Shown: positions 1 through 64,000 of the stretch, one piece after another
Layout of the letters: each line of letters opens with the position of its first letter
Numbering within the stretch: the stretch's first letter is position 1
Origin: Argopecten irradians
Lineage: Eukaryota > Mollusca > Bivalvia > Pectinida > Pectinidae
Direction: 5' to 3'
Length of the DNA: 64,000 nucleotides
Assembly: GCF_041381155.1 (NCBI RefSeq)
Contig: NC_091134.1
Location: 1,980,001 to 2,044,000, forward strand
Position numbers and translations under genes: made by a program
The notes under the pieces: model-generated
Seen by the model: only the letters and a program-made list of their open reading frames with translations
What the model was told of the DNA's origin: nothing
Databases searched by the model: none

Positions 1-285
1 TTTACTTTTAGTATTCTTTATTTGAATTTACCTGTAGTATTCTTTATTTGAATTTACCTGTAGTATTCTTTATTTGAATTTACCTGTAGTATTTTTTATT
101 TGAATTTACTTTTAGTATTCTTTATTTGAATTTACCTGTAGTATTCTTTATTTGAATTTACCTGTAGTATTCTGTATTTGAAATTACCCGTAGTATTCTT
201 TATTTGAATTTACCTGTAGTATTCTTTACTTGAATTTACCTGTAGTATTCTTTATTTGAATTTACCTGTAGTATTCTTTATTCAT
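1..285. repeat. 26-bp tandem array, about 11 copies
   Basis: A unit beginning tagtattctttatttgaatt recurs every 26 bp from the window edge to about 285, with scattered single-base differences between copies. The array is cut by the window start, so its full length is unknown. No coding sense is apparent. Confidence 0.95.
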
Positions 286-1165
286 TGATAACGTTCACGT
301 CATCAGTTTTTTCGAAATTACAGTTTTATGTCACAAGTAAAAGTAATCTCTAAAATCAATGTGTTGTCATCGGAAGATTGTATCATAATAGCAGAATACA
401 AAAATTATTTTATGAATGAATTGTTTGAAGTTTTATTATAGCATGTCGCCACAAGCTGACGATTCTCGTTATTATGTAAACTTAAACAAGCGATGAAAGA
501 CGATGTCATTGTCACATAAGGGGAATCAAACAAAAATACAAATTTGATAAGGCCCATAGAAAACAAGGCTGGAGTTATCATTATGTAAAGTCATATAGAC
601 CTTTTATTTCCCCTTTGATATCAACAAATGTAATACCGTATGATGCATTTGTGTTCTAAATTGCAAAACGCTATCTACCTTTGTCTATAGAGGATGCAAG
701 ATTGCATATCCAGGTAAATGATTGCTTAGGAGAAAATGGTATGTTTACCTTACTTGGTACATATTCAAATCTTTGTCAAAACTGTTGGAACATTAAGAAT
801 GTCAAAATTGATCTATCAATACATAGCTAATGTTTAACAGTTTAATCTTTGAATTAGGTAATCTCTGCAACCCAGTCACACTATTAAGTGGTTTTGATCC
901 AATATAGTACAGGATAGGCTGCTGGTCAACTTCCTGATTTTATTGTTTTACAAAGTTCAGAGATAAGAAAACTGTTGAAAAGGAAAAAAAGCGTTAGTTG
1001 ACCATTGTAAAAAAACGATCACAATTCAACACGCAGTTTAAATATCAGCCCTGCTCCTGCTAAGCTGATGTTAGAATTGTACCTGCTATCCCTATTGCAT
1101 GATTGTAAAAGTCTACTAAATTTAGAATATTATATTTTCGCTTCATCCTAATTTATTTTATTCTT
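286..1165. other. Non-coding, nothing recognised
   Basis: AT-rich sequence without a convincing exon, promoter or repeat. All open frames are short and none is flanked by matched splice sites. Confidence 0.5.
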
Positions 1166-1169
1166 CATA

Positions 1170-1530
1170 ACGTCTCCCTTGCCACCGTCTTACTTTTGAT
1201 CTGAAAGTGAGCGTTTGACCGTTTGAGGAAAGATCGAGGCTCTGTCCTATGGCAAAGACACACCATTGTTTAAAATGTGTTAGTTTCTGGTCCTGCTTAG
1301 CGTTCAGTATAATGAGCTTAATCGGATGACTGGTTTGCCCGTTTCAGTATAATACGAGAGGATTTGATGCGCTTGTTCGTTGTCATCAGTGGCATATTAC
1401 AGTGGGATAGTACTATAAAAACTGCAGTCTTCCAAAACTTACAGTTACACACAGGTACACAGTACACTCATTGGGTCCTTGAATGACCCTTGATGCTAAC
1501 AGAACGTTAACATATTAAACCAAAGCAAGC
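1170..1530 (+). mobile_element. tRNA-derived SINE, diverged copy
   Basis: The head carries weak tRNA-like internal promoter boxes (gtgagcgtttgacc, then gaggctctgtcc), followed by a body with the blocks agacacacca, tagtttctggtcctgc and tactataaaaa. The same blocks in the same order occur at 31735-32135, and inverted at 6880-7195 and 9805-9965. It is diverged from the other copies and its ends are approximate. I recognise this type of repeat from bivalve DNA, from memory only. Confidence 0.6.
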
Positions 1531-2665
1531 AGAAATGTAGGGTTAAGTACCGCCATTTTAAATATAGGGGGGGGTCATGAACACACAGCTAAATAACGAA
1601 TATTATCGTGTTATGTAACACCATCATATAATTTCATAGCAATACCTATTCTGTAATTTTATAATGCAAACATGTTTCCATGATGTAATTTCTTGTTATT
1701 TCCCTTTTAGTGTGCAATCACAGAAATAGATGGTCTACGTGTAATTCCTACACGCGTGAGTGCAGTGTGACAAAATACACAACGATCATACAATATCTGA
1801 TAGATACTTCTATTAATGAAAGTAAAATGGGGACACAGCTCTGGCATATTTCTCCAGTAAAAAGATCCAAATATTTAAATATCACAATTTTACTATTTTA
1901 ATCGCGGCCTTTCAGATGACAAACATTATTTACGTTTTGAACCTGAAGAGCTAAAAATGCCCTTAGGCCGAAGTTTATGTGTCGATGTAACTTTGAATCC
2001 ACAAAACGTTTTTGCATTTAGGCTTAATTGGGGTATTTCCGAACAGATTCTTTGCCTCTTGACATATTTGGATAAACATTAGCTCTGATTGATCCAATGT
2101 ATGCATATGTTACGTCATGAATATTGATATGTGTATGAATTTCAATTTTAGATACTACACAGGCGCTAATATTATATTACCATTGGTTTCTCTAGAATGG
2201 ATGATCTTATCGCTTCAAACATATTGATCGCATAAATACCCATGATTTGGCTCTTTCGCAGTTTGTCGCTGAATAGGATCCGCAACACTTCTCGTTGGCA
2301 GAGTAAGTTTGTCTTTATTCTTAACCTGAAACAGTTTTATTTGTATTCATTCTTTCATATTTACAAGGATAGATATATGTCAAAGTAAAATAATTTGCTA
2401 TACTTTACACCAATTAACATAATGACTATTTTCTGTATCATTGTTTTCTGTGGCTATTGATAGGGCGATGATTCAAAACAAATACCACACAAAGAAACCG
2501 ATCTAGAAGAAAACGTCGTACCGCCTCTTCTTAATAATTTATAGTTAGATTCAAAGGTTTTCTGTAGTTCACGCTGGGTCTTTTACCATGTTAGAATGAA
2601 ATTGACCCTGTAGCATGACACAAAGATTCACATTTTTTCTATTCTAGTTTCTGATAAAACAACGT
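1531..2665. other. Non-coding, nothing recognised
   Basis: No exon or repeat could be supported. A 63-codon frame near 1710 has no family resemblance and no splice context. Confidence 0.5.
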
Positions 2666-2674
2666 GAAAATGGT

Positions 2675-3134
2675 GGGAGGCTGAAGTTGGTTCCGAGTTC
2701 CGAGTTCCGAGTTCCGTTTAAGCTAAACGGAACTCGGAACCAGTTCCGAGTTCCGTTTAAGGAAGTTCTCTATCATTTTAGATAAAAGTTGTCAATGTGC
2801 TTTGCACATATTAGAAATGTTGCCTGTTGGCTTTTTAAATGGATTAATATTGGTAAATCCACTTTAATTTAGTTTTCGATCAACTCCCATTTCCCAGTTC
2901 CGTTTAAGTAAAACGGAACTCGGAACCAGTTCCGAGTTCCGTTTAAGGAAATTCTCTATCATTTTAGATAAAAGTTGTCAATGTGCTTTGCACATATGAG
3001 AAATGTTGCCTGTTGGCTTTTTTAATGGATTAATATTGTTCAATCCACTTTAATTTAGTTTTCGGTCAACTCCCATTTCCCAGTTCCGTTTAGCTTAAAC
3101 GGAACTCGGAACTCGGAACCAACTTCAGCCTCCC
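2675..3134. mobile_element. Non-autonomous DNA transposon (MITE), perfect TIRs, 9-bp TSD
   Basis: The element starts gggaggctgaagttggttcc and ends with the exact reverse complement; the match continues for 35 bp. The 9-mer gaaaatggt lies immediately outside both ends (2666-2674 and 3135-3143), a perfect target duplication. Inside is a 186-bp unit in two tandem copies, each starting with a palindrome of aaacggaactcgg against ccgagttccgttt (at 2725, 2911 and a third half at 3097). A 9-bp duplication with long TIRs is the pattern of Mutator-like elements; Merlin-type elements (8-9 bp) are an alternative. It encodes no protein. Confidence 0.85.
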
Positions 3135-3143
3135 GAAAATGGT

Positions 3144-5197
3144 TGCATTTTCTAGGATGCAGAAGGTGTCGGTTTGGCGTAGTACATTATACCTTCCCAG
3201 CGAATATTTGGTTTAGTAGAAATAAAAATACTAAAATAGAATTATTTAAATGATGGAGGAAAACGTTTAGATTATATGATTATATACATGATTATCTTGT
3301 TCAAGCAAGGCCAGTTTATGAGAATATGTATGAAATATTTAAGGCATACAAAAGTCTCACATCCCGTATCATTTCTGTACAGTTGTAAAAATTGTATTGT
3401 AAAGACCTTACAAGTACAAGAATGTATAATATGCATAGCTGACTTAAAGGATAATGAGCTAGGCGGTCACGTGGTCTTGTGATGTCACAGTAGTCCGTGG
3501 CTACACACGGTAAGCCTAGTACTATACATCTATACAGCACATATACAGATACGTTAGAACGGTTATTCTAGCTTTATGATGTAGATATTTTCAGTTTCAA
3601 AACGTTCCATTTACACCATTTCAAACATTCAAACAAGCATATATCTTACTTTATATCTAACTTTAGATTTAGATAATCAGTCCAATTTGATAGCGATATC
3701 AAAGTGATGTTCGGATCAGTCTGTACTGAGATTTAGATAGCATTTTATGTAAATCTCTGTGTAATAAAAAAAACATTATAATGTAACACTATCTTGTTAC
3801 GAGTAAAATCACAAAAATAAGCATGAATATATCTAGAATGTGTGTTTTTATTTCAACTTCTGTCATAACGATGCAAACACGGCACAGTTTTGAGTAAAAA
3901 TAAAATGTGGACGGTTGCAATTTTTCAGTTATGTGATATTGGATACTATAACGTATACTAAAAAGCAGAAATACGTCAATGATATTTCTGATATATGTTT
4001 TAAATTACAGTATAAGTGTAGATTTTAAAAAAAAATCATTATTTCAAAATCCTTGAAATAGCCTATTCATTGTCGATCCTTTTGTGCAATTAAAACTCAA
4101 ACCAATAAAAGTTTGAACTGTAGAGTGCGAGTAGCTTTTAACAGACATATATATGCAATATATCGCATTACTTGATGTGTCTTTGGTGTTTTGTTATTCA
4201 GTATAGTAAACTATAGTTACTGAGCTAATATTGTCTACATAAAAAATATGCTCTTTTAAGACCAAACTCATAAGACCAAACTTGGACTGCCAAAATTTAT
4301 TGGCACCAATTCAAACTATTGGCACCAATTCTAAGAAAGTCTCTCATGATGGATTTATCCTACCAATCACTTGGCCACCTGAAAGCTATTAAATTACTTC
4401 CCCAACAGGTACCACAACCTAATTTGCAATTCCCTACACTACTTGTATACAGACCTAAAAGGGAATCTCGCTCCGAATGGGTAAAGTGAATCAATACGAT
4501 CGCAATCGTCTCCAATGAAATGTTTAACGGTTACAATTAATTGTTTAATATTTAAATGATCGATCACTTTCATGATAGCCTACATTTATGTGCGATCTCG
4601 ACAACAAAGTAAAACTCGGCCCAAGTATATTCACGATTGTGAAATGTATTCCTAGTCGAATATCATAGGATATATCCTATAGTGAAACGAATTCAAAAAA
4701 TGAAATATACAAATTATTAATTTCAATGAATTCATTATGTATCACAAAAAGAATGACTTTACTTTTAATACTTTGCCAAACTATCGACCACGCCCTCGCC
4801 ATGCCGGATTATGAAGTCAGCGACAGGAAAATAAATCCATTCCCATCTAACAGAATACATTTGAGAAATCAATCCAAATTCAGATTAAAAATATAACTCA
4901 GATATTAAACAAAAAAATGCATCGAAAGTGAAGAAGTTGAGGGTTCAAACTAATATTTTTTCACATAAACTTAGCCTCTATCAAAGCTGTCGTTTTACCA
5001 AGATGTCTTCATTTAAAAAGGGGGAATAACTCGTCAGCAATTCTGACACAACTTTTTAAGGTATCGCGTTACCAAATCAATAGGTACCCTCCGATAACCG
5101 CACTATGTGGTTTATTGCCATAAGTGCTATTATTTGTTATTGAATTTCACATGCAAAATAAGTAGGTGGATTTACACAGATCTATCATCTATTTCAG
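3144..5197. other. Region upstream of the SLC1 coding start
   Basis: No coding exon is seen. A pyrimidine-rich stretch ending in AG directly precedes the SLC1 ATG (AG at 5196-5197), so the start codon appears to be the first base of an internal exon. At least one non-coding 5' exon and the promoter should therefore lie in this region or further left. I could not locate them. Confidence 0.5.
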
Positions 5198-8100
5198 ATG
5201 GCCTCAAAGGATTCAAGAATGCACGATTTGGTTACCTTCCTACGACGAAACATGCTTGTGTTGCTAATGATGTTGTCAATATTCATTGGAGTCGGACTAG
5301 GGTGCGTGGTAAGAAAATCATGGTCCACCTCAGATAAACGGAACATTTTCTACTTAAAGTTCCCAGGGGAAATTATGCTGAGCACCCTACAGATGGTGTC
5401 TGTACCTCTCGTGGTTTCGAGTATCATTTCTTCCCTAGCCTCGTTGCCGATGAAGACTTCCGGTAGTATAGGGCTGAAGGCACTGATCTACTACATATCC
5501 ACTACTGTATGTGGGGTCATTACCGGCACTGTGGCGATCGTTATTATTTCTTCTTCCAAGGAAACAACAGAACAAAGAGAAACAACCTCAGCAGGGACAA
5601 GTCAGCTAGATTCACTTTTGGATATGATAAGGTAGAGTGCGCGATGCCGTATGATTCTTAACTGAAAATAATGGTTACATGTTGCAATTACAATGTTCTG
5701 AAGCAACCTTCGCAATTGGAATTGATTAATATAATGATGTGTATGTAAGATTACAAAATAAAACTGATAGAAGATGAAACTGGTTCCTCATGTTGGCAAA
5801 ATAACCTTGCATATTTTTTTCCCTTTCAGAAATGCTTTTCCCGCTAACCTTGTTAAAGCGACTCTTTCGAAGGTAATACCAAATATAAATATTCTATGTA
5901 AGATATTTCAAAAATACATATAACACAAGGCGCTTACTGCTCCTTACCATAATTATGTAGATAGATTGATATATGACCAGGATCAAAGCACATTGAAAGA
6001 CGTGTGTTCCATTTGTCACCGTAATATTCTTCAATCACAAAAGATTCATTAGGTTTTATCCCTTTTTAGATGTTTCGTTAATCACAAAGTTAACACTTGT
6101 TTTAAATTGAATGCAATTTTAGATGTTTACAAAGCGATAATGTGTAAAATTCTACAATTAGTTATTACAAACGAAGACTAACGGGAGTTTTACCATTGTT
6201 TCAGAAACAATCGGTGTTAAATACAGTAGAAGATGCAAACCAAATGAACGATGTTACTGGAGGAAATATGTCGACAAGTAAAGTATTTTATGTATCTCTT
6301 TACCATATAATCTTTTTGTTATCTATTTCTACATTGACTTTAAACATCGTTACTAAATATATAAAAATTAATTCGAGGATAACGTCACGAAACGTTACTG
6401 GTAATATTTGCAATACTTTGAAATTCTCCAGAATGTAGACTTTTGTTGTTACTAGATTAAAAGGTATCAAAATTATGTTCATGTCATATTAACTTTCTGC
6501 TTTTAAAGGTCGCATATATAATAACTGCACTTGATTACATTTCAGGTAGTCTAACATCCTTTGGCGTCGTACCTACGGTTATATCAATACCCGGGACCAA
6601 TATGCTCGGATTAATTGTAGCTTCAATTTTCATCGGCTGTATACTGTCCAGTTCGGGGGACAAGACCAGGCCACTTATTGACTTTTTTCAGAGCCTGTAT
6701 CATACGATGATGAAACTGGTTTTAATATTTATTTGGTAAACATTGTCTTTTCCTTACCACCATGACTATATTGATTTTTGATAATAATTAATTTAAAAAA
6801 ATAAAAAGACATAACAATTGTTTTACCCTTTTGGTTTGTTTTGTTAGGTTAACTATATATTAACTTACTATTAATAGCCATTAGGATGGCCTCCCATGTA
6901 TAAGGATGCATGTGTGAAATGCGTGGTGCGTGTTTTGGGAGACTGATGTATGCGTTATGTCTTCTTGTATAGTTCAACTCTTGCCCTTTTTATCGTACTA
7001 TATCACTGAAGCATGCCGCCGAAGACACCAAGCAACACACCTCACCCGGTCACATTATACTGACATCGGACGAACCAGTCGTCCCACTCCCTTAATACAG
7101 AGCGTAAACAGTTGCAGATACTATCACTTTTGTAGATGTGACTGTTGCGTTATTGACATCACCTAGTGTGTAACACAGGCTATGATTGTGTGGTGTGTTG
7201 AAAATGCGTTTTTAGTCTAGTATATAAAAATAATATTATTGCTCGAATTCCTCAGTTAAAATTCTCGTTCCAGCTATTCTGCATACACACCCTTATTCAA
7301 CTGACATTATCAAGTCCAATGATCCTTATCGTTTTTACAGGTTTACCCCAGTCGGGCTGACATTCCTGGTAGCCACAGCGATAGTACAAGTAGAAAAGCC
7401 ATCCGAAGCCTTGAAAGAGTTTGCTGTTTTTATATCAACTGTTATATTTTGTTTTCTTCTACACGGCTTTGGCACCGTTCCTATAATGTATTTTATTGTG
7501 ACAAGGAAAAATCCTTATTCATTTCTAAGAAACATGTCGAAAGCATTATTGACAGCTTTTGGATCAACTTCAAGGTAACCAAGACCTTACTACTTTGAAT
7601 ATTTTATATTTTATCTTTTAAAGTATCCATCTGAGGCCATATAAAATTACATTATTGATTTACATGCTAAGGTAATTATTTGCTAGTAGGCATGATTTAT
7701 ACGATTTCTTTGATCTTAAGGTTGTTCACCTCTGGTAAGTCAAAACTTCCCTGTTTTGAACTTGGTTTTAGAAATAAGAGTTTATACCATAGAATGAAAT
7801 GGACTATAAACATGTGCTCATGTGCTCGTTGTTGAGCTTTTGCCACTTAATGATACCTATTCAACAAACGATTGGATTTAATGGCGGTTTTGTCATTTTG
7901 ACCACATACCAATGAATTAAAGACATAATATCTTAATGAGTTGTTTGATAATGAAAACACCCTTAATAAGGGTCTTTGTTATTCTGACCCTTTGAAAAGT
8001 GGCGGGAACTTACAACCTGGTCCAATCAAATTTTCGGTTAAATTATTGTGAAAAATAAAAAATGAAAAAACCGTTACAATATTGTTTCCTCTAAAAGAAT

Positions 8101-10225
8101 TGCTTTATATTTCTTACAACAACTTCAGTTGAACATTATTGAATGGACATTACCAAAGTAACAAAGAATTGTTTTATATTTCTTACAACAACAATGTCAA
8201 ATCAGTTGAAAATTGTTGAATGACCATTTTCACAGTTATTAAGTATTGCTATATATTTCTTACAACAACTTCAGTTGAACATTGGTGAATGGCCATTATC
8301 AAAGTAATAATGTTTTACTGCAGTGCTTCTGCTCTCCCCTTTACAATGGAATGTCTTATAAGGAAAAACAAGATCGACAAACGTGTGGTGAACTTCATCG
8401 CTCCGATAGGGGCGACCATCAACATGGACGGGGTCGCTCTATACATCCCTATGATGATCATCTTTATATCTCATCGCTTAGGGTTGACGTTAGATTTTAC
8501 ACGCTATGTTATAATTGGGTACGTATAATAATAAATCCTATTAGGACGTAAAATACATTAGGTTAATATCATCAATTAATACGCCATAGAATAAATCATA
8601 TCGCCAACTTACAGCATCTACTCGTTAATCAACCTCATCCGTTACACTGAAAGTCAGATATAGTATACATTGGAAACGATATCAATGTTTGAGTCGGTAG
8701 ATGTGTTTTGAAACTTCTTAGGTAAGTAGCCTTCATCATATGAAACTATAATTAGCTAACTGTTTGTCGATTTTTTTAGATTGTCGGCTATTGGTGTGTC
8801 TATTGGGGCGGCAGGTATCCCTGGTGCTGGTCTGATGTATATGTCAGTGGCTGCTGTGGCGGTCGGTCTACCTCCAGATCAGGTTCTCATCACTGCTCCT
8901 TTCGATTGGATTTTGTAAGTCGTTCATTAGCTAAAGTCTCAGCCATTCTTCACAATGATATGACGCCAAGGTCAAAATCGCCTCCTAACTTCCGTCATCT
9001 AGCAAAATATTCACATTAATGCCACTGGCGCACATACTGACCGATAACTATTGCCTTATATAAACCTATGCTAAATTCTTCATTCATCAATTCGATTCAC
9101 GTGAATTTGTTCCACATCTGACGGAACTTTTTTTCTAACTTGACCATGAACTTTTACCGTCATTCAATACATGGCGTCAAATTATTTTTTTTTCCGGTTG
9201 TTCGTTTGTTTATTTGTTGATTAAAATTACATCCTATTAAAGGGACAATTCAGTCCAAGAGAACATTAAAATTTGTACATATATCGGGAAAAAACCCAGT
9301 TCAAATGGAAATTAGATCAGTCGGTTTCATTGCTGAAAAGCCCATGGTTCTGACATGTGTGTAGATGTTCAAACTCGCTCGCTGTCCGCCATTTCACATT
9401 GTGGTCGAACTTCTTGTATGCCGAACCCTGTCCCTTGCTCGTAGAGTAATGAAACTTTTGTCTAGAACTGCTCAAATCGCTCTGGCAGTAGTATGTTTAC
9501 CTTATTAGGTGAATTGTCTTGCCTAAAAATCATTTTATCACCTTCTCAGTGGTTATGTAGTTTATTTGTTTAAAGTGCGTGACTTTGACTCGGGTATGGG
9601 TACAGCGTCCATAGTGTACCTGCTTAATCGTATTGATCAACTATTTGATATTTCAACGATATTAATTAAAATACTAAACAATAACGTGGAATTTGTCAAT
9701 ATTTCATGTTATATGTTTCATAAGAAATGTAGAACAATACATTTATGCCATATTTTGCTTCTTGGTTATGTAAAAGAATTAGCCTGAGTAAATTGTCCCT
9801 TTAACAGACACATGTAAGGACGGCCTTCTATGTATGTAGCATGAAGGTGTGTAGAGTGTATAGTGTTTTTTGTGAGACTGCAATATATTCGTTTGTGTCT
9901 TCTTGTATAGTGGAAGTCTTACCCTTTTTATAATACTACATTACTAAAGCGTGCCATTGCAAGCATCCAGATGGATTAGAAACACTGAATGTAAAGTGTA
10001 TTTAGAATTAATGATACCAATGCATAGCTCAATAGTAAAAGAGATTTAAATTATTCTCTACACAGTGCACAATTCCGGACAATGATCAACGTGTCGGGTG
10101 ACTCCTTCGGAGCTGGCATTATTCATCACCTGACTTACCCAGTGTTATCACAGGACAAGAACGTACTGGCGATTAACACAGATGATGTATTTGAAGAACC
10201 TGAAGAGAAAATTAATTTAGTTTGA
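5198..10225 (+). CDS. SLC1-family (glutamate/neutral amino acid) transporter, complete, 8 exons
   Basis: Eight exons join in phase to 487 codons plus TGA: 5198-5631, 5830-5872, 6205-6277, 6546-6735, 7341-7574, 8324-8518, 8780-8914, 10066-10225. All introns are GT-AG. SLC1 carriers are plasma-membrane secondary transporters that couple amino-acid uptake to sodium. The N-terminus has the family's charged stretch and first membrane helix (RRNMLVLLMMLSIFIGVGLG, residues 17-36). Residues 355-365 read ATINMDGVALY, matching the NMDGT motif. SIGAAGIPGAG (397-407) is the tip of re-entrant hairpin 2, and DWIFAQFRTMINVSGD (432-447) is transmembrane helix 8. Length is normal for the family. Two substrate-site positions differ from the consensus: Ala436 replaces the Asp of GltPh D394, and Val362 replaces the Thr of NMDGT. 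The Arg (439), Asn (443) and the Asp residues 432 and 447 are kept. EAAT-like or neutral subtype cannot be decided by eye. Confidence 0.93.
6880..7195 (-). mobile_element. tRNA-derived SINE, body portion, intron 4 of SLC1 gene
   Basis: Read on the minus strand this has the ordered blocks gactggttcg, cagtataatgtgaccgggtg, gcatgcttcagtgatatag, aaaaagggcaagag and tatacaagaagac shared with the copies at 1170 and 31735. It is among the best-preserved copies of the body in the window. Ends are approximate. Confidence 0.7.
8094..8312. repeat. Three tandem copies of a ~73-bp unit next to SLC1 exon 6
   Basis: The core tatatttcttacaacaac followed by cagttgaa and ttgaatg(g/a)cc recurs three times, the last copy ending about 12 bp before the exon 6 start at 8324. 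The array therefore supplies the branch-point region of intron 5. Copies differ by several bases. Confidence 0.8.
9241..9800. mobile_element. MITE with TTAA target duplication, intron 7 of SLC1 gene
   Basis: TTAA at 9237-9240 is followed by agggacaattcagtc. The right end reads gagtaaattgtccct and is followed by TTAA at 9801-9804, giving terminal inverted repeats of 10 bp exact and about 14 bp approximate. No coding capacity. TTAA duplication with ends starting AG fits a Kolobok-type relic; piggyBac is an alternative. Confidence 0.85.
9805..9965 (-). mobile_element. SINE fragment abutting the TTAA MITE
   Basis: On the minus strand it contains a block like tactataaaaagggcaag and tatacaagaagacac, as in the copies at 1170, 6880 and 31735, but only the 3' half is present and divergent. 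Confidence 0.5.
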
Positions 10226-10434
10226 TAAGGATATAAGCTTTTTAACTATGAGCTACTTTATAACTTCATAATTAGTAGTGGTTGAGAGTAAATCAAGCAA
10301 TATAGTTTGTGCTTGAGTAATCAAAAGCCCGAAAATGACCACTGTTAATACATTTGACCTCGCCAAAGAAAATGAATTAAATCAGAGATAATTTTATAGT
10401 TAAAGCATGTTGTTTTACGAAACCTGTAAATGTC

Positions 10435-10440
10435 AATAAA
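10435..10440 (+). promoter_or_regulatory. Probable poly(A) signal of the SLC1 gene
   Basis: AATAAA occurs 210 bp after the stop codon, with a second AATAAA at 10451-10456. The TRIM element begins 45 bp further on, so cleavage is expected just before or at the edge of that insertion. Confidence 0.55.
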
Positions 10441-10500
10441 TGAATTGTGAAATAAATATTCTAGAGAAACAACTGATGTTCTGTTCTTTGATGATATGTT

Positions 10501-10928
10501 TGTAACCCTGTTCAATACTAGCCACAATATAACGTTCGGCTAGAGAGAACTCCTCTTCAGCTCGATCAGTTGAGCGTCAGATTAGTAACCCAGAGGTCCC
10601 GAGTTCGATCCCTGACAGAAGAAGGTATTAAATATATTGTGAATCCTGCACCCTGTTACGTTGGCGCCCACGTCGGGACTCGGGAATAATACTGAACAAT
10701 ACCTGTAAAGGAATCGTTGTGACCTCTGAAAACTTGATGATAAGGTGACTCCTTGAGCGGAAGAATGTAACCCTGGTCAATACTAGCCGCAATATAACGC
10801 TCGGCTTAGGAGAACTTCTATTTAGCTCGTTCGGTTGAGCGTCAGACTGGTAATCCATAATAGGTCCCGAGATCGATCCCTGGCAGAGGCGGGTATTAAA
10901 TGTATTGTCAATCCTGCACCCCGTTACA
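10501..10928 (+). mobile_element. Terminal-repeat retrotransposon in miniature (TRIM) with tRNA-like LTRs
   Basis: Two direct repeats of about 160 bp (10501-10660 and 10766-10928) start tgtaaccctg and end gttac(a/g), the TG...CA form of LTRs with short inverted ends. They are about 84% alike by eye, so the insertion is old. Two bases after the left LTR lies tggcgcccacgtcgggactc, close to a primer-binding site for tRNA-Lys. A purine-rich stretch (gagcggaaga) ends just before the right LTR. TGTT (or ATGTT) occurs on both sides as a target duplication. The interior is only about 105 bp and codes for nothing. Each LTR holds a tRNA-like block: an A-box-like cagctcgatcagttgagcg, an anticodon-arm-like part, and B-box gagttcgatccc. 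The family type (Ty3-like or other) cannot be told. The alternative is two SINE copies in tandem, which would not explain the primer-binding site or ends. Confidence 0.72.
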
Positions 10929-13700
10929 TGTTGAATGTTTTAATCGAGAGTTTTCATGTTTTATTTACAAAGATGTAATTGTTATGTGCAACAACATTTC
11001 GTCTGTTTTTCATTTTGATGATTAATACATATCTTAAGTATTATGATACTCGAAGATAGCCATGACGGAACTGTAAAAGTGTGAAAGAAATGTTATTTTA
11101 AAAATTATTTCATAACTTTGCTGCATAAAGGAGATAACTCTCAAGAATTTTATTAACTTGCTTTTAAGTATAACAAGACTACTCTCCCCTGACATTAAAT
11201 GAAAGATATAATTTTAAACATCACAGATATTTTATCTGTAAAAATAGATCTTTCAATTTGTAATGATTGATTGTCATATGTATATTTCAGTTTTATTCAG
11301 TCAATTAGTTACGAAATTTTTAGATACTTAATACTTGTCTATAAATATTACAAACACACAGGGATGTGACTTTGTGTATAATAATCAATATGTAGCGAAA
11401 CATGTTGAATCGTTTGTAACGAAACTATAAATATTCATAAGACAAAAGAAGAACGAAAGCCATTGCCTTGAATAAATATATATATCAAACATGGCCTATC
11501 ATTAAGATTTCAGCTTTCACGCGAAGAACCCTCGTATCAAGGTTATCGAAATTAGAATATAATCACAGAGTATGCACTCACCACATACATGTCACCATCA
11601 TGATCTCTGAAGTTCATGGAACAACTTTTTATCAGTGACTTACTTGAAGTTTGCATTATGCGTCGTTTTATAAAATCTGATGATAGTGGGGCCATCTTTG
11701 ATATTTATATTTCTATATTTCAAAAAACTCCGGGATCTTAAAAAATGGGTGGTTTCTTATTTACCATTGCTGTGGATACTCCATTTTGGAAATAACTGAA
11801 AACAATGAGACTAAAAAAGCATGATATTTCACGTGTATAACTTTTTAGTTTTGTGTTGGAAAAGCAGAAATACAAAATGCATGCTCCTTAAATTTTGAAA
11901 AAGAAGTTAAGTGATTGTGTGTAAAGTCCGCATATTTTAAATGAAAAAAAAATCAAAGGAGAAAATATTCATCAACGATAAATGCAGGATTTTTTTTGGG
12001 GGGTCTTATGTCAAATGAATGATATGATTTTCTAACAAGTAGCTTAGGCAGAGTTCTGTTGAACGTTCTGTAGTCATGAAAATTGTCAACTTGTTATTTA
12101 ATCAAAACTGTGTTCATAGAATAATGTCACAGTTGCAGTTTCACATTTGAACAATAGAGTAATGATTATTCATAGAAACGGCGTTGTTGAGGAAGATCAA
12201 TGTTTACCTATAAACATTATCATTATTATCTAGCCATGTAATATGACCATTTGAATTGCTTTCATTTATGGACAAGTTACTCTTTATTTATCTTATAAAT
12301 ATTTACACGATAATGCAATCATAATATAACGTATTTTTTTATTTTAATGCACGAAGATAAAGGGAAAAAAGAAAATTTTTTACCAAATTTTATTATCTAA
12401 CTCCAAAAATGTAATTCCATTTTTTTTTTTAGATTGTTGCTGTTATTTACACACTATATTTATATATATTGTATTTTCTTTTTTGATGTCATCAGGAGTT
12501 ACCGCCCATTACTTTGTATTTGTAGAGATGTCTTGTCAACATGTCACACGTACTTAGCTTATCATAGTATTCTGTCAAAAATTCAACTACCAATGTCAAC
12601 AAATATAAAAGCCTTTCTGCTATTCGATCCATTTACACATCCCAAAACAATTCGTTGAAATAAGTAAAATTACACAACGGTTTTGCAAGTGAATTATCTC
12701 AAACATTTAAATCTATATAATATTATTCAAACGCAAATTCCAGGTAGCGGTTATTTCCTCTTAGGAAATAGGTATGGAGTTTTGTATTTGACAGCAAATG
12801 AGTTTTCTCTATTGGAGTGTCAGTGTTACTCGCACTGCTTTCATAGAGACCATCTGACTATCTGATTGTCAGAAAACATTTCACTTTTGAAATTCCCAAT
12901 TAACCAGCCAATCAGAGGCCGAGTCAAAATTCTATCCTGGACTCAATTTTCTATAAATAGGGGCCATATCCAAAGCCTATTTTTCATTTAGATGGTTGTT
13001 CCCTTTATAGCACTGATCCAAATATTTGAGTTTCTTCCCTTTTAACGCTATTTGTTGTATTTCTAAAAGTCAATAAAAACGCATTTTTTTAAATTTAAGC
13101 CTTTTACTTTCAATAACAATAATTATAAATATTGATGAATTATTGAACATTAAAATAATAAATTATGTCATAGACACTCATTTATTTTACCAGTGCAGCT
13201 CCTCACATTGAATGTGATTCAACGCCTGCATTGCCGGGTAAAACATACTAAAGTAGTTTAGTCATCTATCAATTGTAATGTATCTGGTAATACTAAAAAG
13301 CAATAAATATAATACTTCACACAAGTAGATGCAGCTCCTCACGATAAAGTGAATCAATGCTTGCATAATACAACAAAATGACATCCATCATTTGTTTCGT
13401 TACAATTCACGATATTTTTTCCGGTTGTCAAAGTTCATTGTCCATAGGCATTTCGATCAGAGGCGGAAAGATATCATGGCTACAGTCCCGAGAGAAGCAC
13501 AAGTGGTGAAAACAATCCAATCTTTGTTGATCCATTATCTGAAAGTAGATCATAATTTATTTATTTCATGGTTAGCATGGTTGTATTCATCGGCAAGTGC
13601 AACGTTATTAAAAATATGTATCTTAAGTTAATAAACAAAAGGTACTTTACTATGTAATTTATTTCATTACAACTACTTTGAAACTATTGAAAAGAGAAAG
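10929..13700. other. Intergenic, no gene recognised
   Basis: AT-rich sequence between two convergent genes. A block at 12890-13010 resembles 40200-40365 (shared aggggccat and ttggttgttc stretches), an unclassified dispersed repeat. A second local feature is a partial duplication near 13196 and 13331 sharing tgcagctcctcac. No exon with matched splice sites was found. Confidence 0.5.
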
Positions 13701-13707
13701 AAAAAAA

Positions 13708-16700
13708 TCATTCAGATTTCAAAGATGTTAATCTAGAATAAACGATAAAGTCACGAATATGTAAAAGATACAAACCACCAGGTGGTGTAGCCGTTGTAGT
13801 TTCGGGTTCTGTAATAAATCATGAAAGATGTCAATGCAAGTTAAAAACATTCGTGTTTAGATAAAAAAAAAAATTTAACTGGTTTGTATATAACTGATCC
13901 CTATATATCAGCCTTGGTTTCTAAGGAAGTTGATAGACATTTTTCTCCTGTCGGTATATATGGATATTATTTATAGATATGTAATGGAGCAGTCTTGCTA
14001 AACATTTTTTGCTTCATCACTGTGCATTAGAATGTTTTTTTTTTATAAACTCAGAACGAATGTTTTTAATTTGTATTATCAACTTTAATATTCCAGTCAT
14101 AAAGTCACAATACTTGATTCTTAGAATTTGGAGGCAGGGTTTTTTTTCTGTAAGCTATGGACGCAAGCAAAATAGGATATATTCACGACCTGGTAAGGCT
14201 TAGTATTAAATTCTAGTTTGAAAATGTTTTCACTTATGTCTAAAAAAAATCTAAATTTCAGTTCTGCAAATTTACAATCTAAGAATAGTTTTGTCATTTT
14301 TGCTTTGAAAAAGAAATATCTGCAGTCAAACCAGAGATTAAATCATTAGTACTGAAAATTTTTACTTTTAAATGTCAAAGTTCCTCTATATAATTTGCTC
14401 ATTAATCATGATTATACATTAACGCGAGAGACCACTTTCAATGAAATCTATATATTATACTTAAATGAGAAAATATTCATGTTTTCAAGAGAGAAATTAA
14501 ATTCTAACAACAAACATACGACTTTATCATCACCAAGCATTTTTTTATTTTTTTTTTAAATCTTTATAAGAGTAAGCAAATTTGGCAATTCGGCGGAAAA
14601 TTATAGGAGAGGGTAATAAAAAAATTCTTACCGGGAGTGTTTCCTTCAGGGGGATCTATATCAAAATATTGGTTATTAAAATAATTAAAACTATTGGAAA
14701 ACATTATCTGAAAGAAACATGTCGCAAGTAAATCAGTTCTATTCGCAAAACTAAAATGATATTGCACTGTTTAAATATACGGTTAATTATATTAATTAAA
14801 TAGATTTGTGAAAATATTAAGAAGAATGTTGTACTCTTAAAATATGCTCCATCAGACAGAGCATAAAAGATATTCTTCATTTAAACAATACTTTATGCAT
14901 ACTCGTGTACATTTATGTCTAATAAATAACTGCAAATGCCCGATGTTGAAATTAAGATCGCGACGACTAATGGGTGGGACCATTACAGATCGGTAACTTA
15001 TTTCATCACATACAACTATAGCACTTAGAAACTATAAGCAACATCACGGATAGACCCAAATCTGGTTGGTGAAATTTCTTGCTGGAGATAAGCTAATGCA
15101 CACTTATACTCGGTGGACATACAAAATAGTTCCCATTTTTCTTAAACGCGGTTAAAACATATTTAGTATTAAGATTGAAAAAAATATTTTAACAAAATTT
15201 GCATTTACTGGACCTATGCATTTTGACAAACAAGCCACATGTTGATTAATTAATATGTATGTTTAATATTACAGCATTAAGCCTAATAAATACGAATTCG
15301 TTTCGATAATGACATTCCATACTGTGATCTCGAAAAAATGCTCTAATATTTTTCTACTATTATTTCTATATTCCTACTCATCTTACCTTGACATGTCTTC
15401 CCGCAAATTTCACCAGTATTACAACTTTGTTCACATTCTGGAAGATCAATATACTATACTTGATTGAAAATCTCAGTGAGTGTGAACTACACTCTGGAAT
15501 ATTGAATAATGGAACAACAAAATTACTTGATTACAGATGCGAGTTTGGGTTCATACTACAAATAGCAACCAACCACGTGTAGGACGGAGATGGGTCATTA
15601 TTAATATTGCACAAGCTGACTGCAGTGAACGTTTGGGTGCTAGAAAAAGCGGTATCAATCACTTTCACTTTCATAAGAACCAGTTTAATTTCGTTATAAA
15701 CCCTAATTTCAAAACACCTTTAATCTAAATTGTCCTTTTTTAATCAAAAACTTCATTTATTTTAAACAATTCTTCAATAAAATTACATTTAAATTTATTC
15801 AGAAATTACCTTTGCCGTAACTCAAATAATTAGACGATTCATTATATTTACAGTTTTCTTTATATTAAAGATGCTCCACCGCCGACAGAGCATAAACGAC
15901 ACTCATCATTTCAACAGTAATTGGTGTTTAATTGTGTATATATATGTCTAATTAACACAAAAAATAATATCAAATATTTTATTTTGATTTTGGTGCATGC
16001 GCAATCAGTGCTTCATTCTATATAGGACAAAGTGCCGCAGAATTTTTTCAGAATGCAATTAATTATTGTTGTATTTTTATTTTGAAGTAAAATTAGAAGC
16101 TCAACCTTTTCAAAGGTGGTGTTGGTGTAAAGTAAGTAACTTTTATAACTGAAGAAAATTACTTATTCGTTTGCTCTTATTTTTGATAGAGAAAAAATAA
16201 CATTCGTCAGCAATGGAGCATCTTCAATTTGTTTTATACACTGTCTTACTGTCGAAAAATAGGCACTAACTATATCTGCATTAGTATTGCAACCTGATAA
16301 CCCACAGTCAAAGAAATAGTCCATGTGGTAATCACGATGGGAAATAACAGGCTCTATTTAACAGCTAAGTTATAGGTTCAGACAAATGAAAAAAAAACAA
16401 TTGGAAAGTGGGTATTGTTGTTGATTTTTACGTTTTGTCCATTTGGTCGAGGTTAAGAAGCGTGCATTTAGTCTCTTATTGCGTTACTTTTATTCACTAC
16501 GTGCAATATATCCCTTGCTACCTGTGTTACACATATGTCCAAACATTTTAAACATATTAAGTTGATGGTTCTATAGCATTGGTTAGATGTCGAATAATTA
16601 AACTCGAAAGCTAAAGTACAGTTAATTACTGTTCACGTGTCAAACCGGGATCATCTTATATAAACATGCATATCATTTTACAATTTATTACATATATTTC

Positions 16701-19700
16701 GTTTCAGCCTCAGAAGTGTACATACCTGTGACACATTCTGCTTGACACTTTCCTCCCGTTCCACAATCATCATTAACATCAGTACAAGTTGCTGTACCAC
16801 CTGGGTGTACATTCAAATCAATTTACATTGTATTAAACATTATTGGACATAATTTGTTTGTGATGAAGAAAAAGACATTAAATGTAAAACATACATATGT
16901 TTTAGACTAACATCGATTGCCATTCCCTGATTCAAACATATTTTATCGCTAAGTTAATTTAGTATTTAGATATTAGTACAACCATTGTGATAAAATATCA
17001 ATGATAACACTTTGTTCAGAGAGAAAGAGAGAGAAAATGATTTTAGATATTGAAAGACAGAATGAAAAACAAGGTCGTTCATTTTTTTATCTGACAGTAA
17101 GTGTGTGATATCAATATTTCCATATAAAATGTAAATATCACATAACGTGAAAAGGAACTATCTTTGTATATTTCCCGCAGGCTAATTGATCTAAAAAATC
17201 TAAACAGAAGCGAGCTATCTAACTCAATGTTTTCCAAACTCCATAGAATCTGCAGACTATACGACAGCAATTGCATATATATGAAGCTCGGTCATAAAAA
17301 ACAAAAAATAGCATCACATACATAACTAGTTTGTCCTATGCTTGTTGATAAATCGTCGTACTCACCGGCAATAGCTTGATTGTCTGTAGTGGCTGTAAAC
17401 AAATATATGTAATTCTGAAGGATGGGTATGGATGTTAAATAACGAATGTTCGTTGGATATGGAATTTATTTTCACTCGAGTGAATTGTTTTAAAAATATC
17501 AAGACATGTGCTTTTCGGGAGTGCATTAGGGCTTTCCCTGACCATGTTCAGATCTACACTGACGGATCAAAAGATGGTGATAATGTTGCGGCAGCATGCT
17601 GTACATCTAATCACTGCTCCTCTATCCGACTCCCGGATGTTGCCTCCATTTTTCTCTGCGGAAGCTTGTGCTATCGGTCTGGCTCTTTGACCACATCGAA
17701 GAACACGAGACTCTCTTTCGGTTCTTCAGGCTTTGAAATCAAGAAACCCTAGAAATACTCTAATTCAAAAATTTTTAATCCGAACATTTCGATTATCTTC
17801 TAAAACTCAAATTACTTATCTCTGGATTCCCAGTCATATGGGTATATAAAGGGGAATGAACAGGCCTGATTAAAGCAGCTAAGGACTGCTCTTCGCCTAG
17901 CACAAACAGATTTGAAACTACCATACACCGACATCAAACCTTCAATTCAGTTAGCCATCAAGCACCATTGGCAAACAAAGGTGGTCTACCAAAACAAACA
18001 ATAAACTGTTTAAATTCAACCTACACTTAATCCTAAACTGTTCAGTCGGAGAGACCGCAGAGAGGAAGTTGTTCTCTCTCGGCTCCGAACTGAACACACA
18101 TATTTTACACATTCCTATCTATTGAGAGGGGAGAATCCTCCCACATGCAATGCATGTGATTCTCCTCTCACAGTGGAGCATATTTTAGTGCACTGTATTT
18201 AATTTTAAGCACATACGAGATAAGTACTACGATGTCTCCGACATGTACACTTTGTTCAATGTCGTGAGACATAATCGTATTTTAATTAACTCGAAGAAAT
18301 CGGTATTTTAGATAAAATATGAACGTTTTCTCATCATGTCATCGTATCAACTTAACATTTCATCGTTTCATCAACATTGTGCATGAGTTATCTCGTGTGT
18401 TTTAGCCAAAACTATTTTATCCCATGCAAACCTTTTTTTATCAAATAAACGTTTACAGTCTGTGTTTTAATCCTTACTTGCCTTTTCTTACCCTGATCTT
18501 TTATCCTGATATTAATGTCTGACTTGTAGTTTGGCCCTAAATGACCTTAGTTGTCGATGGGTCGTAAAACTCAAACAAACAAACAAACAAACAAGCTTTG
18601 GCAAATGTCTTTTGCATCTATAAATCAGTTTAAATATTAAACAGCCATGAGTGCGCATAACATCTTTCTGCATCAATACAAACAATCTGCCAAAATACGT
18701 ACAATTCTTTAAACCTTGATGCCCTTATTAACATTATCAAGTTGGTCTCTTCTCAATACGAATGCAACTGACAATCTAATGGATCTATGGGGGGATAACA
18801 AGAGATCTATGGGTCTTCACGGTGACCTCATATCTTGACATATTATACAATACTGTCATCAAAATTGTTTCCTCAATTTTTTATGGGATACTGCCAAACC
18901 CTCACCAATTTCAAACTCTTCTATGACATTATAGGTGTTGGGGGCACACAGTCCCGTCCAGCATCAGTGAATGTCTACACAAGCTATTTTGTTGACAACT
19001 TAGAACATCATTACAAAGGGCAATACCCATGTAGGTTAATATCAGATAATTTCCATATTAATATAAGACATTAGACTGCTAATGAAAGTTTCATTAGTTC
19101 GGTAAATATTGTCTATTTTTGGAAAAGGCAATAACTCTTACACTACTGTCCAATAGTTCTGATCTTCTTGTCTGTAATCTTACTAAAAATAGGTTGTATA
19201 CAAAGTTTCAAATATTTAGAAAATATTTACTATAGTTATTTATTATAAAGTCTGTTTACACCCATTTTTGCATACTTAAGTTTCAAATAAGTTTCTATTA
19301 AAGTTGTATGGGAACCATATAAGCCATACAAAGTTTCATTTGCAATATTTACTCAAATATGGTCACAAGGTCCAATAGTGTTATTATTGCAAATGGCAAT
19401 AACTCCAATTTCGAATCCGCGACTGTTATATTATTTTTATTACTCACTCAACGATACTGAGTCGCTCCACCTTAGCTATTGATATATGATCAAATTTGAA
19501 ATTACCAAAACTTATTTTAACATATTTCAAAGATGTCGTTGGCATATTTCTAATCAATCGCAATAATTTGAACTGTATTTTAGGTCCTTTTGACTACCGT
19601 AGTTACAAAACTAAGCAACCAACACTGTTTTTTTTAATTTGACAACGGAAATGCAAAAGAACACCATTTATGTAAATATATAGATAGAAATTGACCACAA

Positions 19701-22452
19701 ATTGACCATAGTTAAATCACAGCGAATGTGATATTCAGGTCAATTTATGGTGAAATTCAGATTAGTTTTTAATCTGTAATTGACTATTCTGCTCGTTTTG
19801 AGGTCAATTTCTGGTAAATTTTGCCTATGTACTGAAAACCTTCTTGTACTTTTAATTTATTTGTTTTTAATTCAGTAGACCAATGGGTCCACTTACAGGC
19901 TTGATCGAATCAATGAAATTTAAATTAACATTTCAACATATAAATATCACAGTAATTAAAATTAATATGCAAATTGCTTATATATCAATGTACATGTACA
20001 AATATGTTAAATAATGTGGAAATGTCACAAATGAAATACATGTACATGAAATACATAAATGTTGACATTATGAAGGTTAACTAAAAGTGATCTATCTAAA
20101 AGCATGTTCATTTGAATTCTGAATTAAAAAGTTCAAGTGAACCATTGGAAAAAAACTGTGATGAATAATTACCAGTATGATTTTAAATTGCCTGCACTCT
20201 GTTTAGAACACTATGCTTTTGAATAATATTATGGTGCAGGATAAAATATTTCACCGATACAAAATTTTAAAAATCGATGGGGGACTAAAACAATAATTTC
20301 TCCGGTTAAAAGTATCAAATAGACTTTTTACCCCTTTGAACTATAAGGGAGGATCAAACAATTGCTTGGAAACACAGCTTACCTTTGCATGACCAGCCAC
20401 ACTCTTTCCCTGGATCTGGGCAATTACCAGTGCACGTTGTCGGTTGTCAGGTGCTCAAAATGCAACACAAGAGAGTAAAAATCTATACTTCTATTCAATG
20501 TATTTTTATGATGCAATACATGGTTATACCAATAAGAGGACGATACGATGTTTTTCGTTGTCGATATAATCATGTAATGACCTAAATCAAGAGGGTTATA
20601 ATACGTCGATTTCGAGAACACAAAAATGACGTTGGTTAAGTACCATGTATCGTCGAATAGATTCACACTCTGGGGATTGTGAAGTGAATTTTGCAATGTA
20701 AATATTAGATTTAAAAACTGATATATTTAGCAGGTTTATAGGAAAAAATAAAATCTTAAATCACACTTAATTTGTAAATGGTTATTTGCATATGTGCACT
20801 TATGAGTTATAAACTACATTCATGTAGCTCCAAGTGAGTATCATTATTAAAAGGTAAACCGTTCCTTCTCTGATAATCATTTACTTTCATACTCAAAATG
20901 TATTTACAGATTACGTTTATTGTTGCATACTTATGTTAATACCAAAGTATGTTAATATCACGAATTGACGTTTAAGTTATATATGCCTGTATAGTTTTCT
21001 TCATTAATCTATTGAAAACAATAAGGTTTGATGAAGTAAGCCGTGAAATTCATTCAAATGTCTTCAAATGCCTTATCATGTACTATGAAATTGTTGCTTT
21101 TTTTATGACTTATATATATGTTAAGATGGAAATATATAATCAGAAATCACTTTACAATTACTAATAAGACTTTAAAAATGTAAAGTGAATTTGTAGACCA
21201 CAATTTGTTTTCATGGTCTCACCGTATGTACTCATTTCACTTCACTATATGTGTTAGTATAATGATTTTAGGCAGTACTGCGAAAAATCATTTTCAGCTC
21301 TTATTTGTACTTGTAAAATTAAAATCAATTGATTAAAGGCCCACTACCTTTCCGAAACGGCTTTTAATTTTTTAAAATGGGAATGTAAAACAAGATCGAT
21401 AATTTAGTAGAGTCTTATAAATTATTAACTTACCGTTAACACCACTTTTATCATTATCTTGTGAACGATTTTATCAAAATAAATAAAATGTTTATTTTCA
21501 TAACGCGGGTCGTCTTATGTTTCCCGCCGTCGTCCTAAATACCGCGCGGTAGTTGACTATCACTGCGCCAGACGGCAAAACAGCATATTGACTCTCCACT
21601 GTTTTCATATATTACGCAGGAAATCTTGCATATGTTTGGTGTCGTAACCTTATTTTAGGTCATCAGTAACGCATTTTTCTGATGTTATTAATGTTTTTTA
21701 AGAAATCTTTATATTTTGCTCCGGAAAGGTAATGGGCCTTTAAAAGAACTATAAATTTCAAAATTCTCAAAAAGCATGTACAATGTATATGTTGATGATA
21801 TATAATATCTGCACTGACAAAATGTGTACGCCTTTGTTTCATGATGTAATATAATCTTACCTGTGCCTTTGATACATCCGCGTTGACATGTTTGACCGTT
21901 TTGGCAGTCCTTGCTGGTTAAGCAGATGTATCCATTGACTATGAAAAATACTATCTTGATAAATATGTCAAATATAAAAACAATGTATGAATCAGCACAG
22001 TCTTTTCATTACAACATACGTTACAATTTAAAGGAAGATTGATACGATTCCTTACAGAAACAGAGAGTAGAATAATTTTATTAAATTTGCATGAAATGCC
22101 ATTTTACGGCTTGGATATTCAAGCAGTGGCAATTTAACTCTAACTCGATCAAACAATCAGAAAGTTTTATTTTCAAGTAATAATGTAAAATCAATGATTT
22201 ATTGTTATACAATCAGTAGATCAACATGCGATATAGTTCACGTCACCGAAAATGAACAAATCTAATAAAAGAATTAAGTGATTTTTTTAGGAAAAGTAAT
22301 AATTTATCAATTATCCTCGTCCCGAACAAATGAGAAAATCACGTAATGCACTAGATAAATAACACTAATTATTTTATTGATGATTATTAAAATGTATACG
22401 AACCATGGCCATAGGTTAACGCCACCAACAAAACCGAAGGAATAATCTTCAT
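13708..22452 (-). CDS. Secreted protein with repeated four-cysteine modules, multi-exon
   Basis: Exons in transcript order: 22452-22404, 21938-21861, (20453-20383 doubtful), 17392-17366, 16800-16726, 15437-15387, 14655-14632, and a last one starting at 13808. The first gives a signal peptide, MKIIPSVLLVALTYGH. Cysteine modules follow: CLTSKDCQNGQTCQRGC, then CTDVNDDCGTGGKCQAEC, then CEQSCNTGEICGKTC, spaced C-x3-6-C-x5-6-C-x3-C. Short linkers rich in Thr, Pro, Asn and Glu (TTDNQAIA, DPPEGNTP, PETTTATPPG) have their own exons of 24-33 nt. Every accepted exon starts and ends in phase 1, so any one can be skipped without changing frame. The 3' end is uncertain: reading through at 13776 reaches a stop at 13708, but GT at the same point may be a donor to an unseen exon. 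The modules recall EB- or WAP-like small domains, but I do not recognise the family. Role unknown; extracellular by its signal peptide. Confidence 0.7.
14843..14960 (+). mobile_element. Partial copy of the AGATGCTCC MITE
   Basis: Contains atgctccatcagacagagca followed by a body like the first 100 bp of the elements at 15869 and 36627. The right end is missing. Confidence 0.55.
15869..16223. mobile_element. 355-bp MITE, TIR AGATGCTCC, TTAA-type target
   Basis: Starts agatgctccaccgccgacag and ends with a diverged inverted copy (ctgtc-like then ggagcatct). TTAA precedes it and TCAA follows it, read as a mutated TTAA duplication. A second copy at 36627-36978 is alike over its whole length. It sits in an intron of the cysteine-module gene. 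No coding capacity. Confidence 0.8.
17450..18594 (+). mobile_element. 5'-truncated LINE, RNase H and 3' end (Jockey-like)
   Basis: The frame near 17540 reads VQIYTDGSKDGDNVAAACC, the start of a LINE-type RNase H domain (YTDGSK). Further on, in shifted frames, come LWIPSHMGI-like and CNACDSPLTVEHILVHC, the zinc-knuckle-like C-terminus of non-LTR polymerases. The element ends in a (caaa)n tail at 18571-18594. Several stops and frame changes mark it as dead. It lies in an intron of the opposite-strand secreted gene. Confidence 0.8.
18595..20382. other. Intron sequence, no exon recognised
   Basis: Part of the large intron of the minus-strand secreted gene. The stretch 19080-19430 has the look of a dispersed repeat (ggcaataactc twice, tacaaagtttca twice), and 19690-19830 holds loose inverted repeats of aattgacc and ggtcaattt. 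No coding signal. Confidence 0.45.
20383..20453 (-). pseudogene. Candidate decayed cysteine-module exon
   Basis: Minus-strand translation gives TCTGNCPDPGKECGWSCK, a clear fourth cysteine module, followed by a good GTAAG donor. From the only nearby acceptor (AG at 20455-20454) the cysteine frame meets TGA before the first Cys and needs one more base to agree with the phase-1 introns around it. Joined in phase, the exon encodes no cysteines. It is probably skipped or dead; a sequencing error is the alternative. Confidence 0.55.
20953..21785. mobile_element. Diverged TTAA MITE (AGTTATATGTG family) split by a second MITE
   Basis: The left end (ttaagttatatatg) and about 370 bp of body match the intact element at 43400-43890, for example cagaaatcacttta, accacaattt and ggcagtactgc. 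The match breaks at a TTAA where the element at 21337-21739 sits, then resumes for about 30 bp (aactataaatttcaaaattc). The original right end is not recognisable. Confidence 0.7.
21337..21739. mobile_element. 403-bp MITE with TTAA target duplication, nested
   Basis: TTAA at 21333-21336, then aggcccactacctttccg; the right end reads cggaaaggtaatgggcct, then TTAA at 21740-21743. The inverted repeats differ at one position in 18. The interior has a GC-rich patch (ccgccgtcgtcc, accgcgcggt). It lies inside the older MITE copy at 20953-21785. Confidence 0.85.
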
Positions 22453-22789
22453 CCTGATAAAAAAAATTCATATAAATATTATTGTATCATTTTGAATATG
22501 TAATTATATAGATAACAAAACTGATACTAAAACATTTTTCTTGCTTTTTATATTAATTCTTATTCCAATGTTTAATGTAATGGATCCAAAACTTGTTTTA
22601 TTATTTTTGTATGACAATGGATGTGTTTCGAGATTTCATCTTTGCTCAGAAACACTCGTATTAAAAATTCAGTAGTCCTATGTTACAACTCATGCGCATG
22701 TAAAATCAAAGTTATTTAATAAGGTACAATGTTGTACTTTACTTTTTTCAACTTTTTTTTTCAAAGTGCAAAAATGCTGCTAGACTTAC

Positions 22790-22870
22790 CTCTTTCTGGG
22801 AGCGGTTGTATGTTGTCGAACGAATGGTTCCTACGCTCTGTCCTGGAGGTTGGTAAGGGACGTTTTATAG
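22790..22870 (-). promoter_or_regulatory. TATA promoter and non-coding first exon of the cysteine-module gene
   Basis: On the minus strand, ctataaaacg (22870-22861) is a good TATA box. About 70-80 nt downstream a GTAAGT donor begins at 22789, ending a non-coding exon that would start near 22835. The next acceptor, AG at 22455-22454, lies one base before the ATG. The arrangement gives a compact promoter, short leader exon and signal-peptide exon in order. Confidence 0.65.
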
Positions 22871-23983
22871 GGTTTTTGACGAAAGTTGTGTTTATTGTAC
22901 CTATAGCGACGCATCCACGTGACAGAAATGAATTTATTGTAGCCAGGCTTTGTGCACTTGAAGACGCACTTTTATAGTACCACGTGTTTTACAATGGTAT
23001 TGTAAGATTCAGATTTAACACGTTTACATTCCATGTCGTAGTAACCATGCTTGCTTCTGTGTTTATGATTATACTTTAACAAACCATTGGCATAACACTC
23101 TTCAGCGGTTTTCATATAAATATTCGATATCCTAAAGGACATATTTTTTTAACAATTTTTTATTCAATTTCAATTTTATCAACAACACATTACATGTACA
23201 ATGCATGTACATTCAAACTTATAAGCATGCAACCATATCCATTTGTATAGAATTTGACAACTCAACATTAGTATTGGGTTGGCTTTTTTATATGCCTTTA
23301 CTTACTCGCTCTCAAACACATTTATAAGGACAACACATCCACAATGGGGAGGGGGCTATATATTTCACTGTTCTGTCACATGGTTAAATAGTTAACAGTT
23401 TGAACATGGAGTTTATTTAGCAGCACACAAAGGTTTCATTTTATATTCCGTGTAATTATGTACATGCATATATATATGTCTCAAATATAGATGCAAGTAT
23501 ATATATCCCAAGTTTTATTTTGACACAAGTTTATCCCAAGTTTCACTCGTCATTAATGTTACAATGGTTGTAGGTTTAAACAAGTACTGTTTAATTAATA
23601 GTAAAATAAGGTTATCTACTATCAAATCAGCATCATGAGAACTGAATTTTGATAGTTCAAAAGAAATTCACTTCAATATGGAGTTACGCGAAAACTTCAA
23701 CACGGGCTAATTATAACAGAGTTTACTTGAACATTGGCCAATTCAAATTAGTAAAACAAAACAACATCATAGAGATATTAAGACCATATGTTAAGCCAGT
23801 TTTCAAGATTATTTTGTAGCTCAATGTTGTTATGGTAAGCCTTATGCTTAACTATCATCTGCTTATGAGCTTTATGTTCAAATTGTATATGATTTTTTAA
23901 ACTTATTAAATTGATATCTTTTTCTAAACATTTCATTTTAAACAAATATTACTTGATCAATAGTAAAATAAGGTTATCTACTA
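22871..23983. other. Intergenic, nothing firm
   Basis: Non-coding. The phrase taatagtaaaataaggttatctactat occurs near 23597 and 23958, the second at the edge of the LINE remnant, so part of 23150-23980 may be that element's 3' untranslated region. Confidence 0.4.
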
Positions 23984-25030
23984 TTAAGTCTGCATAAAAA
24001 AACAGAATTTTCCAAATATAAATTCCTGTTTAATAAAATCAACAAAAATGTTATTAGCATTAATTAAATGTTTTAAATCACTATAAAGATTAGTAACTTT
24101 GTCACAATCCCAAAACAAATAGTCAAATGTTTCTGGAAAATTTCTACAGAATATACATCTATTGTCTGGTTTAATTCCCATTTTATGTAATATCGTATTT
24201 GTAGTTAAAATTCTATGGTTGATTCTGTATTGGAGCCATCTTAGCTTTGTACAATTAGTGGTTTTAAAGACATTTACATACATTTTTTCCATTGATTTTC
24301 CTGGATATTAAAAGTTAAAGACCATTTTCTTTGTGATGTGGGTTTTGTGTGATTATACACAAGATTCTGTAAATGTCCTGCGTCCCGTTTGTATTTCTTG
24401 ATATAACTTTCAAACTTAATGGTATGTTTGGTCAACAGATTACTGAAGAGAAAGTTTCATGTTTACTATTTATAAAGTGTTTTACTGCTCTAATAATACC
24501 ATGAAATGTAAAAAAAGTTGGATCTTTTATCATATTTTTGTTGAAATTTCTTCAAAACTATAAAAAGTTCCATCTTTTTTGACAATATCATACATATACA
24601 TTACTCCTTTCCTGGACCATTCTTTGTAAAAAAAAAACAGGTTTGTTGTTTGTTTTGATGTTATTATTATACTACAAAGGATTTTCACATATTTTATCAT
24701 TGTAAGTATTAGACCTATCTATTGCATTATACCATGCTTCAAGAACATCTTTCCGAAACAATTTTGTACATTTTTTCAAACTGATTTTGAGTTTTTGAAG
24801 TCCACAATTCGTTAATGACAATTTATCCATATATTTATCTGCAATGTGCATCCAACTAGCATCATCTTTATAAATCAGCCTTACCCATGTTGCCTTTGAG
24901 ACCTGTTATAAATGATTTTAATTTATCATTATTAACCCACCTTCTTTAATATGACTTAATGATAACATCACGTCTAATTTTGTCTGTTTTGCCACACCAA
25001 AGAAATTCATATAATATATTGTTATTTTTT
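23984..25030 (-). mobile_element. LINE remnant, L1/Tx1-like ORF2 C-terminus
   Basis: The minus-strand frame 24292-23984 reads TKLRWLQYRINHRILTTNT, then NRCIFCRNFPETFDYLFWDC, the typical C-terminal end of L1/Tx1-type polymerase proteins. Upstream on the same strand, broken frames give WCGKTDKIRRDVI and SFITGLKGNMGKA, the region just after the reverse transcriptase. Many stops and frame changes; an old 5'-truncated copy. Confidence 0.75.
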
Positions 25031-26984
25031 TTATATAAAAATCATTTGGGTTTGAAGCGCTAAAGGACTCTATACGAATGAACTAGATTACTTGGTTCAA
25101 ATTGTAATAGTAATATAAAATGTGTAAACGCCGTTGAAAATGTTTTTATTTTTAAATGAAAAAATATTTTCACCAGCACACAATATATTTATAAAGATCA
25201 AAAATGCTTTCCTATATCTAGATAACAAAACAATAATGTATGAAATAACTACATTTCGTAAGTGTGTAAGTATTGAATACAAGTCTGGTCTGTGTTGTGA
25301 TTTGCAGACAAATTAGATAACAAAAATTTGAGTGTTTATGACTGTCTGCAGTCATCTTCCTCGTTATGGAAAACAAATTTTGATATTTGTTTCTTTTTTA
25401 TGTCATTATTAAAAAGACGATTGAGATCAATAGTACGTAATTCTTGTTTAAGACCTGTACGTTTTCTCTGTGGCATCATATCATGTTACAATACAGACAA
25501 AGGTAGAAGAGACGTTTACAAGGATAGGCTGATTCAAGTATTATTCATCCTGTGACTTTATCCTCATTTAACAGGGCATAATACATATCGTACATGTCAA
25601 TTTAAGTCAATTCACACAATGCGATTCGAGGTGATATTCTATACGATGTTTGATTTAAAGATAACTGTCAAAATGTTTGAAGACATAATGAAGAATATAT
25701 GAATAACGTAAATGTTCTTATAATCGGAATAAAAATTCAACAGATATTTTAATATAACCAACCCGTCATCAGCCTAATACCGTAGAAATAACTTCAACAA
25801 ATCGTCTTTCAAATAGGGACTTTTAAGAATCGTGAAGATGCAAGTATTTTTATTCATAAATCGCTACTTGGTATCCCAGATACATTTGTAGTAGGTTAGA
25901 AGAATTATGTCACTGAAATGGTATCATTGGCATCCTCTAGTAAATGCAAGAATTTCTTTCTTTTTGGAATCGTACTTTTGTAATAATTGATGAGCTTTAG
26001 CTTTGTGCTCACAAACAACTTTTTCCGGCGATCTTCTTGATGAAATAGAAATATACATTTTTCCAAATTAAAAAAAAAGAAAGACAAACGGTCGGAAAGC
26101 ATTCATTACATTTCTTGTAGCCACCTGTGCTTATGATATTTTTTTTTTTATTTCAGAACTCCGGTCGTCTCTTAAACGAAAACCTTAAAGCCACATTTTA
26201 TTGTATACAACTTATCTTTTGATTTTGAATTATGGGTATTTTACACCTTCCTGTGCGGTATACTTAACGTAAGACTCTACTAAATCAAATTCTGGATATG
26301 TTTAACATGTTTTTTGGAAAAAAGGTGCCGAGTCAATACAGGTGTTTGATTAATGATCGTATGGAGGGTATTCAACACAAGTATCACCTAGACAATTCAA
26401 AATTTATAGATGGAAATATCATCTGAAGTAGATCATGTTTCGATACATTGTCAATGTTTTTGAACATTGTGTCGATTGATTTACTCCCTGCTTGTGTCTA
26501 GGAGTTAAACATAAAACATGTTACTAGCATTTGGATGTGTAGTGACATCAATATAAATGATCCTAAAAACTCGTTTTTATTCAGTAAAATCGGAGACGAT
26601 ACCTTTTAGAGTATGTGTTAGATATAATTAACCGATTACACCCCATCCAGTTACATTATATCAACAACGGGCGAACCAGTCAAAAGAGTTTGCACAATAT
26701 TTACAAAATCATTCTTCGGCAGATTTATCTCTGATCATAAATCATTTTTCAAAAGTCCACAGTCTAAAATGTTGAAAAAAATATATATTTTTAAATTTAC
26801 AAAATCACATCTGAACAAGTTTTTGAACAGATTAGAGTAGTGATGAATTCGCGCATGTCTATTGAGAGTTAAGTTCACTTGCACAGAAAACCCAATTGGC
26901 GCCAAGAGGCGGGCAAAAAAAATACTAACATGTGAGAACTGTTAAAATTTACGTCTAAATAATACCATAGATATGTTAAAATTT
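25031..26984. other. Intergenic with a SINE scrap
   Basis: No exon supported. At 26635-26685 the minus strand matches a short part of the SINE body (gactggttcgcccgttg, then ataatgtaactgg). The rest is AT-rich and featureless. Confidence 0.45.
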
Positions 26985-28010
26985 TACAACAAAACATTTG
27001 TGTTAAACGATTAACAAGTGATTCTAACGAGAACTGGAAACCCAAAGCAATTTATAACACATTCGATAACACATTCGAACAAAATTTACTCATATTTAAA
27101 ATGAATATAGGAAACATAGGTATTATTCCTAAACATATGAATAATATTCCTGACTTCTATCAATTTTGTATTCGTGGTTGAAATTAGGAGGAGGTAGTAA
27201 AAAACAGTGCTTAAACTATACAGATATTCGAACAGAGATTATTTGGGGGAACAAAAATATCAAAATAAATAATAAAGTACTAATTAACAAATTTTGGGCA
27301 GATAAAACAGTTGACGACGTCATTAATGAAGAAATGAAGATAGATAAAGTTATTATTTAAACACTAAATTATTGGATAAACGAAACTGCATTAGTGAAAT
27401 AACACAAATAAAAACAGCAATTCAAACAAAATGGAAAAGAAAATTAATTAGTAAAAACCCAGTAAAAACAGCGGTAAATCATCAAGCAAAATATTCCTTG
27501 TTTCAAAAAAAATATCCATGCCTCTTCGAAATTTCATTTCTAAAAAAATAAAGAAATACATGAAATAGGAATTTCAAACAAATTCATCCTCCCTATAACT
27601 AATGAATTATAGAAAAGGGACTTTGATATTGAATATACACAACAATGTATAGATCTTATGAAATTTGTTTTCAGTCAATTAAAAGATAATCAACATAAAA
27701 TATTTAGATGGAAACTATATCATAACATAATACCATCTAAAACACAATTAAAACAATCGGATTTGGATACACAGTAAATTGGAAGAAATTTAAATACATC
27801 ATAACTGAATATAAAATTAACTAATCAGCACACTACGAAACCAATTTATTATTAACCTTAATAGGATACTCAATTTATAAGGCATTTCATACCAGTGATC
27901 AAAAACGTAAAAATATTAATGCAAAAACAATATTTGATAACGAACTAAGGATCTTAAGTCATACAAAAAACATCGCATGGAACGGACTGCTTAAATAATT
28001 TATCTTGAGA
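26985..28010 (+). mobile_element. LINE remnant, L1/Tx1-like ORF2 C-terminus
   Basis: Frames give RTEIIWGNKNIKINNKV then NKFWADKTVDDVI, and later HKIFRWKLYHNIIPSKTQL and TLIGYSIYKAFHTSDQKR, matching in order the C-terminal third of L1/Tx1-type ORF2. Stops and shifts interrupt it. It is on the opposite strand to the remnant at 23984-25030 and covers a partly different portion, so the two are separate insertions. Confidence 0.75.
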
Positions 28011-31000
28011 TTAAGAGTAAGGATTTAGTTATATTAATTTATTAGAGAACATTGTAACTATATATACATATGATTGGGGACATGTGACCCTCTAACTTCT
28101 ACCTGCATCAGGTCTTGATACATACAGTTTATGTACATACAATGTAATGTTATATGTAACACAAATTAATATGCCATGAGTAGAATGTTGGGGGCAGTGC
28201 AATCTGTCGGTTGCCTTTAACGACCATACAAAATAGGGGAATCAGGTACAAATCTAACGTCTTACCTCAGGGACACCGGCTTATTTACAATTTATAAAAG
28301 TATATCCCTTCCTTCTTTTTAAGATACTTGCACCTTATATTTACCTGTAGTTAAATTTTTCGCAGTATTTGGAATAGTTTCCGCGTAATTAGCGTAAACT
28401 TTCGTCTTTTGTAATTTTTCTACGTTAACAAGAATGACAAAGGGGAATTTGTATTTTTTTTCCACTCCTGGTCACATTATACCCACTATGTCTGCATATA
28501 TCACGATGAATATCGATGGATTGACTTATGGTTGTGTGGGTAAATGTGGGTGAATGGATTTATAACCCCATTTACAATAGAGTACACACAGATTCTTGTG
28601 CGCTGCCCCCATAAAATAAAATTCTGACCAAATTGATCTATCAATGAAAAACGCCAACGTTAGATTTCCTTCATATACTGATTGAAGTGATTATAAGCCA
28701 ATGAAAATGCAAGCACAATTTATTGGAAACAAACAATATATTTTGCAGTGACGGAAGTATTTTGTATTTCTGTCCTGCTATGTTATACATTTTTTGTATT
28801 ATTGAACCTATCTTTCGACAGCAGTAATTATCTTTTTCTATTTCTATGGAACTGATATTTATTTATAGAGTTAGTTAATGGTGTGCTCTGGTCATATTAC
28901 ACTCTCAGATGTCTATGAGTTTTCGTGATTTTCAAAGAATTTTTTTTTCTATTTATAACAAGTTGAGAGGCAAAATTTTGCCTTTTTAACTTCATAATTT
29001 TCACTTAGATTGTCCGTGTGACGAAATTTAAGCTATATTAGGTTTTTTGTTTTCTGTAGATCTTTTTTTCAAGGTTCACTCTGATGAAAATATTAAGCAT
29101 TTAAGTGTGAAATTATAGCCTTTTATCTTTATTTTACGATTCAGTAAAATTAAAGTTATTGGAAATTTTAGCAAGAAATGCTGAAAAATAACACATTTTG
29201 TAACAGGACAAAAAATAAGCACACCGACACCCTATTTTACGACAGTTTTACAAACAACAACCTTTTTTTCTCTTGAACTTCAAAATATTTGAAAAAGTTA
29301 GTAATGGGGACTTATGTGAAAATTTAAAAAAAAAGGTGGGTTTTTTTCTTCAAAATGCAGTGGGTAGGGTATCATTTATTGCTATTCTGAGCATAAATAA
29401 TATGTTGGTTGAGTGATAATTTAAGAAAAGAAAATATTGTTTTGGCAATTCTGCGAATTTCATATTTATTGCTTTAGTTTGTCGTGTGGATGTTCAAGTC
29501 AATGAAATTCGGGTAACATCACAAATAGTTATCATTGGGTCACAATAACCCAAAAAATCAATGCACACCAAAATATTATTTTTATTCCATTTTCAACATT
29601 ACAATGAAATCCTATTAAAAAATCAATATTAGAAAAATAGTTATTCATCTTTGTAGGAAAACGAATCATAGTGTAATAATGTAATGGTTTTACCGCGTCT
29701 TAATTATACTATCCATATCTAGCTCATTATTTCAAAATGCTTAAAAAGAGTCCCCCCCCCAGAGTCTAGCCAAATCAATCGCAATATTCGCCTATTCAAA
29801 GTAATATATATATAAATGTATGTATAGCTTAATGATAGCAATGACTATTCCTTTTCTCTATGAGTGTTTTCGTCAGTAATCCCAGTAGAATGAGAGAGGG
29901 TGTGTGCCAGGTTACTCATGATACTTCAATACCGATAATACCAATAGATGATATTTGTCTTACAAGTGGATATCACAAAGGTTCGAAAAAGTTAAATAAA
30001 TATACCAATACTGAATTAAAAGACATTTCGCACTTTCCTTTGTAAATAACATGTTGTTTATAAGACAGTAATGCAATAGTTCAAAATGACAGCACGCAGA
30101 TTCACTTCATTGTAAGCATCCATATATCATTGAGACGTTTTATTTGCACAAAGCGTAAGAACAAGACATGAAAACTCACGGCAATCCAGGGAAACTATAC
30201 TCCATTTGTGATTGATTTAAACGCTGTTTTATAAATAAAAAAAGATATACATTGTTTATGATGCCTGACATGTATACGACCTACTGATACCCTGGATCTA
30301 TAGTGCAGTCAACTTATATAAATCAGATTCTTAACGCAACGTATAATTAATGAAAAATATTAAATATTCCATTTGTTATATTTCTAGTGATTTTGTTATA
30401 ATACGCGACATATTGCGTGTATGTAACATTACAATCCCAAGTACAATTAACTAGTCATGGTAATTTGATTTCTATACTTACATATTGTCTTGAAGATTTT
30501 TGTAAAACAAACATCTTTTGGGCAACGGTTGGGTTTAGATTTTAGAGTAATAAATTATCACCCTTGACTTGAAATAGAATGTGTGAGATAACGATTAACG
30601 ATTAAACAACCAAATCTAAAGCACTTAAATTACGTAAGTCGGAGGTTGGGGGTTAAGAAAAGTTAGAATTTGATCATACAAATATATCAAATAGGAAACT
30701 GAAATCGTGTTCCAAATATCTTATTCTTACAAAAAAACTCAAATTTTATGTTTTCAAGTGATTCATTTTCCAATGGATTTATCTATAGGCATGCAGAATG
30801 TGTTTTTATGTCATATTTTCATTATTGCATGTTGATAAGATGCAATAAGACTGTATACAAGCTTGTGATTTTTTATAATACTGATTGAATACTAAAGTCG
30901 GGTCCATTAATTGAAGGCATGTCAAAATACTTGATAAAAGTAAGCTTATTTTACAATATAGGTCCGTTTGTCAAGATTATAGATATCTATTGTGTAATTA

Positions 31001-31261
31001 TATTATGCGTAGTATTCCGAATGTCACATCAATATGCAATGTACATGTTTATATATTTTTTTATTATCATTATTTTCATTATTTTATTTTTTTATGTTGG
31101 ATTGATACAATGCCTTCTTTATATTCCTATAAATAATCAAAATGGGCATAACCTATAACTTGAAACCATCCTTTAAATTCAACTCGTCCATGATTTCAAA
31201 TAACTCGAAGTTTGATTATTTGTGATGATCAATTTATAATTCAATTTTGCTTGTTACGAGC
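28011..31261. other. Intergenic, no gene recognised
   Basis: AT-rich, with poly-T and poly-A runs and a C8 run near 29750. The first 150 bp may be the 3' untranslated end of the preceding LINE. No exon with splice context and no inverted or tandem repeat of note. Confidence 0.45.
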
Positions 31262-31586
31262 ATTTTCATTGGCTTAAAAATTTACTTTATCAGCCCATAA
31301 AGGAAAAAATGGCGTCGCCATTTGTAACGTTGCTTCTGATTGGCTGAGATGACGACTTAATGATTCGATAGACAAAATAGTCCTAAAAGGAATTTTGAAT
31401 ATTGAAGAGATTATCTTTGATAAATTGAATTATAAGGATTAATTTGAATATATTTTTATGTTATGGAGATATAACACAAAACTCTGAGTGTACTCTCATC
31501 ATAAACCGCTTCGCGGTTTATTTAGAGTACACTCAGATTTTGTGTTATATCTCCATAACATAAAAAATATATTCAAGTTAATCCTT
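31262..31586 (+). mobile_element. Snapback (hairpin-ended) MITE, copy 1
   Basis: The right half (31434-31586) is a near-perfect inverted repeat with arms of about 70 bp, including gttatggagatataacacaa against ttgtgttatatctccataac, and a GC-rich apex, aaccgcttcgcggtt. The left half contains cataaaggaaaaaatggcgt, then gcttctgattggctgagatg. Both halves recur, inverted, at 44520-44800, defining a family of about 300 bp. No coding capacity and no clear target duplication. Confidence 0.75.
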
Positions 31587-31734
31587 AAATACCGCGCATA
31601 GCAATACTACCGTATAATGTTATATATCTGTATTTGATATGTGCTTGCACATTAACATTCAAAAGTTCATATTGATATTGGATGTCATTAACAATACATA
31701 TATATACAGAATCTCTATTTAACATATGGCCCTG

Positions 31735-32135
31735 TAGGTAGTGCGTTTCTCTTCTTCCTAACTTACATTATTATTCCCCTCCGTATCCCGTAACACCGCC
31801 TCACGTTTGGCCTTCGGTTGAGCGTTCACCCCTGTGAGTATGCTCTAGGTTCTGACCCCTGGCCGAGACACACCATAGTCTTAAAAAGTGGCAGTTTCTG
31901 CTCCTACATAGGCATCAAAGGAGCTTCAGTGATATACCACTATAAAAAGGGCAAGAGCTCCATTATACAAGACGACACAGCATGAATTAAATATATCACA
32001 GTCCCCCAAAATACGCACTTCGCACTTCACACATACGCAAGACACCATATACATGCATATTGGAGACCGTCCTTAAATGACCAATGTGACTTAATATGAT
32101 CTTATTATAATAAACAAAACCTATTTTATTCATTA
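31735..32135 (+). mobile_element. tRNA-derived SINE, longest copy
   Basis: The head resembles a tRNA: cggttgagcgttcacccctg (A box region) and taggttctgacccctg (B box region). The body follows with cgagacacaccatag, ggcagtttctgctcctac, cttcagtgatataccac, aaaaagggcaagagc and tatacaagacgacac. The end reads gtccttaaatgacc then an A/T-rich tail. Other copies are at 1170, 6880 and 9805. Confidence 0.72.
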
Positions 32136-33485
32136 ATCTAGTCATCTGGATCAAGCGTTACATGGTGCTGTCCACTGGGAGGTGTACATTTCTAATTATT
32201 ATTTTAGTTGACAATAATATATATATCTGACGGCTTTCGTTTAGTCATCTAACAAATTGTTATCAGTTTGGCGCGCATGCCTGAGGTTAGGTGACTAAGG
32301 CGTAGGTTAGTGTGTACTAGTTACAGCTTGTCCTTTACGGAATAACATGAAACGTTGGCAGCTTTCTCTATTTTATGGTCACTCAATATCGCAGTTTTAT
32401 AAGTATATTATTATCTGTCTGCTTTTAGGTAGCTTGATGCAATTGATCAAAATATCATCCGACAAGCTGTCGGGTTTTTTCTTTCGTTCTTTCTCACTGT
32501 CGAGCAATGTGCATTAGTCATACAAAGGAAATCATTCTTCAAGCGTTTACTGAAACAAAAAAAATGGAAAGGGTGCACTGCATGTGCGGCTTATTCCCGT
32601 TCATTGCCATTAAATGTAGTCAAAATGTATTGATATTTTAGATCTTCTATTTATTTACTTATTGGAGCTTGATTATTTAAGTTAACTATCACTTTTATAA
32701 TAAATGTTTTTTTTATAAATGAACTGTAGAAAGTATCGGTAATATTGAAGTATCCATGGATTAAATTACATGTTATAGAAATATGCAACTGTGAATAGCC
32801 CTTAGAGTTAGCTCGCTTTATCTATTTCTTACGCTGAAGGATATCTTTATGTTTTGTGACGACTCAACAAAGCCCATCAGCCCATGAACTGTGATAGGCT
32901 ATTAATTGCAATCCTTCATCTAACATATTTTATCATAAAGTTTCTACGTTATCCTTTTTCCACCCTATAATTGTAAATGCTGTATATTTTACTTAACCAA
33001 ATGGGAGACGAATCTTTGATTCAGTATATCATCAAGTATATAGGTATTACAATATTAAATAACCTTTGCGGTGCCTGAACAAAAAATAAAATTCAGCATG
33101 TGACATATTTTGATAAATATTGTACGCGATAAAAAAACAATCCTTGACGATTAATTACTTCTTGGTTCATTGGTGACAAATGATAATCTAGATTTCACCG
33201 AACTTTGATCGGAGTTATCGTCGATGAGGCAGAGCGCGCTTGCTCTTCCGCAACATATTGTCTCATCAACTGTGTACTTTTAAGATGTCTTGTTAATACT
33301 TTTACACATAGATTGTATTTTTCCAATTGGAATCACACACATGATCACTTCTCTTATTTCGACGCATTTTATTGTATGTCACAAGACAGTAACAAATGAA
33401 CCATAGGAATGTTTAGGGTGAAGAATGGCCTTATAATCGTTACCAATTTGACACATGTCTAAAACAAACAGTAATAAACAAAACA
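32136..33485. other. Intergenic, nothing recognised
   Basis: AT-rich sequence downstream of the minus-strand peptide gene. No supported exon or repeat. Confidence 0.45.
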
Positions 33486-33491
33486 TTTATT
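33486..33491 (-). promoter_or_regulatory. Probable poly(A) signal of the small secreted peptide gene
   Basis: AATAAA on the minus strand (plus-strand tttatt), 229 bp beyond the stop codon at 33722-33720. Other candidates may exist in this AT-rich stretch. Confidence 0.4.
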
Positions 33492-33719
33492 CAAATGAAA
33501 TTATATTTCAAACAATTATAGACAAAGAAATTTCAACCAATTAATCGAGATTTTCCCGAAACCGGTTCAATTGTTTCATTTGGTATTAAACAACAATAAT
33601 CTGTACGTAGTTTCTCGTTGTTCTTCGTAGTTGCATTAAATCGGCATGAGATTCCCACCACAGACTAAATAGAAATATATGAGTGGTTTGAATCGTTGGT
33701 TCGTTCAGGGTGTAGTCGG

Positions 33720-36700
33720 TCAGTTGTTGCCTTGGAAACAGTATTGGTTGAAACACATAAAGTTATCCTCCTCTAGACACACCTTACAGGCCACCTCGTT
33801 AGAATTGGTCCGATTACCTGAAGAGAAAAAATATTGAATTTCCAACGTTATCATTTGCACAGTTCCCCTACGATTTCCTATAAACAGCAATGCTGCGGCG
33901 TGCTCATTAGTGAGTTATTTTATAGGTAGTATACTGTGGCTGAGTTCCAGAAACGTCTTTTTCAACATTGCTTCATCTTCATGATATTGTACATGTATAT
34001 GGTAATTAAAGTCAACGTTTTGTCGTATGTAATTATAATTATGATATTGTACATGTATATAATGATTAAAGTCAACGTTTTGTCGTATTTAATTATAATT
34101 ATGATATTGTACATGTATATAATGATTAAAGTCAACGTTTTGTCGTATGTAATTATAATTATGATATTGTACATGTATATAATGATTAAAGTCAACGTTT
34201 TGTCGTATTTAATTATAATTATGATATTGTACATGTATATAATGATTAAAGTCAACGTTTTGTCGTATGTAATTATAATTATGATATTGTACATGTATAT
34301 AATGATTAAAGTCAACGTTTTGTCGTATTTAATTATAATTATGATATTGTACATGTATATAATGATTAAAGTCAACGTTTTGTCGTATGTAATTATAATT
34401 ATGATATTGTACATGTATATAATGATTAAAGTCAACGTTTTGTCGTATTTAATTATAATTATGATATTGTCGTATGTAATTATAATTGTCATTATAGCCG
34501 AGCACGGTGGTGTGGTACAGCTATCTGACTATCAGTTAATTAATACAACAAAAACAGCAACAACAGCAACTTCCAGCTGCCATAAATTATATCCTTATAT
34601 GTACCAGTTACATTCATGTCAGCAATTAAATAGTGGATACAAAACCTTATGTCATGGATCAAACTCTACAGAACAAGCGTATCAAAATATTGAATTCATA
34701 GATATAGCCCAAGGACGTATATATCACTTATAAATCCTTGATATAGCCAGAATAAAAATACATATCACTAGCATCGTGGTGTTATTCCTTGGTGGTCATC
34801 GAACCGTCACAATGCTAGGCTGACAAGTAAACGAGCCACACCTTCAATCAGTCACGCGTAAGATGATAAAAAAATGGAACATGAGAAATCATCAACACTT
34901 CACCTTTGCAAAGCCATGTCCTAGCACACATAGGGTCCAATGAAGAGAATAATAAAGACCAATAGACTGTAAAAACAGCTACGTATTTAATGGTATTAAA
35001 CAACAACTATTGCATTGCTCCTTTCGGGCTAGAAGTTTATGTATTACACAGACAATATTTCTTCACATTTTTGACGTAAAATTCACTTTTTTGCCCCGGT
35101 TCACGTGAAATTCATGTGAAAAAATATTGCCTGTGTACCGATAGGAACAGACGTAATTTTGTCATTCGATTTTGAAACATTTTCTACCTTGAAATCAGGT
35201 CAATTAATAGAAAGATTAGGTAAGGTATTTCCCATTACAACTACAGGAAATTAGAATGGCAGGATCGGGTAAGGCGTGATAGACTTCAAGTAGTAAACGC
35301 GTTTTCATTCATAACTTTGATGTCGGATATTATAAAGAGTGAATACAAATAAAAAAAAATAGAGCGATTATTAATAAATAAAAGATCTTAATAAATAAAA
35401 GATCTTAATAACGTAAATTAATGTAAACTCATACTTTACACAACACTAGCAAGATACAAAAATAAAAAATATTTGCGAAGAATGAATATAGAGCGAATCT
35501 ATTTTCATTCTTCGCAAACACGTTTTATTTTTGTATCTTGCTAGTGTTGTGTAAAGAAGAGTTTTGTGTTAGTATTATTAGGTAACGTCAATTTTCGTTC
35601 TTTCGTGGAAACGAATTTTGTTTTATACATTATAGTCAATTTAATTTGCTTCATCAGCTGACCACAAATAGTTCTAAGCAAGAAATATTTTCAAAGCTCC
35701 GAACCACGCAAAAAATTATACACGACCATTTCATGTTTTACTATATGTTAGATGGTGGTCTCTAAACAGCAAACATTTTTCATAAACAGAACAAGACTTA
35801 TACAACACAGAAAAAAAATTATAAAAACAAAAAATTGTGTACAATAAAAGAACTCAAGATGAACTTAAATACGCGGTAGTATATACTAAGCGTATATCAA
35901 CTACATCACATTATAGAATACAGAACAACGAATGAAGAAGTTATTGGTAAATGTGTTCACGTAGAAAACCATTGGCAGTAGGATAACAGAAAACAAATAA
36001 TTTACTGGTAAACATGGGTGTGGTATTAGCGGGAAACAAAAATTTTTAACAGGATAGGATACCGAGTGGTTATCGGTGGGTTTAGATCTCCATGGATAAC
36101 CATTCAGGCAGGTGTACCGCAAGGTTCAATGGTGGGTGTCTTTATATTGTGTATAACGATATTAGTGAAAAGTTTTGTTTAAATGTGAAATTGTTTACTG
36201 GTGATTTTATACTCTTATAGAGAAAGACAGACAGGAATATGCAAATATTTAAAATACATATAGATTTTTTAGGAACATTTTGAGAAATGTTTAAATCCAG
36301 ATAGGTAAATCTTCTATTTTTAAGGCGGACTGAATCCATGCCTTTACATTCTGATCTGACTTTAGTATGAGGAATGTAACTAATCTTCTACAAGTATTTG
36401 ACTAATTGGTCATTTATTAACGAAAACGGATATACAACTGTAGAAGGATTATCATACTCCAAATATTTAATAGCAAAGAAAAAATACAAGATTCCTTCTT
36501 TACTTATTTTGAAGCTAGTTCCTTTCCCTTAGTGGCACATGACTTTCTACGTGTTGTTACATCCATTAACGACATCGTTTAATTCTAAAGTCAAATTTTG
36601 TGAGCACAGGTATGTGGAAATGTTGAAGATGCTCCACCGCCGACAGAGCATAAATTATATCAATCACTTGAACAATTGGTGTTTAATCGTGTATATATGT

Positions 36701-37404
36701 GTCTAATTAGCACAAAAAATAATATAAAGTAATTTATTTTGCCTTAAGTGCATGCGCAGTCAGTAATTCATTCCATTTAGAATATAGTGCCACTGAATTT
36801 GGTCGGGATGCAAATAATCATTTTTTGTAATTTTAACTTGAAGTAAAATAATATGCTCAAACTTTCCAATGGTGGTAATGGTATAAAGTAAGTAACTTTT
36901 GTAACTGAAGAAAAATACTAATTCTTCTACTCCTGTTTTTGATAGGAATAAATACCGTTTGTCAACGGTGGAGCATCTTTAAAGGAAACGAGCAGAAAAT
37001 GACTTCTAGGATGCGTTTCTTTAGCTATGGTTTTTGACAAAAGAGATACATAAGTATCTACTATAGCATCATTACATTCTTTGAGAAAATGACGTCGTTT
37101 TCTCCTTTGTATATGAAGCTACTCAGAAAATAGACTAATACAAAGTTACTACTAGCGGCAGATTATGCTGCGTTTGAAAAGACAGTTTTAGCTCATCAAT
37201 GACAATGTATTAAGTATTGTTATGTTGCTCCTGAATACATATATAATATGTGTAGGCAATATAACAATAAAGTTGACAAGACTTACCCCAGTCAGGGTCC
37301 ATGATGGACATGAGAACGAATACTTCACTCATGTGTACAAGTCTAGCTGTGGCTAGGGACAGAACTGTCACCAACAGCAAGCTGCACGCCAGCAAGTGTT
37401 TCAT
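33720..37404 (-). CDS. Small secreted cysteine-bearing peptide, 71 aa, two exons
   Basis: Exon 1 (37404-37287) encodes a textbook signal peptide, MKHLLACSLLLVTVLSLATA, then RLVHMSEVFVLMSIMDPDW, and ends in phase 1 at a GTAAGT donor. Exon 2 (33817-33720) begins after a tttctcttcag acceptor in the matching phase and encodes GNRTNSNEVACKVCLEEDNF then MCFNQYCFQGNN before TGA. The mature part has four cysteines spaced C-x2-C-x7-C-x4-C, all in exon 2, and one N-glycosylation site (NRT). A TATA-like ctataataag lies 47 bp before the ATG. The ATG chosen gives the signal peptide at once; an in-frame ATG ten codons upstream would bury it. I recognise no family. A defence, hormone-like or matrix peptide would all be possible; the sequence does not decide. 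An additional skipped exon in the 3.5-kb intron cannot be excluded. Confidence 0.68.
33980..34490. repeat. 60-bp tandem array organised as 120-bp dimers
   Basis: A 60-bp unit (core tgatattgtacatgtatata then gtcaacgttttgtcgtat) repeats about eight times. Successive units alternate strictly between endings gtatgt and gtattt, so the true repeat is a 120-bp dimer, and the dimers are virtually identical. Because 60 is a multiple of three the array is open on both strands (up to 265 and 176 codons), which is not evidence of protein. It lies in the intron of the secreted peptide gene. Confidence 0.95.
34710..34740. mobile_element. 31-bp end-only transposon insertion, 8-bp TSD
   Basis: The segment starts caaggacgtatat and ends ttataaatccttg, an imperfect palindrome with CAAGGA...TCCTTG termini. 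ATATAGCC lies directly on both sides (34702-34709, 34741-34748). A near-identical 31-bp segment with a different perfect 8-bp duplication is at 52987-53017. It can be read as the left 15-16 bp and right 15-16 bp of a larger hAT-like (8-bp TSD) element fused together. Confidence 0.7.
35434..35556. mobile_element. Hairpin MITE, 123 bp
   Basis: Near-perfect inverted repeat: ctttacacaacactagcaag continues for 34 matched bases, and a second matched block, tttgcgaagaatgaa, follows nearer the apex. Only about 7 bases form the loop. Unrelated in sequence to the hairpins at 31434 and 42750. Confidence 0.8.
35980..36350 (+). mobile_element. LINE reverse-transcriptase fragment
   Basis: Plus-strand frames give YRVVIGGFRSPWITIQAGVP followed by QGS, then in another frame NDISEKFCLNVKLFTGDF. 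These are the AGVPQGS and (I)NDI...LF(A)DD core blocks of non-LTR (Jockey/CR1-type) reverse transcriptases. The frame is broken and the catalytic YADD-type box is not intact. It lies in the intron of the minus-strand peptide gene. Confidence 0.7.
36627..36978. mobile_element. 352-bp MITE, TIR AGATGCTCC, TTAA-type target
   Basis: Starts agatgctccaccgccgacag, ends caacggtggagcatct. TTGA precedes and TTAA follows. The whole length aligns with 15869-16223, including gtttaatcgtgtatatat, gcatgcgcagtcagt and agtaagtaacttttg. Confidence 0.8.
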
Positions 37405-37450
37405 ATCGCCGTCCTGGTGTTCAAATGTCGACAAAACACCAAATCACCCT

Positions 37451-37460
37451 CTTATTATAG
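37451..37460 (-). promoter_or_regulatory. TATA-like element of the small secreted peptide gene
   Basis: Minus-strand ctataataag, 47 bp before the ATG at 37404, would place transcription start near 37425 and give a leader of about 20 nt. A tttttcag directly upstream could instead be a splice acceptor of a leader exon. Confidence 0.45.
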
Positions 37461-37469
37461 CTTCTGAAA

Positions 37470-40400
37470 AAATCACACAAAAATACTTTCCATAATAAGG
37501 GTTCCAAACAGGGGAAATTCTAATTCTTCGTGCTAAAATTTTTTTTTCTTCTTCTTCTTTTTGAAAACTATTGAAAAGTATTGCTTTAACTTTTTTGCAA
37601 AATTGTAAGAAAGATTTTAATATTTTGTATTTAATTTTAGAACGTTGTATGAATGTGTAAGTTTTGTTTGTTATTGTATATTGTAGTAGGTTTACCCTGA
37701 TTGGAGCCTCTCACTTGTTATGTATTTCTATTGTAAAAGAGTGGTCATATCAGCTATCAATCGGTCATCATTGATAGTGACCATGAGGTAGTGGACACAG
37801 GAAAAAAAAACCAAAGTGGACATTAATTGCGAACAACAAACAAGCCAATGTCTTTTTGGTTGATTGCGTTAATGAAGATAACGGGAGTGGCCCTACCTAA
37901 ATAGGTTAATACCACTAACCTTGTCTGTCTGTATAACCAAGGGGTTTTTATCAACACCACCGGACAGGGATACATATTTTTCTCGGTTCATACAAGTTCG
38001 CTATTCAAGATCTGAATTTTGATTGACATTTACACGCAGCTATATAAGTAAATATTTCGGTCATGGCGTTGCATTGGTCAGTTAATCAAACGAATGAGCA
38101 GTTTCTAGGCATTTATATTTATTGATTTAGGTTATAAATGTATTTCTGCATTGGATACTACAGATCTCACTTTTTCTATTGCCTGAGGAATGTATTTCAA
38201 TAAATTGTTTAATCATGTGTAAGTAAACTCTCGAGAATCCATATGGTGCATAATTTATGTTTAGATCAAAACATTTTTTTTATTTTTCATATTTAATCAC
38301 CCAAAATGATCAATTTTTTGGTCCACTTAGTATTCATATAAAGATTGTACTTTTCACTTTGTTTGAAATATACATTTTATTTTAGTATCATTTCTAATTC
38401 TTTAAACAATACTTTTTTCAATCTGCTGTTTATTTATGTTTATGTTTTAGTGTCCTCCAATACACATACATGTGACCCTTTGTATCACCGTCTAGCACTA
38501 GAAGAGCGACATTAAGTTGGGATTCTAAGTAATTGTTTTGTAGTAATTTTTTTAACTTATCAAAATACGATATATACGATATTTTAAATCGACGTCGTAA
38601 CTGATGTATAAATTGACGGTTAGGTGTAAATTATTGCCAATCTTCTTTTTATTATGATACCTGGTATTTTGCTAATCATAGAGTTTACGTTTTATTGTGT
38701 AATTCATACCTGATGAAAACTGATTTAAAATTTATAAATGTGAATTTCGTGTGCTTTATTCTTCTTCTTGTGTAGGAAATAATTATAAGATATTTAGACT
38801 TCTCGGTTTATGTTATGAATATTTAGATCTGATTACGATGTTTTTGAAAGAATGTGATTAACATTGCTTTTCTATTATTATTGTTGTAAGACATTGTTGT
38901 TTAAGAGTTTGACATATTTGATTTACTATATAATTATTTATTTATTATACTACCATTCTTAGCCGTTGTAGGTGAGGGCTTAATAAATGTTACATATTTA
39001 ATGTGATACATAAACATGACCTTATCGCAAAGGAGTGACCTATTGTAGTACATGTAAATCAGAAATATTACTGTAAATTTAAGAATTAAGTTAGATCAAT
39101 ATTTGACTTTTTTTACTTAATTTAGAATATATGTTATACATTGTTTGTAAACATCCCATTGTCATCCTAGCCTCTATCAGAGTCATATTATTAGCATTTT
39201 TTTAATGTTTGTATGTACATTGTATGTATCGGCCACTGTCACAATTTAACAATTTTCTATGATACAAAACGGTCACATATCATAGAAAGCAAATTATGCT
39301 TAATTTATTTAGTGAGCGGTTTGGCACAAATTCTTAAACGTACAATAATTGTTTTTATCACTTTTGTAATGTTGATTATTTTTGATAGTACATTAAAATG
39401 TGTCTCGCAATTAAACAACAACTGAGTACCTAGTGACGAGGTAGTCGTACTAAAGACAATTGTCTATCTCCATAGATCTGTTTATTATCACATTATTTGT
39501 CACATAAAACATGTTATATATACACATACACGCTATATACATACACCTTCTATGTATATCAATGTATGTCGTATTGGAGACGCCTACCATCGACGCCGGC
39601 CCACGTAACGAATGTCGTAAAATATGTAACACCTATTATTATATCGGGACAGGGTTTGCGTATTTCGGTAAACATTTTATGTAGCGTGGTGTTTTTTAAC
39701 GTCGGTTCATAACCGTTCATAGAAGCATGGTGACATTGGCACTATTTTCGGTTCCAAAAATAAACGTTTTGTTTTATATGCAAGGCTATGGAGACAATAC
39801 TTCCGGTTGTAAATTGTACATTTGTTTGTGCTTTCCATTTTATCGACAGCTACGGTAATAAAGTCGGGCGTCCCGGAGAAAAATCAACCACTTCCATCAA
39901 CATGAATCGTTATTGCTATAATGCAGACAGATTGTTTACTCTAGATGTTTACTCTATCAGTTTCCATTGATGATAGCGTGTTTTGTGTCAGATGCTAATT
40001 GGTCAGTATTACTACATAGATAATTATTAGTATTTTGTTATTATATGTTCTTACTAAATTTTAGGTTCGTATATACCATTTGATAGAAAGAGATGTGTCC
40101 CTTCAACCCAAACTGATATAAGGGCAGTCATTTCAGTATTTTGCAATGAAAAAATCCTTAAACTCTAATGTTTTTTTAATCTATTAATTCTCAAAATTCA
40201 TATTTTTAAACTCAATCTGAATTTCCAAATTCATATCATAGCTGCCAAGGAATAATTTAGAAAACATTCAACCAGCGATCGGGTCAAAATTTTATCTATG
40301 ATTCAATCTTCCATACACAGGGGCCATTTCATTTAATTGGTTGTTCTCTAGCAATGCTGCTACTGACATGAGATCCACTGGTAGCTGTATGAGAAAGATA

Positions 40401-42490
40401 TATGTGTTTTAGTAGCAACGCTTTGTGTTGATATATGAGGATGTGTTTGCCACATTCTCGATTTTTATTTTAGTCTATGTTCACATCTTGGTGAATGACT
40501 TTGTTAAATAGCACAAGCAGATTTTGCAGTCTACTGTTCGTAGTAATGACAAGTTTCGATCAGATAAACATCCATGTCTAGCCTAAACCGACATTCACTC
40601 TACACAGATACTTGCCAATATTCACCACAACATCGATGATTTATGTAAAAACTATATACAGTGTAACTTCCCGAAACCGAACCTTCTCAAAACCGATCAC
40701 CTCTAGAAACCGAACATGGATGTCATGTACGGAATGAATTCCTAATATTATTAATAGTATATAAAACTTCCCAAAACCGATCCCTCCCAATTCCGAATAC
40801 CGGTATACAGTTCCCTTTGAAAAACTGTCGACTAACGTTAATACGTCCACTGTAAGAATCGTTTTACCTAACATTATGTTTTTGTAACTGTTGTACTCAT
40901 TATTCACATTGAACGGTACGTATTGTATATTTATAATCTATTCATTTTTTCAGGCTGATAACATATGATTCAAGGATTTATAAGTCCCAATAAATCCTAG
41001 AATTAAACACATATAATATAATTCCAATAAGTCATAACGCATATTGATTTAAAACTCTGGAATGCTGGTACATATATTGGACCGCCGTCCTAATTTTGTC
41101 AACAATTTATTGTCACTTAATCGAGGCTAACAAATAAACATCCATTATCTGATAAATAGTCGCTACCTATAAAGGATTAGAAGATAAATAATGTTTGTTT
41201 TGACGGTGGGATGTTTACGTGACCACACGAGAGAACGTTATACTACCGAAGGTCGGCGGGGACGGTAATTCCTTTGATACCGTGTTTACATAATGTATCT
41301 CGTATTGTACCGATTTCTTAGAAGGCTTGCGTGACGTACGGTCATGTTTGCACATTCCCTTTGGCATCCTCTTGGCGAAAATTGGACGGATCAATCGTCA
41401 CACGCAAGCAGCAAACGCCACTTCTATAGCGGACTTTCGATCAGAAGTAGTTTTGTTGTAAAAATCTCCTATTTTCCATTTTGACTTCACATGGTTCAAA
41501 TTTAAATTTTCATAAGAAGCGGTGTATGCTTTCACAATTGTGTGGGTTACTGACTTTATCCATTAGCATTTGATAGCAATTCTTTGTTTAAAAGGTAAAT
41601 GTTAAAGATATATGTGACATAACTTTGCGACAATTTGACCTCTTACTTTCTCTTCAATAGTCAATTGAAATCCTCGAGTTTTGATCAATGAAACTGTGAA
41701 GCACGGAACATTAATAGCGCAGAGTCTATACACTGTAACAGAAATCTGGTTGTTGTTGTTCTCTGTATGATCAGAGGAAAACATTCTTAAGAAAAAACTT
41801 TCATTAACATTACCATGGACATTGCAAAAATGGAGATCCGTTTTCCTTCCAATGTTTTGATGTCGTCTTTACCTTTTTCCTTATCTGCTTTTGTTTTGTT
41901 TATGTTTCTTATGTTATTTTCTTTGGGTTTTTTTTTGTTTGTTTGTTTGGGGGTTTTTTTTCATTGTTTTTTTTTCCTGTATGGGGGTCGGTTTTTTTAC
42001 CTCTGTTTTTCTTATTGATTGTGTTTATTGTCTGTAGCACTCCCAGAACTGCATTTGTCCAATGTTTTTGCTTTGTATCACAACCAAAACGATTTGCTCT
42101 ACTCATCGTGTTTGTTACAAAAATTGGTCTCATTTGGTTTGCTAAAAGAATGTTGTTGTTGTTTTTGGGTTTTTTTTAGTTTGAACACGTATTGTTCAAA
42201 AGAATATAGACCAAAATTAGCCATGTCAATGTCCTCTCTATGTGATATATAACGCCAACCTATTATTTGCATAAAAGGGTCAATTGAAAGGCATATAAAA
42301 CACGAAAAGGCGAGATTTTAAAAACGTCTAAAACGGCGCCTTTTTGTGTTAATTTGCTCGACTTTTCGTGTATTGGGAAGATACCGCAAAAACCTCAAAT
42401 AGCTGTGAAGGTGTTATTTTTTAGACCTTACATTTGGACATAAAAAAAAATATTAGATACATTAGACATTTAGGCATGGTTTTAAGTTTA
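37470..42490. other. Gene-free stretch upstream of the HES gene
   Basis: No exon was supported. Contents: a diverged repeat block at 40200-40365 similar to 12890-13010; a CAAGGATTTATAAG motif at 40971; a copy of the AGTTATATGTG MITE end at about 41603; a GC-raised island at 41085-41420 containing gtttaca motifs and gacggtgggatg, which may be regulatory; T-rich low-complexity sequence at 41920-42000; and a short inverted repeat, acacgaaaaggcgag against ctcgacttttcgtgt, near 42300-42372. Confidence 0.45.
40650..40815. repeat. AAACCGAAC-type repeat, possible pogo-like end
   Basis: The segment has cagtgtaacttcccgaaacc followed by repeated (a)aaaccga(ac/tc) phrases. This recalls TIRs of pogo/Tigger-type elements (CAG...AACCTC...CCGAAC). 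No matching opposite end was found, so the assignment is weak. Confidence 0.3.
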
Positions 42491-42494
42491 AATG

Positions 42495-42749
42495 CTAAAT
42501 GGTCTCTACAAAAAAAATATCTCTTTATAAAGAATCACAGTTACAACCATTATCCGAGAGAAGGAAATCTCAAAAACTCTCAATGATGTATAAACTCTAC
42601 AATAACTTAACTCCTTCTTATTTCACTAATCTTCTTCCCCCAAGAGTAGAAAAACGTCATCATTACAATTTTAGAAACAACGAATATTATACAGTACCAC
42701 ATTTTCCATTATCTATTTCTTATGCGTCCTTAGTTCCATCTTCCATTTA
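42495..42749 (+). mobile_element. LINE ORF2 C-terminal fragment (CR1/Jockey-like)
   Basis: The frame reads KESQLQPLSERRKSQKLSMM, YKLYNNLTPSYFTNLLPPRV, then HHYNFRN and LVPSSI. This is the post-RT region common to mollusc CR1/L2/Jockey-type LINEs (L.PL..RR....L...YK...G.TP.YL..L.P). It stops exactly where the hairpin at 42750 begins and does not resume after it. Confidence 0.7.
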
Positions 42750-42900
42750 GCATTGATGTCACTGTTTTTTTAACTTCATCGGGGTATGAAAGAAATTTTG
42801 ATTGCAAACTGTGTGAATCCGCGTAGCGGATTCTCACAAAAGTTTGCAAACAAAATTTATTTCATTACCCGATGAAGTTAAAAAATAGTAACATCAATGC
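42750..42900. mobile_element. Hairpin MITE, 151 bp, GC-rich apex
   Basis: Starts gcattgatgtcactg and ends with the inverted form, (cagt)aacatcaatgc; arms of about 60 bp include aacttcatcgggg against cccgatgaagtt. The apex is the palindrome gaatccgcgtagcggattc. Same design as 31434-31586 but different sequence. Confidence 0.8.
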
Positions 42901-43399
42901 TTATGATTAATTTTTCAGGCTACTTGATAACATAAAACCCGTTTAAACGTATTATTCAATTGACTTTCCAATGGATTATTTTTTCCAAATCAATACGCAA
43001 CATCGACGTCTCTATTGTGACGTCATGATAACGTCGGGTTTTCGCGCCATTCTCGGATTTTTTTCTTCGTAGTAGGCCTATATGAAGAAAAAGTATCTGC
43101 CAATCAGAATGTTGGATTTCGTATGAAAACAAATGAAAATAAATTATTAGATTATGGAACAGTTTATCTTTAGATGTCAGAGAACAGCCATTCATCAACA
43201 GTTTTAAATATGAAATTACCAACAATCATCATTCATTGCCTATTTAAATGTTTTGCGCACAAGATTATGACATTCTTGTGGTAGCTTAAAATATTATTTG
43301 TTAATAGTGCATATGCTTATTATTGATTGTCCTGTGTATGTGGCAACAAGTGTAAAATATATTTAAGGATATTTCCCGCTATTGCAATGTAACCCTTAA

Positions 43400-43890
43400 A
43401 GTTATATGTGCCGTAACTGGGCGAAAATTCTGGCATTTTAGCTTGTCTTCATTAATCTATTAAAAACATAAGGTTTAATGAATTAAGCTGTGAAAATTAT
43501 TCACATGGTCTCAGATGCCTTATAAATGTTAGTTACAACACAGAAAGTATGTACTGTAAAATTATTGGGTTTTTTTGCCTTTTGTATGTTTAAATGGAAA
43601 CATACCTGCAGAAATCACTTTAAATTTACAAATAACACTGTAAAAATGTAACATGAAATTGTACACCACAATTTGGTTTCATGGTCTGGCCGTTGGCACT
43701 TATTTAGTTTCAGTATAGATTTACTTAGAATGATTTTGGCAGTACTGCTAAAAATCATTTTCTGCTCTTAAAATTAAAACCAATGCATTTAAAGTACTGT
43801 AATTTTCAAAGGTAAGTAACTTTTGGTGATGAATACTATATCAAAAGCTCATCTTGATTCGTGAGTATGAAAAATATGACACATATAACT
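43400..43890. mobile_element. 491-bp MITE with TTAA target duplication
   Basis: TTAA (43396-43399), then agttatatgtg; the right end reads cacatataact, then TTAA (43891-43894): an exact 11-bp TIR. Interior matches the older, interrupted copy at 20953-21785. A fragment of its left end seems present near 41603. No coding capacity. Confidence 0.85.
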
Positions 43891-44047
43891 TTAATGTTAT
43901 TAGGATAAAGAAAGTGTAAGGTGTTACTGGCTTCCAGAGTGATTTCTATCTTAATTAGTACATCGATATTATAAGTATCCTTTTAAGTGAAATACATGTA
44001 TTATAATTTGATGAAATATGACAATAAAATATGTTTAAAATAAACCC

Positions 44048-44362
44048 GTGCCGAATGCCAGGTTGTCGCGTAAGGAACAAAGTGAAAAGGCAAAATGCCA
44101 GAAGTCAACCGCCGTGAAATCTACAAATATTTTTTTAATAAATGTTTTTCATAAAACACGGTATAATATTTGTGCGGACATGGGTATTGAGAGAAATGGA
44201 GAGTTTAAGCTTCCTACATTTTATAAATTGGAATATAATGTAATAATCAAATACTACAAACTGCCTGGAGGATGGAAAACAAATGCCTTTGAAAATCCTT
44301 CATTTCTTAAAAAAAATATATTGCATGATATAATTTATAACCAATATCATTTCACTGAGTAA
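44048..44362 (+). CDS. Orphan 104-codon open frame, doubtful
   Basis: The frame encodes a basic N-terminus (RLSRKEQSEKAKCQKSTAVK) then YNICADMGIERNGEFKLP and KYYKLPGGWKTNAFENPSF. Composition looks more protein-like than other random frames here, and its GC content is a little above its surroundings. No splice context, no recognised family, no promoter. It may be part of an unrecognised transposon or chance. Confidence 0.2.
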   Translation: MPNARLSRKEQSEKAKCQKSTAVKSTNIFLINVFHKTRYNICADMGIERNGEFKLPTFYKLEYNVIIKYYKLPGGWKTNAFENPSFLKKNILHDIIYNQYHFTE

Positions 44363-44519
44363 AGCGAAGGGAGGTAACTCCTAATGTAATCCAGTGCTGA
44401 TTGTACCACAATACGGTCTCATAGACATCTTATAGGCCTACTCCCTCGCTATGCATTTTATCATATACATGTATACTAATTGATATTACATGTATTTCAG
44501 GACTTATTTGAAAATAGTT

Positions 44520-44800
44520 GTTTGCTTTGGAGATATAGGACAAAGTCTGAGTGTATTCTAAATAAACCGCGAAGCCATCTTATGATGAGAGTACACTCAG
44601 ATGTTTGTGTTATATCTCCATAACATAAAGAAAGTCTATTGAAATTTATCCTTATGACAAAAAATACTGAAGAAAATCTCTCAAAATTGCAAATTCAATT
44701 TGCGCCTTTTTTTCTTTTAGATAACTACGCCGTTATCTCCGCCTATCAGAAGCGATGTTACGGCGACGCCATTTTTCCTTTATGCTTGTCATAATGAGAA
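44520..44800 (-). mobile_element. Snapback MITE, copy 2
   Basis: Inverted copy of 31262-31586. The hairpin part is 44520-44635 (gtgtattctaaataaaccgc ... gagtacactcagatgtttg) and the non-hairpin part contains gttacggcgacgccattttt followed by cctttatg. Arms are less perfect than in copy 1. Confidence 0.72.
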
Positions 44801-47800
44801 GTAACGTGATTTCAGGCAGCAAATATTGACAAGTCAAATATACAGTCACCACATTCAATCAAATAACAAAATTATTTAACGTTTTTCATTAGTTAATTTC
44901 GAAAATGGCAAATACACTCCTGTCGCCTGAGAAAAACCATGCAATAAAGCCTCAGCGTCAATAAAATCGCTATTTTCTAGGTACATTTTTTCAGAAACTA
45001 AACTGGGTTTACTTAAAAGATACAAACAACGGGATTTGAGTTGAAAATATCGCGCAATTTTCATATATGGAGAATTGACTTGCACTCGCTGTTTTTTCAT
45101 TTTTTTTGTATTTTTTTTTTTTATTATTATTATTAAAATGGCGGAAAATCGTGGTAGTAAAATTGCAATAAAACGTCTATATGTGAAGTAAGCGTCGAGT
45201 TTTACAACATTTTATGACCTCGGGTAGAATATCCCTATCTTTTATATACATATAAAAGAGTCTTTTAGAGAATAGAGATTATTGATAAATTGAACGTTGT
45301 TTACCAGGTTATCATTATTGACAAACAAACAAACAAATCAGGAGTCAGAACACAAGTTTCAAATTAAGAAGTATTTGAAATATCACTGAGTTCAACAGGG
45401 TGCTGTTTTCGACCTTATCTATTTATAACATTAAAATTTCAAAACTACTTTGTTATTCTCTTTCGGTTCTTTCTGGGGAAATATATAATGTAAAATGTCA
45501 AGTACCTTTTTCGTTAAATAAATTACCGTATGGTATACATATATCATTACCTTTTTACCTCCAAATTGAAGTGATTATTTTAGATACAAAACATGTACCA
45601 TAACTATTAACTAAACGTACAATAATCTAGGTAAAGGAGACAGTGTATATATAGTTCTATGTAACATAATCAAAGGAACTCTGTAAAATGTTATGTAATA
45701 GTAGGTAATACATGATTCTTCTCAGTATGATGTTATTTTTGAGAAAGTTATTTGTTGAAGAAGACAAGAGAATTACATATATACATGTATATAATAATAT
45801 TGCTATCACATTAATCTACGTACTTTCAACAAGCGGTTTGAGTTTTGCATTCAACATGTCGTTTTATAACTTGATGTGGGATTTTCTTGCGATTAGTAAC
45901 GATTTGGACAATTATTCGCGGTATCGCAGGATAATTGAACAGCTCTTTGATTTATCTAATATATAAGGCAAGGATTTATAAGCGTTATCTACTTACCTGT
46001 ATAAGAACACATTACACAATCACCAAACGGATTATTAAACAAAGGATTTCGTCAGTTTTTCAAAAATACTGAAGTCCCCATTCACTTTCCTATCATATCA
46101 CACCAAGACTATTTTTCATAATTTATTTTTTATTCATTTTCAACACAACAAGACAAATGGAGAGGACTATTGGGCTTTTGGAATAAAAGGCTTCCCCTCG
46201 ATAATAACTATGTTCCTGAAATGAAAATCGCTTCATAAAGCTGACATGAATTATTTATATATTTTTCGGGGTTCTTTCCTTCTATTTCATTATTCGATAA
46301 AATGAGTAGATGCATATGGTTATAGTGTTTATAAGCACCTCCTGGTAAAGTCTCGGAAATCAGTATATATATGATTGATCAAAAATGTGTGTACGGGAAC
46401 CTTTGTGATATAAAGGCAATGAAACTGAGCGAACAACATCACAAATGTGTATACTGTACATACATGTACATCACAAATTGTAAAAATCCTGTTTACACAC
46501 CCATGACAACAAACAACCATTCAGGGGTGTAACATGTACGTGCAGTAGTAGAGTTTTCCCACAGATCCGATTCCCTATTGTATCTTGGTAGTTAAACGAG
46601 CCGTCAACTATAGGTATTATACACGTGACAATGGCCAGCGGATCCCAAAGGATCCGTCCGGGGTCCTCACACCTCCTTCACGCGGACGTGTTAACGGCTT
46701 ATCTATAACGGCACTTGTAGCAAGCCCTCAAAGGGACCGCGGCCACGTAAAGAGGACACTGTAGCGATAATAGGTAGAGGCTAATTGTTTTCTGAAACCC
46801 CTACTTACGAAATCTACCTGTACGCCCGATCAGGTGTGACAAAGGGATCAAAAAGGGCCGCCAGACTTACCTGTGATATTATCGATTTATTGATCGCCTT
46901 GGACACACGTGTTAATCACTTGTAAAAAGTGGATTTTCTAGAAAATTGGAGCAATATTTTTGTGATTAACACTCCTGATAAGTCTAAGATAAATATTGAC
47001 CTATTACCCACGTGTTTTCTTGTTCATGTGAGGAAGAAGAGGGGCGGAACGCCAATCGCTGATAAGCATCTATTTACTTATCCACATGTAATCGCCGCTA
47101 TACAATATGGGTTATTTATGGGTACGGCGTATCTAGGATTGCCTTTGTCGGCTATTTCCTGTATCTTTTAGATGTTAAGACGTTATTGAAGCACGCGCCA
47201 ATTGAATTGTTTTCTAAGTTTGTTGACTTTTCTCAGCTTTTGCAACGAACAATTTACCGGAATCTTAGTATGGCTATTTTGAAGTGTGCCTGTATGGTGT
47301 GGCGACAAATTCCTATCAAAACAATGTACGTTTCGGCCAACAACAGTACAAATACCTTACGGAAACTGTTATAAACATATTATTAATACAGATAAATTTT
47401 ACATGTGCGCACACATAAAGTTATATATCACGTACATATGCAATGAAACAAGAGAGTATTGGTCCTGAATTTTGCATAATATGTCAATCAAGGATTTATA
47501 AGTGAGAATCTATTCTAGTTCACTGGAAAAGGAGAGATGTTAGTTACATAAAATCAAGTGTTGCAATCTCGATCTTTTTTTTTCGGAAGAATATTCATGC
47601 ATATTTTGATTATTATTAGATTATCAGATATGAATCTAGAAACTTTTTTTTTCTTTTTACCTCTAGAGGAATGATATATTCCATAAAACCATTTTTGAAT
47701 ATGTTGATCTTGTAACATTTATTATTATTATACAATACATGCATGCCGTTAAGCCAGAGCTTGATATATTTCTTTGATGCATGGTAACCATTTACAGCTA

Positions 47801-48350
47801 TTCGTGAGTAATGTAGATTACACTTTATTATACATAGTTTAATCTTCCATTATTAGCAGATATTTTCTCGATTTTTACAATTAATAATTATATACAAATG
47901 TAGTTCCTATGTCCGTTTTTTTTTCTCGAGAAAAAACATAGTTCAAGATGAACCATTGCAACGTTTGTGTAATGAATTTCATTTGTAGATTCATGTCCAT
48001 AAATAAACATACTGTATCGAAAAAGGAAAAATGGCGCTGAAGAGTCTGAAATGTTAAAAATTATAATAGTTTTAATTTCTTACGATGTAAACAATTGTCT
48101 TGAATTGTTCAAATGTCTAATAGTATATTGTTATCATCAAGTGTCATTTGGACAGATTTCTGGGTCTGTATATTCACAACTGGTGTATGACACCGGTCAG
48201 TGAGGCTCAGACCAGTGTTTGACAACGTCTGGCCGCCGTATCTTGATCGTGGAGGCTGGACATTCGGACATAGACAACCGTTAATTAGCATCTGTTTACT
48301 GTCAGGCCGCCGTCAGCAGTGGTCAAAACTGGACACTGACGAGTGTTATT
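44801..48350. other. Non-coding, upstream domain of the HES gene
   Basis: No exon supported; the frames at 44876, 45712 and 46929 match nothing I know. CAAGGATTTATAAG motifs lie at 45969 and 47489. A GC-raised island at 46600-46915 (gtccggggtcctcac, gggaccgcggccacgt, caaaaagggccgcc) and another from 48150 onward stand out against AT-rich surroundings and are candidates for conserved regulatory DNA. Confidence 0.4.
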
Positions 48351-48362
48351 AGCATAATGTAG

Positions 48363-48430
48363 CACGTGCAATTATTCCACGTGTAACATAATATGGGCGC
48401 GTGTACATGCAAACGGAAATCTTTCACGTG
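48363..48430. promoter_or_regulatory. Cluster of three CACGTG E-boxes upstream of HES
   Basis: CACGTG occurs at 48363-48368, 48378-48383 and 48425-48430, within a GC-raised patch 1.4 kb before the HES start codon. CACGTG-type boxes are bound by HES/Hey and other bHLH factors, so autoregulation or a bHLH-driven enhancer is possible. This is inferred from motif density only. Confidence 0.4.
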
Positions 48431-49399
48431 AGTTGCTTAGTAACGGGGAAGATAATTATGAATTAACATGCACTTGACTTTGACAAGTTGTAAACATGTA
48501 AATATATACATAAATTATGAACGATAACTGGACACAGACACGAGGAAATTTGCCACGGCTAATTGTATTAATTCGTAATTGGATACCATGGCACTTTGTT
48601 TTGACCTAGATGTAGCAAAACTGTATTAACTCCCTGTACAACTCCCTGTATAATGATCAACTTTATTTGTTGTTTTTATGTACCTTATTTCAAATTAAAA
48701 TCCATCTAATCGTAATTCTTTTAACAAAATTCATGATTTTAAGCAAGGACATTTTAATCCTTGTTTAAACCTATTTCCATTTTTAACTTTTTATAGTTAT
48801 TAGATAACGGGAACATATTAGGCCGGTGTCAATTTTCTGCTTTGTACATTTATGTAGCTTTTACAAAGAAAGTCTGAAAAAACACTGTCCGTCCTTAAAA
48901 TGTTCTTTTATTTAAAATATTATGTAACAAACGTATACACGAGGAACATTTTAACATGAAGTGGGTTTTTTTCTTCATTTTTTTTTATGTTAAAGTGACG
49001 TTTTGGCTTATATTTTTGTTATTAAATTCTCTAATTTTTCTTCGTTGGAATTAAATTCTTTCAAAAATAACACATGATTCCTCAATGTATTTCAAATACT
49101 TATGTTATACAAACATAGTAATATACGTTCACGCCACACATGAAATATTTCAGACTGGTTTAGAAGGATTTTTTTAAATTTATCACAGTTTTGTTTTGGA
49201 AGATTAGTTGAGTTTTTTTCACAAATTGCACGCAGTCCAGGCATAAAATGATTTTGTGGTCACGAAGGCAATTTTACTTTTACATTCAACAAGAAATATA
49301 AGCAAATTACAAATGGAAGATTTTCGATTTTAATAATTTAATTCAGCGCTAATTGTTACCCTTTAGTTAGATACATAGTGTTATTTTAAGAGACATCGT

Positions 49400-49871
49400 A
49401 CACGGTAGGTCCTATTCGCGTGCTCTATAAAACCCCCGTTTGATGGGGCCGCTCGCTGGGTGCTAATCTTGCGATTAATTACGTGTGATGGCATTTTGAT
49501 TGTGTGGTAAACGTCACAATTCAATGTAGAGGTCTTGCGAGTGTAATTTCAAGGCTACCCGTCGTAAGTAATCAAAGGGGGCGGGGTTAACTGTTGACAT
49601 CGGTCGCGTGGCTTTGACAGCGTAAACTCTGGGAAAACATTCTACACGCTCGTCACGGGGATTCCCTTTGTTCGACCAATGAGGTAACAATACTCCGCCA
49701 CAGGTGGGCTATGTAAGCTCGCTCCTGATTGGTCGGTTGTGTGGGAATGCTCTGCCGATTCCTGGCTTATTTATTGCGGGTGATTCAATGTTGTGATCAG
49801 AACACGTTGTGTCTTTACCCTGGAACATACACATATTGGAATTTAATTTCATCTTTGGAGAGTTTTGAAAT
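49400..49871 (+). promoter_or_regulatory. HES gene promoter
   Basis: A GC-raised block ahead of the ATG holds TGTGGGAA at 49740-49747 (a YGTGRGAA match, the Su(H)/CSL site through which Notch activates HES genes), CCAAT at 49676-49680, an inverted CCAAT (ATTGG) near 49728, a GC box (gggggcggggtt) near 49577, and a TATA-like ttatttat at about 49768. Transcription would start near 49800. A second tctataaaac lies further up at about 49425. Site functions are inferred. Confidence 0.55.
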
Positions 49872-51905
49872 ATGTCGTCAGATTCTGAAATGTATACTCC
49901 GAAGAAGGATGACTCTCTTCGAAAGGTAATTATGCATTTTTTGAGTCAGGGACACAGTTATGTCTGTGACAGTCATCACATGATTAGATATTGACAGATA
50001 GTTTTAAATTTCAAGCAATTTTCAAGAACAGCGCTAAGTTATGTACAGGTCTTCGTTAGTCTTATCAACAAACTTTTTCATAATTTACATTGATAGTGAC
50101 AGGGACTTAGATGAAATCCATGATATTGATTATAAAAACAAACCATCTAAAAATCCTAGTTTTCCACTGATGGAAGTATAGTTACACTACCATCAGAAAC
50201 ATATTGCCACAATTTATATTTATCTAAAAATAATAATTTAAAGTAGTAAGAGAAAGACAAATGGCTATATAACAGAGGTCGACTAAAAAGGTGTTTCCAA
50301 TCTTACGTATATCTGTTTGTGTTACTTGATGTTTCTGAACTAACCAAGACTCTGAGGTGAAAAATATAGATTATTTACAGTATATTAAATAAAGGAGATA
50401 TCGATTTTGTATGATTTAGTATTTAAAAAAAACACAGGGCGCTCTTCCTTATGATTTCCATTGCACTTGTTTTTTCATTTAAATTTCTTTGTGTTACAAA
50501 GTATCATTTCCCTTACACATTTGTTTAACAATAATTTATCTAATATCGATGTCTTTATGTAAGCCACAGCTTTATATTGCACGACAAATTTTGTACCGTG
50601 AAATTCGTTTAATGCTTCATATTTATGAATACAATGTATATCGAATAAGAAAAAGTGACTCTGAAAAGGCTGTTTTCTGCATGTCACGAGTCGTGTATGA
50701 ATCTCTGTTAGGAGAGCTTTTCAGCTAAAAACTTTGAAATTGATTTGTTTAGTTTTATAAGTGGATGTATCTTTGAACATTACTGTGATTTTTTTAGATA
50801 AACAAACCAATGATGGAGAAAAAGAGAAGGGCCAGGATTAACCAGTGTCTCACGCAACTCAAGAGTCTCGTGTTGGAGGCAATGAAACGTGATGTAAGTA
50901 GTCATAAGTACATAGATTATATAGAATTACATTATTTTTGTTTGACATGTTTCTCTGGATTATCCTATCCCAGTACGATCCACAGCTATCCCTGACAATT
51001 TATTATGCCATGTGGTTTCTATAGAACTTTAGCTTTTTACTTTTAAATCAGTTTGTGGACATTCGTTATCATGTAATTCAGGGGTCAAAATATAATACAA
51101 TGGTACCGAAAAGCATCACCTCAATATTCCCATTATCGTAAAAGACGAATGGAATATTTTTTTATCATATAAAACAAGAAAATGTTGACAGTAATGTGTG
51201 CAAACTAATGAATTTAAATTCTATTTTCAGAGCGCACAAGTTTCTAAACTAGAGAAGGCGGACATCTTGGAAATGACCGTGAATTATTTACGAAACACAC
51301 AACAACAGCAACAACAATGTGTCGACTCGTCCACCGATATGAGGAGGAACAAATACAGAACGGGCTTCAACGAGTGCGCCACCGAGGTGATGCGTTACCT
51401 TGGAAACGACGAAAGAGTTACACCTGATGTCAAAACGAGGCTAAGTGATCACTTGACCAGGTGCGTTCGAGTGATGAACAGTCGCCTTGCTGAATCACGA
51501 CCTGACGGTAATGACTTTTCCTCCCGGACATACGGAGATGGTTTATCCATTGACATTCCGGTGTCTGGATCGAATTTTGGATCAGTTCCGAATCAAAACA
51601 GTAATGGCGTTTATTTGCTGAAAACCCAAAACGTGAATGCAACTATGTCGTATCAATATCAGCAGACCATGTACACAAGTCGACATAGGACTCATGATAC
51701 GTCAAAGTATCAGATCGCTTTAGACAATTCAACCATGAACGTTTCACCAGTAAGACAATCGCAACAAGACTTGAACGTCATTTCCGGTCAGCAACAACAG
51801 CATCATCCGAGACATATGAACGGTTTTCTTCATCGAAGATCACCGATAGGAAACGATAATTTGGATCAGCTCAACAATAACGAGGCTGTTTGGCGTCCAT
51901 GGTGA
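49872..51905 (+). CDS. HES/hairy-type bHLH-Orange transcriptional repressor, complete
   Basis: Three exons (49872-49925, 50798-50893, 51231-51905) join in phase 0 to 274 codons. The protein opens MSSDSEMYTPKKDDSLRK. The basic region, NKPMMEKKRRARINQ (20-34), has the proline that marks HES proteins. The helix-loop-helix ends VSKLEKADILEMTVNYLRN (54-72), followed by a six-Gln run. An Orange domain follows at about 92-128 (YRTGFNECATEVMRYLG ... LSDHLTRCV). The C-terminus is WRPW (271-274), which recruits Groucho/TLE. HES proteins are nuclear repressors, usually Notch targets, acting on N- and E-boxes. The region between the Orange domain and WRPW is low-complexity, rich in Asn, Gln, Ser and His. 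Both splice sites within the bHLH lie where vertebrate HES1-type genes have them. Exact orthology (HES1/4-like or hairy) is not resolved. The promoter contains a CSL site. Confidence 0.95.
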
Positions 51906-52057
51906 CGAAAATGCAAAGAGACTTTTCTTGAACTTTTGTGTAAAATGATGAAAATGATAATACGAAGTTGAGTGAATTCAACATATTTTTCAATGAACTA
52001 ATGATTGAAGATCTGGTTGCAGATTGCTTCATTCTCAATGTGCTTGACTGTGATAAT

Positions 52058-52063
52058 AATAAA
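52058..52063 (+). promoter_or_regulatory. Poly(A) signal of the HES gene
   Basis: AATAAA 153 bp after the stop codon, within tgataataataaagg. It is the first such signal and gives a short 3' untranslated region, as is usual for unstable HES transcripts. Confidence 0.6.
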
Positions 52064-52069
52064 GGGTGC

Positions 52070-54640
52070 CATTTTAATTTATTTTATGTGTTCGGTTCTT
52101 TTTGTTTAAATTTTCGATGAAAATGCGTTAAAAATATTGATAGCATAATTTTACGTAAATTTACGTAAATTCAAATGCATTTACCCTCTGTATTTGAATT
52201 AAACAGTCTAGCTTTCGCACAATAACTTTCAAGGTAACGCATAATGGATAAATAAATCCCGCTTTAATACTTGTAGAATATATTATATAAAGAGGTGGAT
52301 AAAATAGGCACATTCTTCAGTCGCAAATTTTACATTGATTTTTGTAATAATTTGTTTAATTAAAAGATAAAACAGTATTGTTATTAGGAAATTCCAGAAC
52401 AATAAACCCCAAACTTTGATGAAAACATTTTTATAAAACAGCTTGTTTCATAGCCTTATGATCCAACTAAAGTGAATATACATGTAATTGGAAACTACAC
52501 CAGGAATTCAGTTCCAGCTATACATACATTATAATTTCACCTTTATATAAAAATATTAATCGTATCTACGCTTACTGACGATTGACGTTTCACATGGACC
52601 ATGTACATGTGCTTAAAGTTTGTACGTTGTATATCGTACGAATTAAATTTATAGATGTTTGTACCACTATCCGTTCTGACACTAAACACATTGATATTGG
52701 TTCGAAAACCACAAGCACGTGTTGTCAACACTGTAATAAATCCTCTTTATAAACCAATAAAATTGACATATTAGAATCACCACTCATTCATTTTCTATAC
52801 CGGTTTGAGTAAACCACACCGATAGTTTACGTCAATTAGCGCCCGAATGGTATAACTAGCCAGTGAAATTGACCACCATGGGGTACCAATTAGTGTCAGC
52901 ATGGGTCACTGTGGTGGTCAGTTGATAAGAAAGCTTGACGATTCAAGTAGCTATATATGATAGACCTAATGTTTATTGATCATGATCAAGGACGTATATG
53001 AGACTTATAAATCCTTGATCATGATATACATAAGTTTGATACATGCAGAAACAAAGAGGTTATGATTTTATTCTAATATACAGAGGGAGCGTATACCATT
53101 AAACACAGAAAATGCTTCATAATTAAACGTGTCACAAATATGTTAATGATGCAAGAAATACATGTAATGTAATAATATTCACGGTTGCATGTATGATAGC
53201 AAAACAATCAGGGTGTCTTCGTCGAATATAGAAATTACTTTGAAGTCTAGTACGTTTCCGAAACAAAAACCTAAAGTACATTGTATACTAATAAGATTAC
53301 AATGTTAGAACACCTATATTCGTGGACTAAGATGAAGATATAAAACCAAGCTAATACATTATTTCCTAATGATGTAAATAATCTTTCTTTTTTTAATTCT
53401 TTTATTACTTTGGGCTTATCAGTGGCAACAATAAGCTTACAAACAAAAGGTTCATTTTGTTGTTAGCATTGCACGGTAATAAAGACACGTACGACGCATG
53501 GAAGCGTATTAGAATATTAGATTTATTTTTATCTGAATGTAAATGAAGTGATCATACGTGAAGCATTAATAATAAGCTGATACGTTTTGCTTAACAACTG
53601 TTTTAGTTAAGATGTAAGTTTAATGGTTATAGACTTATACAAAAACACTTTGATGTTTTTGTGATCTTTATGAGTCACGAGAAGCTATTGACTGTATTGG
53701 CGAGTAAGGGAAAAAAGTATGCGAATTAGAATTTTGATGAATTTGCGAGCACCGAAGGCGAGAGATTTTGTTTTGGGGGTCCTTTTTGAAATAAGATAAT
53801 TGATTTGTATTAACATTTTTATGAATAAAAAATAATGTGTGCACGGAAGATGAGAAAATCCATTTAGTCGTGAATGATGCGATGTTTTATTCTCATGTCC
53901 AGGTTTTGATGATCATAAATCGTGTCTACTATCGCCCACAGTCCGCAATAAACCCACTTTACCATGTATCCCTAACTTGTTGGATCTGATATACGATACG
54001 CTTAATTAGCCACTGGCTAATTTTCTCATGGAACTCTCTTTTCATGGAGATACAAACAGTGGGGCACTAATTGGATTACGCCCTGAGAGTACTGCTAATG
54101 TTTATTCAATCACTTGATATTTATTTGTTTACATTATTTATAAATATACATGCTGCCTTGACATTTTTATTACCCAGATTCCCTCTCACTTCCTGTCTAT
54201 AACTATTTCACAACTATTGTGCTATATTTTTATTTCACGGCACTATGTACATATATATTATATAATCATTCATTTTTGTTTAGTTTACATTTGTATAAAA
54301 ATAGTAGGATTTTTGTTATATTTTCTATTTTACATCGTAATATTCAATATATTTACTTTTGTATCAAGTTTTCAATTTGCATTATTCAATGCAAAATACA
54401 TGTACTGCGAACAATGTTGGTCTCAGCACCACCCCCTGGGAAACTCCAAAAGAAAACTAGCCACATTCGTATTCTTATGATAAGAAACCATCGATGGACT
54501 ATCATTATACAATCATTTGGATAGCCAATATATCACTGCAATTAATTTGGGCCCCAGGAAATGAATTTAATTGTATAGTGTTTTATTTCATATACCGTCG
54601 AACAGTTTGCCCCCACAATACTAAACTGCAGATGTACAAT
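52070..54640. other. Intergenic downstream of HES
   Basis: No exon supported. Contains the 31-bp insertion at 52987, an inverted pair gaccaccat ... gtggtggtc at 52869-52919, and an inverted homeodomain-type pair (taattagcc, ggctaatt) near 54003-54022. Otherwise AT-rich. Confidence 0.45.
52987..53017. mobile_element. 31-bp end-only transposon insertion, 8-bp TSD
   Basis: Starts caaggacgtatatgag, ends cttataaatccttg. ATCATGAT lies directly on both sides (52979-52986, 53018-53025). It differs from the segment at 34710-34740 at only a few central positions, but the target sequence is different, so these are independent insertions. Confidence 0.7.
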
Positions 54641-54646
54641 AAATAC

Positions 54647-55224
54647 AAAGGACTAAATATGGTAATGACTCTTTTTGGCCCCTAAGTCTACCAAATTTCA
54701 AATTAAGTGTTTAGAAATTAAGTTGCTGCGTTTGAAATATTGAATACGCTCCCGTTTGAAATATTGAATACGCTCCCGATAAAATTTTAATGATATTTTT
54801 ATTACCAGAAAGTATGTTTTTGCTATATAATTATGGTAGCTTTGCATAAATTATGCAAATTTCAAAATTCGGTCAATTTTGGCATATTTTTTATAGTTTG
54901 TTTTTCTTTTAAAAGCAAAAGAGCACAACCTAGAAAAAAACTTTATATTTTAACGGAATTAGAAGTAACGAAGAATACGTCATTTTGAGAAATATAAAGT
55001 TTGTTCTAGAATGCGCTCTATGTTAACTAGGTGAAAAACTGTGTAAAAAAGACCAATTTTGATGAATATTTCACATTTTGCATAATTAATGTAGAGTAAA
55101 AATGGTTGCCATGGCAACTAGAACTGCTATATTACCCAATAGCACTATCAAATATGTCAGGTATGTAGTTAAAAAAAATAGCGGATTTAGGGGCCACAAA
55201 AAACCTTACCATACCTAGTCCTTT
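54647..55224. mobile_element. TIR element, ~578 bp, unclassified
   Basis: The left end, aaaggactaaatatggtaat followed by tttttggcccctaa, matches the inverted right end, ttaggggcc ... ttaccatacctagtccttt, over about 39 bp with several mismatches. Interior AT-rich, with a 23-bp direct repeat (gaaatattgaatacgctccc twice near 54735-54778). No target duplication is evident. Confidence 0.6.
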
Positions 55225-56004
55225 CGCAGTCATCTACCCCTTTTCAAACTACGATAATCTGAGGGGATTCATTCGACATGACAACATTTTCATAATCTAT
55301 TTACTAAAATCTATTATGTATTACTAAGGCCCAGACAGTTCACATATGACATCATTTGACTTAGTTACAATGTAATCCAAGGCCTATTCTTAAATCACGA
55401 CATTGTTAAACTACATTGTAACCTAGTGCTTTCCTCTTCCCACTTTAAGAGGTGATTTGTAACTCTACTTTCAGAAATGATAATTTTCATTTTTTTGTGC
55501 ATGTCAGAGAAGAAAAATGGTGTGTAGGGGCGGGTTTAAAAAGAAAGAGACTTTGGGAAGGTATTATATGATGGTAAGCTTGAAAGAGGAAAGAAAAGGA
55601 CCAAGAGGTATGGGACTGTCATATAAAAACTAAAAGATACATCTGTAGGAACAACAACACCAGGAGACTTGGAAAGCATATACAGGACAGAGCTTTCATA
55701 TTCTTTTAATCAATTGTTGTTATTTCACCTTTATCACATTGTACTTGCAGTGCAGCTTTGCTTATTCAATCCATATTTCTAATGCACTGATATTTTTTGT
55801 AACGAAAATAATTCCATTGTCAGTTTTAGGAGGTTTCCATATTTTTAGATACCAAATCAAATACAAAGGATGTTGCTTATTGAAAGCAAATGGAATAAAA
55901 AGAAAATATAATAAAATTCAAAGGCTTTCTAGCAAATGTTGTACTTCTCCGCTGATATTTACAAAAAGGGAGGAAATGCTTTTAAAGTAGTGATGAAAGA
56001 AAGA
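55225..56004. other. Non-coding; possible LINE tail
   Basis: The plus strand at 55500-55690 gives broken frames such as LERGK, KGPRG and TTPGDLESIYRTEL that faintly resemble the C-terminus of RTE-type LINEs. The likeness is too weak to annotate firmly. The remainder is featureless. Confidence 0.25.
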
Positions 56005-57105
56005 CATTATATCTTACCTTATACAGCTGACACAATACTGTGGTTTTGACTGAAATTATATCTTACCTTATACAGCTGACACAATACTGTGGTTTTGACT
56101 GAAATTATATCTTACCTTATACAGCTGACACAATACTGTGGTTTTGACTGAAATTATATCTTACCTTATACAGCTGACACAATACTGTGGTTTTGACTGA
56201 AATTATATCTTACCTTATACAGCTGACACAATACTGTGGTTTTGACTGAAATTATATCTTACCTTATACAGCTGACACAATACTGTGGTATTGACTGAAA
56301 TTATATCTTACCTTATACAGCTGACACAACGTGTGATATTGACAAAACATATCTTACTTTATACAGCTGACACAATACTGTGGTATTGACAGAAATTATA
56401 TCTAACCTTATACAGCTGACACAATACTGTGGTATTGACAGAAATTATATCTAACCTTATACAGCTGACACAATACTGTGGTATTGACTGAAATTATATC
56501 TAACCTTATACAGCTGACACAACGTGTGATATTGACAAAAACATATCTTACTTTATACAGCTGACACAATACTGTGGTATTGACAGAAATTATATCTTAC
56601 CTTATACAGCTGACACAATACTGTGGTTTTGACTGAAATTGTATCTCACCTTATACAGCTGACACAATACTGTGGTTTTGATTGAAATTATACCTTACCT
56701 TATACAGCTGAAACAATACTGTGGTTTTGACTGAAATTATATCTTACCTTATACAGCTGACACAATACTGTGGTATTGACAGAAATTATATCTAACCTTA
56801 TACAGCTGACACAATACTGTGGTATTGACTGAAATTATATCTAACCTTATACAGCTGACACAACGTGTGATATTGACAAAAATATATCTTACCTTATACA
56901 GCTGACACAATACTGTGGTAATGACAGAAATTATATCTTACCTTATACAGCTGACACAATACTGTGGTATTGACAGAAATTATATCTAACCTTATACAGC
57001 TGACACAATACTGTGGTATTGATATAAATTATATCTTACCTTATATAGCTGACACAATACTGTGGTTTTGACAGAAATTATTATCTAACCTTATACAGCT
57101 GGCAC
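56005..57105. repeat. 49-bp tandem array, about 22 copies
   Basis: The unit contains ttatatcttaccttatacag, then ctgacacaatactgtggttt. Spacing is 49 bp. Some units are a shorter variant with acgtgtgatattgacaaaa, which recurs at intervals, suggesting multi-unit duplication. Each unit includes a CAGCTG E-box and a tgtggt Runx-like core. Confidence 0.92.
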
Positions 57106-57335
57106 AACTGTTTTTCGCGAGTTTTTTTTTTTTTTGATTTCGCGAATTTGTTTGAAATTGAAATCACGAAATTTAGTGGTTGGGTTTCAGTTGATGTATT
57201 TTATGTATTTATGCTAGCCATATAATTGAACACAATGTATTATATGGCTAACTATATACAGATCTGATTGGTTACATACGATTCGATAACCTGTGGTCAA
57301 CGAGTCTTTCTTGGTACTTAGCGATATAACATTCT

Positions 57336-57467
57336 CTGACCGGTATACTACCACCCGGATTCACCGGAGAGGCGTTCCCCGAGGTGTTCACAAAACCACC
57401 AGTACAACCGAAAGTAAAGAAGGCAGGACAACTAACGAAAGCACAGATAGATGAATACTTCGAGAAG
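57336..57467 (+). pseudogene. Degraded first exon of a PhyH-like gene (upstream copy)
   Basis: Encodes ILPPGFTGEAFPEVFTKPPV then QPKVKKAGQLTKAQIDEYFE, almost identical to the intact first exon at 62403-62537. The position of the start codon reads CTG, an in-frame stop lies just upstream, and the splice donor GT seen in the other copy is AT here (aag|ata). So this exon cannot start or splice in the usual way. The flanking DNA to about 57720 is also duplicated with 62538-62700 and 63830-63920. Confidence 0.75.
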
Positions 57468-59140
57468 ATATTAATGACGTTTTCTAATATTATGTTTGGA
57501 CGTACTGGTATTAACAAGATAAGTGTATGTGCCGCTTTTATCACTAGGACTTTGGTAAGGTTCATGTACAGTATAGTCTATTAATATTTTGCATGCTGAT
57601 GAATTACTACTCTGATACAGATGATTAAACGTACCGTAGTGTGTTACTATACATCATAGTTTACTTTGTTCCTGCCTTCACGAAAAAAGTATGCTTCAGA
57701 AGAAATATTGCATATCATAGACATCACAAATCTTTTTGTTAAATTCCCCTTTAAATTCACAAAACTTACACCCCTCTTACTTTACTACAGAAGTATATAA
57801 ATTTGCTCTTGCATTCATGTTAATCATTTGTATCCATTAAAATAATTATATAATCTGAATCAATATAGTAATTTCAACAAATGTATTATATCAAGGGAGA
57901 CACCTTTTATACAGTATAAGATAGTCAGAAGGGAGACAAAACCGTTTCATACATTCTAACTTTAAAAAATACCCCAACATATCGCACACTTAATACCAAA
58001 TAAAGTAGCATATATTCCAGGTACTCCTACATTTGTTAGACCAGCTGTGTAAAAGTACGGCTGTCCTTTTGGCATTGAGATAACAGCTGTAGACGTTATC
58101 ACACCTGCTTTGTTTGATGTCCATTATGTATGTACATGTCCATCACATGATGTACATATGATGAGTGAACCAAGGATTTATAAGTGAGAAGGATTCGTGT
58201 CTGTCTCTTTACATTACTAAACACCACGCGAGACGCCTATGAACCGGGAATAAAAACCGTTTTTTCTCAACAAATACTCGTCTTATCGAGTCAAACGAAA
58301 CACCGATGTAAAGTTTATTAAATTTCACAACGTTTTATTACTTGCTTTAAAGACGGAATATTTAGGGGATATGTCTTAAATTTTCGTTAAAAAATTGACA
58401 GCTCATGAAATGACAGCACCGCTTCAGAAAGTAAGACGGTAACCCTCGCACCCGCAAGCTACATCAAAGGCTGCGCCGGCGGATATCAAAGGAAAATCAG
58501 TCGTCGCCCAACGTCACGGTCAGTGCACAAACACAAAAGCGCCTGCCTCGGACTTCCCCAAAACCCAGTGTGACTTATCCTTCTCATATACGTACATATG
58601 ATGAGTGAACTAACATAGAATGTACTATTACTGCATGAAGATAATTCAATACAAGTTAAGTTTTTAAAAAAGCATGAATTCTTTCGTTATATTTACAGTT
58701 TGCACTGACATGGACTCAATAACCATGCTTTCTAGTATTATCATTATCAGTGTATAATGCTAGTTCAACACGTGCGTCGATTCTATTGTTACGGGCATAG
58801 TCGCTGGCGTAGCAACGTGGGGTCATGACCTCACTTTTGGTGGGAACATATAGTCTTGTTGGAACATAATGTCTCGATTCCAATCAGCTGTTCAATCGAA
58901 TTTGTTGACGATGACGGGAGAGAAACAAATATGGGTATTTTAATAAAAAATATGCAACTGTCGCGAGAATAAATGATATTCATTTACGCGCAAAAATGTA
59001 AATATAAGGACAAGATTTTTATTTTGTTGATGTTATGAGGGTATAATGATAATGGAGCACGTGTGAATTATGTAACCCCGGCTACTTATCATATCTTTTC
59101 TGATTTCATAGACAAATGACTAAAACAAGAAATGTTTCAG
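57468..59140. other. Intron-like sequence of the upstream PhyH-like copy
   Basis: The first 250 bp parallel intron 1 of the downstream copy, including a single unit of the sequence that forms the 69-bp array there. The element at 58171-58591 lies inside. A GC-raised patch at 58430-58570 belongs to that element. Confidence 0.5.
58171..58591. mobile_element. 421-bp element flanked by 19-bp direct repeats
   Basis: gtacatatgatgagtgaac is found immediately left (58152-58170) and again at the right end (58592-58610). The enclosed DNA starts caaggatttataagtgagaa and ends atccttctcatatac, which are imperfectly inverted (gagaaggat against atccttctc). Its left end is the same motif as the dispersed CAAGGATTTATAAG copies and one end of the 31-bp insertions. 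A 19-bp duplication is too long for a typical cut-and-paste insertion, so mechanism is unclear. Confidence 0.55.
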
Positions 59141-59258
59141 GGGTTTATTTTGGTAGAAAACTTTTTCGACCCTGCTGAACTTGAGCCTAGTAGAGCGTCG
59201 ATCAATGATTTGGTGAGCGAGGTGGCTTCAAGGCTTTACAAAGCCGGCAAAATATCAA
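59141..59258 (+). CDS. PhyH-like (phytanoyl-CoA dioxygenase family) exon 2
   Basis: After a gtttcag acceptor, phase 0, the exon encodes GFILVENFFDPAELEPSRAS then INDLVSEVASRLYKAGKIS, ending in phase 1 at GTTAGT. It continues naturally from ...AQIDEYFEK of the first exon and has the pattern of PhyH-family N-termini (Gxxxxx(D/N)FF.P.EL......I..LV...A..LY.AGKI). That family comprises Fe(II)/2-oxoglutarate dioxygenases, but the catalytic HxD and His region is not in the window. No third exon was found between here and 62403, so the upstream copy may be a partial duplicate or have a very long intron. The reading frame itself is intact. Confidence 0.6.
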
Positions 59259-62159
59259 GTTAGTATGTCAAATATTACCTACTGTAAAACATTATTATTA
59301 TTTCTGGCTTTTAGCACAACCAATCATCCAAAAATATCATATCTGAGCACAGACACCTCTCCAGCCTTACTAGAATAGAACTATGCATTATGCTATGGTA
59401 TGTTATATTTTTTATGTATTTATTTTTGTGTCACTGTCGATTATAAGCAATCCATAAGTTCGTAAATGTGTTATATGCAACACATGGGGAAAACTATGAA
59501 AACATATAATAAAATGACTTAATTTCTTGGTGACTTAATTTTACGTTTTCATGCGTAACGCATTTTCCATCCGAGTTAATTTTGTGGTTTAAAGTCCTTT
59601 GCTTCTACTTGATACCTTTGACCAAACAATTCCACGACGATATCGCCCACGAAACTTACTCAGTTTACAGTACATATAAAATGTTCAGCCAAGGGAGATA
59701 ATAGGGATCTCTATATTTTCTGTGACTTCTTAAAAAGATAAAACATATTGTAATTCAAGAATTTTTAAATTCTAAGTCGATAGACTTTTAGAACAATTAT
59801 TAAAGTAATGAATTTGGCATTAGTCTATGATGTCATAGCTGATAAGGCAATGACATTGAAATAAAGTTGTTCTTCATTGTTTTTCTATTAAACTCCAATA
59901 TTACAATATATTATAGCTAGTTATGCATGGATGGAATTACATTAAAAACTTTGGTACTACAGTATATAACATTTTTTGTCATTTTTTTCACATTTTAGAT
60001 TCACTTAGCAAATAGTGTCAATAAATTACCGTATATATAAGTGTTCTCCTTTAACCATATTGCTAAATAAGTCCGTGTTTGTTTTTTAACCAAAATCACT
60101 TACACTGCTATGTCATGTAGATGATGTAGACTTCTTGTGTACAAATACGCTCTCTCTTTATAGATAAAGCTCTTTCTTTTTATTGTAATCTAAAATGTAT
60201 ATGACATATGAATGTGACATCAAAAAAGATCAATCTGATTAGTTTTTTAATGAGAAAATTAAGCATAAATGATGAAATGAAAGCTAAAATTCCTTACGAA
60301 TCGCAGGTTTATAAAAATACAAATTACATGTATATAGAGACTGCAGAATCATAAGCATATGGATCTGTTTCATTCTACTTGTGCACTGGACAAGCTCAAT
60401 ACATGAGGGAAAATACTAACAACTGCTATTCATATAATAATGTATTTGTAAGAAAGTTGAATAAGAATATTAATGTCTCTTTGTGTTTTGAATTGTCGCA
60501 ACGCTGGTATATGATTTTTAATTCTTATACTCCAGATCTCGATTTCTCGAAAAAAAAGTCACGACTTTTAACAGTCAAAACTTAAGCTATTTCTACTATG
60601 TAATCTATGTTAATACTTTTAGACTTCCATTCGTTTTTGACTTAAGTTTGTTTCGAGAAATCGGGACCTGATAAGATTTGGAAGGTGAAACTCGCTCTCC
60701 CTGACGAATGGTAAAACGAAAAGCAAAATATTTCCATCATTACTTGCTACACTTTTCTTCATAGATGTTAAGTATTAAAGGTACAGTATAACATTCCGTA
60801 GTACTATGAGTTATTGAATAAACCCCTTTTTTAAATTCAATTCTATTCAATAGTCATTTTAAATTAAAAAAAAAAGTTATACATACATACTGGGTATATA
60901 ATTATGTGTGGATGAAGATTACAACGTTACGAGCTACATTATCTTTACGATTTTTTACGAAAATTTGAAGAATAAGGAAACAAAGAAATATAAACAAACA
61001 ATGATATTAAACAACTGAATTATTTTTATAACCTTGTTATTATGAAGCCATTATCAGATACGATACACTAAACACAAATTGTCCACGTATTATGACGGTA
61101 GGACTGGACAATTATTTTTCACTACATAACAATAACTTTAAGACTTTTACTGTTTTGCAAATTCATAGCCACAATTTTTGCACAGGGTATATCAAATCCA
61201 AATCCAATGAGTCCTCTTCGATGGAATTTCAAGAAATTAAATAAAAAGGTAATGGTTCGAGATACATCAGTAAGAAGTGGGCTTAGTTTCCTTTTCCAAT
61301 AAAATAATATTCCTAGGTTTGTCTTCCTTTGGTGTACAACTTTCATGACGTTGATCAGAAACTATGTTATTTTACCACAATTCCTTCCTTTCACTCCATC
61401 AGTATTGACGGAATGAAACAAAGGGAAGTAACTCTAATACACCAAACTGTTGGGGAACGAACTGTTCACGTTTTAAGCCTTATTTAATAGTTTATATACA
61501 CATTCAAAAATACAGCTGTAAAGTCACAAATACCTGAACTCCTATTGTTTTCCGACATTCTTCAATCAATTTGGCTCTTGATCTTGTTATGCAGCCATCC
61601 ATTCTCTATTCTGTGACATTTTTCTAGATCTCTTTAGTATCCAACAAATCTGAATACATTTTTTGTTGTGCCTCATAAACTTTTTAAAAATCATTTCCAA
61701 TCCACTTTTGTTATTTTTGATACAAGTGGAGTAAGATATTGTTTTGCCTGTAATGTGTGTAAAGTAGAAAATGAAAGTATGATAAACTGTAAGTCATTAT
61801 CGAGAATGTTCGATAGATTGGTGTTAGTATACAAACGGAGACAAAAAGTTCAGTGGCAAAATACATCTATAAACAACATTCAGATAGTTTGTATCATACA
61901 TAAATGCCTTTAACTGTTTAAACATAGTTACAAATGTAGTTTAAAACAAAAACAAAAAAAGGTTGGAAATGAATCGTCTGATACACGTATATCTGTACTT
62001 GATTGACCTGTATTAGAAAGTTTTGTGATACAATTTTGAAGACATCTAGTAATACATGCTTCTTTGAAATAGCTATACTTTGAGTTGATATGGTCTGCAA
62101 TTCACTTCGAGTTGGCATGACATTTTTTTCATGTGAACTTGACCTCAATTGTTAGCTTT
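59259..62159. other. Non-coding between PhyH-like copies
   Basis: No further exon was found on either strand. AT-rich, with a few 60-80-codon frames lacking splice context. Nothing else recognised. Confidence 0.45.
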
Positions 62160-62275
62160 AAGTGGACTGTACCGAATTATAGATACAGAGATGACATTAA
62201 CAGGCTTAGACTACCCTAAAACAAACATTAAGTGGACTCTACCGAATTATAGACACAGAGGTGACATTAACAGAC
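62160..62275. repeat. Local direct duplication upstream of PhyH-like start
   Basis: taagtggactgtaccgaatt followed by acagagatgacattaacag occurs at about 62159 and again at about 62229, with a few differences. It lies in what would be the 5' flank or leader of the downstream copy. Confidence 0.8.
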
Positions 62276-62402
62276 TACAACAAATATTATCTGATATATG
62301 TTGAGATATGATTTGAATTTTACAGATAACCGGTGGTTAAAATGTCATTCTTTATAACTATCAAGCTACACACCAATACTCTGACTACTATACGATCCAG
62401 CC

Positions 62403-62537
62403 ATGACTACAGACGTACTACCACCCGGATTCACCGGAGAGGCGTTTCCCGAGGTGTTCACAAAACCACCAGAACAACCGAAAGTAAAAAAGGCGGGCCA
62501 ACTAACGAAAGCACAGATAGATGAATACTTTGATAAG
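62403..62537 (+). CDS. PhyH-like gene, intact first coding exon (downstream copy)
   Basis: ATG at 62403 opens MTTDVLPPGFTGEAFPEVFT, then KPPEQPKVKKAGQLTKAQID and EYFDK, 45 codons ending in phase 0 at GTATTA. The final LTKAQIDEYFDK is the helix that precedes the Gxxxx core of phytanoyl-CoA dioxygenase-like proteins. The continuation expected, GF(I/V)LVENFF..., is seen as an exon only at 59141 in the upstream copy; the equivalent for this copy should lie beyond the window. Function by family would be an Fe(II)/2-oxoglutarate-dependent oxygenase. Assignment rests on about 80 residues from two copies and my memory of the family. Confidence 0.6.
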
Positions 62538-62644
62538 GTATTAAGGACGTTTTTAAAACCATGTTTGAAAGTATCAACAACTTATGTGCCGTTTTTATCA
62601 CTAGGACAAGGTTCATGTACAGTATACTAGTCTATTAATATTTT

Positions 62645-63805
62645 GCATGCTAATAAATAACAACTCTAATACGGAGGATCAAGTACGCATCAAAATTTAC
62701 TTTGTTCTATTTTGTATGCTAATTAATTACTACTCTAATACAGAGGATCAGGTATGCATCAAAGTTTACTTTGTTCTATTTTGTATGCTAATAAATTACT
62801 ACTCTAATACAGAGGATCAGGTATGCATCAAAGTTTACTTTGTTCTATTTTGTATGCTAATAAATTACTACTCTAATACAGAGGATCAGGTATGCATCAA
62901 AGTTTACTTTGTTCTATTTTGTATGCTGATAAATTACTACTCTAATACAGAGGATCAGGTACGCATCAAAGTTTACTTTTTTCTATTTTGTATGCTAACA
63001 AATTACTACTCTAACACAGTGGATCAGGTATGCATCAAAGTTTACTTTGTTCTATTTTGTATGCTAATAAATTACTACTCTAATACAGAGGATCAGGTAT
63101 GCATCAAAGTTTACTTTGTTCTATTTTGTATGCTAATAAATTACTACTCTAATACAGAGGATCAGGTATGCATCAAAGTTTACTTTGTTCTATTTTGTAT
63201 GCTAATAAATTACTACTCTAATACAGAGGATCAGGTATGCATCAAAGTTTACTTTGTTCTATTTTGTATGCTAATAAATTACTACTCTAATACAGAGGAT
63301 CAGGTATGCATCAAAGTTTACTTTGTTCTATTTTGTATGCTAATAAATTACTACTCTAATACAGAGGATCAGGTATGCATCAAAGACTTTGTTCATTTTG
63401 TATGTAATACAGAGGATCAGGTATCAAAGTTTACTTTGTTCTATTTTGTACAGAGGATCAGGTATGCATCAATGTTTACTTTGTTCTATTTTGTATGCTA
63501 ATAAATTACTACTCTAATACAGAGGATCAGGTATGCATCAAAGTTTACTTTGTTCTATTTTGTGTATGCTAATAAATTACTATTCTAATACAGAGGATCA
63601 GGTATGCATCAAAGTTTACTTTGTTCCATTTTGTATGCTAATAAATTACTACTCTAATACAGAGGATCAGGTACGCATCAAAGTTTACTTTGTTCTATTT
63701 TGTATGCTAATAAATTACTACTCTAATACAGAGGATCAGGTATGCATCAAAGTTTACTTTGTTCTATTTTTTATGCTAATAAATTACTACTCTAATACAT
63801 AGGAT
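62645..63805. repeat. 69-bp tandem array, about 17 copies, intron 1 of PhyH-like gene
   Basis: The unit is aggatcaggtatgcatcaaa, gtttactttgttctattttg, tatgctaataaattactact, ctaatacag. It repeats at 69-bp spacing, mostly near-identical, with two truncated units around 63386-63460 and diverged units at both edges. As 69 is a multiple of three, the array is open for 284 codons, which is incidental. The paralogous intron at 57580-57690 holds one diverged unit. Confidence 0.95.
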
Positions 63806-64000
63806 CAAGTACGCATCATATTTTACTTAATTCCTTACTGATAACAGGCCATGTATTGTGTTACTCGGATGTACGATACAAATATGCTTCAGGAGACATA
63901 TTGCATCTTATGCGTATCAAAATTAATTAAGTAAACAAAAATGTATCCCAGTTACTCCTATCATTAACTAAATAAAATAATTTTCTTTCATACCTATGGG
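63806..64000. other. Intron continuation of PhyH-like gene
   Basis: Resembles 57635-57725 of the upstream copy (tgtgttact, tatgcttcag, gacatattgcat). Runs off the window. Confidence 0.6.

What the first reader, a model, noticed from the sequence alone, without database searches (positions are those of the whole stretch)
10501..10928. Miniature LTR element whose LTRs contain a tRNA-like (Pol III promoter-like) module
Two ~160-bp terminal repeats with TGTAAC...GTTAC(A) ends, a tRNA-Lys-type primer site, a purine tract and a 4-5-bp target duplication make a TRIM. Both LTRs carry A-box-like and B-box-like sequence with an anticodon-arm-like piece between. Cassandra TRIMs of plants carry 5S rRNA sequence in their LTRs in a similar way; a tRNA-based animal counterpart would be a new kind of LTR/SINE hybrid. 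It sits about 60 bp beyond the SLC1 poly(A) signal.
Basis: partly seen in the sequence, partly recalled or inferred. Interest (0 to 1): 0.75.

Follow-up and report, generated by a model that had tools for sequence, protein, structure and literature searches.

The report
Helenus-type TRIM with tRNA-like LTRs
This is an old copy of a small, gene-less jumping element whose ends carry a tRNA-like piece, a kind described in 2024 under the name Helenus; elsewhere in the same genome one copy is fused to a larger retrotransposon with the same primer site, which points to the element's likely helper.

Summary
At 10501-10928 lies a 428-bp non-autonomous LTR element: two 160/163-bp LTRs (87% identical), a tRNA-Lys primer site, a purine tract, a 4-bp target duplication TGTT, and a degenerate tRNA-like module in both LTRs. 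The genome has 338 LTR-module and 147 internal-region matches at up to 3 mismatches in 50 bases, controls 0. Of 25 testable two-LTR copies 20 have exact 4-bp duplications. In 26 of 39 junctions the primer site is a perfect 21-nt complement of this genome's tRNA-Lys(TTT). The kind is not new: Kojima 2024 (PMC10886601) described tRNA-bearing TRIMs (Helenus), with 4-bp duplications in animals, bivalves among them. What I did not find in print is one chimeric locus: a Gypsy-type element (gag-like start, integrase in a 1448-aa frame) and a Helenus unit, joined at their shared 19-nt primer-site block. Sixteen plain copies of that Gypsy junction exist; the three recombinant junctions all lie at this locus. 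This suggests the helper and fits copy-choice during reverse transcription, but DNA-level recombination or an assembly error is not excluded. Pol III transcription is untested.

The parts
10497..10500 (+). left target-site duplication TGTT
   Evidence: read
10501..10660 (+). 5' LTR, TGTAAC...GTTACG
10551..10621 (+). tRNA-like module of the 5' LTR; A-box-like 10558-10569, B-box-like 10602-10612
   Evidence: position by alignment to the young copy L003; the same module in locus L007 matches RF00005; the window copy itself does not
10661..10765 (+). internal region, 105 bp
   Evidence: a 50-mer of this region taken from a young copy is found at 147 places at up to 3 mismatches
10662..10682 (+). 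primer-binding site for tRNA-Lys(TTT), 19 of 21 bases; 21 of 21 in 26 of 39 junctions examined
10755..10763 (+). polypurine tract, GAGCGGAAG (GGAGGGGGAG in most other copies read)
10766..10928 (+). 3' LTR, TGTAAC...GTTACA
10816..10889 (+). tRNA-like module of the 3' LTR; A-box-like 10823-10834, B-box-like 10870-10880
10929..10932 (+). right target-site duplication TGTT
   Evidence: read

Best explanation
It is an old, decayed copy of a Helenus-type TRIM: a short LTR retrotransposon without genes whose LTRs contain a tRNA-derived internal promoter. Most likely, RNA polymerase III starts at the tRNA-like module of the 5' LTR and reads through the element to a genomic T-run (inferred). The RNA is taken into particles of a Gypsy-type element with the same tRNA-Lys primer site (inferred; supported by one chimeric locus). 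Host tRNA-Lys(UUU) primes reverse transcription at the 21-nt primer site (shown as a sequence match). The purine tract primes the second strand (inferred), and the helper's integrase inserts the DNA with a 4-bp target duplication (structure shown; enzyme inferred). I saw no sign that this copy serves the host, but did not test it.
For: Structure and copies: 45 loci by position from 59 fetched (28 LTR-internal-LTR, 7 single LTR, 7 with three LTRs, 3 partial, two of these being the chimera). Of 25 of the 28 two-LTR copies with both ends present, 20 have exact 4-bp duplications (mean 2.35 in 1000 shuffles) and 25 of 25 end in CA. Primer site: 26 of 39 junctions are a perfect 21-nt complement of the genome's tRNA-Lys(TTT), the other 13 match at 19 or 20 of 21. 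tRNA module: RF00005 at 23.4 bits, E 0.015, and at 22.9 bits in L050. In 93 LTRs at distinct places the A-box score is 11 or more of 12 in 77 and the B-box score 9 or more of 11 in 79; 0 of 2000 letter shuffles of one young LTR reach both its scores. No TTTT from module to element end in 22 of 25 copies. Helper: at C11:5644657-5644955 a unit of Helenus internal region (105 of 105 bases as in L003) plus LTR (3 mismatches of 160) sits between two copies of a 32-bp Gypsy block that holds the primer site. Downstream lie a gag-like start, 1250 bp on, and an integrase match (PF17921) in a 1448-aa open frame. The plain Gypsy junction occurs at 16 other places, 13 of 16 with a match to the same gag start 1.18-1.27 kb downstream; 3 of 3 recombinant junctions lie at this locus; control 0.
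Against: No expression or Pol III occupancy data. The tRNA matches are below Rfam's gathering score; only 2 of 20 loci scanned gave one at E 10; ARAGORN (bacterial code) finds no tRNA in 20 of 20 loci; the window copy gives no Rfam tRNA match. The 5' flank of the module is about as conserved between subfamilies as the module (L102: 0.94 against 0.93, only the 3' flank drops to 0.64), so conservation does not single out the promoter. ATTAAA, a possible poly(A) signal for Pol II, is present in 76 of 93 LTRs. The copies are closely alike, so the absence of TTTT counts for little more than one sequence. The helper rests on one rearranged locus.
Confidence: 0.73

Rival explanations
1. An ordinary TRIM transcribed by RNA polymerase II; the tRNA-like module is a neutral passenger and ATTAAA in the LTR serves as poly(A) signal.
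For: ATTAAA in 76 of 93 LTRs; module scores below the tRNA gathering threshold.
Against: A- and B-box-like sequence in right order in most of 93 LTRs; TTTT absent from module to end in 22 of 25 copies, though these copies are so alike that they count nearly as one sequence.
Confidence: 0.2
2. The C11 chimera arose by DNA-level recombination (for example a one-LTR circle or a neighbouring copy recombining at the primer-site block), or is an assembly error, so it says nothing about shared particles.
For: A single crossover with conversion across the 32-bp block explains both junctions of the plus-strand chimera; the locus also carries a 672-bp inverted arm at 99.1% identity.
Against: Only 19 continuous shared bases are available at the primer site, short for ordinary homologous recombination (general knowledge); shared primer site and GTTACA end fit copy-choice in a shared particle.
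Confidence: 0.45
3. A tRNA-derived SINE or a tandem repeat that only looks like an LTR element.
For: tRNA-like module; tandem arrays of LTR plus internal region exist (L092).
Against: CA ends in 25 of 25 and 4-bp duplications in 20 of 25 two-LTR copies, primer site in 39 junctions; the 7 single units are whole LTRs.
Confidence: 0.02
4. A functional or domesticated 3' element of the SLC1-like gene.
For: It lies 45 bp beyond the last AATAAA.
Against: LTRs 87% identical with scattered differences, more decayed than the other 27 two-LTR copies (92-100%); boxes weakened.
Confidence: 0.03

Closest known systems
Helenus (Kojima 2024, PMC10886601)
   Same: TRIM with tRNA-like LTRs, primer site for a tRNA 3' end (tRNA-Lys among those listed for bivalves), purine tract, 4-bp duplications in animals, solo LTRs, tandem arrays (zebrafish family), primer-site likeness to Gypsy; 51 bivalve families, scallops Argopecten, Mizuhopecten and Pecten in Table 1. 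Seen: abstract, main text to the end of the discussion, legends and tables; supplements not read.
   Different: No sequence comparison with the published families was possible. A chimeric junction with a Gypsy element, and a satellite made from the primer-site region, are not in that main text (0 hits for 'chimer', 'template switch' and 'satellite').
Cassandra (plants)
   Same: TRIM with a small-RNA-gene promoter in the LTR; long tandem arrays (abstract of PMC7215508 seen).
   Different: Carries 5S rRNA sequence; here no 5S match in the Rfam scans of the element and of 20 loci.
Ajax (nemerteans)
   Same: TRIM with small-RNA-derived LTR, 421 or 434 bp.
   Different: 5S-derived, 5-bp duplications.
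biv-TRIM (Satovic 2019, PMC6934838)
   Same: Short non-autonomous LTR element of bivalves with solo and tandem forms (part 1 of 5 and passages seen).
   Different: 202-218 bp repeats, 77-80 bp internal domain, no clear primer site; here 160 bp, 105 bp and a tRNA-Lys site. Sequences not compared.
Complex LTR insertions by template switching in Triticeae (Sabot and Schulman 2007, PMC1950507)
   Same: Fusion of two LTR retroelements attributed to abnormal template switching (part 1 of 2 seen).
   Different: The cases in the part read are fusions within one family in grasses; here a TRIM and a Gypsy-type element with unrelated LTRs, joined at the primer site.

Membership tests
Helenus | tRNA-like sequence inside both LTRs | tested here: met
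   RF00005 matches of 23.4 bits (E 0.015) and 15.6 bits (E 2.1) in the two LTRs of L007; boxes in 93 LTRs. Below gathering score; no match in the window copy
Helenus | short element, two LTRs, no genes (Kojima's range 311-1263 bp) | tested here: met
   428 bp; LTR-internal-LTR in 28 of 45 loci; a 105-bp internal region leaves no room for the retrotransposon genes
Helenus | primer site and purine tract at the ends of the internal region | tested here: met
Helenus | 4-bp target duplications (animal members) | tested here: met
   20 of 25 copies; 3 of the 28 left out for incomplete ends
Helenus | primer site like that of a Gypsy element of the host (animal members) | tested here: met
   19 identical bases shared with a Gypsy-type element found at 16 plain places; its Gypsy nature rests on PF17921 and gag-like frame at C11, clade not tested
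Helenus | sequence similarity to a published Helenus family | not testable with these tools
   Repbase and the paper's supplements were not available
Helenus / TRIMp3 | transcription by RNA polymerase III | not testable with these tools
   no transcript or occupancy data; Kojima also leaves it unproven
Cassandra | 5S rRNA sequence in the LTR | tested here: not met
   no 5S match in Rfam scans
tRNA-derived SINE | tRNA head without LTRs, moved by target-primed reverse transcription | tested here: not met
   module lies in LTR context in 45 of 45 loci; 4-bp duplications and CA ends
biv-TRIM | 202-218 bp terminal repeats, 77-80 bp internal domain | tested here: not met
   160 bp and 105 bp

The most novel reading that the evidence does not exclude
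Helenus RNA is packaged and copied together with RNA of one particular Gypsy family in this animal. The C11 chimera is the product of template switching at the shared tRNA-Lys primer site inside one particle, and so a direct physical record of the helper of a Pol III-type TRIM.
Probability: 0.4. Interest if true: 0.55.

Novelty: new member of a known kind. Interest (0 to 1): 0.38.

Why it matters
What adds to it bears on a point that paper leaves open: which autonomous element moves an animal Helenus. Kojima had primer-site likeness to Gypsy; here one Gypsy-type family, with 16 plain junctions, is physically joined to Helenus at that site. This makes co-packaging of a putative Pol III transcript by an autonomous retrotransposon directly testable. 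The primer-site region has also become a 56-bp satellite.

Tried and rejected
Rfam on the window copy and ARAGORN gave no tRNA; the window copy is decayed and ARAGORN was run with the bacterial code. Locus L105/L113 (Helenus LTR followed by foreign DNA) looked like an autonomous partner, but in the 5 kb read it is one LTR and 28 bp of internal region. At least four other LTR types with the same tRNA-Lys primer site (L093-L095, L097/L098, L099-L101, L106/L111/L112; L107 may be a fifth) were seen. For one, L097, I read C12:555300-557800, 2.6-5.1 kb downstream, and found a single ORF of at least 80 aa (112 aa, not scanned against Pfam); the others were not followed. Searches for the species by assembly size and for Argopecten assemblies did not settle the host. 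The guess of Argopecten rests on sixteen contigs with lengths or hits in the tens of Mb (C1-C16; only hits below 1 Mb seen on C17, whose length I did not see) and 846 Mb; that Argopecten has 16 chromosomes is recalled.

Considered and rejected: SINE, 5S-type TRIM, domesticated 3' element (see rivals). On checking, the 95 LTRs held the window's two LTRs twice; one search recounts 93 distinct places, and these numbers are used. Rows dropped or merged: one stray partial hit in L037; 3 of 28 two-LTR copies without both ends in the duplication count; 2 of 88 incomplete LTRs in the box count. L026/L027 share flanks, and so do L041/L042/L046/L048, so 45 loci are places, not independent insertions; without the repeats the box counts are 68 and 72 of 83.

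Full report
WHAT IS THERE. The window holds, at 10501-10928, two direct repeats of 160 and 163 bp around a 105-bp internal region. The LTRs run TGTAAC...GTTAC(G/A) and are 87.3% identical with gaps. The duplication TGTT flanks the element. The primer site starts at 10662, one base after the end of the 5' LTR. A purine-rich stretch precedes the 3' LTR. The element starts 45 bp beyond the last AATAAA of an SLC1-like gene (PF00375 in 3 of 4 exon frames tested; the last exon frame did not match on its own).

COPIES IN THE GENOME. The window lies in an 845.8-Mb genome of 1508 contigs. Counts by pattern: a 50-base stretch of the LTR module at up to 3 mismatches has 338 places and a 50-base internal stretch 147, controls 0. 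From 59 fetched loci I kept 45 places, merging those fetched more than once and dropping one stray partial hit in L037. They comprise 28 LTR-internal-LTR, 7 single LTRs, 7 with three LTRs, and 3 partial arrays, two of which are the chimera. Some share flanks and are duplicates of one insertion (L026/L027; L041/L042/L046/L048). All are best-scoring hits, so decayed copies are under-represented. Of the 28 two-LTR copies, 25 have both ends; 20 of 25 have an exact 4-bp duplication against 2.35 on shuffling, and 25 of 25 end in CA; the five without are L003, L018, L019, L030 and L047. LTR pairs are 92-100% identical in the other 27 two-LTR copies, so the window copy has the most diverged LTR pair of this set.

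PRIMER. The best-scoring tRNA genes of the genome (63 of 56,696 candidates scored) include tandem tRNA-Lys(TTT) genes, named by ARAGORN in 4 of 4 loci scanned; 30 of 30 fetched loci carry one identical 73-mer. Its 3' end with CCA is the exact complement of the first 21 bases of the primer site in 26 of 39 junctions; the other 13 match at 19 or 20 of 21; the window copy at 19.

tRNA-LIKE MODULE. In the younger copy L007 the Rfam tRNA model matches the LTR module over its full length at 23.4 bits (E 0.015 in 451 bases against 4227 families), and at 15.6 bits (E 2.1) in its other LTR; the gathering score is 29. L050 scores 22.9 bits; L007 and L050 gave the only two tRNA matches among 20 loci at E 10 in that larger search. 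ARAGORN finds none in the same 20 loci. By my reading of the alignment the anticodon position is AGU, a Thr anticodon, and the anticodon stem is broken; Kojima reports that seven bivalve families can encode a Thr tRNA. In 93 LTRs at distinct places the A-box score is 11 or more of 12 in 77 and the B-box score 9 or more of 11 in 79; 0 of 2000 letter shuffles of the L003 LTR reach both of its scores. Between subfamilies the module is kept about as well as the LTR's 5' part and better than its 3' part (L102: 0.93, 0.94, 0.64; L104: 0.86, 0.84, 0.67). Other diverged copies in that call go the other way (L041_1: module 0.87, 5' part 0.92, 3' part 1.00). So conservation is at most mild support for selection on the promoter. 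There is no TTTT from the module to the element's end in 22 of 25 copies, and the first TTTT downstream lies 9-466 bp away: a Pol III transcript would include the whole element and a genomic tail. That suits reverse transcription, because the 3' LTR is then internal to the RNA (inference).

THE HELPER. On contig C11 a Gypsy-type LTR end (..CAACCCGGTTACA, then AA) is followed by the primer site, then by the Helenus internal region (105 of 105 bases as in L003), then by a Helenus LTR (157 of 160 as in L003) whose last bases switch to the Gypsy version, then by a second primer site and a different leader. The inserted unit is bracketed by a 32-bp direct repeat of the Gypsy block ACCCGGTTACAAA plus primer site (5644657 and 5644924). 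An open gag-like start follows 1250 bp downstream (C11:5646207), and an integrase match (PF17921) lies at 5649962-5650132 in a 1448-aa open frame (150 of 2343 candidates scored). I did not read the DNA between gag start and integrase, so that both belong to one element is inferred from position and strand. The junction pattern finds 19 places: 16 plain Gypsy junctions (15 exact, 1 with a mismatch) and 3 recombinant ones, all three at this locus, control 0. The 67-aa gag start matches 1.18-1.27 kb downstream on the same strand at 13 of the 16 plain places (three of these matches hold stop codons); it does not at C14:15146862, C14:15157825 and C880:23660, and one gag match (C1:58173218) has no such junction. 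The part of the Gypsy-type LTR that I hold (405 bp) shows no similarity to the Helenus LTR beyond the last bases (local score 12 against 10 for the reversed sequence) and no GTTCGA. So helper and passenger share primer site and LTR end but, as far as read, not the promoter, as Kojima expected on general grounds. A second, inverted arm (672 bp, 99.1%) at 5642424-5643090 carries the same Gypsy-to-Helenus junction and ends in a normal Helenus LTR end, so the locus is a palindromic rearrangement. Copy-choice during reverse transcription explains the junctions simply; a crossover at DNA level with conversion of the 32-bp block does too. One locus cannot decide, and an assembly error is not excluded.

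WHAT IS KNOWN. Kojima 2024 (PMC10886601; abstract, main text to the end of the discussion, tables and legends seen) defines Helenus by tRNA-like LTRs, with 4-bp duplications and Gypsy-like primer sites in animals, 51 bivalve families, tandem arrays and solo LTRs. Every defining feature that I could test is met. About sixteen large contigs and 846 Mb would fit Argopecten (n = 16, recalled), and Argopecten irradians is in Kojima's Table 1, so this very family may already be in Repbase; this was not testable. A search for Helenus with TRIM, tRNA and LTR gave 2 papers, one of them this. A search for non-autonomous LTR elements with template switching found 35 papers and listed 15; none of the 15 titles or abstract beginnings reports a TRIM-Gypsy chimera. 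Fusion of LTR elements by template switching as such is known (PMC1950507, part 1 of 2 seen).

VERDICT. Observation confirmed; the reading as a TRIM with a tRNA-like LTR module is right; its novelty claim is not. New member of a known kind, with one unusual locus elsewhere in the genome that points to its helper.

Noticed in passing
L090 (C2:72604000-72606100) and L091 (C12:8860300-8862300): A 56-bp satellite (about 37 and 36 units in the stretches read) whose unit is the last 12 bp of the Helenus LTR plus internal bases 1-44, so the primer site is repeated in tandem; CCTGC occurs near both unit ends in the parent and may be the microhomology.
   Followed up: partly
L092 (C12:39367700-39369150); also L005, L031, L040, L041, L042, L046, L048: Tandem arrays of LTR plus internal region with a period of about 255-265 bp, like the arrays reported for Cassandra and for zebrafish Helenus.
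   Followed up: partly
C10, C561, C608, C614, C672 (L060-L089): tRNA-Lys(TTT) genes in long tandem arrays, on C608 about every 1.62 kb, with tRNA-Gln genes in pairs beside them in the 4 loci scanned; this is the tRNA that the primer site matches.
   Followed up: partly
C11:5642424-5644936 (L012, L013): Head-to-head inverted arms (672 bp, 99.1% identical) around a 1.17-kb spacer next to the Helenus-Gypsy chimera; origin of the palindrome unknown.
   Followed up: partly
L093-L095, L097/L098, L099-L101, L106/L111/L112, L107: Several further LTR types with the same tRNA-Lys primer site but other LTR ends.
   Followed up: partly
window 33936-34733 and 62647-63501: Long open frames whose translations are short tandem repeats and are probably not genes.
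   Followed up: no
window 51198-51905: A 235-aa open frame that by eye looks like a Hairy/E(spl)-type bHLH-Orange protein (recalled, not tested).
   Followed up: no
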